The position numbers and the translations under genes were made by a program. The notes beneath the pieces are model-generated. The model was not told the origin of the DNA and searched no databases. It worked only from the letters and a program-made list of their open reading frames with translations. Positions 1-45,202 of a stretch of 45,202 bases of DNA are shown here, in pieces. Positions within the stretch are counted from its first letter, which is position 1, and each line of letters opens with the position of its first letter. Source of the DNA: a virus; IMG/VR virus record IMGVR_UViG_3300023179_000181, positions 1 to 45,202 of that record; one strand, written 5' to 3'.

Positions 1-77
1 CCAGCATCAGCACCGCTACCGGCATCAGCACCGCTACCGGCATCAGCACCGCTACCGGCATCAGCACCGCTACCGGC
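1..77 (-). repeat. 18-nt tandem repeat encoding GSGADA
   Basis: At least four near-perfect copies of GGCATCAGCACCGCTACC (plus-strand sense) run to the window edge. In the minus frame of the large structural gene they encode Gly-Ser-Gly-Ala-Asp-Ala. The repeat length is a multiple of three, so copy-number change would keep the frame. Confidence 0.9.
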
Positions 78-3005
78 ATCAGCGGAATCTGCGTCGGCAT
101 CTGCGTCGGCATCTGCATCGGCATCTGCGTCGGCATCTGCATCGGCATCTGCGTCGTCATCATCATCGTCATCATCATCGTCATCATCGTCATCATCATC
201 ATCATCATCATCGTCATCGTCATCATCATCGTCATCTGAGTCGGCATCATCATCGTCGTCATCATCGTCATCATCGTCATCATCGTCATCATCGTCATCA
301 TCGTCATCATCATCGTCATCGGTATCTGAGTCGACATCACCAACTCCAACTCCAACTCCAACTCCAACTCCAACTCCATCAGCGGCACCGTCGGTAAGAG
401 CATCGACTATTACTTCTGGAGGTACCACAATAACAATTGGTCCACCGGTGCCGCCGCCGGGGGCAGCAACATATCCTGGGTAAGTAACAAGCACCGTTAC
501 AACTGTGCCATTGGCATTAAAGCCTCTAAAATATTCGGTTTGGCTGATACTAATTGGAGTACCTAATTGAGTAATACGACCATTAATTTGAGGGAGCTCA
601 GAATAGTAATTAAACGCATAGGACAAATTTTTAAGCGTTGTTGCTATGTAATCATCCGCTGATAGCTGCCTTAATCCAGCGAAATTAACAACTAAATTAC
701 CATATCCATCATTGCTAACAATAAACATACTACCATCACCAAACCAATCTCCCCAGGCGGATCCTTGAGCTGCTCCAATATTTTTTACAATATAATTCTG
801 CGAAGATAATGTCACAGGAGAGCCATTTAGAGCAATCGGAAATCTGTAGGCTTCGGACCAAAACGCATACGGAGTATCGTTGTTTCTTATTGGAGTTCTA
901 GTATTCCATAATGTTTGACTGGTAGAATCAGAAACAAGACTAACAGCGATAGCACCAGGCCCACCACTGTTTAATGCCCATATGCTAATTGTATGCTGCC
1001 CAGCACTTAAATAAATTTGTCCAGTTTGCGAAGTTGTGTAATTAGATGCTACACCTTGAAGTAAGGTTCCGATTCTAGACCCATCTACATCAAAATAGCC
1101 AATGTTATCAACAGCAAATTCCCAATTATAATAACCGGCGCTGGCCACTATTACGGTGTAGTTCCTATACAACCCAACATTGTACGGTCCTGAATTCCCT
1201 GAAGAAAACCAAGCTCCATAGGTCTGTAAAAAAGTTCCCCACTCTTCAGGAATTGATGACGGTGTATATAATGCTGGACCGCTAGTGAAACTCAAATCAG
1301 CGTTGATGCCAAGATTACTTAAATTGGCATATTGTGCTCCACCTGATTCAAGATTTCCAGGAACGCCGTCGGCACCTACTCCGACGCCAATTGTAAGATA
1401 TCTAGCGCCACCAATAATATCATAACTCATTCCAATTACAGAATCATACCTACCGAGAGCACTTATCCATTCTCCAAGATGTATAGATTCAGCAATAGCT
1501 CTTGTAATTGTAAACGAAGATGTTCTAACTACTGTATTATTACTTGGAGCTCCGGTAATTGTAACAGTGACTACACAAGAATAGACACCATCGGTTTTGC
1601 CGCTAGGATTAAAAACTAATATAGGGCCAGAAATTTCGCTGGTATCTACAGAAAAATTAACATTATCAGACAGAGAAACGTTATAAGTTGTATAACTACC
1701 ATAAACAGTATTGATTACAACTTTTTGTCTATTAACAACAGGGGAATTAACTGTTACAGAAGTTGTTGACGGTGTTAGGTAAAAATCAAATGTTTTGTCT
1801 GCCACATTTAATGTAACAGGTATTGTAACCACTCCTCTGTCATTGTCACTAGAAATAATAATACTATTATTAAATGACCCTACCACAGATCCACCAGTAT
1901 AACTTAGATTAAAATCTAACTCCGAAGAATAGGCTATTCCGTAAGGATAAGTGATATTTAGATCTGTCTGCGGAGTTCCTCCGTCACTGGTTACCGCAAT
2001 ATTTGAAATATATGTGGTCGTATTGCCAGCATTGAATACCTTAACGAGTTGTGAAGATCCGGATTCATTTACTAGAGTTCCAAAGGTTAAAGATGACGGA
2101 GTGGTTGTTATTTTTCGAGTAGCTACTGTACCCGGAGTTAGTGCTAATCCTGTTTCTAAATCCTCTGTGGTTTGTACAATTGGTCGGGGGGCCGCCACAC
2201 CCAGGGTAATATAACTATTATTTGGTTGTACAGTATCAACGCTATAGTAATTGGTAAATGTACTAATTGGACGAAGTGTTACCTGATTGGTTGTAGATAA
2301 TTGAAGATTAGCTTCTAGGATATTAGGGGTTGAACCTGCTGGTAGGGTTGTGTAGGTTAAGCTAATGCTTCGTCCACTGGAACTATAAGTTATAGTTTTT
2401 GGCACACCTGCCAAAAGATCGCTACGAGTAAAATATCCTGCTCCGCTGGTATTAGCAGATGTATTCCATGTGCTAATTGCCGAGGCCCAGGCAGTATCTT
2501 CGCCTGTACTTCCTCCAGTAGATGTTAAAGTTGGAGTTATATAGCCGCCGAGGTTAAAAAACCAACTTAAATGACTATAATCTTCCCAGGTATAGGTCAC
2601 TTTATGTACAATCGGAGCAGAATTTGTCCAAAGAGATTGTCTTCGACTTGCTGCATCGGCCCAGGAATTCATTAACTGACTAGGATGAGCTGTTGTAGTG
2701 TTAGCGACCAAAGTAGCTGTGCCATTTTCTAACCAGTTTACAAAATCAGCCCTGATCAATGTTCCAGTTGATAGTATAGTAGAAGTTGATATAGCTGAGT
2801 TTGTTTCATGAGCCAAAATTTTATTCAAATCAAGAACAAGATTACCCCATTGTTCGGAAGTAATAACAGTTCCAGAAGTTACAGCTCTCGAAACACTGGC
2901 TAAACCATATCCGCCAGGCGTTAAATTTAATACGCTGGCGGCTCGGGCTTGTAGTTGGTTAAAATGTGAGGCTGTAATAACTTGAAGCTGGCTAACAAAA
3001 GGCAT
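1..3005 (-). CDS. Large virion structural protein with poly-Asp / Gly-rich repeat tail (C-terminus cut by window edge)
   Basis: An open frame runs without a stop from ATG at 3005 to the window edge (over 1000 codons); the stop lies outside. The N-terminus (MPFVSQLQVITASHFNQLQ..., then ...TPGGYGLA..., ...ITSEQWGNL...) resembles T4-like cyanophage structural proteins that bind or decorate the tail. The middle is Thr/Ser/Asn-rich with repeated beta-strand-like blocks; one around 2000-2100 (LVNESGSSQLVKVFNAG) looks like an Ig/ASH-type fold. The C-terminal part is low complexity: (Gly-Val)n at about 339-375, then 54 Asp in 56 codons (153-320), then (Asp-Ala)n, then 18-nt repeats encoding GSGADA from 77 to position 1. 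RBS AAGGA and a late core TAAATA lie upstream. Tail-fibre or adhesin-like role is inferred. Confidence 0.8.
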   Translation of the reverse strand, partial: MPFVSQLQVITASHFNQLQARAASVLNLTPGGYGLASVSRAVTSGTVITSEQWGNLVLDLNKILAHETNSAISTSTILSTGTLIRADFVNWLENGTATLVANTTTAHPSQLMNSWADAASRRQSLWTNSAPIVHKVTYTWEDYSHLSWFFNLGGYITPTLTSTGGSTGEDTAWASAISTWNTSANTSGAGYFTRSDLLAGVPKTITYSSSGRSISLTYTTLPAGSTPNILEANLQLSTTNQVTLRPISTFTNYYSVDTVQPNNSYITLGVAAPRPIVQTTEDLETGLALTPGTVATRKITTTPSSLTFGTLVNESGSSQLVKVFNAGNTTTYISNIAVTSDGGTPQTDLNITYPYGIAYSSELDFNLSYTGGSVVGSFNNSIIISSDNDRGVVTIPVTLNVADKTFDFYLTPSTTSVTVNSPVVNRQKVVINTVYGSYTTYNVSLSDNVNFSVDTSEISGPILVFNPSGKTDGVYSCVVTVTITGAPSNNTVVRTSSFTITRAIAESIHLGEWISALGRYDSVIGMSYDIIGGARYLTIGVGVGADGVPGNLESGGAQYANLSNLGINADLSFTSGPALYTPSSIPEEWGTFLQTYGAWFSSGNSGPYNVGLYRNYTVIVASAGYYNWEFAVDNIGYFDVDGSRIGTLLQGVASNYTTSQTGQIYLSAGQHTISIWALNSGGPGAIAVSLVSDSTSQTLWNTRTPIRNNDTPYAFWSEAYRFPIALNGSPVTLSSQNYIVKNIGAAQGSAWGDWFGDGSMFIVSNDGYGNLVVNFAGLRQLSADDYIATTLKNLSYAFNYYSELPQINGRITQLGTPISISQTEYFRGFNANGTVVTVLVTYPGYVAAPGGGTGGPIVIVVPPEVIVDALTDGAADGVGVGVGVGVGVGDVDSDTDDDDDDDDDDDDDDDDDDDDDDDDDADSDDDDDDDDDDDDDDDDDDDDDDDDDDDDADADADADADADADADADADADSADAGSGADAGSGADAGSGADAGSGADA
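153..320 (-). repeat. GAT/GAC trinucleotide tract encoding poly-Asp
   Basis: On the minus strand this tract is almost purely GAT and GAC codons: 25 Asp, Ala, Asp, Ser, then 28 Asp (54 of 56). The two codons are mixed irregularly, which suggests selection for aspartate rather than a pure DNA-level microsatellite. Confidence 0.9.
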
Positions 3006-3031
3006 TTTTAGGCAATCCTTGACTTATTCGA

Positions 3032-3037
3032 TATTTA
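3032..3037 (-). promoter_or_regulatory. T4-type late promoter core
   Basis: Minus-strand TAAATA in the context GGCTAAATATCG, about 26 nt before the ATG of the large structural gene, with an AAGGA ribosome site between. Confidence 0.55.
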
Positions 3038-3071
3038 GCCATAATATTAGCAGTAGAGACCACCTTGAGTC

Positions 3072-3077
3072 TAAATA
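3072..3077 (+). promoter_or_regulatory. T4-type late promoter core, leaderless type
   Basis: CTAAATA lies only 7 nt before the ATG at 3085. T4 late transcripts start about 5-7 nt after this core, so the mRNA should begin at or next to the start codon. No ribosome site is present. Confidence 0.55.
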
Positions 3078-3084
3078 GCTTTCT

Positions 3085-3855
3085 ATGAAACGTTTTAAAC
3101 ATTCCGGAGCAGGAGGAGACCTGCTATATAGTTTAGCCTTGGTAAAAAGTTTTGGTGGCGGTGAATTTTATCTACACCTTGACCAACTAAACTGGATCGG
3201 GCAACATTATTATGGCAGTCCTCCTGCTCCATATCATCAAAATCGCATGAACGAACAAGATTTTGAATTTTTCAAGGATTTCATGCTGGCTCAACACTAT
3301 ATTACAAAATTTGATATAATGACGCCGCAAACGGAAATTACACACAATCTAGATCGATTTAGACCTTTGTTTGTTGGGCATCCGGCAAATTATGCCAATG
3401 TATATTGTATGGCATTTGGTATTGTTGACAAAGGTACGCAGGACATGATCAGTGGTGATACATGGTTTACGGTACCTTTGCCTGAACCTATTCCTGGTAA
3501 GCCTATGGTAGTTAATCGCACACAGCGAGGATTTAGCCCAGCAGAAGTTAACCCACGATGGCATGAATGGCGCGACAACGAAGGACCCGAGCAAAGTGTG
3601 TTTGTTGGGCTACCCGACGAACACGAATATTTTGAAAAGTGGGCAGGGTGTCGTATTGACTATCGTCCAACAAAGACCTTACTTGAGCTTGCCCAGGTAA
3701 TTGCTGGTGCTCAAGAGTTTGTAGGCAACCAAAGTATGGCTTTAGCATTGGCTCAGGGTCTAGGTGTACCTTATGTATTTGAACGCCGTAGAGACCTACC
3801 CCTAGAGCGCAATGAAAGCTATTTTCCAAATCACCCACAAGGAAATGTATTCTAA
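3085..3855 (+). CDS. Glycosyltransferase-9 / heptosyltransferase-like protein
   Basis: A 256-aa protein with the N-terminal pattern of GT-B enzymes of the heptosyltransferase type (MKRFKHSGAGGDLLYSLALVK, i.e. the Gly-Asp-x-x-x-Ser-Leu loop). Near the C-terminus it has FVGNQSMALALAQGLGVPYV, which matches the donor-side motif where GT9 enzymes recognise a nucleotide sugar. It is shorter than bacterial WaaC/WaaF (about 320-350 aa). The next gene overlaps it by one base (TAATG) and has a similar N-terminus, so the two probably act together on a surface glycan. Donor and acceptor cannot be read from the sequence. No ribosome site precedes the ATG; a late core sits 7 nt upstream. Confidence 0.65.
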   Translation: MKRFKHSGAGGDLLYSLALVKSFGGGEFYLHLDQLNWIGQHYYGSPPAPYHQNRMNEQDFEFFKDFMLAQHYITKFDIMTPQTEITHNLDRFRPLFVGHPANYANVYCMAFGIVDKGTQDMISGDTWFTVPLPEPIPGKPMVVNRTQRGFSPAEVNPRWHEWRDNEGPEQSVFVGLPDEHEYFEKWAGCRIDYRPTKTLLELAQVIAGAQEFVGNQSMALALAQGLGVPYVFERRRDLPLERNESYFPNHPQGNVF

Positions 3856-4568
3856 TGTCTAAAAAGCTAGGTATTATTCAAAGTAGAGGGCTAGGCGATC
3901 TAGTAATTGCTCTACCCATAGCCCGCTGGTATCAAGAAAAAGAAGGGTATGATGAAATTATATGGCCCGTCTGTGAAGAATTTATCTCGCACATGCAGCC
4001 CGTAGCACCCTGGGTAAAGTGGGTTCCGGTTACCACAGACCGTGGCAGCTTTTTCTACGATCAACCTTTACAGCGTCTACGGAACTTTCGGGTAGATGAT
4101 GTACTTTGTTTATATCAGGCCCTGACCGGACATCGGTTTCATGAAGAAAAATGGTTCCAGCATACCAGCTTTGATCAGTACAAATATATACAGGCCGGTG
4201 TACCCTTTTTAGAAAAGTGGAACCTAGCTCAGTGTATCACACGCAACCCCGAGCGTGAGCAGGACCTATACGATCGAGTGGTCAAGAACCCTAACTATGT
4301 TGTAGTACACCTTGAGGGCAGTGACCATCGAGCCACCTGGGATGATGACATGGTACCTGAAGATTGGCAGACCATATACATTACCCCCGAGTCTGACTGT
4401 ATCTGGGATTGGCTTAAGGTCTTAGAAGGTGCCCAAAGCATTGTCTGTGTAGATAGTGTGTTTGCCAACATTGTAGACCAGCTAGGTATTGGTACGGACC
4501 GCTATTTTATCAGCCGTAGCCACATAGGACTAACTCCAGTACAGGGTCAGCATTGGCAGTGGCTATAA
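3855..4568 (+). CDS. Second GT9 / heptosyltransferase-like protein
   Basis: A 237-aa protein starting inside the TAATG overlap with the preceding gene, so translation is probably coupled. Residues 5-25 (GIIQSRGLGDLVIALPIARW) are the classic N-terminal loop of ADP-heptose:LPS heptosyltransferases. The C-terminal part has VVVHLEGSDHRATW and AQSIVCVDSVFANIVDQLG, corresponding to GT9 donor-binding segments (here CVDS in place of the usual G-D-[TS]-G). The stop overlaps the stop of the convergent minus-strand operon by 6 bp. Function as a glycosyltransferase is inferred from the fold; its substrate is unknown. Confidence 0.65.
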   Translation: MSKKLGIIQSRGLGDLVIALPIARWYQEKEGYDEIIWPVCEEFISHMQPVAPWVKWVPVTTDRGSFFYDQPLQRLRNFRVDDVLCLYQALTGHRFHEEKWFQHTSFDQYKYIQAGVPFLEKWNLAQCITRNPEREQDLYDRVVKNPNYVVVHLEGSDHRATWDDDMVPEDWQTIYITPESDCIWDWLKVLEGAQSIVCVDSVFANIVDQLGIGTDRYFISRSHIGLTPVQGQHWQWL

Positions 4569-4832
4569 GTTGCGCGGAGCTACCTGAAAAGGTTGAGTAG
4601 AAAATTCTGGACTAGGGAAACGTAGTAAAAATTCCACAAACCTGCGATCCGTGATACGCCATAGAGTACCATAGCCCACGCTGGTTATACAATGACCTTC
4701 ATTGTTCTTCATCCATTCATTGATATCCGAGTCGTGACAATCAAGGACCCAATAATGCGTTTCTTCCGCAAAGTCGTACTCTTTCTGGAACACATACCAA
4801 CTGACATCTGGTTCGGCTTCTACTCTAGACAT
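4563..4832 (-). CDS. Small protein, paralogue of its upstream neighbour; function unknown
   Basis: An 89-aa acidic, aromatic-rich protein and the last gene of the minus operon. Its start overlaps the preceding gene by 13 bp. Its C-terminal half (DRRFVEFLLRFPSPEF) resembles the end of the neighbour (ERSALMFLLRYPEYAS), and both have a Trp-Tyr followed by a Ser/Asp-rich turn, so the two look like diverged tandem duplicates. I do not recognise the family. Confidence 0.6.
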   Translation of the reverse strand: MSRVEAEPDVSWYVFQKEYDFAEETHYWVLDCHDSDINEWMKNNEGHCITSVGYGTLWRITDRRFVEFLLRFPSPEFSTQPFQVAPRNL

Positions 4833-5038
4833 TCGGGCATCCTATGTGGGCTGGCATATTCCGGGTAACGCAACAAAAACATCAAGGCCGACCGTTCACT
4901 GTCAAAATCAATATACCAGCTTTCTTGGTTTGTAGCCCATAACTCCAGTTGAGGATCTGTGGCAGACCAGTATCTGACCATGCCCGGTACTTGGTCAATA
5001 TCACAGGGAAGATCGTTACAATTAAAATAGACTAACAT
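4820..5038 (-). CDS. Small protein, paralogue of the following gene; function unknown
   Basis: The start is placed at the ATG at 5038 (MLVYFNCNDLPCD), which overlaps the TAA of the sulfotransferase-like gene as TAATG. An in-frame ATG at 5074 would lie inside that gene. The product has 72 aa, with the same C-terminal FLLRYP motif as the gene downstream. No known domain is visible. Linkage to sulfotransferase-like genes suggests an accessory role in that pathway, but this is guesswork. Confidence 0.6.
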   Translation of the reverse strand: MLVYFNCNDLPCDIDQVPGMVRYWSATDPQLELWATNQESWYIDFDSERSALMFLLRYPEYASPHRMPECLE

Positions 5039-5850
5039 TACTTTTCCAAAAAATCTGTTAATCGTTTGTTCCACGATTCTATAATAGATCTGATCTCGTC
5101 GGCATTTTCCATATATTCATAAGGATCGCGTTCAAGAGTTTTAACAGGATCTTTCATATCCTGTAGTTGATGCCCTAAAGCCTGCCCTAGATCCGCTAGC
5201 ATGTATTCGTAACGAACTGGGTGCCAATTACCAGCACCTACTAGACTATCCATATAGGCTGTCCACCTTAGATTAATCATGAACTGTAGAGCACATTTCA
5301 TATTCAAGTTTAGCTTTTCAGCATTAACATAATATTTCTTAGCTTCAAGTCTGCTACCTATTGGCCAAATATTATTATTATAGTCTTGTGTAGCGGTGTC
5401 GGCCATTATATTACTTAAAACTGTGTCTGTAAAGTTTCTTGTTAGCCCGATAAACCGATAGCCTATATTTCCCAAGTATTGGCAGACTTCCAGTTCTAAA
5501 TTACGATATCTATAGGGCCTAACAAACAGTTTTACCAGCTGCCCTTGTTGAGGATTAGCCTGAGCCAGCATGTCTAGCCGAGCTCGGTAGTCAGGGTGTA
5601 GATATCTGCTGTGTCTATGTGTGTTATGCTTGTCTCGAAATTGATCAAATTTAATCTCAGCATCGTGCCGGATATAACCGTCCTTGTCTAGGTAAAATTG
5701 ACCGAAAAAATCTGCGTAGGGCTCAAAGAACTCAATTAAATTTCGTACTGGGCGTTCCGGCCGTGCTGCCAGTAGATTTTCACGCAAGACACGCATACAC
5801 CATTGACTACCCGTTCTAGGTGTAGCCAGCACACACCAACGATCATGCAT
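5038..5850 (-). CDS. Sulfotransferase-like protein (intact PAPS P-loop)
   Basis: A 270-aa protein. Residues 6-22 (CVLATPRTGSQWCMRVL) match the 5'-phosphosulfate-binding loop of PAPS-dependent sulfotransferases ([ST]xPR[ST]GS[ST]). A second block at about residues 105-140 (LVKLFVRPYRYRN... then RFIGLTRN) fits the strand and 3'-phosphate-binding region (R...S-like) of the fold. The family transfers sulfate from PAPS to hydroxyl or amino groups of glycans and small molecules. It overlaps the upstream paralogue by 8 bp and shares an operon with an APS-kinase-like gene, which supports a sulfation role. The acceptor is unknown. Confidence 0.7.
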   Translation of the reverse strand: MHDRWCVLATPRTGSQWCMRVLRENLLAARPERPVRNLIEFFEPYADFFGQFYLDKDGYIRHDAEIKFDQFRDKHNTHRHSRYLHPDYRARLDMLAQANPQQGQLVKLFVRPYRYRNLELEVCQYLGNIGYRFIGLTRNFTDTVLSNIMADTATQDYNNNIWPIGSRLEAKKYYVNAEKLNLNMKCALQFMINLRWTAYMDSLVGAGNWHPVRYEYMLADLGQALGHQLQDMKDPVKTLERDPYEYMENADEIRSIIESWNKRLTDFLEK

Positions 5851-6598
5851 TTTCTAACCCATGTTGTACCAGCAGGTCGTTGTAGGGCCGAACCACCGCT
5901 TCAACGTCGCTGAAATTTTCAATAAGTTTACTGTGGTCTAAGGGCACGGGTTCGGGGTGGGTCTCAAGGTAGTCAACGAGTCTCTGATACCCAGGGTGAT
6001 CCCGGAACCAGTGGGCAAAATCACTGCGCCAAGCTGCCTGGGAAGTCTGCCCAATTTCTCGACCGCGCAAATGACGCTGTATATGATCCTGCCACATCAC
6101 TGTGGTTAAAAAACAGCCCGATGCCAGCCATTCAGTGTTGATCTGGGCAGGGTCAACGGCAAGCACCCTAGGTTCGACCGGCTCTAGGTACCTATGACCG
6201 TGACCCTGTTTGAACATGGCTATAGACCATATAAGGTCCAGCATGGCCGGGTAGTAGGGTCCGGCTAGAACCAAGAATTTAAAACCCTGGCTGTCTAATG
6301 CTGCAAATACTTCAGCTGACACACGATCTCGCCTAATGGGTCTATAGCGCAGGGTCACGATCATGTTGGCCGCAGGCGCCCGGGCAAGAGCCTGTAACCT
6401 GGCCTCAATATCCTGGGCCCAGTGCTCGGTATAAACACCCGAAGCGGCCACGTCCGGGTCAGAGCCGAGATTGGTAGGCTCATAAAATTCAGTGAGGTCG
6501 CCTGCCCGCCAGGCATCGGGCACCAACGCTGCCAGGGCCCCCTCCTGAAGCTGGGTGTCTAGACCCTGCCTGGTAACAATGCAGTATCGCTGAGTCAT
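5843..6598 (-). CDS. Degenerate sulfotransferase paralogue lacking the P-loop
   Basis: A 251-aa protein that aligns along its length with the next gene: YCIVTRQG against WCVLATPR at the N-terminus, DLTEFYEP against NLIEFFEP, and MIVTLRYRPIRRDR against LVKLFVRPYRYRN. The PAPS-binding loop is not conserved (TRQGLDTQ replaces TPRTGSQW), so it probably cannot bind PAPS in the usual way. It may be a regulatory or scaffold partner of the intact enzyme, or may bind another ligand. GC content is distinctly higher than in the replication block. The start at 6598 lies 8 nt after the stop of the kinase fusion gene. Confidence 0.6.
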   Translation of the reverse strand: MTQRYCIVTRQGLDTQLQEGALAALVPDAWRAGDLTEFYEPTNLGSDPDVAASGVYTEHWAQDIEARLQALARAPAANMIVTLRYRPIRRDRVSAEVFAALDSQGFKFLVLAGPYYPAMLDLIWSIAMFKQGHGHRYLEPVEPRVLAVDPAQINTEWLASGCFLTTVMWQDHIQRHLRGREIGQTSQAAWRSDFAHWFRDHPGYQRLVDYLETHPEPVPLDHSKLIENFSDVEAVVRPYNDLLVQHGLENA

Positions 6599-6606
6599 TG
6601 AGCGCC

Positions 6607-7452
6607 CTACGCCAAGCCCATGGCACGCCGTATGGCTGTACCCGAAATACTCTGGGTTTCATCGTCTAGAACTTCCTGCTCAATGGTATAGCCCACCGCA
6701 CGACCATAGGTAATGTTGACAATATTGGGCACCAGTCTGACTTCATACTGACCCTGATATAAGGGATCTAGATCACGTTCAATACGGGCCCGAATCTCGT
6801 CAAAGTTAAAGGGATTTGTGCCCTGCCAGCCTTGACAATCTCTGACCATAACTGAAACCTGCCCGGTTTTCACTATGGCACGCTCAAACAAGGCCCTATG
6901 ACCAGCATGCCAAGGTTGCCAGCGACCCAACATCTGCACAGTTTCGCGACGTGGATCAAACCGAGGTCTACGGCGTCCCTCTAGTATATGTTCCCCGACA
7001 AATTCAGCCCACCTTTCCGCGTTTTGTTCTGTGATCCTAAAATCATAGACCTCGGGTGGTACAAATGCCCGATTGGTGTCCTCATAACGACCCTGATCTA
7101 TGGTATCCATCCAGATGGTCCAATCTGCCTTAAAGTTATTACGCATTTCAACTAATGGTGCTACAAAATCGCAGATTACATAATCAGTTTGTGCAGCTAA
7201 GGCAAACTCAAACATCCGTATGCTTTGACGTATTCTTCCTTCTTTACTAAAGTCCCAATCATTAAATTTTCTACGAACATCATCGGCGTTAAACCAAGTT
7301 ACTGTGGGTCTTAAATTAGGAAAAGGTTTATCTGAATCAATAGTTCCTAAAGATTTTTCTCCATATATCTCTAAATATTTTTTTAATCTTTCTGCAAAAT
7401 AAGTTTTACCTGAGCCGGGCAGGCCCATGACCAAGATTCTTTGTGTTAGCAT
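6607..7452 (-). CDS. Fusion of APS-kinase-like P-loop kinase and HxGH nucleotidyltransferase domain
   Basis: A 281-aa two-domain protein. Domain 1 (about 1-160) has Walker A GLPGSGKT at 10-17, then FNADDVRRKF...FSKEGRIRQSIR and VICDFVAPLVEMR. This is the order and spacing of adenylylsulfate kinases (CysC: DGDNVR, FSxxDRxENIRR, FISPY). Domain 2 (about 172-281) is a HIGH-superfamily nucleotidyltransferase with GRWQPWHAGH at 176-185 and ISGTAIR at 269-275. The HxGH form is closer to NMN adenylyltransferase or cytidylyltransferase than to classic ATP sulfurylase. The pairing resembles PAPS synthase, or a reversed NadR. RBS AGGAG and a late core (7475-7480) lie upstream. The first 320 bp are AT-rich and the rest GC-rich. 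Confidence 0.7.
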   Translation of the reverse strand: MLTQRILVMGLPGSGKTYFAERLKKYLEIYGEKSLGTIDSDKPFPNLRPTVTWFNADDVRRKFNDWDFSKEGRIRQSIRMFEFALAAQTDYVICDFVAPLVEMRNNFKADWTIWMDTIDQGRYEDTNRAFVPPEVYDFRITEQNAERWAEFVGEHILEGRRRPRFDPRRETVQMLGRWQPWHAGHRALFERAIVKTGQVSVMVRDCQGWQGTNPFNFDEIRARIERDLDPLYQGQYEVRLVPNIVNITYGRAVGYTIEQEVLDDETQSISGTAIRRAMGLA

Positions 7453-7468
7453 ATAATTCTCCTAAGGT

Positions 7469-7738
7469 TTGGCTTATTTACACCCACTACGCGAAGCGCT
7501 AGAAAAAACCGAGCGCACCGGGGTTAGCCTAAAATACAGGAATGATCTGAATGAGCTAAGACAAACTGTAGACCCACAGCAGGCCTCGCAAAAAGTATAA
7601 TCCAACTGGTAATCATGGTACAATCATAGACTGCGCTATAACCAGATTGTTGAGCATGAAATTCAACACCAGGATCCTGATGTCCGAGTTGATCTTGTTC
7701 GTAAACAGCTAGCTCTCGACGGTAAAGTACTCGCATAA
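7469..7738 (+). pseudogene. Decayed reading frame with two in-frame stops
   Basis: One plus-strand frame looks protein-like on both sides of two TAA stops (7598-7600 and 7610-7612). Upstream it reads LREALEKTERTGVSLKYRN...; downstream WYNHRLRYNQIVEHEIQH and then DVRVDLVRKQLALDGKVLA before TAA at 7736-7738. There is no ATG; only a TTG at 7469 with a poor ribosome site. The second half is rich in charged, helix-forming residues typical of coding sequence. I read it as the remains of a small gene. An AT/GC-biased non-coding stretch is the alternative. Confidence 0.35.
7475..7480 (-). promoter_or_regulatory. T4-type late promoter core
   Basis: Minus-strand GTAAATAAG, 22 nt before the ATG of the kinase fusion gene, followed by a TTAGGAGAA ribosome site. 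It would drive the whole sulfotransferase operon (7452 to 4563). Confidence 0.5.
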
Positions 7739-7762
7739 GTGTTAGAATATTTACTCACACAG

Positions 7763-7777
7763 AAATACCCCGCTGTA
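7763..7777 (+). repeat. 15-nt motif AAATACCCCGCTGTA, copy 1
   Basis: First of three identical copies. It is followed by a GC-rich stretch and then CAACAGCGT, which can pair with the CGCTGT of the motif. Confidence 0.8.
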
Positions 7778-7825
7778 GCGGCCGTGCCCGTGTGCGGTCA
7801 ACAGCGTGAGCACAGATATCGACAC

Positions 7826-7840
7826 AAATACCCCGCTGTA
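7826..7840 (+). repeat. 15-nt motif AAATACCCCGCTGTA, copy 2
   Basis: Identical to copy 1, 63 bp downstream. It is followed by the hairpin GGAGC-GCCGGCGA-GCTCC and later by TTAACAGCGT. Confidence 0.8.
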
Positions 7841-7900
7841 CAGGGAGCGCCGGCGAGCTCCTAGGGCCATGTAGAAGTCGGGTTAACAGCGTAGATCTAG

Positions 7901-7915
7901 AAATACCCCGCTGTA
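7901..7915 (+). repeat. 15-nt motif AAATACCCCGCTGTA, copy 3
   Basis: Identical to copies 1 and 2, 75 bp after copy 2. It is followed by the hairpin AGGCC-AGCTAG-GGCCT. Confidence 0.8.
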
Positions 7916-8058
7916 AGGCCAGCTAGGGCCTGGGCTCGATGGTGGAGAGAATACGATTGACCATTGCACGATAGCCTCTCAACCCCACAGCCTTCTGACT
8001 GTGATCTACTGTAAAATCACCGCAGACCACATAGTTTTTCACGCAATTCGGCGGTGTT

Positions 8059-8083
8059 ATGGCACCAATTTGGTGCCATTTTG
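8059..8083 (+). terminator. Terminator-like hairpin
   Basis: Perfect 9-bp stem ATGGCACCA-ATT-TGGTGCCAT followed by a short TTTT. It could end transcription through the repeat region before the tRNA promoter. Confidence 0.4.
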
Positions 8084-8130
8084 GTCTAAAAATTCCCCTA
8101 AATCCTGCCCGAGTTGTTGGTTTTTAGCCA

Positions 8131-8159
8131 TAGACCACAGTGATCTTATCATATATAAT
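8131..8159 (+). promoter_or_regulatory. Probable sigma70-like promoter of the tRNA
   Basis: TAGACC, a 17-bp spacer, then TATAAT, ending 35 nt before the tRNA. The -35 box is weaker than in the early promoters. Confidence 0.4.
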
Positions 8160-8194
8160 AGTGTACTTGTGTAGACAATTGTTGATCACAGTCT

Positions 8195-8273
<79 letters not shown>

Positions 8274-8564
8274 AGTTAGAGTGTATGAACTAGTTCTAGA
8301 AAGTTCTTGCATGCAGTAAAATTGTTGATTAAACCGTAGGGCAGGTGATATATTCTCAAGAATGGCAGTAGGCGGTTAGAGGCTGGGAGCTGCCCGAGCT
8401 TGAGATGAGCATGGATCCTAGATCCTGTGTATACTGCCCGAACTCGTGGCCACCGACTCTAACTGGCCAAGGCTCGGCAGTGATGCCAGGAACATGCGAG
8501 GCGGGACCAGAGCAGGATACTTGCCTAGCACTGGAACTGGGAACGGGGCTTTGGCCCCTGTACC
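8274..8564. other. Intergenic stretch, no supported gene
   Basis: About 290 bp between the tRNA and the next minus-strand gene. A 60-codon frame starting at 8405 has no ribosome site and no protein-like character. The only clear structure is a short GGGGC-TTTG-GCCCC hairpin near 8536-8549, which may end the convergent minus-strand gene. Confidence 0.5.
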
Positions 8565-8882
8565 TTATGCACGTGGTATGCGAATAATAGTACCTTGTGC
8601 TGTGGTGACTACTTTATAGCCGCTTTCTTTGACAAACAGCTCAAATTGTTCAACATAGTACCGGTCGCGCTTGAGTGCACCTGCAGCAAGTTTAATGGCA
8701 ATAAACTGCTTACGAAAATTTACATATACAGTGCCACGGTAAGCTAATTCTAGTAAATCTTTTACAGTTTCTGCTCGTGACTGCTCTCGTGCTGTATATC
8801 TGTGCCGGTGCTCTTTTGAGCTGTAGTAGGCATTCAAACGTGCACCCACTCGATTCTCATCTGCATCTTTGTAGTGTAGCAT
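8565..8882 (-). CDS. Small early protein of unknown function
   Basis: A 105-aa basic protein (MLHYKDADENRVGARLNAYY...) with mixed helix and strand character and no recognised motif. The start is supported by an AAGGAGCC ribosome site and by a strong promoter of the early family at 8912-8940 on the same strand. It is the only early-promoter gene pointing left in this area and shares a divergent promoter region with the GIY-YIG-like gene. Confidence 0.7.
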   Translation of the reverse strand: MLHYKDADENRVGARLNAYYSSKEHRHRYTAREQSRAETVKDLLELAYRGTVYVNFRKQFIAIKLAAGALKRDRYYVEQFELFVKESGYKVVTTAQGTIIRIPRA

Positions 8883-8911
8883 TGCGGCTCCTTGTTGTTC
8901 AGTGTAGTCAC

Positions 8912-8940
8912 ATTATAGCAAGAATCTATACCCCTGTCAA
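8912..8940 (-). promoter_or_regulatory. Early promoter (minus strand)
   Basis: Minus-strand TTGACA (8935-8940), 17-bp spacer, TATAAT (8912-8917). It is preceded by GACCCTACGG and followed by GGGG, like the other early promoters. Confidence 0.85.
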
Positions 8941-8996
8941 CCGTAGGGTCTTTTGGGAGTGCCGGCGGTGTTGCCTAAATACAACAAAAAAAAGTG

Positions 8997-9025
8997 TTGA
9001 CAACATGGTAAAACCACAGTATAAT
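8997..9025 (+). promoter_or_regulatory. Early promoter, leaderless type
   Basis: TTGACA, 17-bp spacer, TATAAT. The -10 box ends 6 nt before the ATG at 9032, so transcription should start at about the start codon. Confidence 0.8.
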
Positions 9026-9031
9026 ACACAC

Positions 9032-9370
9032 ATGGAAGCAAAAAACACACTCCGTCGTAAGCGAGTAGACCGCAATCATATCATCTATGAACTGCGAGTG
9101 CCTGCTGGCAACTACATTGGCGTCACTGCTAAGACGGAGTCTACAGTTGCAAAGTCGGTGCGTGTTCGTGCCAACAAGCATTTCTATCGCGCTCACTCGG
9201 AAAACAAGGCGTGGACTCTGTGTGTGGCTCTGCGTGAGCTTACGGACAAGATGGACATTGAAATTGTAGTGCATGCAATAGTGCGCGGCAAGGCCGAAGC
9301 ACACAAAGAGGAAGTTCGCATCCGCCGTGAAGTGCGGCCCAATTTGAACACTGACACTAGAGGAGATTGA
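9032..9370 (+). CDS. GIY-YIG-like nuclease-family protein
   Basis: A 112-aa protein. The pattern IIYELRVPAGNYIGVTAK near the N-terminus fits the GIY-YIG core (here YEL...YIG). It is followed by an arginine and histidine helix (SVRVRANKHFYRA) and a C-terminal EAHKEEVRIR...NLN segment where the family carries its metal-binding glutamate. The GIY position is divergent, so catalytic activity is uncertain. The start is placed at 9032 because an upstream in-frame ATG at 9005 lies inside the promoter spacer. There is no ribosome site, and the -10 box is 6 nt away, which implies a leaderless mRNA. Phage GIY-YIG proteins are often homing or host-DNA nucleases. Confidence 0.6.
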   Translation: MEAKNTLRRKRVDRNHIIYELRVPAGNYIGVTAKTESTVAKSVRVRANKHFYRAHSENKAWTLCVALRELTDKMDIEIVVHAIVRGKAEAHKEEVRIRREVRPNLNTDTRGD

Positions 9371-9371
9371 C

Positions 9372-9659
9372 ATGGACAAGGCCTGGACTGTGACTGTCTA
9401 CAAACGAGACGCACGATGCCGTGCCGGTGAGCGTCGTGTGGCCCGCTATCCGTTTGTGGGCATGGATCGCGCGGCTGTAGAGCGCGAACTACAAGACCTT
9501 GCCCAGGTGCTCTATCCTAGCCGGGAGGGCTGGCGCTTTGATGTCCAGCCTCGCTATGTCACTGTTCGGAACCTGATGACTGGCCAGGATGTTCAGATTG
9601 AAGCCAGCGAACGCGGTGGTCCCTGCGATCCCTCAACGGAACGCTACTGGACCATGTAA
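9372..9659 (+). CDS. Small early protein, unknown function
   Basis: A 95-aa basic protein (MDKAWTVTVYKRDARCRAGERR...), starting 1 nt after the stop of the GIY-YIG-like gene with an AGAGGAG ribosome site, so it belongs to the same operon. Predicted beta strands flank a helix (RAAVERELQDLAQVLYP). No family recognised. Confidence 0.65.
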   Translation: MDKAWTVTVYKRDARCRAGERRVARYPFVGMDRAAVERELQDLAQVLYPSREGWRFDVQPRYVTVRNLMTGQDVQIEASERGGPCDPSTERYWTM

Positions 9660-9670
9660 AGACCCTACGG

Positions 9671-9699
9671 TTGACTTGGTTTTACCATTGTGCTATACT
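9671..9699 (+). promoter_or_regulatory. Early promoter
   Basis: TTGACT, 17 bp, TATACT, preceded by GACCCTACGG; drives the gene at 9730. Confidence 0.85.
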
Positions 9700-9729
9700 A
9701 TGTTCATTGCATAACAGAAAGGACCCAAA

Positions 9730-9975
9730 ATGTTCTATCCCAAATCGATGACCGAGCAAGAAATTATGGAGTTTGAGTACGAGCTTAACCGCATCATTGA
9801 CACGGAGCGCGGTGAGGGGCAGTTCTGGGCTGTGAATGCCGAGCTTCAGATTGCGGCCGAAGAAAGCCGCGATGTCCACTACGACGAGCTAGAGCGTGAT
9901 CACGACGAAGCCTACGAACCCGACTGCGACAGCTGGTACGACGAGCAATACGAGCTTGACACGGACTACATCTAA
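9730..9975 (+). CDS. Small highly acidic early protein
   Basis: An 81-aa protein with very high Asp/Glu content, especially in the C-terminal half (DEAYEPDCDSWYDEQYELD). The ribosome site is AAAGGACCC. Small acidic phage proteins often mimic DNA or bind host nucleic-acid proteins, but nothing specific identifies its target. It is followed after 12 nt by the next gene of the operon. Confidence 0.7.
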   Translation: MFYPKSMTEQEIMEFEYELNRIIDTERGEGQFWAVNAELQIAAEESRDVHYDELERDHDEAYEPDCDSWYDEQYELDTDYI

Positions 9976-9987
9976 GGAGCACACACT

Positions 9988-10263
9988 ATGAACATTCAAC
10001 AAGTCAATTCAGCCATCATGTTTGGCACCTTTAGCAACGACGAGCTGACCAGCATCATCGACGCTGTCAAGTTCGCCCGTTCTACACTGCAGAAGCAGAC
10101 CATCCGTGAGATGCGCCTGGGTAGCAGGGTCAAGTGGACCAGCCCTAAGAACCCGCGTGGCGAACAGGGCACGGTGGAGAAGATCGCTCTTAAATATGTA
10201 ACTGTAAAGACCGCCCAGGGTATGCGTTGGAAAGTGCCTGCGAATATGCTGGAGGTTGTATGA
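9988..10263 (+). CDS. Conserved T4-like marine phage protein with KOW/SH3-like C-terminus
   Basis: A 91-aa protein. The N-terminal half is helical (MNIQQVNSAIMFGTFSNDEL, then a second helix). The C-terminal half (LGSRVKWTSPK..GEQGTVEKIALKYVTVKT...WKVPANML) is a small beta barrel of KOW/SH3 type, a fold that often binds RNA or ribosomal/transcription partners. From memory, similar proteins occur in cyanophages and other marine T4-like phages without known function. AAGGAG precedes the ATG. Confidence 0.75.
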   Translation: MNIQQVNSAIMFGTFSNDELTSIIDAVKFARSTLQKQTIREMRLGSRVKWTSPKNPRGEQGTVEKIALKYVTVKTAQGMRWKVPANMLEVV

Positions 10264-10304
10264 CATTCCGCTCATGGTGCCACAATATGTGTAGAGTGCC
10301 GGGG

Positions 10305-10324
10305 GTGTGGCAGAAATGCCACAC
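10305..10324 (+). terminator. Hairpin with GAAA tetraloop
   Basis: Perfect 8-bp stem GTGTGGCA-GAAA-TGCCACAC after the gene ending at 10263. There is no T tract, so it may be an RNA-stability or processing element rather than an intrinsic terminator. Confidence 0.4.
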
Positions 10325-10338
10325 TAATTCCCTACTGG

Positions 10339-10367
10339 TTGACAGGACATTGGTTTTACCATATAAT
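10339..10367 (+). promoter_or_regulatory. Early promoter
   Basis: TTGACA, 17 bp, TATAAT, with spacer ATTGGTTTTACCA shared with the promoters at 11052 and 20513. Confidence 0.85.
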
Positions 10368-10394
10368 TAAGGCTTACACACTAAGGAGCGAACG

Positions 10395-10643
10395 ATGGAC
10401 AAAGAACTTTTTAAGCGAGATCCCAGAAGCTTTGCTATGAGTCTTGTGGACGATGGCATGGTGGATCCCATGCTCATGCTTCGTGCGGCACTGAACTGGC
10501 TGAGCACGGATGAGGTGCGTGATATGCTGGATGCCAACGAACTCAGCCCGCGTTTCTCCGAGGACGAAGATGAAGACGAAGAAGAGGACGAGCGGGATCC
10601 CATGGACGACTTCAATTATGTTGGCTCGCGTCACCACTACTAA
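10395..10643 (+). CDS. Acidic early protein, conserved in T4-like marine phages
   Basis: An 82-aa protein (MDKELFKRDPRSFAMSLVDDG...). A helical N-terminal domain ends at DEVRDMLDANELSPRF and is followed by an almost pure Asp/Glu run (SEDEDEDEEEDERD). The N-terminal pattern is familiar from other marine T4-like phages, with no assigned role. AAGGAG lies 7 nt before the ATG. Confidence 0.75.
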   Translation: MDKELFKRDPRSFAMSLVDDGMVDPMLMLRAALNWLSTDEVRDMLDANELSPRFSEDEDEDEEEDERDPMDDFNYVGSRHHY

Positions 10644-10652
10644 GGAGCAGCC

Positions 10653-11030
10653 GTGAATCGCTACTACACTGAACTGGCTCGCTACGAGCGGGAGGGCTTT
10701 GATGTCATCGTGGATAAGACTTGGGAAGACATCTCACTCCGGGACTGTTTTGACGACTCCTGCTACGACATACGCGACATGGAGGACAAGGTCAATAGTG
10801 GCTTCTACGACTGGTTCATGCTACGAGTCAGAGTCCTGGTTGACGGACACGAACTGGGCAGCTCCTACCTTGGCGGATGCCTATACGAAGACGCCCGAGA
10901 AGTCCTTACTGACGGGACTGCCGAAGACCAAATCTTCATGGCTCTAGAAGAAGCCCGTAGTGCCGTGTGGCCCTTGATGCGCCGACTGCAGGCAATCAAC
11001 GCAGACCTGGAATGCCAGGCTGTGGCGTAA
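10653..11030 (+). CDS. Early protein, unknown function (GTG start)
   Basis: A 125-aa acidic protein (MNRYYTELARYEREGFDVIVDK...) using GTG at 10653, chosen because AAGGAG lies 5 nt before it and it follows the previous stop by 9 nt. The sequence has alternating Asp and aromatic residues and a C-terminal helix. No recognised domain. Confidence 0.65.
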   Translation: MNRYYTELARYEREGFDVIVDKTWEDISLRDCFDDSCYDIRDMEDKVNSGFYDWFMLRVRVLVDGHELGSSYLGGCLYEDAREVLTDGTAEDQIFMALEEARSAVWPLMRRLQAINADLECQAVA

Positions 11031-11051
11031 AAATAACAAATAACCCTGAGG

Positions 11052-11080
11052 TTGACAGGGCTTTGGTTTTACCATATAAT
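11052..11080 (+). promoter_or_regulatory. Early promoter
   Basis: TTGACA, 17 bp, TATAAT; flanking AACCCTGAGG and AGGGC form the inverted repeat seen around most early -35 boxes. Confidence 0.85.
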
Positions 11081-11107
11081 TAGGGCTTACACACTAAGGA
11101 GCACCAG

Positions 11108-11362
11108 ATGTTCAACGAAACTAACTTCGAAACCATGCGTCTTGTAATGAAGGCGTTCGCTGAGGCTAGCCACAAGAACTACAGCTCGCACTCTTATGCG
11201 GCCGGCTACTACGAAGCCACGATCCTGCGTATGTTCCACCTGCTGCCTAAGAAGGCTCAGCGGATCTTCATCGAGGACATGGTCCGTGCTACCCAGAAGC
11301 AGGAGCAGGAAGTCATTGCTAAGATGAACAAAAACCCTGAGGTTGACAGGGCTTTTGTTTGA
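11108..11362 (+). CDS. Small helical early protein; 3' end overlaps the next promoter
   Basis: An 84-aa, mostly helical protein (MFNETNFETMRLVMKAFAEA...). Its last codons (NKNPEVDRAFV and TGA at 11360-11362) are the upstream half, -35 box and spacer of the promoter at 11343-11371. The C-terminus is thus dictated by promoter sequence. Function unknown. Confidence 0.7.
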   Translation: MFNETNFETMRLVMKAFAEASHKNYSSHSYAAGYYEATILRMFHLLPKKAQRIFIEDMVRATQKQEQEVIAKMNKNPEVDRAFV

Positions 11363-11371
11363 TGCTATACT
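11343..11371 (+). promoter_or_regulatory. Early promoter inside the 3' end of the upstream gene
   Basis: TTGACA, 17 bp, TATACT. The -35 box and nearly all of the spacer are coding for the preceding protein. Confidence 0.85.
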
Positions 11372-11400
11372 ACACAGACACTAGCAAACAAGGAGCAACG

Positions 11401-11661
11401 ATGATTCCGGTACATACCAAAGCCGCCCTGGATCGTTATATTGAGCACAAGATGCTGCCCGGCGGATTCCTAATAGCTGTGCTCAGCAATGATCTGTTCG
11501 GTGCTGTGGGTCGCGCTGACAGAGAGAACCTTGCTGCCCTGCCTGACATTGTCAAGTATATCTACAATGAACTGCCTGCAGGTTCCTGGGGCAGCAATGA
11601 TATTATCTGGCGTTGGGTTGAACAGGAATTTTATCAACAAATGGAGAATTCAAATGCCTAA
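11401..11661 (+). CDS. Small early protein, unknown function
   Basis: An 86-aa protein, MIPVHTKAALDRYIEHKMLPGGF..., with the start set by AAGGAG 5 nt upstream. An in-frame ATG at 11359 precedes the -10 box and cannot be used from this promoter. It resembles small phage proteins with a helix-strand pattern and ends in a Trp-rich helix. The stop overlaps the Api92-like gene by 8 nt. Confidence 0.7.
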   Translation: MIPVHTKAALDRYIEHKMLPGGFLIAVLSNDLFGAVGRADRENLAALPDIVKYIYNELPAGSWGSNDIIWRWVEQEFYQQMENSNA

Positions 11662-12226
11662 TTGGTGCTCGAACTTTGTGCAGATCACGCACACTGACCC
11701 TTCTAAGATTTCTGCTCTTGCGGCAGCAGTCAAGGAAGGCAAATTTTGCGATTATGTAGTTCCTGTTCCTCAGGAACTGCGTGATACTGTTGCTGGGTAT
11801 CCGGGAGCAGATAAAGAAGAAGAGCACAATGCTCAAATGGCCCGTAACATTGAAAAGTATGGCGCCAAGGATTGGTATGACTTCTGTGTCAACCGTTGGG
11901 GTACCAAGTGGGATGTTGACCTTTATAGTCCTGTTGAACTTGAGAACGGTCTTCTGGCCTTTGGCTTTGACAGTGCCTGGTCTCCGCCCGAGGGCATCTA
12001 TCGTGCTCTACACGAAGATGGCTTCTCTGTGGATGCTATGTATTACGAGCCTGGCATGGGCTTCTGTGGCCGGTGGGTAAACGGTGACGACAACTATTAC
12101 GAGCTCGGTGGCATGACTTCTGATGAAGTGGCTGCGGAGATTGACCCTGACATTGACGAACAGTTCGGCATCAGTGAAAGCATGGCCGAGTGGGAAGCAG
12201 AAAACAAGGAGACCGAAAATGAGTGA
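11654..12226 (+). CDS. Api92 / DUF1281-like protein
   Basis: A 190-aa protein that begins with the signature MPNWCSNFVQI found in phage and plasmid proteins of the Api92-like ferredoxin-fold family (DUF1281). A conserved core follows: VPVPQEL, then YDFCVNRWGTKWDV, then LLAFGFDSAWSPP. The family is widespread on mobile DNA and its biochemical role is unknown. The ATG overlaps the previous gene and has a GGAG ribosome site. A longer reading frame beginning at 11489 is rejected because it would lie across the preceding gene. Confidence 0.8.
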   Translation: MPNWCSNFVQITHTDPSKISALAAAVKEGKFCDYVVPVPQELRDTVAGYPGADKEEEHNAQMARNIEKYGAKDWYDFCVNRWGTKWDVDLYSPVELENGLLAFGFDSAWSPPEGIYRALHEDGFSVDAMYYEPGMGFCGRWVNGDDNYYELGGMTSDEVAAEIDPDIDEQFGISESMAEWEAENKETENE

Positions 12227-12326
12227 TGTATTGACTTGGACTGTGGCTAGGATTATGAGTCAGGCGGTGCCCGTGCCCAAGGGTGTGGCGAATCTCCCAC
12301 ACAGGGTCTACACTAAACGAAAGTAG
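12219..12326 (+). CDS. 35-aa basic microprotein
   Basis: ATG at 12219 overlaps the end of the Api92-like gene by 8 nt and has a good AAGGAG site. The product (MSDVLTWTVARIMSQAVPVP then GVANLPHRVYTKRK) has a basic C-terminus. A GTGTGG/CCACAC hairpin lies inside the coding sequence. Short but well placed; function unknown. Confidence 0.5.
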   Translation: MSDVLTWTVARIMSQAVPVPKGVANLPHRVYTKRK

Positions 12327-12340
12327 GAATAACCCTACCG

Positions 12341-12369
12341 TTGACAGGGTTTCCGTTTTGTGCTATACT
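12341..12369 (+). promoter_or_regulatory. Early promoter
   Basis: TTGACA, 17 bp, TATACT, flanked by AACCCT and AGGGTT as an inverted repeat around the -35 box. Confidence 0.85.
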
Positions 12370-12399
12370 ACACAGACACTAGCACAAAACGGAGCCAAA

Positions 12400-12663
12400 A
12401 TGCAAACAGCAAAACAAGCAATTTTTGCACAAGTAGCAAAAGCTAAACTTGTTTACATTAAAAAAACAGACAGCATACAAATTGTCATTGCTTTTAATGT
12501 TACAGAAAGAGATGCAAAAGGACGCTTAAAGTTTCCTGTACAAAAGAAATGCGACTTTGTTAGTGGGCACTTGCCTTACAAAACACTGGAAAAAGATTTA
12601 GAGCGCACACTTGCAACAGCAAAGCAGGCGTTGCGTACAGACAACATTGTATTTGTTGAGTAA
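12400..12663 (+). CDS. Small Lys-rich early protein
   Basis: An 87-aa protein, MQTAKQAIFAQVAKAKLVYI..., strongly basic, with a central strand pair and a C-terminal helix (EKDLERTLATAKQALR). The start at 12400 follows CGGAGCC; the frame is open further upstream but that part lies in and before the promoter. Codon use is AT-richer than in its neighbours. Function unknown. Confidence 0.7.
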   Translation: MQTAKQAIFAQVAKAKLVYIKKTDSIQIVIAFNVTERDAKGRLKFPVQKKCDFVSGHLPYKTLEKDLERTLATAKQALRTDNIVFVE

Positions 12664-12687
12664 ACTGTAGGGTCTTTAGCACAGCAC

Positions 12688-12716
12688 TTGACAAGACGGG
12701 TGCTGTGCTATACAAT
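12688..12716 (+). promoter_or_regulatory. Early promoter (divergent sequence)
   Basis: TTGACA, 17 bp, TACAAT. The sequence around the -35 box differs from the other early promoters (AGCACTTGACAAGACG). Confidence 0.75.
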
Positions 12717-12743
12717 ACACACATAGTCACTAAGGAGCTGACA

Positions 12744-13064
12744 ATGCTGACACTGATTGAAACGGGACACAACGACGACGCTGTCATTAAGCGGTACAAT
12801 TGCGACTTTGTTGCGGAGTGCGACGGCTCGAGCATTTGGAGTGACACTAACGGCGTGCGAGTGCATGTAACAGGCATTAGTGTTATTGAGCACACTTGGG
12901 ATGACGGTAGTACTTGGACGCAGGTTAATGTAGAGCACGATGCTGGCTGGGAGATTTACACTGACGCTGGCTTTGAGCGTGCTATTAGCGAGGCTGTAGG
13001 CTTTGAAGTGCGCTTTACTGAGCAAGGCATGCAGGAAGATGGACTAGCCAGCATGGAGTGCTAA
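12744..13064 (+). CDS. Early protein, unknown function
   Basis: A 106-aa acidic beta-rich protein, MLTLIETGHNDDAVIKRYNC..., starting at 12744 after AAGGAGCTGAC. Repeated Trp and Thr strands (EHTWDDGSTWTQVNVEHD) suggest a small beta sandwich. No family recognised. The next reading frame (membrane protein) begins 1 nt after its stop. Confidence 0.7.
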   Translation: MLTLIETGHNDDAVIKRYNCDFVAECDGSSIWSDTNGVRVHVTGISVIEHTWDDGSTWTQVNVEHDAGWEIYTDAGFERAISEAVGFEVRFTEQGMQEDGLASMEC

Positions 13065-13065
13065 A

Positions 13066-13284
13066 ATTAATAACGACAGACTACAATGGTCGGGTGCCCT
13101 GTTTATTATAGCAGGGCACGTACTAAACTCTATAGGCATAGACGGCTGGAATATTTTAGCATTCTTTATAGGAACCATAGCGTTTCTTGGCTGGACAGTA
13201 CGAGTGGCAAATAAGCCACAGATGCTGGTCAATGTTGTGGCAATGACCACATGCCTAGCAGGGTTATATAGGGCATGGGGTTGA
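13066..13284 (+). CDS. Small membrane protein with probable AUU start codon
   Basis: A 72-codon frame without ATG, GTG or TTG at its 5' end, yet clearly protein-like: after ATT at 13066 it reads NNDRLQWSGALFIIAGHV..., then a second hydrophobic segment (NILAFFIGTIAFLGWTV), then NKPQMLVNVVAMTTCLAGLYRAWG. That gives about three membrane segments. From memory this architecture, with N-D-R-L-Q-W at the N-terminus, occurs in other T4-like phages, where it starts with ATG. ATT lies 7 nt after GGAG and 1 nt after the previous stop, so coupled initiation at AUU is the simplest reading. The stop TGA sits inside the -35 box of the next promoter. Confidence 0.6.
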   Translation: MNNDRLQWSGALFIIAGHVLNSIGIDGWNILAFFIGTIAFLGWTVRVANKPQMLVNVVAMTTCLAGLYRAWG

Positions 13285-13309
13285 CACACAGGTCGTTTGG
13301 TGCTATACT
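13281..13309 (+). promoter_or_regulatory. Early promoter overlapping the upstream stop codon
   Basis: TTGACA, 17 bp, TATACT; its TGA is the stop codon of the membrane protein gene. Confidence 0.85.
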
Positions 13310-13333
13310 ATAGGCATAGTGTAAGGAGCGATG

Positions 13334-13564
13334 ATGATTACTGCTAAAGAAATAGACATTTTGAGCAAGTTGGACACGGGTGCCGTAGAGTTCGCCCTGC
13401 GTCGCAATTATCCCCAAGACCGTCTAACCTTTAGCAAATTCGTAGGCATTACGAATGGTGGGCAGTTTGCCTATCGTTGTAAGTATAAGGAAGATGGCGA
13501 GGAGTCTCAGGTGGCAGTGTATGTTTTCCGCGACAGTGACGGTGACATTGTAGCAGACTATTAG
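13334..13564 (+). CDS. Small early protein, unknown function
   Basis: A 76-aa protein. Two adjacent ATGs (13331, 13334) follow AAGGAG. The second has the 5-nt spacing used by the neighbouring genes and is preferred. An N-terminal helix (MITAKEIDILSKLDTGAVEF) is followed by a beta-rich part (FAYRCKY..SQVAVYVFRD). No family recognised. Confidence 0.7.
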   Translation: MITAKEIDILSKLDTGAVEFALRRNYPQDRLTFSKFVGITNGGQFAYRCKYKEDGEESQVAVYVFRDSDGDIVADY

Positions 13565-13575
13565 AAACCCTACGG

Positions 13576-13604
13576 TTGACACGGGTATCATTTGGTGCTA
13601 TACT
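13576..13604 (+). promoter_or_regulatory. Early promoter
   Basis: TTGACA, 17 bp, TATACT; preceded by AACCCTACGG. Confidence 0.85.
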
Positions 13605-13635
13605 GTGAACACACTGAAACACTAAGGAGCAAAAG

Positions 13636-13893
13636 ATGAGCAACTACCCTAACATGAGCTACTGTATGTGCGAGAACACTTTGGCAGCTCTGAATCAAGT
13701 ACTCAACGCCATGCGCGAAGAGGGTCCCATGTTCCTACATGACATGAACAGCGACGAGCGACGTGCGTTCAAAGAGCTGTTCAATGCCTGTGAGGACTTC
13801 CTCACTGCGTCTGAAGAGTTGCAGGACGAGTACGACAACGACAGACAGCCCGACGAAGCACAAGAATGGTACGACTTTGATCCAGATTGCTGA
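13636..13893 (+). CDS. Small acidic early protein
   Basis: An 85-aa helical protein (MSNYPNMSYCMCENTLAALN...) with an acidic C-terminus (DEYDNDRQPDEAQEWYDFD). AAGGAG lies 6 nt before the ATG. No recognised domain. Confidence 0.7.
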   Translation: MSNYPNMSYCMCENTLAALNQVLNAMREEGPMFLHDMNSDERRAFKELFNACEDFLTASEELQDEYDNDRQPDEAQEWYDFDPDC

Positions 13894-14005
13894 TAAAAAA
13901 GGGTGCCTGGGATAAGAGCCGGAGAAGAGAGCCCAGGTTAAATGCTAGCCCGCTAGTGGGGGCAGCCCTTGGCAGAGACTCTATGTGACGACAAAGGAAC
14001 ATTAA
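13894..14005 (+). other. Structured intergenic leader
   Basis: 112 nt between two co-directional genes with no promoter. CCTGGG (13906) can pair with CCCAGG (13932). It is followed by CTAGCCCGCTAG and a GGGGGCAGCCC stretch before the AAAGGA ribosome site of the next gene. It could be a translational leader or processing site. It matches no riboswitch consensus that I know. Confidence 0.35.
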
Positions 14006-14368
14006 ATGAGCATGAATGTCTACATCTATGCAGAACGAGATATCTCCTACAGACGACATGCGGGTCAGACAGTGTTGACCTGCCTAGACACGCAGACTGT
14101 GCGATTTGAGGCCTATCAGACTCCGAGCGCAGTGAGCTACAAGATTGTCAGCAGTGAGAATCCTGCGGAGGCCTATGCTGCATGGGTGCTGAAGGAACGC
14201 AGCGAAGATGAACAGGTCCCTATCTACGGCGAAGACGATGTGTTTGGTGATGAGGATCCTGTAGGCTACAGAACCTATAACGCAGGTCAGGATCATGTGC
14301 GAGCTTTCCGTACTTGGTGTGCAGATATGGAACTCCAGGGCTATACAGTGAAGTTTGAAGTGTGGTAG
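14006..14368 (+). CDS. Early protein, unknown function
   Basis: A 120-aa protein (MSMNVYIYAERDISYRRHAG...) with alternating strands at the N-terminus, an acidic middle (EDDVFGDEDPVG) and a C-terminal helix-strand. The start is supported by AAAGGA 7 nt upstream. It lacks its own early promoter and is probably read from that at 13576 through a structured leader. No family recognised. Confidence 0.7.
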   Translation: MSMNVYIYAERDISYRRHAGQTVLTCLDTQTVRFEAYQTPSAVSYKIVSSENPAEAYAAWVLKERSEDEQVPIYGEDDVFGDEDPVGYRTYNAGQDHVRAFRTWCADMELQGYTVKFEVW

Positions 14369-14380
14369 AACCACAACAGG

Positions 14381-14409
14381 TTGACAAGGGCATCATTTGA
14401 TGCTATACT
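14381..14409 (+). promoter_or_regulatory. Early promoter
   Basis: TTGACA, 17 bp, TATACT. Confidence 0.85.
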
Positions 14410-14439
14410 ACACGAACATTGAAACACTAGGAGCTGAAA

Positions 14440-14838
14440 ATGGGAACACGTTCACTGACTTTTGTATTTGAGAGCTATAAGGACGGCGATGTGCCTATCC
14501 TCTGTCTCTATCGCCAGTACGATGGCTACCCTGAGGGACACGGTGCTGAGCTTGCTCGCTTCCTCAGCGGCAACAAGGTTGTCAACGGCCTGAGCTTGAA
14601 TCCGGGCAAGGTCTTCAACGGCATGGGCTGCTTGGCTGCTAGCCTTGTTGCAAACTTCAAGCAGGAGCCCGGTGGCTTTTACATTCACGCTCCTATTGAA
14701 GGACGCGATGACGGACAGGACTACGAGTACCACATCTACGAAAACAAGATTCGCGTTAAGAACTATAACGGCGAAGTGATCTTCCTGGGTTCGTGGGATG
14801 ACTTCGCTAAGTTTTGCTCTGCTGAGGAGGTTGCGTAA
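14440..14838 (+). CDS. Conserved phage protein of the MGTRSLT type
   Basis: A 132-aa protein beginning MGTRSLTFVFES and continuing LCLYRQYDGYPEGHGAELA and FNGMGCLAASLVANFK. This pattern is familiar from many phages and some bacteria, where it is annotated as hypothetical. The motif Y-R-Q-Y-D-G-Y-P-x-G-H-G is its hallmark. No activity is established. TAGGAGCTG precedes the ATG. The next gene starts in a TAATG overlap. Confidence 0.8.
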   Translation: MGTRSLTFVFESYKDGDVPILCLYRQYDGYPEGHGAELARFLSGNKVVNGLSLNPGKVFNGMGCLAASLVANFKQEPGGFYIHAPIEGRDDGQDYEYHIYENKIRVKNYNGEVIFLGSWDDFAKFCSAEEVA

Positions 14839-15080
14839 TGAGTAAGATGAGTGATCTGGCATACGATATCGAACAGCTCTACATTGAAGGCTTGAACGCA
14901 GGGCAGATTGCTCGCGAACTGAAGTGCCCCAAAGAGCTGGTTTTGAATTGGATCGCCGCAGAAGGGATCAAACCCTTTGATGAATGGAGTCCGGATGCTC
15001 AGCATCGATTGATCAACGATATTGTGGCTTTTGAGCCACAGGAGGATGACCTGAGCCCATTTGGAACAATTAATTCTTAA
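14838..15080 (+). CDS. Small helix-turn-helix protein
   Basis: An 80-aa protein. Residues 12-37 (IEQLYIEGLNAGQIARELKC and following) fit a helix-turn-helix of the resolvase/sigma-region-4 type (GLNAGQIARELKCPKELVLNWI). An acidic tail follows. It is coupled to the preceding gene by TAATG and has a strong GAGGAGG site. Likely a small DNA-binding or transcription-modulating protein, though the acidic C-terminus could bind protein instead. Confidence 0.65.
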   Translation: MSKMSDLAYDIEQLYIEGLNAGQIARELKCPKELVLNWIAAEGIKPFDEWSPDAQHRLINDIVAFEPQEDDLSPFGTINS

Positions 15081-15087
15081 ATTTCGG

Positions 15088-15116
15088 TTGACAAACCCGC
15101 CCAAAGGCGTTAAACT
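15088..15116 (+). promoter_or_regulatory. Early promoter
   Basis: TTGACA, 17 bp, TAAACT. It lies in front of a hairpin (15125-15140) and drives the basic-tail protein gene. Confidence 0.75.
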
Positions 15117-15124
15117 AAGAACAA

Positions 15125-15145
15125 TGCGAAATGGTTCGCAGTTTT
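15125..15145 (+). promoter_or_regulatory. Hairpin near the transcript 5' end (possible attenuator or operator)
   Basis: TGCGAA-ATGG-TTCGCA followed by GTTTTG, starting about 9 nt after the -10 box. Near the expected start of transcription it may be a 5'-stabilising hairpin, a weak attenuator or a repressor site. Confidence 0.35.
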
Positions 15146-15176
15146 GAAAGACATACACACATTGAAAGGATCGAAC

Positions 15177-15593
15177 ATGTCTAAGACTTTTAAATTTGCT
15201 GGTGTTTCTCGTCGTGCTGGTGCCATGAAGGCCCGCTTTGCCAATGATCAGATGCGTGTCAAGGTTCTCGCCAAGACTGGCAGTTCCGACATCGACCTGA
15301 TCGAGCTTGAGCATCCGATGACCAAGGAAGATGCCCTGGCATTCCTGCTTAAGATCAACTTCGACAACGGCAATGCCGAAGTCCGAGCTGCGTTGGAAGA
15401 AGGACTTGCCAAGCGTACCCCTAAGGCAACGGTTGCTAAGACTGCCAAGGCTACTAAGACAAAGGCTCCTAAGGCTACTAAGAGCAAGCCCTCAATGGAC
15501 GCTATCAAGGCTAAGGCCAAGGCTGCTCAAGCCAAGAAGACTGTGGTCTCCAAGGCTGAAGTCCAAGCACAGTTGGAAGACGCTCCGTTCTAA
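15177..15593 (+). CDS. Basic protein with histone H1-like Lys/Ala tail
   Basis: A 138-aa protein, MSKTFKFAGVSRRAGAMKAR..., starting at 15177 after GAAAGGA. Residues 1-80 form an ordered domain (VKVLAKTGSSDIDLIEL, then EDALAFLLKINFDN). Residues 80-130 are a Lys/Ala/Pro/Thr-rich tail with repeated KATK and AKAKA units, like bacterial H1-type or AlgP-like tails. Such tails bind DNA without sequence preference. Homologues in marine T4-like phages have variable tail lengths (from memory). A nucleoid-associated role is inferred. Confidence 0.75.
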   Translation: MSKTFKFAGVSRRAGAMKARFANDQMRVKVLAKTGSSDIDLIELEHPMTKEDALAFLLKINFDNGNAEVRAALEEGLAKRTPKATVAKTAKATKTKAPKATKSKPSMDAIKAKAKAAQAKKTVVSKAEVQAQLEDAPF

Positions 15594-15668
15594 AGACTGC
15601 CGTGTGAAGGCGCCCGGCGGGCAAGAGTGCCGTAAGACCGGGTTTCTACAACTACACTAGGAGCCGAC

Positions 15669-15848
15669 GTGAATAAGATTTTTCTGATTGTGGCCTTTGT
15701 AATCTTCCTGATTGTCATTGGTCCTATCCTGACCATTTGGTCTCTGAACACCCTGTTCCCCGTAATTAACATCCCCTACACCATTGAGACTTGGTTCGCT
15801 GTGGTTCTGCTGGGTCTGTTCATTCGCGCTAAGGTTGAGCGATCATGA
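15669..15848 (+). CDS. Small two-span membrane protein (GTG start)
   Basis: A 59-aa protein read from GTG at 15669, 5 nt after TAGGAG. MNKIFLIVAFVIFLIVIGPI is a membrane span, followed by LTIWSLNTLFPV, then PYTIETWFAVVLLGLFIRAK as a second span. The W-S-L-N-T-L-F-P and T-W-x-A-V motifs match small membrane proteins of T4-like cyanophages as I recall them. The stop overlaps the next ATG (ATGA), so both genes are co-translated. Function unknown. Confidence 0.75.
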   Translation: MNKIFLIVAFVIFLIVIGPILTIWSLNTLFPVINIPYTIETWFAVVLLGLFIRAKVERS

Positions 15849-16063
15849 GCAAGTTAGAATACTACAGTAGGCCTTTGGTTGCCTTTGATCCTGCTAACAA
15901 ACAGCATCGTAGGTACTTCTTTAACTATATCAAGACTCGAGCATGGGGACATTGCCCTGTTCGTTTCATTGTGCCCGAAGAGCATGGTAATCTGATTGAC
16001 CTGATCCAAAACAATTTGATCCGACATTATGTAAAGAAAGAGTTTGGTCATCTTGAGACTTGA
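15845..16063 (+). CDS. Small early protein, unknown function
   Basis: A 72-aa basic, aromatic protein (MSKLEYYSRPLVAFDPANKQHRR...). It starts in the ATGA overlap with the membrane protein gene. Its 3' end carries the -35 box of the next promoter (TTGACT at 16060). No family recognised. Confidence 0.7.
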   Translation: MSKLEYYSRPLVAFDPANKQHRRYFFNYIKTRAWGHCPVRFIVPEEHGNLIDLIQNNLIRHYVKKEFGHLET

Positions 16064-16088
16064 CTCTGTCCAAAATTGGCTGTAATAT
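16060..16088 (+). promoter_or_regulatory. Early promoter (extended -10)
   Basis: TTGACT, 17 bp, TAATAT with TG directly before it. The -35 box overlaps the stop codon of the upstream gene. Confidence 0.65.
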
Positions 16089-16132
16089 AGTACTAACTGT
16101 TAAACACAGTCAATTTTAGAGGAAAACAAGAA

Positions 16133-16405
16133 ATGTTGAATCGTATCAATGAAGGGACAAAGACCCACAAATTGTTTACCGCTCTCCAGAATGGTGAGAA
16201 GATGACTGCGAGCCAAGCCGAAAAGCGTTTTGGTATTAAGAATGTCAGCGCCGAAATCAGCCGTATCCGTCAAGCCGGTTATGCTGTTTATGCTAACACT
16301 CGCACCGCAGGTAACAATGTTGAAGTTACCGAATACGTTATTGGTAAGCCCAGCCGTAAGATTGTTGCCGCAGGCTATAAGGCTATGGCAATGGGCCTAG
16401 TCTAA
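16133..16405 (+). CDS. Small winged-helix-like DNA-binding protein
   Basis: A 90-aa basic protein (MLNRINEGTKTHKLFTALQN...). Residues 10-50 (LFTALQNGEKMTASQAEKRF, then ISRIRQAGYAVYAN) read as a helix-turn-helix plus wing, the layout of small winged-helix domains. A strand pair and basic C-terminus follow. It may regulate early or host genes. It is followed by a strong intrinsic terminator, so it is a single-gene unit. Confidence 0.65.
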   Translation: MLNRINEGTKTHKLFTALQNGEKMTASQAEKRFGIKNVSAEISRIRQAGYAVYANTRTAGNNVEVTEYVIGKPSRKIVAAGYKAMAMGLV

Positions 16406-16422
16406 AAGGTCGCTCCGAAAGT

Positions 16423-16442
16423 CCTGGGGGTAGTGTCCCAGG
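16423..16442 (+). other. Hairpin CCTGGG/CCCAGG
   Basis: Short stem directly upstream of the terminator, with the same arms as the hairpin at 13906-13937. Confidence 0.35.
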
Positions 16443-16447
16443 CACAA

Positions 16448-16496
16448 GAACCCCGCCACGCTGTGAAGCTGTTGCGGGGTTCACCTTTTGTTGTTT
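16448..16496 (+). terminator. Intrinsic terminator
   Basis: Nine-bp stem GAACCCCGC / GCGGGGTTC around a 17-nt loop, followed by ACCTTTTGTTGTTT. It ends the HTH gene unit. Confidence 0.75.
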
Positions 16497-16507
16497 AAAA
16501 ACAACAA
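16488..16507. repeat. Inverted repeat TTGTTGTTT/AAACAACAA
   Basis: Nine-bp arms around AA, just before the next promoter. One of several GTTGTA-type palindromes in this region (see 17672 and 20476). Confidence 0.5.
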
Positions 16508-16516
16508 CCCTACAGG

Positions 16517-16545
16517 TTGACAGGTTTTTCCGAGAGTGCTATACT
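16517..16545 (+). promoter_or_regulatory. Early promoter
   Basis: TTGACA, 17 bp, TATACT; preceded by AACCCTACAGG. Confidence 0.85.
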
Positions 16546-16574
16546 GTGAACACACTGAAACAACGGAGCACACA

Positions 16575-16745
16575 ATGGAATTCCTACAGCGAGCAGAACG
16601 GTATGCGGAGGCCCGCGGTGACCTGAACTACTTCCGCGAGGCCTACACGGTGTTGCGCGAGTACCACACGGTTCAAGACAGCGTATGGAAGGCACTGGCC
16701 TACCTCTACGACGGCTATGTGGCGGACCTGCTGGATTTCCAATAA
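16575..16745 (+). CDS. Small helical early protein
   Basis: A 56-aa protein, MEFLQRAERYAEARGDLNYF..., almost entirely helical and aromatic-rich. The start at 16575 follows CGGAGCACAC; an in-frame ATG at 16536 is inside the promoter. Function unknown. Confidence 0.65.
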   Translation: MEFLQRAERYAEARGDLNYFREAYTVLREYHTVQDSVWKALAYLYDGYVADLLDFQ

Positions 16746-16753
16746 CCCATCGG

Positions 16754-16782
16754 TTGACAGGGTTATCCAAAGGTGCTATAAT
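16754..16782 (+). promoter_or_regulatory. Early promoter
   Basis: TTGACA, 17 bp, TATAAT; AACCC and GGGTT flank the -35 box. Confidence 0.85.
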
Positions 16783-16805
16783 ACACGAACACTAAGGAGA
16801 GAGCG

Positions 16806-17015
16806 ATGGGATACCGAGTTTTAGGTCGTACGGAAGAACTGCTTAAGGGCTATGGCCCGCGTCCCGGACTTGAAGGTCCTTTTATCTTCCCAAACCTCCA
16901 GGTTCTCTACTACGATCCTAAAGCGGGTCGCTACTGGGATCCTAAGACTGACTTCTACATGGAGCATGACGAAATCCATGCGCTTCAAAACCGTTTTATG
17001 GAGATGTTGAAATGA
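16806..17015 (+). CDS. Small early protein, unknown function
   Basis: A 69-aa protein (MGYRVLGRTEELLKGYGPRP...) with a Tyr/Asp-Pro-Lys segment (LYYDPKAGRYWDPKTDFY). AAGGAGAGAGCG precedes the ATG. The stop overlaps the next gene as ATGA, so it is the first of a three-gene operon with two zinc-binding proteins. Confidence 0.7.
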   Translation: MGYRVLGRTEELLKGYGPRPGLEGPFIFPNLQVLYYDPKAGRYWDPKTDFYMEHDEIHALQNRFMEMLK

Positions 17016-17299
17016 CTCACGGAACTTGCCCAGTATGTGGGGGCACGGGGCGAGTGCCTGCAGGGGGAAACTATTATACTCGCCATCTCGTGGCGGGCTA
17101 TGATGCTGCTTCAGACACCGTGCCCTGCACCAACTGCGGCGGTCAGTATATGTACGGTCGTCCTACCGGACGGGTGCGCCTAAACTCCAACGGAGAGCCC
17201 TGTGTTCATCGTTATCGTAGTCGCTCAGTGGGCCGTTGTTTGACAGAATACACCTGTGACCTATGTGGTGACAGTTATCAAATTGACAGTGGAGATTGA
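17012..17299 (+). CDS. DnaJ-type zinc-finger protein
   Basis: A 95-aa protein with CPVCGGTGRV at residues 6-15, the CxxCxGxG motif of the DnaJ zinc-binding domain, then CTNCGG, and a C-terminal CDLCGDSYQ pair. Together these give two Cys4-type zinc sites. No J-domain is present. Such small proteins are common in T4-like phages of aquatic bacteria, possibly binding RNA or unfolded protein. It overlaps the previous gene by 4 nt and is followed at once (TGAATG) by the SWIM gene. Confidence 0.75.
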   Translation: MTHGTCPVCGGTGRVPAGGNYYTRHLVAGYDAASDTVPCTNCGGQYMYGRPTGRVRLNSNGEPCVHRYRSRSVGRCLTEYTCDLCGDSYQIDSGD

Positions 17300-17671
17300 A
17301 TGAAGATCATGCTCGAAACCACAGAGTGGTCGGTGCCCACGCCCAATCATGTCTATGTGCTCGACGACTCGATGAGCAAGATGATTGCCTATGTGCCCTC
17401 GGGGTCTAAGACTCTAAAGAAGTTCAAGAACCCCTTGAGCATTGATACCCGTGGAAGGACCTTTGTGGAACTAGAGGATGATCAGCCCGCACAGCCTGAT
17501 CCAGATGTGATTGTGCGCGAAGGTTCTAAGGGTGAGAAGTATTACATCACGCAGGACCGGGAGCAGGGCTGGCGAGGATGGTCCTGTACCTGCCCGGGCT
17601 TCAAGTTTCGCGGCTCCTGTAAGCATGTGGCAGAAATACAACAGGATCTCTACGGGCGCGATCCCTACTAA
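17300..17671 (+). CDS. SWIM zinc-finger protein
   Basis: A 123-aa protein. The C-terminal segment WSCTCPGFKFRGSCKHV has the CxCx(n)CxH spacing of SWIM zinc fingers, which bind DNA or protein partners in recombination-related and MuDR-type proteins. The N-terminal 60 residues form a beta-rich domain (HVYVLDDSMSKMIAYVPSGS). Third gene of the operon that starts at 16806. A role in DNA transactions is inferred only from the motif. Confidence 0.75.
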   Translation: MKIMLETTEWSVPTPNHVYVLDDSMSKMIAYVPSGSKTLKKFKNPLSIDTRGRTFVELEDDQPAQPDPDVIVREGSKGEKYYITQDREQGWRGWSCTCPGFKFRGSCKHVAEIQQDLYGRDPY

Positions 17672-17693
17672 GGTGTTGTAAAAATACAACACC
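17672..17693 (+). terminator. Perfect inverted repeat GGTGTTGTA-AAAA-TACAACACC
   Basis: Nine-bp arms and a 4-nt loop directly after the SWIM gene stop. It can act as a hairpin in RNA or as an operator in DNA. The core GTTGTA-N4-TACAAC recurs at 20476. Confidence 0.5.
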
Positions 17694-17722
17694 AGCCGGC
17701 ACTCCAGCCAAAGACCCTACGG

Positions 17723-17751
17723 TTGACTGGGATATAGATTCTTGCTATACT
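17723..17751 (+). promoter_or_regulatory. Early promoter
   Basis: TTGACT, 17 bp, TATACT; preceded by GACCCTACGG. Confidence 0.85.
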
Positions 17752-17781
17752 ACGAACACACTGAAACACAAGGAGCACAAA

Positions 17782-17979
17782 ATGGCAAGATTGAAAGACG
17801 TAATGGTAGAGCTACAGAACGAGATATACCGTGCAGAACTCACGCTGGAGCAGATAGCAGTCAAGTACGATGTTCCTATGGACTGGGTGGACACGGCCTT
17901 TGCTGAGGTGCTTGAGCAGGAATATGCGGACTATGACATGGGTGACGTTTTCCTCAATGAGGACTACGCAGACCAATAA
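17782..17979 (+). CDS. Small HTH-like acidic protein
   Basis: A 65-aa protein (MARLKDVMVELQNEIYRAEL...). Residues 15-40 (IYRAELTLEQIAVKYDVPMD) fit a helix-turn-helix, similar in layout to the 80-aa protein at 14838, and an acidic tail follows (EQEYADYDMGDV). It may be a small regulator. The next promoter begins 9 nt after the stop. Confidence 0.65.
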   Translation: MARLKDVMVELQNEIYRAELTLEQIAVKYDVPMDWVDTAFAEVLEQEYADYDMGDVFLNEDYADQ

Positions 17980-17987
17980 CCCTTCGG

Positions 17988-18016
17988 TTGACAGGGTTTC
18001 CAAAAGATCGTATACT
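17988..18016 (+). promoter_or_regulatory. Early promoter
   Basis: TTGACA, 17 bp, TATACT; AACCCTTCGG and AGGGTT form the inverted repeat. Confidence 0.85.
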
Positions 18017-18046
18017 ACGAACATACTGAAACGCAAGGAGCAACAA

Positions 18047-18340
18047 ATGGCCAAACTTCTTATTTCCACCCAAGTCCACGAGAACTACGGTGACGCTGAC
18101 CAGCCCCACTGGAAGGCCAAGGGCGGCAACGACTTCGTCATCAAGAAGTTCCGCGACTTCAACCGTATCACTGAGGTTGTCATGGCCCTGCGTTCGCAGA
18201 TCGAGAGCGACAACGAATACTTCCGTGAGCACATCATCGGCTGGGAAGTGGTTGCCAACGACTACCTCACTGAGTTCGAAAAGAGTCAGCTGGAGTACGA
18301 AGGCAAGATCACCTACCCGGCCAAAGAGCTGGCCTGGTAA
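18047..18340 (+). CDS. Conserved-looking early protein, unknown function
   Basis: A 97-aa protein, MAKLLISTQVHENYGDADQP..., starting at 18047 after AAGGAGCAACAA. The frame is open upstream across the promoter but that part cannot be translated from this transcript. N-terminal strand-loop with HENYG and a Trp-Lys-x-Lys-Gly segment, then two helices. The pattern is familiar from phage hypotheticals; role unknown. Confidence 0.7.
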   Translation: MAKLLISTQVHENYGDADQPHWKAKGGNDFVIKKFRDFNRITEVVMALRSQIESDNEYFREHIIGWEVVANDYLTEFEKSQLEYEGKITYPAKELAW

Positions 18341-18349
18341 GGAGCAATG

Positions 18350-18394
18350 ATGGAAGACTATCAAGACATTCGTGATCACAAGGAGTGGTACTGA
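18350..18394 (+). CDS. Possible 14-aa microprotein
   Basis: An AAGGAG site followed by ATGATG opens a short frame, MEDYQDIRDHKEWY, ending TGA 1 nt before the next ATG. Placement and ribosome site are as good as for real genes nearby, but the length makes it uncertain; it may only serve to couple translation. Confidence 0.35.
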   Translation: MEDYQDIRDHKEWY

Positions 18395-18395
18395 T

Positions 18396-18614
18396 ATGTG
18401 GAACAAGGAAGGACAACGAGTTGCCGGCGTCTACCTTGGCGCCTACACTGTCTCGGGCACCGTCACTGAAAGCCGTGTTCGCTACGGCGGCACGGTCCAG
18501 CACACAGTCAAGTTGGACCGGCCTGTTCAGGTCTTTGGCCGGAGCGCCGAGGTGTTGCTTTTAGACGACAACGATCTGTTCAATAACCCTACGGTTGACC
18601 GGGCTTCTTTTTGA
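18396..18614 (+). CDS. Small early protein whose 3' end is the next promoter
   Basis: A 72-aa protein, MWNKEGQRVAGVYLGAYTVS..., reading as a small beta barrel (TVSGTVTESRVRYGGTVQHT, KLDRPVQVFG). The start at 18396 follows AAGGAG by 10 nt. The last codons, NNPTVDRASF and TGA, are the conserved promoter sequence at 18595. Function unknown; the barrel is reminiscent of small nucleic-acid-binding folds. Confidence 0.65.
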   Translation: MWNKEGQRVAGVYLGAYTVSGTVTESRVRYGGTVQHTVKLDRPVQVFGRSAEVLLLDDNDLFNNPTVDRASF

Positions 18615-18623
18615 TCATATAAT
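18595..18623 (+). promoter_or_regulatory. Early promoter inside the 3' end of the upstream gene
   Basis: TTGACC, 17 bp, TATAAT. The -35 box and most of the spacer are coding. Confidence 0.85.
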
Positions 18624-18649
18624 ACACACATAGACACTAAGGAGCTGAC

Positions 18650-18835
18650 ATGAAAGAGAAACTTGGATTTGCTATGTTCTTCATTGGACTGTTGGTCCTG
18701 TCTGGAATCGCAGGTGCTGTTACAGAGTTCCCCCCAGAAGCAACCTGGGTCGATTGGTCTATCCTGTTTGGTCTTGCGTTCACTGGCGGTTGTCTGGCAC
18801 AGGTCGGTTTGTGGATGATCAAAAGAGACATCTGA
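18650..18835 (+). CDS. Small two-span membrane protein
   Basis: A 61-aa protein. MKEKLGFAMFFIGLLVLSGI starts a first membrane span, VDWSILFGLAFTGGCLAQVG a second, with a short basic end (KRDI). AAGGAG lies 5 nt before the ATG. It probably sits in the host inner membrane; possible roles include lysis control or superinfection exclusion, neither shown by the sequence. Confidence 0.7.
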   Translation: MKEKLGFAMFFIGLLVLSGIAGAVTEFPPEATWVDWSILFGLAFTGGCLAQVGLWMIKRDI

Positions 18836-18836
18836 A

Positions 18837-19058
18837 ATGACTATCACTATCGAGAACCTTAGCCCTCAGCAGATGTTCTACGCAGACATCCTTTGGCAAT
18901 TGGATGGACGAGATCAGGTCACGGCCTTCCTGAAAAGCCTGCCCGCAAAGGAGCGGACCCAGGCCCAGCTGGTTCTGGAGCTCATGCTGGCCAGCATCTT
19001 TGATCAGACCAGCGACACGGAAATGGCTCGTTCAGTACTTGACCAGTTCCGTAAATAA
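18837..19058 (+). CDS. Small helical early protein
   Basis: A 73-aa helical protein (MTITIENLSPQQMFYADILW...) that starts 1 nt after the membrane protein stop. Its 3' end carries the -35 box of the next promoter. No family recognised. Confidence 0.65.
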   Translation: MTITIENLSPQQMFYADILWQLDGRDQVTAFLKSLPAKERTQAQLVLELMLASIFDQTSDTEMARSVLDQFRK

Positions 19059-19067
19059 CTGTATAAT
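19039..19067 (+). promoter_or_regulatory. Early promoter inside the 3' end of the upstream gene
   Basis: TTGACC, 17 bp, TATAAT. It drives the AAA ATPase gene and lacks the CCCTACGG upstream element. Confidence 0.75.
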
Positions 19068-19099
19068 ACACACTTCAACATTAATTAGGAGCCTTTAAC

Positions 19100-19981
19100 A
19101 TGCCTCGTACCTCTGCCGCTCGCAAGCCTTCCAAGGTTGAAATTAAGAGCAACATCATTGAGTTCGATACGGATGCCATTGCGGCCCGTGAGAGTGTCGT
19201 TGCCAAGCAAACGGACACCGAGATCCTGGAGCGCCTGAACGAGCGTTTTGAGATACTCACTGAGATGACCAAGGCTGTCAAGCGTGGCGATGTCCGTGCT
19301 ATGATTGTCAGCGGCCCTCCTGGTGTGGGCAAGAGCCACAATGTGGAGGCAGTACTTGTCAAGGACGGTATCTTTGATACCCTGGGCGAGCGTAAGCCCA
19401 AGTTCGAAGTGGTCAAGGGTGCCATGAGCTCCATCGGTCTGTACAAGAAGCTCTACGAGTTCTCGGATGCCAAACACGTTTTGGTCTTTGACGACTGCGA
19501 TGACATCCTTCAGGACGAGCTGAGCCTGAACATCCTTAAGGGTGCCTTGGACTCAGGTAGCAAGCGTTACATCTCTTGGAACACCGACAGCCGCATTCTG
19601 CGCTCAGAAGGCATTCCTGACCGTTTTGAGTTCAAGGGTGCTGCCGTGTTCATTACCAACATCAAGTTCGAGCATGTTCGCTCCAAGAAGCTCCGCAGTC
19701 ACCTTGATGCTCTGGAAAGCCGTTGCCACTACATGGACCTGGAGATGGACACCCAGCGTGAGAAGATGCTCTGGATCCGCAATATTGTGGAGCGTGGTAT
19801 GCTGGACCGCTATGAGTTTGAAGATGTGACCAAGGGTCTGCTTCTGGACTACATTGCCGAGAACAAGGACCGCTTGCGCGAGCTCAGCCTGCGTATGGTT
19901 CTTAAGATTGCGGACCTCCGCCGGGCCTTTCCTAAGAACTGGGAAGCTATGGCACAGACGACCTGTATGAAGCGCGGGTGA
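19100..19981 (+). CDS. AAA-type ATPase
   Basis: A 293-aa protein. Walker A SGPPGVGKS at about 72-80, Walker B HVLVFDDCDD at about 130-139, and a sensor-1-like stretch AAVFITNIKFE at about 185. The layout is that of single-domain AAA+ proteins in T4-like phages of aquatic bacteria. The first 30 residues are basic and probably disordered. Its partner or substrate is unknown; remodelling of host or replication complexes is possible. The ATG follows TAGGAG by 8 nt. It is the largest gene of the early cluster and heads a four-gene run with the three small genes after it. Confidence 0.8.
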   Translation: MPRTSAARKPSKVEIKSNIIEFDTDAIAARESVVAKQTDTEILERLNERFEILTEMTKAVKRGDVRAMIVSGPPGVGKSHNVEAVLVKDGIFDTLGERKPKFEVVKGAMSSIGLYKKLYEFSDAKHVLVFDDCDDILQDELSLNILKGALDSGSKRYISWNTDSRILRSEGIPDRFEFKGAAVFITNIKFEHVRSKKLRSHLDALESRCHYMDLEMDTQREKMLWIRNIVERGMLDRYEFEDVTKGLLLDYIAENKDRLRELSLRMVLKIADLRRAFPKNWEAMAQTTCMKRG

Positions 19982-20223
19982 TGTTGCTAGCCCGTATAGC
20001 AGTCTACAGCACTCTGGGTTGGTTGCTCAGCAACAGCCTGGAGTGCCGGTGGGATCGGTTAGAGTTTTGGTGTGTGTTGGGCCTGTTCTGGGCCGCAGAA
20101 CACATTGCTCGTGTCGAAACAAGAGAAGAAGTCATAGCCAGTATGGAACGGCTAAAACAGCGTCTGGAACAGGCCCTAAAGGTCCACCAGGCCCGGGAGA
20201 ATCAAGATGGAACAAGCCAGTAA
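19981..20223 (+). CDS. Small membrane-anchored helical protein
   Basis: An 80-aa protein starting in a TGATG overlap with the ATPase gene. The first 45 residues hold hydrophobic segments (LARIAVYSTLGWLLSNSLE and LEFWCVLGLFWAAEHIA), then a charged helix, probably a coiled coil (EVIASMERLKQRLEQALKVH). It overlaps the next gene by 17 nt. Function unknown. Confidence 0.6.
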   Translation: MLLARIAVYSTLGWLLSNSLECRWDRLEFWCVLGLFWAAEHIARVETREEVIASMERLKQRLEQALKVHQARENQDGTSQ

Positions 20224-20434
20224 GTGCCAATGGATTGGCGAGGGCGAATACTGTGATCATGCAGCCCTCGCCGGCCGAAGTTACTGCGAAGAACACCGTT
20301 GGCGAGTCTATCAAAAGGGTACAGCTCTAAGACGCAGAAAGAAGGATCTACAACGAGCCAACCAAGTCTGGGACTTTGAGAACGCATTCAACGAAGCCAT
20401 ACAGGAACTTCAGGAAGAAGGTTTTGATGTCTAA
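20207..20434 (+). CDS. Small Cys/His zinc-binding protein
   Basis: A 75-aa basic protein. CQWIGEGEYCDHAALAGRSY followed by CEEH gives a C..C..C..H zinc site, like the C-terminal motif of GcrA-type proteins, and a basic helix (TALRRRKKDLQRAN) follows. From memory, similar proteins occur in other marine T4-like phages. DNA or RNA binding is plausible. The start is set by the ATG at 20207, inside the upstream gene. Confidence 0.65.
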   Translation: MEQASKCQWIGEGEYCDHAALAGRSYCEEHRWRVYQKGTALRRRKKDLQRANQVWDFENAFNEAIQELQEEGFDV

Positions 20435-20516
20435 GATAACTCTACTACACTTCCTAGTCAGCTGTCTAGCTCTAGTGTTGTATTTTTACAACAGGCGCAA
20501 TAACCCTAGAGGTTGA
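20427..20516 (+). CDS. 29-aa single-span membrane microprotein
   Basis: ATG at 20427 overlaps the end of the zinc protein gene. The product MSKITLLHFLVSCLALVLYF then YNRRNNPRG has one membrane span and a basic end. The ribosome site is AGGAAGAAGG. Its 3' part contains a GTTGTA palindrome, and its stop is part of the TTGACA box of the next promoter. The hydrophobic frame and placement support a real gene. Confidence 0.5.
   Translation: MSKITLLHFLVSCLALVLYFYNRRNNPRG
20476..20493. repeat. Inverted repeat TGTTGTA-TTTT-TACAACA
   Basis: Seven-bp perfect arms, sharing the GTTGTA/TACAAC core with the element at 17672. It lies 20 bp before a promoter. Confidence 0.5.
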
Positions 20517-20541
20517 CAGGGCATTGGTTTTACCATATAAT
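20513..20541 (+). promoter_or_regulatory. Early promoter
   Basis: TTGACA, 17 bp, TATAAT; flanked by AACCCTAGAGG and AGGGC. Confidence 0.85.
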
Positions 20542-20574
20542 ACACACATGTTCAACGCACTTATGGAGCCTAAG

Positions 20575-20895
20575 ATGGATCAAGTCGAAATTGTTGTTTT
20601 GGAAGCCCGCGAAGCTGCCGCTCGTGCCACTGCTGATTTCCTGGCCCAGCACGGTGACCGCGATGCCTGCGGTTTTGCCTGGGTAACGGTCTACGAAAAG
20701 GGATCGACTAAGTTGGGTCGTGCTCTGCTCAAGTCGGGCTTCCGCAAGGCCTACGGTGGCGGACTTCAGCTCTGGAATCCCTCGGGTTCCTACACTCAGG
20801 CTATCACTGCCAAGGAAGTAGGCGCTGAAGCCGCGGCCCGTGTGCTCAAGGAGCGTCTGGGTGTAGCAGCCTACGCAGGATCGCGCATGGACTAA
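20575..20895 (+). CDS. Small early protein, last gene of the early cluster
   Basis: A 106-aa protein, MDQVEIVVLEAREAAARATA..., starting at 20575, 6 nt after GGAG. An in-frame ATG at 20548 would give a leaderless start but has no support beyond position. Helical N-terminus, then FAWVTVYEKGSTKLGRALLK and FRKAYGGGLQLWNPSG, then a C-terminal helix. Related hypotheticals occur in T4-like phages (from memory). A strong terminator follows. Confidence 0.7.
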   Translation: MDQVEIVVLEAREAAARATADFLAQHGDRDACGFAWVTVYEKGSTKLGRALLKSGFRKAYGGGLQLWNPSGSYTQAITAKEVGAEAAARVLKERLGVAAYAGSRMD

Positions 20896-20922
20896 AGCAT
20901 TTGGGTGGTAGTCTGGGGTTGG

Positions 20923-20950
20923 GCCCTACGCAGATGTAGGGCTTTTTTTT
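20923..20950 (+). terminator. Strong intrinsic terminator closing the early cluster
   Basis: GCCCTAC-GCAGAT-GTAGGGC followed by eight T residues. Confidence 0.95.
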
Positions 20951-20954
20951 GGCT

Positions 20955-20960
20955 TAAATA
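20955..20960 (+). promoter_or_regulatory. T4-type late promoter core, leaderless type
   Basis: CTTAAATA ends 5 nt before the ATG at 20966 and lies just after the early terminator. Confidence 0.5.
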
Positions 20961-20965
20961 TTGGC

Positions 20966-21226
20966 ATGCGAGCACTCAATGACTACCCAATTGAGCTACC
21001 CTACAGGGCTGTAGTGCCCTGGCCTGTAGTCTACACGCAGACTCTACAGCAGGACTGGATGGACACTGTCTACAGGGTAGAGCAGTGGTTGGAGTGCCAG
21101 GTAGGCCCACACTATCAACGCTGGGTCTGGTCAATGTGGAGTCTACATCAGACTGATCTGTGTTCAGTGAGCTTTCTCCGTGATCCTGACAGAATCTTGT
21201 TCCTGATCAGGTGGGGTGGTCAGTAG
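20966..21226 (+). CDS. Small late protein, unknown function
   Basis: An 86-aa Trp-rich protein (MRALNDYPIELPYRAVVPWP...). There is no ribosome site. The late core ends 5 nt before the ATG, which implies a leaderless message. No recognised family. The reading frame is supported by position between a terminator and a late core rather than by homology. Confidence 0.5.
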   Translation: MRALNDYPIELPYRAVVPWPVVYTQTLQQDWMDTVYRVEQWLECQVGPHYQRWVWSMWSLHQTDLCSVSFLRDPDRILFLIRWGGQ

Positions 21227-21437
21227 AGGCAGGCTGGGGGTGCCCTGGTCTACACAGCTAGCGCCTGCGAGCTTGCTAGCCAACCGCTTGCCAAAAGTTC
21301 TTCCATTTTTTCTCAAAAACCCCACCTAAAAAACCTCGACTTAGATTAAAAACCGGCGGATCTAGATCTCCCGACCTGCTTTTTATTGCACAGCAAAAAT
21401 TCTGTGCATGCATAGGCCTCGGGCCCTAGGTTTTCTA
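21227..21437. other. Intergenic region with two inverted repeats
   Basis: About 210 bp between convergent genes. It holds GCTAGC repeated around 12 nt (near 21260-21284) and TGCACAG-CAAAAATT-CTGTGCA (21387-21408). No gene seen. Confidence 0.5.
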
Positions 21438-21704
21438 TCAGTCAAAGCGCAGATGTGCGTAGACCAAATATCTACCAATACTGCGTAGCTGTTGTTCTAG
21501 GTCCTGCTCTATGCTAGAGTATCTAGCTGTATAATGGCCCAATCGCCTACTGACAACCAGTTCTCGATCCAAAGCCGCCCACAGAGCATCGGCGTGTCTG
21601 AGCATTCGACCCAGATCTCTCCTGACCAGCTGATTTCTATGTGTCCGTATGATTTCTCTACGGTTGGCTATTTCTCCAGCTAGATCCTGCCTACGATGCT
21701 TCAT
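21438..21704 (-). CDS. Small basic helical protein
   Basis: An 88-aa, very Arg-rich helical protein (MKHRRQDLAGEIANRREIIR...), starting immediately after the stop of the zinc-ribbon membrane protein and transcribed with it. It may form a coiled coil or bind nucleic acid. No family recognised. Confidence 0.6.
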   Translation of the reverse strand: MKHRRQDLAGEIANRREIIRTHRNQLVRRDLGRMLRHADALWAALDRELVVSRRLGHYTARYSSIEQDLEQQLRSIGRYLVYAHLRFD

Positions 21705-21890
21705 CTACCAAAACCAGTAGACCAAACCTACTAGAATCAGCAGTAGAGCCACAGCTCTAAGCGCCAACTGTTCGTCAGCAGTATCAGGCTGTGCAGGATC
21801 CGTGCCATAAAGGCCCACGGGCGTAGTACACTCTGGACATTGGCTAGCAAAATCTGGAATATGACTTCTACAACGATAACACAGGGCCAT
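21705..21890 (-). CDS. Zinc-ribbon membrane protein
   Basis: A 61-aa protein. CYRCRSHIPDFASQCPEC at residues 4-21 is a CxxC...CxxC zinc ribbon, followed by a short linker and a C-terminal membrane span (ALRAVALLLILVGLVYWFW). GGAG lies 6 nt before the ATG, and a minus-strand early-type promoter is at 21925-21953. The ribbon would face the cytoplasm of the host if the single span inserts C-terminus out. Confidence 0.7.
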   Translation of the reverse strand: MALCYRCRSHIPDFASQCPECTTPVGLYGTDPAQPDTADEQLALRAVALLLILVGLVYWFW

Positions 21891-21924
21891 TTTTTACTCC
21901 GATCTACTCAGTTTGTATGTGTAT

Positions 21925-21953
21925 AGTATAACCTAAACGACGGGTTTTGTCAA
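21925..21953 (-). promoter_or_regulatory. Early-type promoter (minus strand)
   Basis: Minus-strand TTGACA (21948-21953), 17 bp, TATACT (21925-21930). Confidence 0.8.
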
Positions 21954-21964
21954 CTGGGCTGTTG

Positions 21965-21970
21965 TAAATA
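21965..21970 (+). promoter_or_regulatory. T4-type late promoter core
   Basis: GTAAATATG, 22 nt before the ATG at 21993, with AGGA between. Confidence 0.45.
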
Positions 21971-21992
21971 TGCTACTATTTAGGAATTGGAC

Positions 21993-22571
21993 ATGGAAAA
22001 GTTTGTGGATTTGGATCGTGAAGGACAAGCATATTGGGCAGGATTATGGACGGACAAACAGCGACGTCATCAGTACTACAGTCTGGTCTATGAAGATCTA
22101 CTAGCACCATATCGGTCACAGGCTGGGCTAGAATTACTGGAAATTGGCAGTGCACACGGGGGCAGTCTCTGTGTCTGGGCTCGTTGGTTTGATTCGGCAA
22201 AAATCATAGGTGTAGACTGTCACGATAATTCGGGTGCTAGGCAGTTTATACCCGAATTGCTAGAAGGTGCGTTTGATAATATTCACAACTATTTGGCTGA
22301 TGCTTACAGTCCACTGTTCTATGAAAAGCTGGGCAATTTTGACATCATCATTGAAGATGCAGCACACACAGAACGGCATATGACGCAGACACTGGAGATT
22401 TATCTACCCCGAGTTAGGGCAGGCGGGTTATTGGTCATAGAAGATATCAACCCGGACCTAGTCAACATTGAGCGACTACGGGAGCGATGTGGTGACCGTA
22501 AGACAGAAGTTAGAGACCTACGAGCGTTGACTGGTACCATGGACAGTGTTTGCTTGATTGTTTACAATTAA
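21993..22571 (+). CDS. SAM-dependent methyltransferase
   Basis: A 192-aa class I methyltransferase. LLELEIG-type motif I reads LLEIGSAHGGSLCVWARWF; motif II KIIGVDCHDN; then FDIIIEDAAHTERHM and GGLLVIEDINPD. This fits the TylF/CmcI-like O-methyltransferase group that acts on sugars and natural products. The start is put at ATG 21993, 6 nt after AGGA, rather than at an in-frame TTG at 21987. With the glycosyltransferases and sulfotransferases it may modify a surface glycan, but the substrate is unknown. Confidence 0.8.
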   Translation: MEKFVDLDREGQAYWAGLWTDKQRRHQYYSLVYEDLLAPYRSQAGLELLEIGSAHGGSLCVWARWFDSAKIIGVDCHDNSGARQFIPELLEGAFDNIHNYLADAYSPLFYEKLGNFDIIIEDAAHTERHMTQTLEIYLPRVRAGGLLVIEDINPDLVNIERLRERCGDRKTEVRDLRALTGTMDSVCLIVYN

Positions 22572-22655
22572 GTAGGTAGATTAAGGTTGGCGAAAATCTT
22601 TACTGATTTTTTGCGCTCCGCGCCGCGAGATCTTAGGGCCTGGCTCCTGCTCCGC

Positions 22656-22661
22656 TAAATA
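22656..22661 (+). promoter_or_regulatory. T4-type late promoter core
   Basis: GCTAAATACTT, 25 nt before the ATG at 22687, with AAAGGA between. It would drive the structural genes 22687-24441. Confidence 0.55.
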
Positions 22662-22686
22662 CTTAAAACAAAGGAAATAACAACTT

Positions 22687-23022
22687 ATGGCACTGGTAGG
22701 AAGATTTGAATACAAAGGTCTGGTCGCTGACATGGCCTATGCTCGTATAGAAGAAGTCACTGGGGGTAAAATGTTTGGCTGGCGTGGACATGTTAGAATC
22801 TATGCCGAAGCGGATACTGCAGCTCGCAGTCTAACTGAACCGCCCGAGGAACCAGATATCACGGGTGCTAACCCTATGCAGAGTGTGTATCATAATCCAG
22901 GACAGATGAGTCTGCATCAATTTATGGTACATGCTGCCTATGAGCAGGGTGTGGCACCTTTGCCTAGTCTGTATCGCAGCCTAAAAGAGCTGCCGGAATT
23001 TGCCAACTGGACTGAGGCCTAA
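22687..23022 (+). CDS. Late protein, probably virion-associated
   Basis: A 111-aa protein (MALVGRFEYKGLVADMAYAR...). The first 40 residues are strand-rich, as in small tail-associated proteins. It lies between a late core and two structural genes in the same direction, 14 nt before the Tyr-rich gene. The role is inferred only from this context. Confidence 0.6.
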   Translation: MALVGRFEYKGLVADMAYARIEEVTGGKMFGWRGHVRIYAEADTAARSLTEPPEEPDITGANPMQSVYHNPGQMSLHQFMVHAAYEQGVAPLPSLYRSLKELPEFANWTEA

Positions 23023-23036
23023 TCTAGACGCACGCC

Positions 23037-24017
23037 ATGACTGTAAAATTTAATACTCCGATCAGCATGTTTGAAATTGCCTACGGCGCCGGTGGAGGCC
23101 TATCGCAAGAATATTACTATGATCTGGGCAGATATTATAGGCAAAATAGCATAAATTATGGCTGGAATCCTACCAGCGGTCCTATTGACATGGACAACAT
23201 GCGCGGCCTCTACTATCGTGTAGAGCTAACCGGCTACAGCTACTCCAGTTCTGATTATTCCATGGTGTTTGGTAACACCTACAGCGGTGTCTATTACTAC
23301 TACTATATGAGCGGTTTAACCGACTATCGCGGACTGTATTTCTGGTACAACAATGGCAGTTCATATCAGTATGCCAGTCCATATTGGACAGCCTGCAAAA
23401 TGGTCATGAGCTCAGGCAGGAATTACGCAGGCTACTACTACGGGCAAGGACTGCCTAACGGCAGTATAGGCGAGCCCGGACAAGAACGGCTTCATACCAT
23501 TAGCCAAACCATGTATATCAGTGGCTGCTGGTACTATTTTGGACATTTTACCACAGAAGCTCTTGTGTGTCAACGGCAGTATGGATATTGGGGTAGATAT
23601 GATTTCCAAAATCCTTGGACCAACTGGTACTATAATTACATGAATACCTGGTACTACAGTCATGGTATTCGGAAAGATGTCAACGGCACCATGTATGTAG
23701 GTGCCTATTATGTCGCTGATATCTACATCGGGGGCGGCCCTACATTTAGCAGCGTCAGGTATGAAAGCGCCATTACAGGCAGTCGTTTAGGTGGCCGCAA
23801 CAGGCAAAATCTTGTGTCTGCTGCCATGGCCACTCAAATAGGTGGTTGGTATTGCGGCTCAACTCTGTATCTTTATGACTATAATACCTACTTTAAAGGA
23901 ACACAGTGTAGTTTTGATTTTGGGTCCAGTTACGGTGGCAGTCGTTGGAACACTAACTATATGTGGGCCAATGTTGGCAGCGGTGGGTACTTGGCCAACG
24001 GGATCTATCCATTTTAA
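23037..24017 (+). CDS. Tyr/Gly-rich tail or fibre structural protein
   Basis: A 326-aa protein with about 53 Tyr (16%) and high Gly, Ser, Trp and Asn. The N-terminus (MTVKFNTPISMFEIAYGAGG, later NPTSGPIDMDNMRGLYY) matches the start of T4-like phage structural proteins with the P-x-S-G-x-I-x-M-x-x-x-x-G motif. The rest is repetitive (VYYYYYM, NYAGYYYG, WYYNYMNTWYY) and would make stacked aromatic beta structure suited to glycan binding. No ribosome site is obvious, so it may be translated by coupling. Adhesin or tail-fibre role inferred. Confidence 0.7.
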   Translation: MTVKFNTPISMFEIAYGAGGGLSQEYYYDLGRYYRQNSINYGWNPTSGPIDMDNMRGLYYRVELTGYSYSSSDYSMVFGNTYSGVYYYYYMSGLTDYRGLYFWYNNGSSYQYASPYWTACKMVMSSGRNYAGYYYGQGLPNGSIGEPGQERLHTISQTMYISGCWYYFGHFTTEALVCQRQYGYWGRYDFQNPWTNWYYNYMNTWYYSHGIRKDVNGTMYVGAYYVADIYIGGGPTFSSVRYESAITGSRLGGRNRQNLVSAAMATQIGGWYCGSTLYLYDYNTYFKGTQCSFDFGSSYGGSRWNTNYMWANVGSGGYLANGIYPF

Positions 24018-24033
24018 AAAAAGGAATATATCT

Positions 24034-24441
24034 ATGGCTCTAAGTGGTCCATTAAGAATTAAAAATATATTAGTTCCTGAAGCATTTATACAGATCTCGC
24101 AGTTTAATGTAACTGTGGGCATGGAAATTATTGGCACAGCTCATATCTTTGCCAGTGCCGAAATGGCACGGAATCACGAGAATCATATAGAACAAATAAT
24201 TGTGTCAACCGTTGACGATTTGGTTACAAATTATCAAGAACAGCTTTATCGAGAGTTAATGCTTGATGATAATTTTAGCCATTTAACAATGGTTCCGGAT
24301 ATTTTTAATATTGTTTCTGATCGTACACTAAGGTACAATCTTAGATTACCACTAGGAAGATACAGTCCCGAGACTGGATTCCAAAGTTTTATCATGGAAA
24401 ATATTCAGGCAGATCAGGCCCTAGAAGACAATCACGGATAA
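24034..24441 (+). CDS. Late protein, probably virion-associated
   Basis: A 135-aa protein, MALSGPLRIKNILVPEAFIQ..., starting at 24034 after AAAGGA. The frame is open further upstream but that part overlaps the Tyr-rich gene. Beta-rich first half, helical second half. It sits in the late structural run. No domain recognised. Confidence 0.6.
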   Translation: MALSGPLRIKNILVPEAFIQISQFNVTVGMEIIGTAHIFASAEMARNHENHIEQIIVSTVDDLVTNYQEQLYRELMLDDNFSHLTMVPDIFNIVSDRTLRYNLRLPLGRYSPETGFQSFIMENIQADQALEDNHG

Positions 24442-24479
24442 CATATCCAAGAAATCAAGATAGGCCTTAATACTAAGGC

Positions 24480-24485
24480 TAAGTA
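24480..24485 (+). promoter_or_regulatory. Variant late promoter core, leaderless type
   Basis: CTAAGTA (one change from CTAAATA), ending 5 nt before the ATG at 24491. Confidence 0.35.
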
Positions 24486-24490
24486 CTTCC

Positions 24491-25285
24491 ATGGAACGAC
24501 TATTTTATCTAAGCGGTCTGGTCAGATCTGGTGGCACGGTGCTCGGCAGTATTATCAATCAAAATCCAGATTTTTATGTAAGTCCTACAAGTCCTTTAAT
24601 GGATATCATGATGGGCATAGAATATCATATTGGTATGATGTCCCAACGGTGGACCTTTGATCATAGACAAAAAACTGTAAATTTTCTACAAGATGCTTTT
24701 AGGACCTACTACAAAGATGTAGACAAAAAATACATAATTGACAATCACAAAGGATGGCCTACTAACATTGGTCAAATTAAAAAAGATTTTGACATGGATC
24801 CGCGAGTAATTTGTCTTTATAGACCCTTGCCTGAAATTATTGCCAGCTTTATGGAGTTGATTAAACGAGATCCTAAAAATGCTGTTGATCAAGAATTAAA
24901 GAAAAACAATAAACCGTTGACTGTAAAAAATCGTGCCATGTTAATCTGGGATGTGGCTACAAGACAGACCTGGGAAGCATTTAACAACGGTCTAACACTT
25001 TATCCTCAACACATTCATTTGGTCAAATATGACGACCTATGCGGTAATCCTCAGGAAACCGTTAACGGCATTTATGATTTCCTAGGAGTTCCACATTTTG
25101 CCCACGACTTTGAAAATATAGAAAACACCTTGGCCGAAGACCACGACGAAGTATTAGGTTTTAAAAATTTACATAATATTAGAACTTCACTGAAGAAGAC
25201 CAGTATAGACCCAAAGGAAGTTTTAGGTGAAGAACTGGTTAAATATTTTGAGAAATATGATAAGCTGTTGAGACTGCCAAAATGA
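24491..25285 (+). CDS. Sulfotransferase
   Basis: A 264-aa protein with an intact PAPS loop near the N-terminus (LFYLSGLVRSGGTVLGSIIN, then QNPDFYVSPTSPLMD). A central VICLYRPLPEIIASFMELIK corresponds to the 3'-phosphate-binding strand and helix (R...S). The C-terminal half has HLVKYDDLCGNPQETVNGIY and FLGVPHF, typical of the sulfotransferase family. It is more canonical than the two at 5.0-6.6 kb and not closely related to them. Similar enzymes occur in T4-like cyanophages. It overlaps the next gene as ATGA. Confidence 0.8.
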   Translation: MERLFYLSGLVRSGGTVLGSIINQNPDFYVSPTSPLMDIMMGIEYHIGMMSQRWTFDHRQKTVNFLQDAFRTYYKDVDKKYIIDNHKGWPTNIGQIKKDFDMDPRVICLYRPLPEIIASFMELIKRDPKNAVDQELKKNNKPLTVKNRAMLIWDVATRQTWEAFNNGLTLYPQHIHLVKYDDLCGNPQETVNGIYDFLGVPHFAHDFENIENTLAEDHDEVLGFKNLHNIRTSLKKTSIDPKEVLGEELVKYFEKYDKLLRLPK

Positions 25286-25572
25286 CACTAAAAAGAATAC
25301 CCGAAGGCCTTAATATATTTGATGTAATGAATGAACCTACATTACCGGGTGTTCTACGAACCGAAATTGTGTCAGTTCAAGATAATGTGGCCACAGTTAA
25401 TTTTTATCGCAATGATGAATTGTTGCTGACAAGACCTATACCTATTCCCGAACAGGCCGGTGGCAGTACCGATCACGAAAGTTTTCAGACAATACTTACA
25501 AACTATGGTAGGTATGTAACCTACAATGCTGTTCGAGTAGGAGTTCAAGCTCCTACTGTTGAGCGTCCTTAA
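25282..25572 (+). CDS. Small protein co-translated with the sulfotransferase
   Basis: A 96-aa protein (MTLKRIPEGLNIFDVMNEPT...) starting in the ATGA overlap. A beta-rich middle (TEIVSVQDNVATVNFYRNDE) and a Pro/Glu linker. No recognised family. Overlap with the sulfotransferase suggests linked function. Confidence 0.6.
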   Translation: MTLKRIPEGLNIFDVMNEPTLPGVLRTEIVSVQDNVATVNFYRNDELLLTRPIPIPEQAGGSTDHESFQTILTNYGRYVTYNAVRVGVQAPTVERP

Positions 25573-25648
25573 AATCTTGTAACACTAAGTCCGTTAACAG
25601 ACATGGCTCGATCTTTTCATTTAAAGAACGGAGCCTCTGTACTCCGTA

Positions 25649-26188
25649 TCAATCAAGATACAGTAAACTATCAATATTGATTCTAGTAGCCAGTCTATTA
25701 TAGATATCTTCTAGATCCGAGATTGCCTTGTCATAATCAGCAGTTACTCTAACAACGGTGCCGCCAGCATTTTCCCATTCTTCAATATTGCTTTTGCGAT
25801 CGTCAACTAAGATATCGCCGGGCTGGCAATGTCTTTGCTTGTCTTTACTATACGGTCCAAATATAACATCAATACCGGGATAGTATTGGCCCATCCACTT
25901 AATCTTATCATGGAAAGCATTGGGCATATCATTTTCTCTAGGAATTGCGGTTAGCATTTTTAAATTCCAACCTAGGTTATCTCTAAATGCCTTGGCGATA
26001 AGCATTAGATCATCTGCCCGAGGCATCTTCGGTAGATCTCTATAAAAATGCTCAATCGTCTTAATTTGCTGCCAGTCTTCGTCTGGCCAACGGTTGTTTA
26101 GGTCTTTAACTCTGTCACCTATTACTGCTCGAGCAGCACTGTCCCAGTCGGCAACTACGCCGTCCATGTCTATATAAATTGTTGGCAT
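25649..26188 (-). CDS. HAD-superfamily 5'-nucleotidase-like phosphatase
   Basis: A 179-aa protein. Motif I YIDMDGVVADWD at 5-16 supplies the nucleophile and acid/base Asp. Motif III lysine lies in YSKDKQRH, and motif IV is GDILVDDRKSNIEEWENAGG. This is the layout of the 5'(3')-deoxyribonucleotidase (NT5C) group of T4-like phages, which dephosphorylate nucleotides. Its start overlaps the stop of the upstream nucleotidyltransferase gene (TAATG). Confidence 0.8.
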   Translation of the reverse strand: MPTIYIDMDGVVADWDSAARAVIGDRVKDLNNRWPDEDWQQIKTIEHFYRDLPKMPRADDLMLIAKAFRDNLGWNLKMLTAIPRENDMPNAFHDKIKWMGQYYPGIDVIFGPYSKDKQRHCQPGDILVDDRKSNIEEWENAGGTVVRVTADYDKAISDLEDIYNRLATRINIDSLLYLD

Positions 26189-26880
26189 TATCTCACGCTT
26201 AAATGTTGGTCATGTAGTTTATCAATTAAAGTTTGTATACTTCGAATTGTATCATCGTTCCTTAGACTCTTATATACCAAATTAGGAATACTGTATTCAC
26301 CTTCTTTGGTTTTAAGTCCAAGTTTTCTATATGATCTTAACAATTTTAACGCATTTCTACAGGTTTGTAAATCACCAGTTCGAGTGGCGTGGTTAATTAC
26401 CTGCCGCCAAACTTCTACCATTTTATCAAGTTGTTGAGTATCGTATTCTGGAAATTCAGGATTGGGCGGCCTAACCCATTGGTCGCTAACAAGACTGTAA
26501 CTGCTACTAACAGCAGGATGTTGTTCATCTTCAACATAGACTTCTACTGGAATGTTATGAATGGTGACATTGTATTTTTCCTTATACAATAATCTTTTAC
26601 TGTCAAACAATTCTGCTGCTTCTCTATCACAATCAACACTGTCAAAATCAGCTACAAGATGAAGATCAATATCGCTATGGTCTGTGTAATTATAATTGGC
26701 ATTGCCACCTGCTATGATAACATCAACAACCTCAAATGGTACATCGATAAAATCACGAAAATCTTCGGCAATCTTAAGTAGAGCTGATCTTACCTCGGCC
26801 TTGAGCTTGCCTTCTACCCAGAGTTTTGGGTTAAGAACTTTATTATGTTTAACAGGGTCTGTGAACTCAACAAAATGCAT
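26188..26880 (-). CDS. Pol-beta-type nucleotidyltransferase
   Basis: A 230-aa protein. DVIIAGGNANYNYTDHSDID and then LHLVADF carry the GG/GS...DxD signature of the pol-beta/MNT nucleotidyltransferase superfamily, with two metal-binding Asp. The opening (KHNKVLNPKLW) is typical of homologues in T4-like marine phages. Family members transfer NMP to RNA, protein or small molecules; the substrate here is unknown. A late core ends 7 nt before its ATG, so the message is probably leaderless. Confidence 0.75.
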   Translation of the reverse strand: MHFVEFTDPVKHNKVLNPKLWVEGKLKAEVRSALLKIAEDFRDFIDVPFEVVDVIIAGGNANYNYTDHSDIDLHLVADFDSVDCDREAAELFDSKRLLYKEKYNVTIHNIPVEVYVEDEQHPAVSSSYSLVSDQWVRPPNPEFPEYDTQQLDKMVEVWRQVINHATRTGDLQTCRNALKLLRSYRKLGLKTKEGEYSIPNLVYKSLRNDDTIRSIQTLIDKLHDQHLSVR

Positions 26881-26887
26881 AGTTTGG

Positions 26888-26893
26888 TATTTA
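26888..26893 (-). promoter_or_regulatory. T4-type late promoter core, leaderless type
   Basis: Minus-strand ATAAATA, 7 nt before the ATG at 26880. It is back to back with the plus-strand core at 26900. Confidence 0.6.
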
Positions 26894-26899
26894 TTCGAT

Positions 26900-26905
26900 T
26901 AAATA
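26900..26905 (+). promoter_or_regulatory. T4-type late promoter core, leaderless type
   Basis: TTAAATA, 8 nt before the ATG at 26914; divergent with the minus-strand core at 26888-26893. Confidence 0.55.
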
Positions 26906-26913
26906 TGGTTACT

Positions 26914-27459
26914 ATGCTATCATATCAAGGTTATTTAATTGCTGCTAATCCTACCAACCCGCGAGATAATTTAAGTAATAGTGTTATTTTAATTTGTCAA
27001 CATAATAATAAAACTACCTACGGTCTACAGATAAACAATCCATATCCTGATTTACAGCTTGATAGCATTATGGCCGGTATGGGTCTTTATGGTGAAACCA
27101 ATGTTCCAGTTTATCACGGCGGCAATTTAAAAAACGATAAAATTCAAGTTATACATACTACAGACTGGATGGGTATGAGTAGCCAACGCCTAACAGATGA
27201 TCTAGCTATCACGGGCGACGTCAGTGTGCTAACAGCTATTGCTGCCAACGAAGGACCTGAAAAATACAAAGCCTGTGCTGGATTTTGGGCGTGGGAACCG
27301 GGAATGTTAGCTGAACAGATTAATGGTGGCGATAATGTTGTTCATAAATGGGAAACAACCACTTCTACAGTAGACTTGGTATTTGATACATCGAGTCAAG
27401 ATAGCTGGACTAAAACTATCGAAGCATCGGCCCGCAATACTATTGATGCTTGGTTTTAA
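26914..27459 (+). CDS. AlgH/YqgE family (UPF0301) protein
   Basis: A 181-aa protein. MLSYQGYLIAANPTNPRDNL followed by SVILICQHN is the YqgE start (LIAxP...F..SVI.IC.H). GLQINNP corresponds to GLIIN(K/R)P; VPVYHGG to the V..GGP motif; DVSVLTAIAANEGPEKYKAC and then AGFWAWEPGMLAEQI to the G.AGW.PGQLE.EI block. It has the usual family length (about 180-190). Bacterial YqgE/AlgH function is unclear. The start is put at 26914 because the ATG at 26905 overlaps the late core. The stop overlaps gp41 convergently by 4 bp. Confidence 0.8.
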   Translation: MLSYQGYLIAANPTNPRDNLSNSVILICQHNNKTTYGLQINNPYPDLQLDSIMAGMGLYGETNVPVYHGGNLKNDKIQVIHTTDWMGMSSQRLTDDLAITGDVSVLTAIAANEGPEKYKACAGFWAWEPGMLAEQINGGDNVVHKWETTTSTVDLVFDTSSQDSWTKTIEASARNTIDAWF

Positions 27460-28928
27460 TCCTTTTCAGGATTTAGGTTAGGCATTGAATTTAAGAATTT
27501 TCTAATACTAGGCACAGTATCCGCTTTTGGTTTACCTACACTAATCCCTTTAGTAGGATCAACTTCTCTAATTTCTCCTGTTTCGGGATCGGTGGTTGTA
27601 CTAACTGTACTAGTGCGTTTTAGTCCTCCGTAGATACTGCCCGATGTGGGATTTGGCCTTCCGCCGCCACCTTGACTCAGGCTAGGTTGCGGGTCAGCAT
27701 CATCACCGAGGTCTGTAATCTTTAGTGTATCGACATTAAACTCGAGATCAACTTTTTGTCCAACACCCGAACTGCTACGAGTTTTCATAAACTGTATTTG
27801 ATAACGGCCGCGCTCTTTCATAGCACGACTTGTAAAAATACCAATCACATTATCTGCTGTCTGAATCTTACTCAGCCCGCCTGAGATATGACTATGATCA
27901 AATTCAATTTCTTCTACTGCGCTACGATTCAACTGGCTGGCTGTTACTACAATACAGCCTGTTTCCATAGCTAAATTTCTAAGTTCTTCAGACACATATT
28001 TGTCCTTAACAAACAGATCACTTGGCGAAACCTTGACAGATAGAGGCATCATAAGGTCTAAGTAGTCGACTAATAAAATGTCAGGTTTTAGACCTGTTTT
28101 GACCTGATATTCCTTCAAAAACGACCTTAAATCGTTACAATTCTTGCCAGAAGGCATGTATTTTATCTGGATTCCTCCTGCTCGCTTGCCCAGCATTTTA
28201 ACCTTCATTTCTACATCATCTAACTGTTTAAAGATGTCGCGTGTAGTAACTCCAGTTACCATACTGTCGATACGCATACCCACTAACTCTTCCGAAAGTT
28301 CAAATGTAAAGTAGATTACATTCAACCCTTGTTGAGCAAAGTTTACGCCCAAGTTTGCTAAGAATAGCGACTTACCGCCGCCTGATCCAGCACACCAAAT
28401 ATCTAACTCACCACGCTTAAAGCCGCCATACAATTTCTTATCAACACTGGGCCAACCTGTGCTAATTTGTCCGTTGTTATCTTTAAGTTTCATCAAACGA
28501 GCACGAGGATCTTTCCAGTAGTCTGTGCCCATGTCTTTTTGTAGACTAATCTGAGTGGCCTCTTTAATCATCTTTTCCACAGGGCCATAATCACCCTCTT
28601 CGAGCAGATCTGCGGACTTTAGAATCGCTCGCTCAAGTCCTTTGTGTCTGCTGAATTGCTCAAATTCATTGAGCAGCCATTCGTAGTTTTCTTTGGGCAA
28701 TTGTGCTGGATTCAGATCCACCTTACAACTGGCATTCACAATAGATTGTTCGGGCATAACCTTATACTGATCAACATACTTGGTTATGAACTCAGCAGTA
28801 TCTTGTAGTTTCTGATCAAAATTCTTTGGATCAAAAATGCTTTGGCAGCGTACAAATGTTTCAGCATCAGATAGAAACATTTCAAGATAAAGTTTTTGTA
28901 TATCGTAACTATAATTCGGTTTATTCAT
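27456..28928 (-). CDS. 41: Replicative DNA helicase, T4 gp41 type (DnaB family)
   Basis: A 490-aa protein. The N-terminal helical domain (1-150) is followed by the RecA-like core: Walker A AGSGGGKSLFLANLGVN at about 190, Walker B ILLVDYLDLM, then VVTASQLNRS and MKTRSSSGVG with the arginine-finger region. The C-terminal 80 residues are a Gly/Pro/Thr-rich linker and tail. In T4 this hexamer unwinds DNA at the fork with gp61 primase, whose gene directly precedes it here with an 8-bp overlap. Confidence 0.92.
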   Translation of the reverse strand: MNKPNYSYDIQKLYLEMFLSDAETFVRCQSIFDPKNFDQKLQDTAEFITKYVDQYKVMPEQSIVNASCKVDLNPAQLPKENYEWLLNEFEQFSRHKGLERAILKSADLLEEGDYGPVEKMIKEATQISLQKDMGTDYWKDPRARLMKLKDNNGQISTGWPSVDKKLYGGFKRGELDIWCAGSGGGKSLFLANLGVNFAQQGLNVIYFTFELSEELVGMRIDSMVTGVTTRDIFKQLDDVEMKVKMLGKRAGGIQIKYMPSGKNCNDLRSFLKEYQVKTGLKPDILLVDYLDLMMPLSVKVSPSDLFVKDKYVSEELRNLAMETGCIVVTASQLNRSAVEEIEFDHSHISGGLSKIQTADNVIGIFTSRAMKERGRYQIQFMKTRSSSGVGQKVDLEFNVDTLKITDLGDDADPQPSLSQGGGGRPNPTSGSIYGGLKRTSTVSTTTDPETGEIREVDPTKGISVGKPKADTVPSIRKFLNSMPNLNPEKD

Positions 28929-29922
28929 TGAGATTCTCTAATTTCTTAGCAAGGAGTTGCATTTTTATCTTGTTGTCTTCACAGTAGTGTAGTATCGTGA
29001 ACAGGGTATAAAGTTGTCCAAATTTTATACGGGCATCGGCTACATCCTTAATGCCTTCGCCCCACTCGGGTAAACTTACAGACCAACCGTTCTTAACAGC
29101 GTGGTCTATCATTTTTGCTCCCGGGCGATCTCTATCCGGTACGCAGATAACTTTTTTACCTAAGGCATTTATTCTAGCAATTTGAACATCGTTGGGTTCG
29201 TTGGTCATAATTGCTACACCATCAACCGCTAACGCATCAAATTGTCCTTCGACGACTATAACATATTTGCGCTCGTATGTTTGACGATCGATATTAAACA
29301 CATAGCCGCTTTGACTGTCTGTAAGATACTTAGGTTTTCCTGGGGTAATTTTTCGACCAGTAAATCCTACAATCACATCGTTTTGATAAAATGGAATGAC
29401 TACACGATCAGTATACCCCGGGCTTGTGCTCCACATAAACATAGGATCTAATGGATCAAATCCTCTTTTTAAGACATAGTCTATCACAGGGGTAAGTTGT
29501 TTTAGTATTTCTTGATCTTCGGTATTTGATATCCAATGTTGTATTGGATGTGTATTTTTAGGTAGTTCTATTTCTTTAAGATCAAATGTTAACTCTTTGT
29601 ATGTAGCGGGTTGATCTTCTTTGAGCTTTAGAGCATATAAGCCAAGTTTGCTAATCTTCTCATCAGGCATACCTAGCCAACGAAATAGATCTTTGGTGTT
29701 TTTGCTTAGAAGTTTACCCGGCGACCAGCCTGCTTTAAATCCGCAATTGAAACAGTGATAGTTCCAGGCATCGCCATTTATGATTACACCACCCCTTTGA
29801 CGAGTGTCCCGACCTTCGCCCCGATGATAACAACAAGCAGCATCAAAACTAATCCAACCGCCTGAAGTGTTTTTTCTTCGCGGTGGGAGTGTTGCTAGTA
29901 ACGCTGCCTGTATTTCATTCAT
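28921..29922 (-). CDS. 61: DNA primase, T4 gp61 type
   Basis: A 333-aa protein. The N-terminal zinc ribbon (CCYHRGEG...YHCFNCGF) contacts template. A TOPRIM core follows: VIVVEGQFDALAVDGVAIM with the catalytic Glu, then VICVPDRDRPG with the Asp-x-Asp. It makes RNA primers with the gp41 helicase. It overlaps the helicase start by 8 bp. Confidence 0.9.
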   Translation of the reverse strand: MNEIQAALLATLPPRRKNTSGGWISFDAACCYHRGEGRDTRQRGGVIINGDAWNYHCFNCGFKAGWSPGKLLSKNTKDLFRWLGMPDEKISKLGLYALKLKEDQPATYKELTFDLKEIELPKNTHPIQHWISNTEDQEILKQLTPVIDYVLKRGFDPLDPMFMWSTSPGYTDRVVIPFYQNDVIVGFTGRKITPGKPKYLTDSQSGYVFNIDRQTYERKYVIVVEGQFDALAVDGVAIMTNEPNDVQIARINALGKKVICVPDRDRPGAKMIDHAVKNGWSVSLPEWGEGIKDVADARIKFGQLYTLFTILHYCEDNKIKMQLLAKKLENLNE

Positions 29923-29957
29923 TCTACTATAATAAGTTAAAAAGACAAAAATGTCAA

Positions 29958-30800
29958 TTAACTTCTATATAGTAGTTTATCAAATGTACCGCGGTAGGTT
30001 TGATTATCGCGGTTATCAATATCCAATGGACCTTTATCTGGTATAACCATAATCTGGATATATGAGTAAACCCCATTAAAATTGATATAGTCAACACCGG
30101 TAAAACCTGTGTATGTTTGAGTTGATACAGTTGACCATTTATTGAGATCGTCAGCTTCGTTATTTAAAGTTGCCTGGACAAGGACTGTGCCTTTAAATCC
30201 TGACATATAAAAGGCTGCTGTATGTAAAGCACTATTACTGTTATATTCCGGATGAGCCCAAAGGGCGCGAGTTTTATATTCGTACAGTTGACTATCGGGG
30301 TTATAGCTAATTTGAAAATCTTCGACTTCGATACTAGGTTGTAGTACAGGACGACTATCGTTTAACAGTTGTATTGTTCCTGCTATACCGTAATAGGTAT
30401 TAGCATAGGTAGGCATATAAGATCCATCGCTGTCTAATTGCTTAACTACAAATTGGTAACTGCTCTTAGGTAAATCAAGTGTATCGCTTTCATCAAGTGT
30501 TAATAGTGCTAGCCCTCTTGTGCTGGTGGTTACCCCATCGTCGAGGATTGACAACTCTTTTTCAACCAGCAAACGCTGACTTACTGCATCAAACATTGAA
30601 AATACAAAAGTTTGAGTATTGCTTACAGAAATACGCTTTTGATCACTGTTTTTAAATTGTATACGGACCTTATTTTTTAATCCCTTTTGAATTTTAAGTT
30701 CGTGCTGATACATGACTTGATTGACTCCTCGTGTAATAGGATCCGAATCTAATAGAATATCGATATTATTCTGGTATAAATAGACTGGTAAATTATTCAT
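29958..30800 (-). CDS. Virion structural protein of T4-like marine phages
   Basis: A 280-aa beta-rich protein. MNNLPVYLYQNNIDILLDSD, then QHELKIQKGLKNKVRIQFKN and DQKRISVS, follow the pattern of small tail/baseplate-associated proteins in T4-like cyanophages (short start strand, K-G-x-x-N, N-A-D-Q-K). A late core ends 6 nt before the ATG, which supports late expression from a leaderless mRNA. Exact place in the virion is unknown. Confidence 0.65.
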   Translation of the reverse strand: MNNLPVYLYQNNIDILLDSDPITRGVNQVMYQHELKIQKGLKNKVRIQFKNSDQKRISVSNTQTFVFSMFDAVSQRLLVEKELSILDDGVTTSTRGLALLTLDESDTLDLPKSSYQFVVKQLDSDGSYMPTYANTYYGIAGTIQLLNDSRPVLQPSIEVEDFQISYNPDSQLYEYKTRALWAHPEYNSNSALHTAAFYMSGFKGTVLVQATLNNEADDLNKWSTVSTQTYTGFTGVDYINFNGVYSYIQIMVIPDKGPLDIDNRDNQTYRGTFDKLLYRS

Positions 30801-30806
30801 AATACA

Positions 30807-30812
30807 TATTTA
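30807..30812 (-). promoter_or_regulatory. T4-type late promoter core, leaderless type
   Basis: Minus-strand AATAAATATG, 6 nt before the ATG at 30800. Confidence 0.6.
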
Positions 30813-30819
30813 TTTGACG

Positions 30820-31203
30820 ATGTTGAGTCCTGCCAAGTTCCAAGAACTATACCCATTTGTTTCATGTATAAAATCTAATGATATAGAGTATGTAGGTATA
30901 GTAATAAATTTTGACAACTATGTTGCCAGTATATACGATATTTCCAGTGTTCGATCTGAAGCCGAAAAAAAATACCTGTTAGAAATGGGTGATGTCTGGT
31001 GGTGGGAAAGTAATCGTAAAATTCCAATTAATATTTTTTTGAAACAAGAGATGTTCCCTTTTAGGTATTCCATTAAAACTTTCAACAGTAAAGACGTAGA
31101 AGTAATATTCGGCCCAACAGTTAATCTAGGCGATATAGCCGAAAAAAGAATTAAACGAAAATCTATACAGTTAGTTAGAAACCCTAAGAAAACTCGTAGC
31201 TAA
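30820..31203 (+). CDS. Conserved-looking protein, unknown function
   Basis: A 127-aa protein (MLSPAKFQELYPFVSCIKSN...). The ATG at 30820 is preferred to an in-frame TTG at 30814. A beta-rich first half (VGIVINFDNYVASIYDI) and a basic C-terminus (EKRIKRKSIQLVRNPKKTRS). Similar proteins are found in marine T4-like phages, as I recall. There is no clear ribosome site. It overlaps the convergent minus gene by 20 bp. Confidence 0.6.
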   Translation: MLSPAKFQELYPFVSCIKSNDIEYVGIVINFDNYVASIYDISSVRSEAEKKYLLEMGDVWWWESNRKIPINIFLKQEMFPFRYSIKTFNSKDVEVIFGPTVNLGDIAEKRIKRKSIQLVRNPKKTRS

Positions 31204-31753
31204 TTGATTCACAGATTAAATTCATTTGAACTACAACTACCATAGCGTAAGCTGTAGCGTGACTTTTCTTAAAGAAGTACTCATCACCCTCAGGTTTTAT
31301 CCAAACCTCGTTCATCACCGTAGTCCAATCTTTCCCAATCAGATAGCGTTTCGCGGGGCGAATCATTGCCAAAACTGCCGCTAGTTGGGGTATTGTCCTT
31401 GGTTTCATTTCTCTTAAGATTGAACCATGTCCGTTGACGTGAAATAGTAAGTTGACGAAATCGTCCTGTTCCAAAAGTTCCCATAGCGGTTCGGTCTCCA
31501 TTAATGTTTTGAGATGAGTTTCATCTCGCACATCTTTATATATGCCAACATTTAAAAAATCGATCTTAAAATAGCCTCTGTCTTCGGCTTCTTTGTAGTT
31601 AATGCTGGCAGTACCTGTAAGTGGATTCACAGGAATACTATGACAATAAACTCCAGACTTATGTTTAGTTCCATCCTCTAAAGTCGCAGGAATGTGTTTG
31701 ATAATATCAAGCACTGTGGTCCTATCAGCAAAATCAATATCAATATCCGGCAT
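31184..31753 (-). CDS. Miniature DNA polymerase III alpha (DnaE)-like protein
   Basis: A 189-aa protein that reads as a compressed DnaE palm. MPDIDIDFADR (Asp 3/5/7) matches the PDxDxDFxxxR catalytic motif. HKSGVYCHSIPVNPL aligns with HAAGVVI...PL. GYFKIDFLNVG carries Asp65 at the place of the third catalytic Asp (K-x-DFLGL). LWELLEQDDFVNLLFHVNGH, then LREMKPRTIPQLAAVLAMIR with P, matches the ELL..GDT.G.FQ...L...KP.S...L.AL.RPG block, and FFKKSHATAYAMVVV matches FNKSHAAAYAL. PHP, fingers and beta-binding domains are missing. Similar mini-proteins exist in T4-like marine phages. Overlaps the HldE kinase gene by 14 bp. Confidence 0.75.
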   Translation of the reverse strand: MPDIDIDFADRTTVLDIIKHIPATLEDGTKHKSGVYCHSIPVNPLTGTASINYKEAEDRGYFKIDFLNVGIYKDVRDETHLKTLMETEPLWELLEQDDFVNLLFHVNGHGSILREMKPRTIPQLAAVLAMIRPAKRYLIGKDWTTVMNEVWIKPEGDEYFFKKSHATAYAMVVVVQMNLICESISYEFS

Positions 31754-32525
31754 TTCTTATCTCATCGTAGCTCGGGGCATAACATCCGAGATGTTGTACA
31801 GTTATGCTTGCAGCTGTATTAGCAAACATTATACTTTTTTCTAAATCTTTTGTATATAGATATTGAACAGCAAACGCAGATAAAAATGTATCCCCGGCAC
31901 CGCAGACATCTGCTACTTCAACACTCGGAGCAGGACATTGAATATTGTGATGTGGAATACTGGCTCCTTTAGGTCCTTGTGTAATGATTAATCCAGAACA
32001 CTCGCTGGTAATTAGCCGTGATTCAGATTCGTTTATTTTTACCCAGGCACCTTGGAATAGTTCAAGATTAGTTTTTTTGGTATCTATGAAAATCGGAATT
32101 TTTTCTGCTCCGGCCATTCTTACTATGTCTATAATCATGCTCTCGGTTAACGTACCTTTGTTGTAGTCGCTGATAACCACGGCATGGAAACTATTAAAAT
32201 TTAAATGATTAACAGTAGTAGGTTGACTACGATTGTCGTTATCAATTCTTACGATATGCTGTTTGCTACGAATATCAATCAACCGTGTTTTGACACTGGT
32301 AGCCTCTGATATGTAGGTCACATCGCATCCAAGATTTTCTAAGTTAACTTTAACATTTCTTGCCATGCCGGGGCGTTCTTCTTTATGAGAATATTTGAAC
32401 ACTGGCACAGGTGCTTCGGGACTTATTCTATCAACCGTTCCAAATTGATAGATATCGAGGCAATCATCTCCGATTAATAATATTTTGAATGGTGTTTGTA
32501 GTTGAATAGCTTCCAACTCTGTCAT
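31740..32525 (-). CDS. hldE: Heptose-7-phosphate kinase (HldE N-domain, PfkB family)
   Basis: A 261-aa PfkB/ribokinase-family enzyme. ILLIGDDCLDIYQFGTVDRI and SPEAPVPVFKYSHKEERPGM are the HldE/RfaE1 signature (GD...D.Y..G...RISPEAPVPV...E..PGGA.N). DVCGAGDTFLSAFA is the C-terminal catalytic motif. It would phosphorylate D-glycero-D-manno-heptose 7-phosphate at C1. In bacteria this domain is fused to the adenylyltransferase; here the two are separate genes overlapping by 62 bp, in reversed order. Slightly shorter than the bacterial domain (about 310 aa). Confidence 0.85.
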   Translation of the reverse strand: MTELEAIQLQTPFKILLIGDDCLDIYQFGTVDRISPEAPVPVFKYSHKEERPGMARNVKVNLENLGCDVTYISEATSVKTRLIDIRSKQHIVRIDNDNRSQPTTVNHLNFNSFHAVVISDYNKGTLTESMIIDIVRMAGAEKIPIFIDTKKTNLELFQGAWVKINESESRLITSECSGLIITQGPKGASIPHHNIQCPAPSVEVADVCGAGDTFLSAFAVQYLYTKDLEKSIMFANTAASITVQHLGCYAPSYDEIRNAGY

Positions 32526-32865
32526 AATAAATTACCTTAGAACAATATTTTTCTGCTGTGCTTGCTGCGCCTTTCCAGTCGCTGCCTTTTACATAAACAT
32601 CGGGTTGATATTCTTTCATAATCTCAGCAAGTTCTTCTTTGCTGTCAAATAACATGACGGTGTCAACTGCTCGAAGATTATATAAGAATAATTTTCTATC
32701 TTCTTGATTGTTTATGGGTCTTGACTCGCCTTTAAGTTCTTGTACTCTACGGTCGGTATCAATAGCAACTAATAATTGATCTCCTTGACTCCGAGCAAAA
32801 TTTAAAAGTTCTAAATGACCTCTGTGAAGTATATCAAAGGTGCCATTAACCATTACTCTTACCAC
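32464..32865 (-). CDS. hldE: Heptose-1-phosphate adenylyltransferase (HldE C-domain)
   Basis: A 133-aa cytidylyltransferase-like enzyme. NGTFDILHRGHLELLNFARS holds the HxGH nucleotide-binding motif; VAIDTDRRVQELKGESRPIN and then PDVYVKGSDW match RfaE2 (LKG..RP....R...L, KG.DY). VGSYSTTNTIQNI is the terminal S-T-T..I motif. It would convert heptose-1-phosphate to ADP-heptose. The start overlaps the HldD gene by 7 bp, and its 3' end overlaps the kinase gene by 62 bp. Confidence 0.85.
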   Translation of the reverse strand: MVRVMVNGTFDILHRGHLELLNFARSQGDQLLVAIDTDRRVQELKGESRPINNQEDRKLFLYNLRAVDTVMLFDSKEELAEIMKEYQPDVYVKGSDWKGAASTAEKYCSKVIYYDRVGSYSTTNTIQNIINRR

Positions 32866-33638
32866 GGTATAGTCCTAACTGTTTTAGTCATGTCTGCCTT
32901 AGTATAAGTTTGATATTGATGTTTAAGATTTTCGGGCATTGGGATATATTCAACACGAGCATTATATTTGTCGGCAATCATTCTCGCTACATTTTCAAAA
33001 CTTGTTGCTAGACCGGTACCTACATTGTAAATTCCACTTACAGGAATATCAAAGAATCGCTTATGAATATTAATAACTTCATCAACATGTACAAAGTCTC
33101 TGTAAAAATTTTCACTGCCTTCAAACAATTTAATAATACCCGTTTCTTTGGCTTGTTTTTCAAATTTATGATAAGGGCTAGCTTGATTGCCTTTGTGATC
33201 CTCGTGAGGGCCATAGACATTAAAATATCTAAATCCCTGTACACGAATATTTTCAAAATGTGTCTTGTTAGCTTCTACATGTCGATCAAATAGATACTTG
33301 CTCCAAGCATAAGGAGTTTTTGGGTCAACGGGGCTATCTTCTTTAAATTCTTTGTTTAATCCGTAGACGCTGGCACTGCTAGCATACTGTAAATTTACTT
33401 TGTTAATCTGACAGGCCATGAGCATGATACAGCTAAAGTCATGGTTTTGTTTCATAACTTTTTCTACATCAGTTTCGGTGGTGCTGGTAATAGCACCAAG
33501 GTGAATACACCAATCAAGCCCTTCCACCTCTGGAGGCTCATCACCCCAGTCATAAAAACTTAGTTCATGCTCATCCTTCAAAGCATTGACCATATTTTGA
33601 CCAATAAAACCTTTATAGCCGGTAATTAGTATTTTCAT
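32859..33638 (-). CDS. hldD: ADP-heptose 6-epimerase (HldD), short form
   Basis: A 259-aa extended SDR enzyme. Rossmann motif ILITGYKGFIGQNMV at 3-17, HLGAITSTTETD (the HldD-type GA.S.TTE.D), SSASVYG, and catalytic YAWSKYLFD (YxxxK). GFRYFNVYGPHEDHKGNQAS and FYRDFVHVDEV match HldD. It would epimerise ADP-D-glycero to ADP-L-glycero-D-manno-heptose, the LPS core precursor. It is about 50 residues shorter than E. coli HldD and ends soon after YQTYTKADM, so the last helices are missing. Confidence 0.85.
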   Translation of the reverse strand: MKILITGYKGFIGQNMVNALKDEHELSFYDWGDEPPEVEGLDWCIHLGAITSTTETDVEKVMKQNHDFSCIMLMACQINKVNLQYASSASVYGLNKEFKEDSPVDPKTPYAWSKYLFDRHVEANKTHFENIRVQGFRYFNVYGPHEDHKGNQASPYHKFEKQAKETGIIKLFEGSENFYRDFVHVDEVINIHKRFFDIPVSGIYNVGTGLATSFENVARMIADKYNARVEYIPMPENLKHQYQTYTKADMTKTVRTIPW

Positions 33639-33994
33639 TTTTGACTATCACCTTTACCAACACGATAGTTGTCTTCTACGCTGTCTGGAGTGCTAACTTC
33701 AATAATTGTTCCGGCCTCTAGACATTCAATTTGATGTGGCTGACAGGGAGGATTGTGCCATACTGCGCCATCAATTACCTCTTTTTCATGGACCTCTGCG
33801 GTATTTGTATCAATCCAACGGATGATAAATTTACCCGACTGTACATACCAAGTTTCTTCTTTATCTTTGTGGAAGTGCATGCTGAACTTTTTACCTTTTT
33901 CAAAGTTCATAAACTTTCCACAATATTTGTCGTTGGTTGCCCAAATAAATTCTGAGCCCCACCCTTTAGGCACCAATCCTTTTAACTGTGTCAT
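33635..33994 (-). CDS. Cupin, mannose-6-phosphate isomerase-like
   Basis: A 119-aa protein, MTQLKGLVPKGWGSEFIWAT..., starting in the TAATG overlap at 33994. KKFSMHFHKDKEETWYVQSG and then HNPPCQPHQIECLEAG are the two cupin motifs (HxHxxxxE and PxxxxH). K-G-W-G-x-E at the start resembles the C-terminal domain of type II phosphomannose isomerase. It probably acts on a sugar phosphate or nucleotide sugar in the same pathway as the heptose genes. The 3' end overlaps hldD by 4 bp. Confidence 0.75.
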   Translation of the reverse strand: MTQLKGLVPKGWGSEFIWATNDKYCGKFMNFEKGKKFSMHFHKDKEETWYVQSGKFIIRWIDTNTAEVHEKEVIDGAVWHNPPCQPHQIECLEAGTIIEVSTPDSVEDNYRVGKGDSQK

Positions 33995-34509
33995 TATTGT
34001 TTCCACCATTCTTCCCATGGAAATACAAACCATGATTCATCTTCTAGTCGATTGAAGTTATGCGAACTAAAATCAACATTTTGAAATTCACTGTTTTCGT
34101 TATTTAAAAGTGTAGCAAATCGTACATTGTTATTCCAGATATCTTGCCATTTAGAATCGTTAGGCAAACATGATGACTGCCAATCTTTTACTAACCAATT
34201 TAGCGTGGCTCCGGAGTCATTAATATTATCAACTACTAGTATGTTTACCGGACTTTCGCTATCATAGCCAAAGGCATCTTCGGACATCCAACAATTTGTT
34301 TCGCAGTCATTTTCGTCGCCGTGCCTAAGACTAATTTTAACCGTATGCATAGGCACATCAAAATAATGACTTAACATTAACGCAGGAACTAGACCCCCTC
34401 GTGTAATTCCTACAATGTAGTCAGGTCTAAAATCTGTAGAGGCTATCTGTCTACAGATATCATTGACCATATGTTTGATGTTTCGGTTTGTTAAAATTTT
34501 ATAATTCAT
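33994..34509 (-). CDS. Phosphoribosyltransferase
   Basis: A 171-aa type I PRTase. PDYIVGITRGGLVPALMLSH is the PPi-loop strand (IVGIxRGG), and NILVVDNINDSGATLNWLV is the PRPP-binding motif (VVDDI.DTG.T). The layout resembles xanthine-guanine (Gpt) or related purine PRTases, which salvage bases into nucleotides. It overlaps neighbours at both ends (TAATG and ATGA). Confidence 0.8.
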   Translation of the reverse strand: MNYKILTNRNIKHMVNDICRQIASTDFRPDYIVGITRGGLVPALMLSHYFDVPMHTVKISLRHGDENDCETNCWMSEDAFGYDSESPVNILVVDNINDSGATLNWLVKDWQSSCLPNDSKWQDIWNNNVRFATLLNNENSEFQNVDFSSHNFNRLEDESWFVFPWEEWWKQ

Positions 34510-34880
34510 ATTTCACCACTTTCTGCCATTTTTAAAATTAAACTATAGTGCTCGTAGGCTTTTTTAACTGCTGGATAATTATCTCTCAAAAACTTTTCTC
34601 GCTCTTTTTGTTCCATTAAGTGTTCAAAAAGATTGTAATGCCCGTTGATACGCATATTATTAAACACTCGAGATTCAAATTCAGCAACCTTTTGTAGTTC
34701 GTTTTCTGCTATCTCAATAGTGTATAAAGGTTGTGTTTCAAACCGAAGATTGTCATAAATGATTTCATTATAATCTTTTGGATTAACAAAATATTTTACA
34801 TTCAACGGCGCATGAACATAGGCTTTTTTGTTGGCATCGATGATTCGTACAGAATGGTTTTGGCACCATTCTTTAACCAT
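34506..34880 (-). CDS. Conserved phage protein, unknown function
   Basis: A 124-aa protein, MVKEWCQNHSVRIIDANKKA... The ATG at 34880 is chosen over one at 34982 because the longer form would overlap the upstream gene by 92 bp. KYFVNPKDYNEIIYDNLRFE is a striking conserved-looking block; a C-terminal helical half (KEREKFLRDNYPAVKKAYEH) follows. I recall similar proteins in T4-like marine phages. No function known. Confidence 0.65.
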   Translation of the reverse strand: MVKEWCQNHSVRIIDANKKAYVHAPLNVKYFVNPKDYNEIIYDNLRFETQPLYTIEIAENELQKVAEFESRVFNNMRINGHYNLFEHLMEQKEREKFLRDNYPAVKKAYEHYSLILKMAESGEI

Positions 34881-34890
34881 TTTATCTTTG

Positions 34891-35586
34891 TCAATCAATT
34901 CCGGCCTCCTGGCAAATTTCTTGTACCAAAACAACATCGGCTGGAAACTCTTTGAATTTTCGAACCCAATATGGTATATCAAAGGCAGGAGAAATAATTT
35001 CTAATTGCTCGTCGTTAAATTTTCTAACCATGTCTTGCCCTGAGACTGTATTTAAAACAACCCAAGGACTGATCATTCCATTGCGGATATCATACACTGC
35101 TTTGTTAAGACTAGCATATAAGAAATAATGAGAGAACTCGGCATTATGTTCGTCACCCCATTCCATCATAGTTTGCAGTGTTCGTTGAACAGCACTTTCT
35201 ACAGGCTCAATCTTTATAATGTCAAAAAGATAACGGTCGTATAATTCATCACGACACCAATGATCAAGTTTAACTCCACTCTTAATTACATAGTCAATAA
35301 ACTTATCAGGATAGAGTGGATTAACATTATTAACAAAACTGCCAAACTTTACAAAGGCGTTGTAATAACTGCTGTCAGCAAATTCATCATAGGTCTTAGG
35401 CTTCTTTGATTTTTGCGTCAATTGCCAAAACCTGTTAAATGCCATGTAACCGGCCTGTACTCGCTTTTCAGTTTCTTGTAGAGCACGACGTTTTCTTTCA
35501 CACATGTGAGCAACAAGAGTTTTTTCTTTCATAAAACTCTTATTACAATGAACGCATTGATATGGTTGTGCCACAAGTTCTATCAC
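34891..35586 (-). CDS. C2H2 zinc-finger protein of T4-like phages, unknown function
   Basis: A 231-aa protein. An N-terminal finger (YQCVHCNKSFMKEKTLVAHM, then C) fits Cx2Cx12Hx1-3C/H. The remaining 200 residues are helical with aromatic blocks (YYNAFVKFGSFVNNVNPLYP, SPWVVLN). It lies in a block of overlapping genes upstream of which UvsW is encoded, so a DNA-metabolism role is likely but unproven. Confidence 0.7.
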   Translation of the reverse strand: MIELVAQPYQCVHCNKSFMKEKTLVAHMCERKRRALQETEKRVQAGYMAFNRFWQLTQKSKKPKTYDEFADSSYYNAFVKFGSFVNNVNPLYPDKFIDYVIKSGVKLDHWCRDELYDRYLFDIIKIEPVESAVQRTLQTMMEWGDEHNAEFSHYFLYASLNKAVYDIRNGMISPWVVLNTVSGQDMVRKFNDEQLEIISPAFDIPYWVRKFKEFPADVVLVQEICQEAGID

Positions 35587-36062
35587 TCGTACTCTTTCCT
35601 CTGTGCCCGATCAAATCCCATTGAATCTAACAGTTCGCTTTTTTCTTGGTCAGTCATAAGACTGGCTAAAAGTTTAATATCTTCTTCTTTGTATGCTGGA
35701 TGTAGTTCAGATAGCAATTTTTCAAATTTATTAAATTGAATTTTAGAGATTGGTAGATATTTGTGAAATACCGTAATACCCGGTCCACATGCGGCACTTA
35801 ATTGCCATAGAAGTTTTTCGTGTTTGCTACTTAGATTCCAATGATTCTTATTAAGAAACTCATTAGTTCGTTCAACAAACCACTCTTGAATATCAGCATC
35901 TCCGTTGGCATTACTAATGAATCTCAACAGTACAAATGGACTAAATTCTTTTAATTCTTGTTCATTAAGGCGATCATAGAAATCATAGTCGCGTGTATCT
36001 ACAGCCTTAAGAACACGGCCTAAGTCTAATGCTCGAGATTTTTTAGTCTTCTGTGTTGCCAT
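35583..36062 (-). CDS. Conserved helical protein; possible clamp-loader small-subunit (gp62)-like
   Basis: A 159-aa helical protein. FSPFVLLRFISNANGDADIQ, NEFLNKNHW, KHEKLLWQLSAACGPG and a C-terminal DDI-like KEEDIKLLASLMTDQEKSEL resemble the sequence rhythm of short gp62-type clamp-loader subunits in marine T4-like phages (F.....R..S...., N..N, ...LQ..LL). The match is only by eye and weak. No gp44 or gp45 gene lies nearby. Otherwise unknown. Confidence 0.6.
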   Translation of the reverse strand: MATQKTKKSRALDLGRVLKAVDTRDYDFYDRLNEQELKEFSPFVLLRFISNANGDADIQEWFVERTNEFLNKNHWNLSSKHEKLLWQLSAACGPGITVFHKYLPISKIQFNKFEKLLSELHPAYKEEDIKLLASLMTDQEKSELLDSMGFDRAQRKEYE

Positions 36063-36360
36063 CTTTTATTGGTAGTCCGTTACTATGCCGATCTGTAGTT
36101 TTATCTAAATCTTGAAATATTCTTTTTTCTTGTTGTGTTAGTTTATCTTTATGTATCTTGCGAGGATTACTGCAGAGGAAGCATTTTGGATTACCACAAT
36201 TCATGGCATGATGTTTATGAAAACGATGCGGTTGTTTATCTACTTTACTATCATATCCGGCAACATTATATTGTTTAGAAATTTTAGACTGCTTCTTAAC
36301 AGCATTGTCGTCTTTGAGCCTGCGTTTAGAATTTTTAAATTTATCTTGTTCGTGACTCAT
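36043..36360 (-). CDS. Small basic zinc-binding protein
   Basis: A 105-aa Lys/His-rich protein. HHAMNCGNPKCFLCSNPRK supplies three Cys and several His for a metal site; LTQQEKRIFQDLDK follows. This C-G-N-P-K-C..C-x-N-P-R block recurs in T4-like phages, as I recall. It overlaps the next gene by 20 bp. Confidence 0.65.
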   Translation of the reverse strand: MSHEQDKFKNSKRRLKDDNAVKKQSKISKQYNVAGYDSKVDKQPHRFHKHHAMNCGNPKCFLCSNPRKIHKDKLTQQEKRIFQDLDKTTDRHSNGLPIKDGNTED

Positions 36361-36370
36361 AATTTAATCC

Positions 36371-36874
36371 TTACCAGCACTTGCTGTAGTCAACTAACTC
36401 ACTTTGTCGGCTAACCTCTTTGACAAAATAAGCACATTGAGGATTATCTCCGGCATGCAGCGGTGTACAAAGAAGTTGCCCGGGTCTCATTTTAGGAAAA
36501 TACCATTTTACATCTTGATAAACATCTATAATATCAATATCTAAAAACTCAGGTCTAAAACTACTTAGCGGATTAAAGCAAAATGTTTTAAATCCCCTGT
36601 CATTTAGGCTGGTTAATGGCAGTACTTCCATATCAGGGCCCTCAGGGTCACCAACAATGGTACACCAATCAAGTGGCATTGTAATTTCGTGAGGGCCAAC
36701 TTTTAGTACAACTGCTGGCCCTGTAAAACTTTCTAAAAAGATTAAAGGAATAAAAAAATGATCTGGATTACTGTTATCGGAGTTATCAAGAACAGCAAAT
36801 CGCATGTCCTCATCAATCTCTTCGGGGAGATCATTTAAGAAAAAAGTTCGGTCTTCTAAGGTCAAAATCTGCAT
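36371..36874 (-). CDS. Conserved protein encoded next to UvsW
   Basis: A 167-aa acidic, beta-rich protein (MQILTLEDRTFFLNDLPEEI...). PLDWCTIVGDPEGPDMEVLP, then LTSLNDRGFKTFCFNPLSSF, and IDVYQDVKWYFPKMRPGQLL are likely conserved blocks. It starts in a TAATG overlap with uvsW, which suggests coupled expression. The same partner of UvsW appears in marine T4-like phages from memory; function unknown. Confidence 0.7.
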   Translation of the reverse strand: MQILTLEDRTFFLNDLPEEIDEDMRFAVLDNSDNSNPDHFFIPLIFLESFTGPAVVLKVGPHEITMPLDWCTIVGDPEGPDMEVLPLTSLNDRGFKTFCFNPLSSFRPEFLDIDIIDVYQDVKWYFPKMRPGQLLCTPLHAGDNPQCAYFVKEVSRQSELVDYSKCW

Positions 36875-38337
36875 TATTGATATTTCACTTTCTCAATCGT
36901 AAACGGGTACCAGGCTTCCTTATAGAATTTCTTACGCTCTGTAAGATGCCTCTTCGCGTACTTTGTAGACGCAGTGAAGTCCCAGATTTGGACAAAGTCT
37001 TTGTCGTCTGCCTTTCTAATGCCTCGCCCAATACTTTGTATAACCCTTGTAAAGCTCTTTCCGGGTTCCACCATAACCAAATTAAAAATACGAGGGATAT
37101 TAATACCCACAGCGGCCACACCATAAGTCGCCACAATAATCTTGTTGCTAGCAGTTTTAACTTCATCGTATTCTTCTTTTCTATCTTTGGTTTTTACTTT
37201 TCCTGATATGAATACTGAGTCTTGTAAATTCTCTGCTAAAAATTCACCACATTCAATTCTATCAACTAAGACAAGTGTATTTCCAGTATCCGCTATTTTA
37301 CTAATCACATTACTAATATACAACATTCTGTCATGGTTTGTCACGAGAAATTTTAATTCTTCGGCATAACTAGCAAATTCTCTAAATTCTGCTGTCTGTA
37401 TAATTTTTACATGACAGTTACTTAGAATTCCTTTTTCTTGTAATTTATGAGCGGCTACACGATGTACGACTTCGCCTAGACTTGCTCGCAAACTTTGAAA
37501 TTCGTGGTCTTGTTTTGGCACAGTCCCAGTTAATCCCCAGCGAATTGGAGTATTACAAAGATTATGTGTTAAAAGTTTTTTGAGTACATCGGCCTTGGCC
37601 ATATGTACCTCGTCGACCATAACGCAATTAACACCGTCTAACAATTCGGCAAGTGTTACTGCTTCATTTTCTTCGTCAAAATTCAGTGATTTTTTATCAA
37701 GAATGTTCAGACTTTGCCAAGTACAGATAGTATGTGTTTTATTAAGATCTTTTCGGTCGCCGTAGTAAACTCCGACATCAAGGCCACAGTTAACAAAGTC
37801 TTCTTCTGTTTGTTCGACAAGAGATTTATTCGGGACAATAGTGATTGTTCTACCATATTTTTCACAAATTTTCGCCAAAGTAGCAGTTGTAATTGTTTTG
37901 CCAAACCCTGTGGCAATTTCTTGAATACACTGAGGGTTTTCTAAAAATTTATTGATAACTTCAACTTGATCATCACGCAATCGAATTAGTTCGCCGGCAA
38001 AGCGATGACCCTCTGGCCATGTTTTTTCACCCCAAAAATCCTCAGAAATTTCGTCAAATTTGAGGTTCACAGGTCGGCGTAGGTCATCAACAGTGATGTC
38101 ATAATTTTTTGATTCTAAAATTTCTAGAACCTGCGGTAGCATTGACAAATAGGTTGTGCCGCCGAGGCCAAAAAACGAAACAGTACCATCCCACCGGCCT
38201 AATTTAAAGGCCGGTCTAAAGCGAGCAGTAGGATCTTCGTACTTAAATTTACGAACCAAGGCTTTACGCATGTCAAGATCTAAATTTTCAATCTTGACAT
38301 TAACTTCATCCTTGATAACAACTTTACAAGTTGGCAT
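36874..38337 (-). CDS. uvsW: UvsW-type SF2 DNA/RNA helicase
   Basis: A 487-aa superfamily 2 helicase. Motif I ATGFGKTIT at about 142, motif Ia IVPNKSLVEQT, motif II DEVH (VMVDEVHMAK), motif III GLTGT, and motif VI QSIGRGIRK with the arginine finger. The first 90 residues are the UvsW N-terminal domain (KIENLDLDMRKALVRKFKYE, RWDGTVSFF). In T4, UvsW remodels recombination and stalled-fork intermediates and removes R-loops at origins. Overlaps the preceding gene by 14 bp. Confidence 0.92.
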   Translation of the reverse strand: MPTCKVVIKDEVNVKIENLDLDMRKALVRKFKYEDPTARFRPAFKLGRWDGTVSFFGLGGTTYLSMLPQVLEILESKNYDITVDDLRRPVNLKFDEISEDFWGEKTWPEGHRFAGELIRLRDDQVEVINKFLENPQCIQEIATGFGKTITTATLAKICEKYGRTITIVPNKSLVEQTEEDFVNCGLDVGVYYGDRKDLNKTHTICTWQSLNILDKKSLNFDEENEAVTLAELLDGVNCVMVDEVHMAKADVLKKLLTHNLCNTPIRWGLTGTVPKQDHEFQSLRASLGEVVHRVAAHKLQEKGILSNCHVKIIQTAEFREFASYAEELKFLVTNHDRMLYISNVISKIADTGNTLVLVDRIECGEFLAENLQDSVFISGKVKTKDRKEEYDEVKTASNKIIVATYGVAAVGINIPRIFNLVMVEPGKSFTRVIQSIGRGIRKADDKDFVQIWDFTASTKYAKRHLTERKKFYKEAWYPFTIEKVKYQ

Positions 38338-39517
38338 AACGACTTTCTTGGTATTCGCTTGATTTACTATAATGAATAAAATTTTGACAATTTTTCACAA
38401 AATCTCGCAAAGTGTGGTGGCTAAAATATTCTGAAAAGCTAATTACTGAATTTACACTCAGCGGAGCCGCCAAAACTGTTTTTGGAAGTTTGGTGCTGAT
38501 TATCATATAGCGAGTTTTATCACTAATTGGATTATTAAGGTGATTGTTTTTTATAAAATCATTGAAATTTTTACCAGTATCGTTGGGTAAACGAAACAGA
38601 ACTGAGATTTCTTCATTTTTTACACCCATGGATTGTAACAGCGAATAACACTCTACAGTTTTTTCCATTTCGTGCCCACCAGGAATACAAAAAAGTCCAG
38701 GCTCGAGATATGTTATTATACAGCCGATGTCATTTAATGTAAATTTTCCACTATCGACCTTAAAATTTTCGCTAGGATCGGTGGTTAAAAAATCATATAA
38801 TAATTTATTAACATTATCTGACTTTAAAAAAGTATCTATGGCATCATCCCAGACAGTGACTCCATATTTTCTTGCTGTGAAAAGTGCTTCTGTCCAATCT
38901 TGAGTTTCAGTATTGGGTAAAATTGAGGGTAAATTTTTGAATTTTGGTTGATTATCTTCAATGACCAACATCGGTATGTAATTTTCTACATTTTTTACAA
39001 TGTTGTGATACTGAGCAGCGAGATTGTCAAATTCTTCATCGGTGGAAAAATTTTTTTTGGTCATAATTTCAAGGACCAAACCTATATTTGCTTCACTAAG
39101 GCTAAAAATCCAGGCTTTTTCTTCCTTGTCCCATAGGGCATAGTGATATCCTTTGAGGTTTGTCTTTTGTTCGCGTATAAATTGAACAAGACTCTCGTCA
39201 TAGGGAAACTCGACCTTGATACATTTGTTAAATTGACTATTTTTAACAATGCTGACACGGTAAGCACTGGGTACAGAACTACGAACAGGATACCTATACA
39301 AGGGATTATCCACATACGAGGTCAAATCTTGACCTACGGCAGTACTGATGCGAGGAAGATACCTTTTTAGAATTTTCAAAGCTAACAGACTTTGTTTTTC
39401 TGTAAAACTTGTGCCCATTATGTTAACTTGAAAGTTCAAACTTTCAACTACATTTTTGTCAAAGCGATTTACACCGCCTATGGCAGCAAGATTTTTAAGT
39501 ATATCTTCAATATACAT
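38324..39517 (-). CDS. Protein between uvsY and uvsW, possible HARP-like domain; function unknown
   Basis: A 397-aa protein (MYIEDILKNLAAIGGVNRFD...). Residues 85-150 (VSIVKNSQFNKCIKVEFPYD... YHYALWDKEEKAWIFSLSEA) form strands like the annealing-helicase HARP module, in which a short beta unit recognises branched DNA. The C-terminal half (EPGLFCIPGGHEME, SVLFRLPNDTGKNFNDFIKN) loosely recalls a helicase core without Walker motifs. Its place between UvsY and UvsW argues for a recombination role. The domain suggestion is tentative. Confidence 0.65.
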   Translation of the reverse strand: MYIEDILKNLAAIGGVNRFDKNVVESLNFQVNIMGTSFTEKQSLLALKILKRYLPRISTAVGQDLTSYVDNPLYRYPVRSSVPSAYRVSIVKNSQFNKCIKVEFPYDESLVQFIREQKTNLKGYHYALWDKEEKAWIFSLSEANIGLVLEIMTKKNFSTDEEFDNLAAQYHNIVKNVENYIPMLVIEDNQPKFKNLPSILPNTETQDWTEALFTARKYGVTVWDDAIDTFLKSDNVNKLLYDFLTTDPSENFKVDSGKFTLNDIGCIITYLEPGLFCIPGGHEMEKTVECYSLLQSMGVKNEEISVLFRLPNDTGKNFNDFIKNNHLNNPISDKTRYMIISTKLPKTVLAAPLSVNSVISFSEYFSHHTLRDFVKNCQNFIHYSKSSEYQESRYANL

Positions 39518-39519
39518 GA

Positions 39520-39975
39520 TTAAAGTGTGATATCTTCAAGGCCGGCAGTTCTCAACTTGATAATATTACTCAGTTGCCACTGTTTAATATCTAAAGATTT
39601 GATAATACCTAACCATTTGTTACGCAACATGGCAAATTCGTTGATAATTTTCTCCATATCAACAACATCTGCCTCACCATCGACATATTTTTCAACATCT
39701 CTGCTACTAAGAGCTCGTTGATAATTTTCTAAATATTTTTTAAAGGCCTTACTACGAATTCTTCTTAACTCAATGTTAAGATATTCTAATATGGCTTCAA
39801 TTTCTTGAAGTTGGTTAAATCTTTGTTCAACAATGCCAGGCAAAGCAGCCGAAGCTCGCTCAACATTACCTGTTATTTTAGCTTCGTGCTTTGCTTGATC
39901 GAGCTCGTTGTAATAAAAATCTAAACAAGCAGGAAGATGTGCTATATCCTGCGAGACTCGAGCATACCAAGACAT
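39520..39975 (-). CDS. uvsY: UvsY recombination mediator
   Basis: A 151-aa protein close in size to T4 UvsY (137). MSWYARVSQDIAHLPACLDF, EQRFNQLQEIEAILEYLNIE, and KYLENYQRALSSRDVEKYVD, then INEFAMLRNKWLG...LRTAGLEDITL, match UvsY of T4-like marine phages. It loads UvsX onto gp32-coated single strands. The genes for UvsX, gp32 and UvsW are all close by on the same strand. Confidence 0.85.
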   Translation of the reverse strand: MSWYARVSQDIAHLPACLDFYYNELDQAKHEAKITGNVERASAALPGIVEQRFNQLQEIEAILEYLNIELRRIRSKAFKKYLENYQRALSSRDVEKYVDGEADVVDMEKIINEFAMLRNKWLGIIKSLDIKQWQLSNIIKLRTAGLEDITL

Positions 39976-39978
39976 GGA

Positions 39979-40233
39979 TTACTCCTCGTCTTCGTCGTAA
40001 TCCCAACCATCTTCGTCGTATGAGTCTTCGTCTTCTTCAATTTCATCTTCTAACGCAAGTTTAATTGCGTCGTCGAGATAAGAATCGTAACCCTGAAGTG
40101 CTTTCAATACACCTGTGTCAACATCTTTGCCAATTAGCATATCAACAAAATGATTAGCGGCAACTTCTTTGTTTTTATCAGAAATATATTCTTTGAACAC
40201 ATCCCAAATTTCGATGATCAGATCTTCTTCCAT
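39979..40233 (-). CDS. Small acidic protein between uvsX and uvsY
   Basis: An 84-aa protein. The helical N-terminal part (MEEDLIIEIWDVFKEYISDK, then AANHFVDMLIGKDVDTGVLK) ends in a nearly pure Asp/Glu tail (EEDEDSYDEDGWDYDEDEE). It starts in a TAATG overlap with uvsX. The acidic tail could mimic DNA and act on UvsX, UvsY or gp32, but this is inference. Confidence 0.75.
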   Translation of the reverse strand: MEEDLIIEIWDVFKEYISDKNKEVAANHFVDMLIGKDVDTGVLKALQGYDSYLDDAIKLALEDEIEEDEDSYDEDGWDYDEDEE

Positions 40234-41300
40234 TATGTTTCCTCTGTTTCGGTAGACTCTTCAGTATTATTACTTAACTTATTAAGTGAAGATTCGTCCC
40301 ATTGACTCATAATGAGCATTAACTTATCTTCAGTCCAGTTTTTACGAAACTCAGCTACAATTTCTCCGGTTTCTTTATTTGTATAAGCAAGTTTATTACC
40401 TACTTTAGATAATACACCCATTTTCTCGAACATGTCAACCAGTCCGCTAGTCGGGCTCATACCTGTGGAATAAGGAATTTTTACTTGTACGCTTTCAAAT
40501 GGTTTAGCATACCGTGTTTTCATAACCTTACAGGCGCTACGAATACCAAGCACATCGCTAACCTTGTTACCATCCTCGTCTTCTTTGAGTTTGAGTTTTT
40601 TCATAGCAACAACAATAGAACTAGCGTAGATAAAGCCTTGTCCTCCGGAGATTTTATCGTCCGGATCAAACATGTCTTGGCTTGCGTAGGTGTGATTGGT
40701 ACAAACTAAGCCGACATTATAACTGCCAAACATATTAACACAGTTGCGAACAAGCGATGTCAATGCTTTAGGTTTACGACCTAAATCACCTTTCATTTCG
40801 CCAGCCTCGAATTGGTTGATGTCAGTCGGAGTTAACAACATACCCAATGAATCTATAACAAATAAAATCTTAGGACGCTCATCTTCAGGCATTGACTTGT
40901 ATTCCTTCATAAACTCACTGATAGTTTTGGCAACATCATCAATCATTGCCATATTAAGTTTAAGAAGTTTATCTTCTCCAGTATTCACTCCAAGAGCCTT
41001 GAGCCAATCTTCGTCGAGCGCATTCTCGCTATCAATTAAGATACAAAAGATTTCCTGCTCCTGTGCGTGACGAATGATATTGCCAGAGCAAATATAACTC
41101 TTGCCAGCACCACTTTCTCCAGCAAACACAGTGACCTTGCCCAGCGGAACACCTTTAAAAAAATCCCCACTGATAAGATAATTTAGAGCATAATTGCCGG
41201 TACTGATCCAGTCAGTTGGATCATTGAAGCCAATACCTAAACCATCAATAGATTTAGTAATCGACTTTCTAAATTTTGAAATATCAAATGCTTTTCCCAT
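40233..41300 (-). CDS. uvsX: UvsX recombinase (RecA family)
   Basis: A 355-aa protein starting at 41300 (MGKAFDISKFRKSITKSIDG), with AAAGGAATCTAAT upstream. An in-frame ATG at 41354 lies inside the previous gene. Walker A FAGESGAGKSYICSG at about 60, Walker B KILFVIDSLGML, and the L2-region glycine turn KISGGQGFIYASSI. It forms filaments on single-stranded DNA and drives strand exchange with UvsY and gp32. Tail is Glu-rich (NNTEESTETEET). Confidence 0.92.
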   Translation of the reverse strand: MGKAFDISKFRKSITKSIDGLGIGFNDPTDWISTGNYALNYLISGDFFKGVPLGKVTVFAGESGAGKSYICSGNIIRHAQEQEIFCILIDSENALDEDWLKALGVNTGEDKLLKLNMAMIDDVAKTISEFMKEYKSMPEDERPKILFVIDSLGMLLTPTDINQFEAGEMKGDLGRKPKALTSLVRNCVNMFGSYNVGLVCTNHTYASQDMFDPDDKISGGQGFIYASSIVVAMKKLKLKEDEDGNKVSDVLGIRSACKVMKTRYAKPFESVQVKIPYSTGMSPTSGLVDMFEKMGVLSKVGNKLAYTNKETGEIVAEFRKNWTEDKLMLIMSQWDESSLNKLSNNTEESTETEET

Positions 41301-41301
41301 A

Positions 41302-41511
41302 TTAGATTCCTTTCTTTGATTCTCTCGGAGCAACAATAATATCGCTCCTACCAATGGCTTGTAGCCAGGTATTCAACCGATGAATGACTGCGGAATCATC
41401 TTTAGGATTATCAAACTCAATGGTACAATCCATTACTGTATCACCTGTTTGATCCTCTCGAGATCCAAATCTCAAGGTAAAGTTTTCATTAATTTTTATT
41501 GTTTTTGCCAT
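41302..41511 (-). CDS. Small protein in front of uvsX
   Basis: A 69-aa protein (MAKTIKINENFTLRFGSRED...) with strand-rich first half and a helix (DSAVIHRLNTWLQAIGR). TTAAGGAAAAGATT precedes its ATG, and its stop lies 1 nt from the uvsX start, so they are co-transcribed. Unknown function. Confidence 0.7.
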   Translation of the reverse strand: MAKTIKINENFTLRFGSREDQTGDTVMDCTIEFDNPKDDSAVIHRLNTWLQAIGRSDIIVAPRESKKGI

Positions 41512-41575
41512 AATCTTTTCCTTAAAGAATGAGAGTTTGGGCGTATGACTAAATCACAGAGGCCCAAAGATGTGT

Positions 41576-42547
41576 TTACTGTTGTTGACGCTTGCGAATC
41601 ATGGCAATGATATCAGCGGCCCGGCTGCTGGCATCATTTGATTGCGGCTCTTCACTCTTAGTAGTAGGAGTAGATTTAGTAGTTTCAAACGGAGGCTCAT
41701 CGTCGTCGGTTGCCGGCACTACCTTTTCTGCGGCCTTAGGAGCACTGGAAGTTGTTGAGCCAGATACGCCAGCAGGCTTAAAGTATTGACCCCAGCGTTC
41801 CATATCAAATGCTTCGCCATCGACAGATGCTTCAAACATTTCCTTGATGACCTTGAGTTCAACTTCACCTGGCTTCTTGGGCAAGAAGTCCTTAAGATTA
41901 AACAAACCATACTGCTGAATTGCCGCTTGTTCTGCCTCGCCTAGAGCACGCTCGCGTCGAGCCCAATTGGAAGTTGAATAGTCAGCATACCCACCTTTGC
42001 TTGTTTTAACGATCTTGAAATCTAGACCGCGAACATAATCGGTAGGCAATTCTTCAATTTCATTATCCATAAGAGCATTTTTAACAATGTTAAAAATTTG
42101 GCTGCTCATTACAAATCGGCGAATTGGATTTTCCGGAGTCCTGTCCTCGGCAAGTTTGCTATCAACTACAAACCCTTGGAACAAGTAGCTCTTCTTCTTC
42201 CAGTACTTACGACCCATTTCTTCCAGGCTCTTATCTTTGAACCAAGGACGAACCTCGGTCAGAATTGGGCAAGACTCGCCCCACATTTCCATACAAGGAA
42301 CTTGTACTATAGTAGGTTTGCTGTTAGTTTCACCTTTAATTCCAGCGAAAGGCAATTTGATCATTGCTCGCTCGATCCAGAAAAAAGTGTTGTTTGAGTC
42401 ACCGTCCGGAAGGAATCGGACTGTTGCGTTAGTACCTTCTTGAATATTCCAATGTGGAAAAATTGCGTTGTCTCCACCGCCTGCGCTGCCGGTGTTTTGT
42501 TGAGATGCTTGTTGAAGTTTTGCGCGGATTTCTGCTAAAGATGCCAT
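41576..42547 (-). CDS. 32: Single-stranded DNA-binding protein, T4 gp32 type
   Basis: A 323-aa protein. N-terminal basic/self-association segment (MASLAEIRAKLQQ) and an OB-fold core with FPHWNIQEGTNATVRFLPDG, VPCMEMWGESCPILTEVRPW, and KKKSYLFQGFVV. The C-terminal 60 residues are acidic and Ser/Thr-rich, ending in a short basic helix, as in marine T4-like gp32. Of the T4 zinc site only two Cys are obvious (PCMEMWGESCP), so zinc binding may be altered or lost. AAGGAG precedes the ATG. Confidence 0.9.
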   Translation of the reverse strand: MASLAEIRAKLQQASQQNTGSAGGGDNAIFPHWNIQEGTNATVRFLPDGDSNNTFFWIERAMIKLPFAGIKGETNSKPTIVQVPCMEMWGESCPILTEVRPWFKDKSLEEMGRKYWKKKSYLFQGFVVDSKLAEDRTPENPIRRFVMSSQIFNIVKNALMDNEIEELPTDYVRGLDFKIVKTSKGGYADYSTSNWARRERALGEAEQAAIQQYGLFNLKDFLPKKPGEVELKVIKEMFEASVDGEAFDMERWGQYFKPAGVSGSTTSSAPKAAEKVVPATDDDEPPFETTKSTPTTKSEEPQSNDASSRAADIIAMIRKRQQQ

Positions 42548-42611
42548 AATGTTTCTCCTTAATAATATGCCTTTAGTTTGCCATTTCTTTCAAGCCCACT
42601 GACTAAAAAGA

Positions 42612-42643
42612 AAAAGTGCATAACATAATGTTACGCACTTTTA
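42612..42643 (-). terminator. Intrinsic terminator of the large late gene
   Basis: On the minus strand GTGCGTAAC-ATTAT-GTTATGCAC (one G.U pair) is followed by TTTTTCTTTTT. On the plus strand the stem carries an A.C mismatch, so it mainly serves the minus strand. Confidence 0.8.
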
Positions 42644-42680
42644 TTTATGATTACAACCTAGATGGTTGCCAATATTTGGT

Positions 42681-45101
42681 TTATTTTGCCAAACCGGCTA
42701 ATTTCATAATATCGGTAAATTCTTCACTTACACCTGTTTGAGCCTTAAGAGCGGCCAATCCTTGGGAGCCGCTAATATTTTTTTCTTTAGCTTTTTCCAA
42801 ATCTTGTGTGCTGGTTTTCCAGTCTCCGCCTTTTTCTTTTCTTAGGAATGCCGGTACTTTGGATTTATGATCAGCTTTTTCAGCATCAGTCATTTCTTCG
42901 GATTTTAGTTTGCCTGTTCTTTCTAAATCTTTTAACAAATCAACGCGATCACGATAGCCCTTGATACCCGGTTTGATATCGTGAGCAGCCATGCGTTGTT
43001 GAACTGTCGGGTTGTCTGCGTGTTTCATTGTAACATCATATTGGTGACTATGTTGAGGATTTTTCTCATCGGACATAATGTTTTTATTAAAATCTCGACC
43101 ACCTTGACCTTGATCGCCAATGCCCTCTACTTTTGCCTTAATGTTGCTTACAAGTTCTTTAAGTCTAGCAAGACCATCAGTGTCGTCAACTGGACCTGCC
43201 TTGCCGTGTCTTTCTTGCCATTCTTGTGTTAACTTTGCCATAAACTTTTCAGCCAGATGTCTTGCCTGTTCGCCTGCTTGATCACCAAATTTTTCACTTA
43301 CTTGTTTTTCTACATCAATGGCTATGCCTTCTTCACCTCTAAATGGGCCTACATTTGGATTATCTCTATTATACATACTCTTGACAATTCTAGCCACTTC
43401 TGCGATAATTGCCTTTGGATCTTTGCCTTTGTTGGTGCCCGGTGGCATCTGCATGTCTGTATTTTCTGCTGCTGGAACTTCTTCTGGAGCAGGCGCCGCC
43501 GGTTCTGCTGGCGGTTGTGCTGGTTCAGCAGCCGCTGGTTCTTCAGTTCCGCTCATGCCTAAGGATACTAATAATTCTGGATAACTTTCTTTTGCCCAAA
43601 CTTGAAATACTTCAAACGCATTAGTAGTTGGATCAACTTCTCCCATGGCATCTAGTTTTTTATCTAGATCTGGGTCATCGATGCCAAATTCATTAAAAAA
43701 TTGTTGTGCTGTTGTTAATTGTAGTTGCGGTAACCCGTTTGGATCTTTCGGTAGTTGTTCAATTGCCTGTTTAAGTTCGTTAATTTCGTCGTCAGTTAAT
43801 TTGCCTTGTTCGACTGCTTCTGCCCAAGTTTCAAATTGTTGAAATTCATTTGGTGATTCATACATAGAATCATTTGCCATTTGATTTACAATATCGCCGT
43901 GTTTATCGGTAAGCGCATCTAACTCCTCATCGGATAATGGTGTACCATCTAAGTAAGCTGCATATGAAAAATACGCATCTGCGTAGTCAGGATGATCTCG
44001 TCTATCAACTCCATCAATTTCTAGACTATGAGTATCGACTACTTTGCCATTAAATGGAATACCTTCACTTCCATGGCTTTCCTGTACATACGAGTCTAGG
44101 TCAACATCGTTCATTTCTCCCATAATTCGATGTATTAATGGAAAAAATTGAATTAGATCTTCTTTGAAATTTGTTTCAGTAAATTTAGCTTTGTATTCTT
44201 CCATTTGAACCGGATCAAGTTCGGTGATAGGACCATCGTCCATTGGTTGTTGATCAAATGATTCGCGCCATGACAAATAATGATGACGCTTGCCTAGCAT
44301 ATCAATATGTCTTTTTAACTCTTGTAACTTAGCATTTGCTCTTTCAGAAATACCCATAGCATCGGGGTTCATTGTACTGCGGCCAAGTTTGCGTTGAAAT
44401 TCTTGTAGCTGAGCAATTTGTTCACTCATATAAACAATAGCTTTACCTGCCGGGTCGTGAGGAGCGCCGCCGTGGTCTACATGCTGTGCCATAGCAAAAG
44501 CACCAGCTGGATGAATGAATGGATACTTGAATCTTTCACCATCTTTATTTTGAATAAAAATTGCCTTAATCTTCTTGGGCATACTGCGAGCACCGGGAAA
44601 CATTTCGTCCATTGCTTCGGTATGTCTTACAATAACTTCTGTCTTACCTTTTACAGCACGGCTGGTTTTCTTTGTGCTTCTATGATTCCAACGCGATTCG
44701 TTCATGTTCATAGGTTCTTCCTTAGATCCTTTTGCGGCCAAAAATTGAAAATCATTTCTGTCTAAATTGTTCTTTGCTATATCGCGTGTATCAAATCTAA
44801 GTAATCTACGCATGGCAAAAAGACGCATTTCTTTTAGAAAAGCGTACCACATTTTTTTAGACATGTCGTCTTGATTTTCCGTAATACCTTGGCTGTAGTA
44901 TATCTTTACGCTACCCAAGTCATTTAAGCTGATACTGACTCTGCCTAAATCCACACCTTCGCGTACAAAATCAAAATCAAAAAAACGTGCTTCAGAGGGG
45001 TCAATAGTGACTGCTCCTGTTTCGTCGCCCATTTCTAAATTTTGGAAACGGCTGCGAATTTTGTCAAAAAGGTCATTACTGATAAGTTGAATAGCTTGCA
45101 T
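42681..45101 (-). CDS. Large late protein, probably virion or head-associated; function unknown
   Basis: An 806-aa protein (MQAIQLISNDLFDKIRSRFQ...). Residues 1-110 form an alpha/beta domain (FFDFDFVREG, KKMWYAFLKEMRLFAMRRLL). Residues 140-250 include KTEVIVRHTEAMDEMFPGAR and FIHPAGAFAMAQHVDHGG. Then come helical acidic regions, an Ala/Pro-rich linker near residues 515-545 (PAAAEPAQPPAEPAAPAPEE), and a basic helical C-terminus ending in EEFTDIMKLAGLAK. A late core ends 5 nt before the ATG, and a terminator follows. Size, timing and layout suggest a packaged or structural protein. I do not recognise a defined family. Confidence 0.65.
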   Translation of the reverse strand: MQAIQLISNDLFDKIRSRFQNLEMGDETGAVTIDPSEARFFDFDFVREGVDLGRVSISLNDLGSVKIYYSQGITENQDDMSKKMWYAFLKEMRLFAMRRLLRFDTRDIAKNNLDRNDFQFLAAKGSKEEPMNMNESRWNHRSTKKTSRAVKGKTEVIVRHTEAMDEMFPGARSMPKKIKAIFIQNKDGERFKYPFIHPAGAFAMAQHVDHGGAPHDPAGKAIVYMSEQIAQLQEFQRKLGRSTMNPDAMGISERANAKLQELKRHIDMLGKRHHYLSWRESFDQQPMDDGPITELDPVQMEEYKAKFTETNFKEDLIQFFPLIHRIMGEMNDVDLDSYVQESHGSEGIPFNGKVVDTHSLEIDGVDRRDHPDYADAYFSYAAYLDGTPLSDEELDALTDKHGDIVNQMANDSMYESPNEFQQFETWAEAVEQGKLTDDEINELKQAIEQLPKDPNGLPQLQLTTAQQFFNEFGIDDPDLDKKLDAMGEVDPTTNAFEVFQVWAKESYPELLVSLGMSGTEEPAAAEPAQPPAEPAAPAPEEVPAAENTDMQMPPGTNKGKDPKAIIAEVARIVKSMYNRDNPNVGPFRGEEGIAIDVEKQVSEKFGDQAGEQARHLAEKFMAKLTQEWQERHGKAGPVDDTDGLARLKELVSNIKAKVEGIGDQGQGGRDFNKNIMSDEKNPQHSHQYDVTMKHADNPTVQQRMAAHDIKPGIKGYRDRVDLLKDLERTGKLKSEEMTDAEKADHKSKVPAFLRKEKGGDWKTSTQDLEKAKEKNISGSQGLAALKAQTGVSEEFTDIMKLAGLAK

Positions 45102-45105
45102 ATCT

Positions 45106-45202
45106 TTATTTATTCATCTTTCTTGCTAATATACTGAACTGATCAATTTCAGAATCAAATTTAATGACTTTGTATTGAGAGAAATTGAGTATTTTTTTAA
45201 TT
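45106..45202 (-). CDS. C-terminal end of a further minus-strand gene (partial)
   Basis: The open frame runs from the window edge to TAA at 45106-45108 (ILNFSQYKVIKFDSEIDQFS, then ILARKMNK). Lys/Ile/Phe-rich, protein-like. Its stop codon lies 4 nt before the start codon of the large late gene and overlaps the late promoter core. Identity cannot be judged from 31 residues. Confidence 0.5.
   Translation of the reverse strand, partial: IKKILNFSQYKVIKFDSEIDQFSILARKMNK
45107..45112 (-). promoter_or_regulatory. T4-type late promoter core, leaderless type
   Basis: Minus-strand AATAAATAAAG, 5 nt before the ATG at 45101; it overlaps the stop of the upstream gene. Confidence 0.6.

Follow-up and report, generated by a model that had tools for sequence, protein, structure and literature searches.

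The analysed window, a viral contig of 45.2 kb, is judged from its sequence to be probably a fragment of a jumbo (giant) phage; its UvsX was 63-68% identical to the UvsX of Agrobacterium phage Atu_ph07, Sinorhizobium phage Phosso, XbC2 and CBB. The locus under study consists of five closely spaced ORFs on the minus strand (7452-6607, 6598-5843, 5850-5038, 5074-4820 and 4832-4563), as in the single minus-strand unit (4563-7452) of a previous sequence-only reading. The features of the unit, and a second sulfotransferase gene located elsewhere in the window, are listed below.

6607..7452, minus strand: fusion enzyme; N-terminal APS-kinase-family domain (approximately residues 1-155) and C-terminal short NadM-like HxGH adenylyltransferase domain (approximately residues 168-281)
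5843..6598, minus strand: loop-less paralogue of the 5038-5850 product, by alignment; no family match
5038..5850, minus strand: divergent sulfotransferase-like protein; sub-cut-off Sulfotransfer_3 match, loop ATPRTGS, possible 3'-phosphate motif RNFTDTVLS
4820..5074, minus strand: small ORF in the same unit as the fusion; marginal likeness to 4563-4832
4563..4832, minus strand: small ORF in the same unit as the fusion; marginal likeness to 4820-5074
24491..25285, plus strand: second sulfotransferase (Sulfotransfer_3), matched by PF13469, PF00685, PHROG_27463 and by tblastn to S-SRM01

The similarity of the two small proteins, previously described as paralogues, was marginal only (z = 3.0; 9 of 500 shuffles reached the score). 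The late promoter and late expression proposed for the unit were not borne out. The sole candidate, TGTAAATA at 7475-7482 on the minus strand, is one mismatch away from TATAAATA, and one-mismatch matches to this motif occurred in the window at chance frequency (68 observed versus 66 expected). A tRNA-Met gene (8195-8273) is encoded on the plus strand, opposite to the operon and upstream of it. Two plus-strand ORFs (3085-4568) converge on the operon; their GDL motifs recall GT9 heptosyltransferases by eye, and the Pfam and NCBIfam scan of these ORFs gave no support for such a reading.

Both domains read from the 6607-7452 gene, an APS-kinase-like domain and an HxGH nucleotidyltransferase, were found fused and intact. 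The protein matched PHROG_10255 (5e-46), and its residues 6-108 matched Pfam APS_kinase (PF01583) over the cut-off of this family (E = 4e-5). The kinase half matched APS kinases in profile comparison against PDB and by curated families, at scores below the NCBIfam cut-offs, and among APS-kinase subfamilies PRK05541 scored best with the kinases of the phage, SAR11 and SAR86. The top 18 Foldseek matches of this half were all APS kinases. In M. tuberculosis CysC, the side chains touching APS outside the lid are K456, D480, R483, F492 and R497 (PMC4373884). Motif alignment identified K16, D57, R60, F68 and R73 of the fusion as their respective counterparts, and these were invariant or nearly so across 25-28 diverse family sequences; the residues kept outside the lid are thus the phosphosulfate-, ribose- and adenine-contacting positions. 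The APS-kinase lid residues R559, K562 and F576 were not kept, and the corresponding region of the family is shorter and reads GRxxDTNxxF. Rather than matching NAD or sugar-nucleotide enzymes without APS-binding residues, the outcome that had been named as contradicting the sequence-only reading, this half keeps the APS-contacting residues, and its profile and fold matches are APS kinases. Sequence profiles and the structural model place the kinase half in the APS-kinase family.

The HxGH domain starts at approximately residue 170 of the fusion and gave weak matches to NMNATs of the NadM/NatV type. The nearest sequence relatives of this half were NMN adenylyltransferases, to which it looks closer than to ATP sulfurylase. 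Its length is approximately 115-124 residues versus 165-181 in NadM chains and, as read from the alignment, it appears to be a short NadM-like domain without the segment carrying the NMN contacts. The NMNAT equivalog cut-offs were not reached (TIGR01527 scored at most 28 bits in relatives against a cut-off of 181), and the NadR equivalog TIGR01526 gave no match for the window protein and marginal matches, far under the cut-off, in relatives. The ATP sulfurylase profile PF01747 gave no match for the window protein and a marginal one in three of the 16 separate homologues (best 0.0034). The Sat motifs QxRN and GRDHAG were absent from the fusion, which reads LGRWQPWH and YGR(D/G/A)VGY, with GR alone in common; the Sat of a Rhodospirillales genome that also has the fusion reads FQTRNPMH and GRDHAG. 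By profile and motif, the adenylyltransferase half is not a recognised ATP sulfurylase. Foldseek searches with a model of a separate adenylyltransferase returned weak and mixed matches (NMNAT, PPAT and pantothenate synthetase, none with E < 1e-3), so the substrate of this half could not be read from the fold.

The 5038-5850 product was matched nearly end to end (residues 7-221) by Sulfotransfer_3 (E = 8.8e-4), at a score of 20 bits that lies below the curated cut-off of 27. The loop ATPRTGS (5' PAPS loop) and the distal RNFTDTVLS were seen directly. The intact PAPS loop reported for this protein is present and its family match is sub-cut-off, which makes its placement among sulfotransferases probable, yet unproved. 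No relatives of it were found among isolate phages, no sequence match in PDB, and a local profile-profile comparison with the sulfotransferases of phages and SAR86 was uninformative. The 5843-6598 product is, as proposed, its paralogue with a ruined loop: the alignment score reached z = 8.4 at 24% identity, none of the 500 shuffles scored as high, and the PAPS loop is missing. This protein had no Pfam or PHROG match, and relatives of neither protein were found in IMG/VR. The 24491-25285 sulfotransferase scored above the Pfam cut-off (PF13469, 1.3e-12, 48.9 bits; PF00685, 3.2e-8, 33.7 bits), matched PHROG_27463 (2e-55) and has cyanophage relatives, e.g., S-SRM01 (37% by tblastn). It is a clear member of a PAPS-dependent family, which runs counter to a placement of the transferases outside such families; the earlier term "canonical" is slightly too strong, because its loop reads GLVRSGGT.

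Relatives of the fusion were confirmed in at least 272 viral contigs (the best 80 at approximately 70% identity) and in five isolate phages (34-40% identity). Bacterial relatives lie on chromosomes of SAR11, SAR86 and Rhodospirillales. The first two groups mostly encode the halves as distinct genes that abut or overlap, and the fused form was present in seven other loci, four of SAR11 (L085-L088) and three of Alphaproteobacteria (L089-L091). In the tree, the window protein fell within a fully supported clade of viral contigs, the nearest bacterial relatives were the SAR86 pairs, and the isolate-phage versions branched apart on long branches. The family is widespread and unnamed. No description of the enzyme was found in the open-access literature, which is weak evidence of novelty because that coverage is partial.

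Of 80 viral loci, 47 had a gene of the sulfotransferase cluster near the fusion, a count that includes some glycosyltransferase members without the transferase, and in some loci that gene was fused to a TPR and a glycosyltransferase-like part. A sulfotransferase-specific profile matched at 46 of the 80 loci. Since such islands might always carry sulfotransferases, T4-like control loci were gathered by their neck gene; the specific profile matched 1 of 49 loci without the fusion versus 3 of 4 with it (Fisher 7e-4). Because most of the sequences behind this profile came from fusion loci, the test was repeated on whole records with Pfam Sulfotransfer_3, which was found in 11 of 25 viral records with the fusion (being missing from the other 14) versus 2 of 25 controls (p = 0.008). 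In the Casjensviridae Stenotrophomonas phage Bhz60 (L084:5978-7741), the gene order is Sulfotransfer_4, NADAR, fusion, and the Sulfotransfer_4 match two genes upstream of the fusion was above the cut-off; the existing annotation calls these two neighbours hypothetical and riboflavin biosynthesis, respectively. No sulfotransferase was seen near the fusion relative of phage DLP6 (L083, 6471-8729), which adjoins a 2OG-Fe(II) oxygenase and a calcineurin-like phosphatase. Fusions of sulfotransferase, TPR and glycosyltransferase-like parts near tail-fibre-like genes were noted at L010, L023, L034, L037 and other loci. Neighbour clusters 78 and 48, which resembled sulfotransferases by eye in some phages, were rejected, with no support from Pfam and at best weak support from profiles.

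In SAR86, a sulfotransferase gene adjoined the kinase/adenylyltransferase pair in eight sampled genomes and at locus L102, where it ends 15 nt before the kinase gene. Among 71 genomes of the SAR86 order, 37 had both the pair (scored by its adenylyltransferase gene) and Sulfotransfer_3, 30 had neither, two had the pair only and two the transferase only (p = 2e-15); these are raw genome counts, uncorrected for shared ancestry, and the genomes with neither tend to be smaller. Classical ATP sulfurylase was found in 1 of the 71. Neither ATP sulfurylase nor CysD was detected in any of 31 SAR11/SAR86-type genomes with the pair, and the Rhodospirillales holding the fusion also have the classical route.

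At one SAR11 locus (L117), the last 4 nt of the adenylyltransferase gene are shared with a sulfotransferase gene. Across 68 SAR11 genomes, however, the pair was not associated with Sulfotransfer_3 (36 of 51 with the pair versus 12 of 17 without), and the association was still absent when CysNC was counted as an alternative route, which weakens a simple one-to-one relation between pair and sulfotransferase. The 12 SAR11 genomes with a sulfotransferase and no pair comprised five with a CysNC-sized APS kinase, three with a short APS-kinase relative and four in which neither was found. A CysNC-sized APS kinase was present in 6 of the 17 genomes without the pair; the contrast between CysD in 0 of 22 genomes with the pair and CysNC in these 6 of 17 (p = 0.004) draws on samples that differ in completeness and query. 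By eye, the split pair of SAR11 (L092-L164) usually lies amid genes resembling those of betaine, sarcosine and one-carbon catabolism, together with enoyl-CoA hydratase. The short APS-kinase relatives (L193, L194 and L197 in G157, G154 and G140) are 164-174 aa long; two of them adjoin methyltransferase-like genes, where another 3'-phosphonucleotide pathway is possible.

We consider that the fusion is probably a PAPS synthase with a NadM-like ATP-sulfurylase half, whose PAPS is used by sulfotransferases. The observed basis for this reading consists of the domain identities, the APS-contacting residues, the recurrent sulfotransferase neighbourhood and the co-occurrence in SAR86, where ATP sulfurylase is almost absent. 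In the C-terminal NadM-like HxGH domain, the AMP moiety of ATP would be transferred to sulfate, giving APS, and the N-terminal CysC-like domain would phosphorylate the 3'-OH of APS with ATP, giving PAPS and pulling the unfavourable first step. Sulfotransferases encoded next to the fusion or at other genomic sites would consume the PAPS; in the window, these would be the 5038-5850 and 24491-25285 products. The acceptor would probably be a glycan and, we infer, the phage may sulfate a virion or envelope glycan. An ADP-heptose-synthesis-like set is located at 31743-33638 on the minus strand, with an HldE kinase-like (TIGR02198, 7e-52), an HldE adenylyltransferase-like (TIGR02199, 3e-33) and an HldD-like (TIGR02197, 9e-72) match, all under the equivalog cut-offs, and a cupin lies beside it (33638-34033); since the phage encodes this set, a heptose-containing glycan may be one candidate acceptor. 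The previously noted observations were mostly real, and their interpretation is supported in part: as a genomic association, the joint presence of supply and transfer genes in a cassette has good support, with sulfotransferases recurring beside the fusion in T4-like phages, Casjensviridae, SAR86 and SAR11. Animal PAPS synthases have the same domain order as the fusion. The likeness to PAPSS (PF01583 and PF01747) includes an N-terminal APS-kinase-family domain followed by an HxGH-superfamily adenylyltransferase, and a link to sulfotransferases; unlike in PAPSS, the second domain of the fusion is of approximately 115 residues and NadM-like, not PF01747. The CysNC/CysD complex of some SAR11 without the pair would give the same product, in contrast through a GTPase-coupled adenylyltransferase unrelated to that of the fusion.

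It is unlikely, yet a more serious rival than NAD salvage, that the fusion makes another 3'-phosphorylated nucleotide donor (3'-phospho-CDP- or ADP-X, with Campylobacter O-methyl phosphoramidate as the precedent), the X being moved by sulfotransferase-fold enzymes. Campylobacter Cj1415, a relative of APS kinases, adds a 3'-phosphate to a nucleotide donor used in glycan decoration, and the cytidine diphosphoramidate route of this organism uses separate genes and a cytidylyltransferase of another fold. Such a donor would fit PRK05541 as the best kinase subfamily, which may include non-APS kinases, an adenylyltransferase unlike the known ATP sulfurylases and the differing kinase lid. The existence of a cytidine diphosphoramidate kinase in C. 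jejuni, through a paper cited in PMC6429109, points the same way. On the other hand, no recurrent neighbour of the pair was seen that would supply a special X, and some pair-less SAR11 with sulfotransferases have CysNC, a PAPS maker. The C-terminal ISxTxIR motif and the NadM relationship of the fusion, moreover, are taken by us to favour ATP over CTP.

The NADAR gene directly upstream of the Casjensviridae fusion and the NadM-like half led us to consider NAD salvage seriously, with the fusion as a reversed NadR (nicotinamide riboside kinase and NMN adenylyltransferase) restoring NAD during infection. The NadR known from phages likewise joins a HIGH adenylyltransferase and a P-loop kinase in one protein (PMC9503650, PMC7824862), and the fusion also has NadM-type sequence motifs and the matches to NadM/NatV. 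This explanation was then downgraded, and we find it rather improbable: the kinase groups with APS kinases and not with NadR, the domain order is reversed, the shortened adenylyltransferase appears from the alignment to have lost the NMN-contact segment, no NadV turned up in those window genes that were scanned, and a SAR11 genome with the pair (G103) has NadD-like and CoaD-like genes of its own. Help to host sulfate assimilation, in which an extra APS kinase would feed PAPS reductase for cysteine, is very improbable; freshwater phages with genes annotated cysC are common, large and transcribed, and were read as assimilatory (PMC10914622), but the recurrent neighbour of the fusion is a sulfotransferase, and an unsystematic look revealed no PAPS reductase. 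SAR11 are reported to need reduced sulfur, and they keep the pair. That the fusion is unrelated to the sulfotransferases and merely shares variable glycan and tail-fibre islands with them is the least probable account, since sulfotransferases are rare in that T4-like island when the fusion is missing, and since unrelated hosts show the adjacency again with sulfotransferases of other families, despite the lack of association in SAR11 and the betaine- and one-carbon-catabolism-like flanks of most SAR11 loci.

If the fusion is a PAPS synthase, sulfate activation might have a third enzyme type, in which an ATP sulfurylase derived from NadM is coupled to an APS kinase, as one protein in phages and as two in SAR11 and SAR86. 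We propose tentatively that these abundant ocean bacteria have no other PAPS source for sulfation, and that large freshwater phages carry the enzyme to modify glycans of their own or of the host with sulfate. According to PMC10580990, the role of phage sulfotransferases is unclear. Phage cysC genes are at present interpreted as helpers of cysteine assimilation (PMC10914622). If the family makes PAPS, at least part of the phage cysC signal may reflect sulfation instead. The same enzyme may be the only source of activated sulfate in SAR86 and many SAR11, among the commonest bacteria of the ocean, and some of these lineages would gain sulfate activation where no classical route was found here.

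Follow-up and report, generated by a model that had tools for sequence, protein, structure and literature searches.

A phage gene for the predicted C-terminal half of a trans-split, miniaturised DNA polymerase III alpha

In cyanobacteria, the α subunit of DNA polymerase III (Pol III; DnaE) is made from two genes, and their products are joined by a split intein. The split cyanobacterial DnaE is mentioned in PMC3919608. A split minimal Pol III α in group 2.2 jumbo phages was predicted by Iyer et al. 2021 (PMC7824862). In two other papers, single phage proteins are related to the same subunit: CBB_328 of vB_PcaM_CBB, 172 amino acids (aa) long, was called a truncated Pol III α (PMC5259590), and gp316 of Atu_ph07 was reported as a Pol III α-like protein (PMC6102473). 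MIJ3 carries a split family B polymerase with an intein, which is a different split (PMC6892783). The literature searched, with most subscription journals lying outside its coverage, yielded no biochemical study of a split phage Pol III.

Here, we analyzed a 45,202-base viral record (IMGVR_UViG_3300023179_000181; "the window" below means this whole stretch), which is probably a piece of a larger phage genome. A sequence-only reading had pointed to a 189-aa protein in it as a collapsed DnaE palm. The open reading frame (ORF) was confirmed (Table 1), and the motifs quoted for it are present in the order found in DnaE. The protein matched the PHROGs family phrog_11778, "DNA polymerase," with an E value of 7.5e-64 (residues 3 to 183 against 8 to 194 of 197) and, more weakly, the 1190-position "DNA polymerase" family phrog_405 (E 1.2e-7). 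The Pfam Pol III finger domain was found only below threshold (E 0.056, missing the family cut-off), the sequence match to solved Pol III structures was marginal (E 0.0092), and the hhalign probability against E. coli DnaE alone was 7.5% (E 0.0047). Since this DnaE-only comparison is weak, the identity of the protein rests on the phrog_11778 match, the motif anchors, and the fold. A tblastn scan at E ≤ 0.01 found it in 63 of 50,697 phage records, at coverage of at least 80% in 61 of them; these matches and the phrog_11778 E value argue that the motif order is not due to chance. The protein begins at the DxDxD strand and finishes past KSHxxxY, at ~190 aa as in the phrog_11778 family, and the length is uniform (180 to 219 aa in 243 of 249 trimmed matches). 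Judged by its sequence, it is the C-terminal half ("C half") of a trans-split, miniaturised Pol III α of family phrog_11778.

Table 1. Coordinates of the polymerase-half gene, its neighbors in the window, and DnaQ-type exonuclease genes at other loci.
Feature	Coordinates	Strand	Basis or remark
Polymerase-half gene	31184..31753	minus	ATG start, 189 aa
Convergent ORF	30814..31203	plus	phrog_11637, no named function, E 6.3e-32
280-aa protein between polymerase half and primase	29958..30800	minus	phrog_14467 "virion structural protein," E 8.3e-12
DNA primase, gp61 type	28921..29922	minus	phrog_47, E 1e-42
DnaB-like replicative helicase, gp41 type	27456..28928	minus	phrog_19, E 1e-72
Sugar-kinase gene	31740..32525		overlapped by 14 bases by the start of the polymerase-half gene, which it precedes
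Sugar cassette	31740..34509	minus	PfkB-like kinase, HldE-type nucleotidyltransferase, NAD-dependent epimerase, cupin, phosphoribosyltransferase
UvsW-like helicase	36874..38337	minus	phrog_16 "DNA helicase," E 3.4e-78
397-aa ORF between UvsW- and UvsY-like genes	38324..39517	minus	unmatched in PHROGs (E ≤ 0.001) and in Pfam (E ≤ 0.01)
DnaQ-type exonuclease	L006:2721-3542		family cut-off passed
DnaQ-type exonuclease	L089:2802-3620		family cut-off passed
DnaQ-type exonuclease	L090:2923-3729		family cut-off passed

The hosts of the RaK2-like and related phages that carry the C half are Klebsiella, Escherichia, Salmonella, Erwinia, Serratia, Cronobacter, Pectobacterium, and Xanthomonas. It was further found in PA5oct-like Pseudomonas phages, Atu_ph07, Phosso, SCTP-2, XacN1, the Stenotrophomonas phages RAS14 and CM1, one Vibrio phage, and, with genomes of only 141 kb, two Alishewanella phages. 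One of the latter, Slicko01, encodes both polymerase halves (L007 and L371); given the presence of the pair in 141-kb phages, the split polymerase is not restricted to jumbo genomes. PV036439 (E 9) was left out of the C-half matches as noise, and the SCTP-2 C half, used as query, gave no matches. Among IMG/VR relatives, at least 550 of 599 candidate stretches were confirmed. For the alignments, the minimum length was 165 aa for C ORFs and 145 aa for N-terminal half ("N half") ORFs, and exact duplicates were removed, which reduced the C ORFs from 249 to 204 and the N ORFs from 99 to 97. The 205 rows of the C alignment hold the window protein twice and comprise 203 distinct full-length relatives. 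In the databases, both halves are often labeled "hypothetical protein" or simply "DNA polymerase."

The Mg2+ ligands of E. coli DnaE are D401, D403, and D555, and they are conserved across the C family (PMC3919608). They correspond to D3, D5, and D65 of the window protein, so all three catalytic aspartates are kept, as had been noted from the sequence. Further along the chain, D7 corresponds to D405, H31 to H511, G34 to G514, K63 to K553, R132 to R639, P133 to P640, K163 to K758, H165 to H760, and Y169 to Y764, with anchors set by motif outside residues 36 to 135 of the window protein. Besides these aspartates, the chain has the motifs HxxGV, RP-x-K, and KxHxxxY. D405 is conserved in DnaE and is Asn in PolC (PMC3919608); the phage protein is thus marked, through D7, as DnaE type. 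The positions invariant in the window protein and nine phages with full-length tblastn matches include D3, D5, D7, H31, G34, P41, K63, D65, W91, R132, P133, K135, H165, and Y169. Across the 205 C rows, D3, D5, and D7 are kept in 203 (the other 2 have gaps there); H31, K63, D65, W91, R132, P133, H165, and Y169 are kept in every row; and position 163 has K (197 rows), R (6), or H (2). The conservation counts from IMG/VR are biased, since the search seeds themselves hold the motifs. When the 33 of 185 IMG/VR C rows without the DxDxD seed were considered, 31 kept the three aspartates and all 33 kept D65; likewise, all 24 C rows without a KSH-type seed kept H165 and Y169. The large internal deletions relative to DnaE that are described below could point to a decaying remnant of an acquired dnaE, but 203 distinct full-length relatives with uniform length and a near-invariant active site leave that explanation with a negligible probability, the lowest of those that we weighed.

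A pol β–type palm requires a GS motif for triphosphate binding. The GRGS of E. coli DnaE begins at residue 361, ahead of D401; GxGRGS is absent from the window chain, which starts at the equivalent of DnaE residues 399 to 400. In all 10 annotated relatives, PF07733 was detected above its family cut-off, each time at a genome site apart from the C half. These N-half ORFs encode 169 to 183 aa, and in most of them the C-terminal end reads GxGRGSSxxSYxLYLIGxHxVDSxxYxLDxxEFLK (alignment of 10). A profile of the 10 N halves matched E. coli α in the PDB (E 1.2e-7), and hhalign of the N half against E. coli DnaE alone gave a probability of 78.7% (E 1.7e-5). None of the 10 N halves retrieved by HMM departs from GxGRGS, and it is kept in all 97 N rows; only 3 of 79 IMG/VR N rows are without the GRGSS seed, and these 3 keep GxGRGS. 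The N half was not found within the 45-kb window, which is a fragment. A lone mini-enzyme was down-weighted, since the window chain is without half of the nucleotidyltransferase fold and the partner gene supplies it. Of the proposed collapsed DnaE palm, the palm thus stands, by family and predicted fold, while the single collapsed enzyme gives way to a half-fold whose complement is encoded, in relatives, by a separate gene.

In annotated phages, the two halves are inherited together. The RaK2 N half retrieved 60 records at E ≤ 1e-10 and the Slicko01 N half 2 more, bringing the N-half records to 62. Of the 62 named C-half records, 61 also contain the N half; the sole exception is PP728206, of 109,507 bases. 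Munch is the only N-half record without a named C-half match, and the remaining C-half record is probably this Salmonella phage, since the Salmonella count was one short. Among IMG/VR contigs longer than 100 kb, the N half was found in 6 of 9 C-half contigs and the C half in 8 of 14 N-half contigs, which are weaker counts; IMG/VR records may be fragments. Richer profiles recovered none of the three missing N halves and none of the six missing C halves there; the positive control, L214, was detected in both searches. The N half lies 21.5 to 25.2 kb from the family B polymerase gene in five of five relatives, and contig G007 ends 18.6 kb past that gene; its lack of an N half is thus accounted for by the contig stopping before the expected position. 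In a 359-kb IMG/VR contig (G014, locus L135), the N half is present and the C half was not detected, with the richer profile included. The N half is present in contig G005 (364 kb), which has a C half 68% identical to the window protein. Three XacN1-like loci from IMG/VR, of which two are identical, have the halves ~4 kb apart, with the N half first.

A fused form of the two halves was not seen among the 202 C ORFs, with at most 47 residues ahead of DxDxD, or among the 97 N ORFs, with at most 35 after GRGS, both measured stop to stop. The N half stops exactly 29 residues past GRGS in 82 of the 97 rows. Upstream of the C half, the stop-to-DxDxD distance is below 5 residues in 44 of 202 ORFs and 30 to 47 residues in 10 of 202, and in these 10 the length alone would be compatible with an Int-C. 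On the N side, a split intein is ruled out by the length of the tail, which measures 29 to 35 residues past GRGS in 97 of 97 ORFs. Since there is no room for an Int-N, the halves should function as separate chains.

The window protein was modeled with AlphaFold2 from 120 rows (the window and 119 of 184 eligible C rows), with a mean pLDDT of 92.6 and a pTM of 0.81; for the N half from locus L116, modeled from 79 rows (79 of 79 eligible), the values were 93.7 and 0.77. The best 16 Foldseek matches of the C-half model were all C-family polymerases (top E 9.3e-4). Using VIA-align, residues 1 to 186 of this model were superposed on E. coli DnaE 400 to 781 (2hnh) with a Z of 9.1 and an rmsd of 4.1 over 182 aligned residues. 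Among 555 chains aligned, the best 15 entries were C-family polymerases (Z 6.1 to 9.4) and the next entry scored 4.0; neither pol X nor another palm fold was among the entries listed. Since a Z of ~9 is middling on its own, the weight lies in the gap to the next entries and in the full coverage. The DnaE-palm fold suggested earlier is thus borne out by the predicted model, which is not an unrelated fold. The N-half model superposed on DnaE 278 to 393 (2hnh) through its residues 79 to 178, with a Z of 9.5 and an rmsd of 2.6 over 98 aligned residues, and all 14 of its fold matches were C-family entries (Z 7.4 to 11.5, the best being 5lew). The first ~78 residues of this N half (L116:3001-3534) were modeled with high confidence and have no structural match to DnaE.

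The C and N halves are predicted by these models to tile DnaE in complementary fashion. The split falls at about DnaE residues 394 to 399, just ahead of the catalytic strand, and D3, D5, D7, and D65 lie in or beside the predicted strands E4-8 and E64-68. The C half is much reduced: D7 and H31 are 24 residues apart versus 106 in DnaE (D405 to H511), P133 and K163 are 30 apart versus 118 (P640 to K758), and the portion of DnaE after about residue 781 is missing. From the domain borders, we take the first shortening to be mostly thumb and the second to be the middle of the fingers. The PHP, OB, and C-terminal domains are missing, and the thumb is almost absent from the C half, whose model covers DnaE 400 to 781 only. 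PHP had been described as gone, correctly; the fingers had been too, but their RP and KSHxxxY segments are kept and only middle stretches are cut. The near loss of the thumb would suit a split-palm nucleotidyltransferase with another substrate, acting as a terminal transferase or on a nucleotide, RNA, or protein. Given the agreement of the retained RP and KSHxxxY segments with bacterial DnaE and the location of the genes within the replication block, we consider such an activity improbable.

The C-terminal tail and PHP are the regions of α that bind β, τ, and ε. The phage chain has none of these regions, which is difficult to reconcile with a decoy or inhibitor of the host replisome, a role that had been suggested for it and with which its predicted structural likeness to bacterial DnaE would agree. 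Near-invariant catalytic residues and a co-inherited partner with the complementary half of the active site also disfavor a decoy, and we regard it as highly improbable. An obligate ε-like exonuclease partner was considered and rejected: a DnaQ-type exonuclease passed the cut-off in only 7 of 12 phages (7 of 10 annotated phages and neither of 2 IMG/VR relatives). In RaK2 and 121Q, the gene for this exonuclease adjoins that for UvsW; in the Vibrio phage, its neighbor encodes a P-loop NTPase.

The gene had been thought to lie outside the replication block, which does not hold. Downstream of it in the window, the order is the phrog_11637 ORF, the 280-aa protein, the primase, and the DnaB-type helicase; upstream, the sugar cassette and several ORFs are followed by UvsW-, UvsY-, UvsX-, and gp32-like single-stranded DNA binding protein (SSB) genes. 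The name UvsW was given from position and from the annotation of relatives. At its 3′ end, the phrog_11637 ORF shares 20 bases with the polymerase-half gene, and a small opposite-strand ORF occupies the same spot in 8 of 10 annotated relatives, as judged by position; by the same measure, at least one gene is found at the position of the 280-aa protein in eight syntenic relatives. The sugar cassette, with the polymerase half on one side and the UvsW-like gene on the other, is possibly a phage ADP-heptose-type pathway within the replication block. An annotated primase and/or helicase gene lies just downstream of the C half in 8 of 10 annotated relatives, XacN1 and RAS14 being different. In three of six phages (RaK2, Paride, and XacN1), an annotated clamp loader gene follows the N half within 2 kb; in Phosso and in the Vibrio phage, an AAA or P-loop ATPase gene is found at most 3.3 kb from it, and in Slicko01 its distance to the RFC-like gene is 8.5 kb. 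Such neighbors indicate that both halves tend to sit among replication genes.

A family B polymerase is encoded by all 10 annotated relatives and by all six IMG/VR relatives. Its coexistence in 10 of 10 phages, the primase, helicase, and often clamp loader neighbors, the almost lost thumb, and the strongly reduced fingers might all be expected of a noncatalytic replisome scaffold, a DnaE-like core that binds primer-template or nucleotide and passes DNA among primase, clamp loader, and polymerase B. However, the Mg2+ ligands, K63, R132, P133, H165, Y169, and the GxGRGS of the partner are invariant or nearly so across divergent phages, beyond what binding by itself would seem to need. We consider a scaffold unlikely, though the least unlikely of the alternatives.

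We favor, with a probability of roughly 75%, the reading that the window gene encodes the C-terminal subunit of a two-gene, trans-split mini C-family polymerase, the pair forming one active site and serving as an accessory polymerase at the fork; the heterodimer, its catalysis, and its role at the fork are what we infer. The carriers would be T4-superfamily phages, mostly jumbo, with a family B replicase alongside. The partner would supply the GxGRGS triphosphate-binding half of a pol β–like palm, and the window subunit would supply the metal-binding D3, D5, and D65 and the reduced fingers (R132, P133, and K135, and K163, H165, and Y169). The two chains may join noncovalently into one nucleotidyltransferase site of ~370 residues without PHP, thumb, OB, and C-terminal domains. 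As the thumb is nearly absent, processivity would probably be low or helped by neighboring proteins, and tethering at the fork could be provided by primase/helicase or clamp loader proteins. The pair would then extend primers, fill gaps, or bypass lesions, with polymerase B doing the bulk of synthesis. That a noncovalent, intein-free, and near-thumbless pair of ~180 aa each is in fact an active second polymerase within a T4-like, family B replisome has, in our estimate, an even chance.

If the pair is active, the active site of the bacterial replicase can function in a core of two subunits and ~370 residues with no PHP and almost no thumb, and some phages use polymerases of bacterial type and of archaeal/eukaryotic type at one fork. 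An active pair would also be a candidate model of the ancestral C-family form and, to our knowledge, the smallest C-family polymerase. Since the pair is small, conserved, and easily expressed, the minimal needs of C-family synthesis would be directly testable. Recognition of the two halves would improve the annotation of the many records in which they carry uninformative labels.

Compared with E. coli DnaE, the window protein has in common the palm and part of the fingers, with D401/D403/D405/D555, K553, R639-P640, and K758/H760/Y764; it differs in size (189 versus 1160 aa), in having the first half of the palm encoded by another gene, and in lacking PHP, OB, and C-terminal domains and almost all of the thumb. 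Unlike the split DnaE of cyanobacteria, none of the 97 phage N halves carries an Int-N-sized extension, so protein trans-splicing of the cyanobacterial type would not take place. Relative to phrog_11778, whose PHROGs entry consists of a name alone, no difference was found. CBB_328 has the length of an N half, and the N halves in the vB_PcaM_CBB and Atu_ph07 records are annotated as polymerase; by length and annotation, CBB_328 and gp316 thus appear to be the N half and not the C half. The closest system is the split Pol III of Iyer et al. 2021 (PMC7824862), in which, as here, an N-terminal NTP-binding unit and a C-terminal Mg- and template-binding unit are separately encoded, and the phage group, which includes Atu_ph07, also carries a family B polymerase, like the relatives studied here. 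From the architecture, the phage group, and Atu_ph07, the C-terminal unit described there would be phrog_11778. Set against the accessible part of that paper, the present analysis adds the break point, the co-inheritance count, the tiling of AlphaFold2 models by VIA-align, the intein check, the neighborhoods, and a 141-kb phage. Against the same part, the window protein shows no difference in kind from the split Pol III, and the window gene is a further example of a kind already described computationally.
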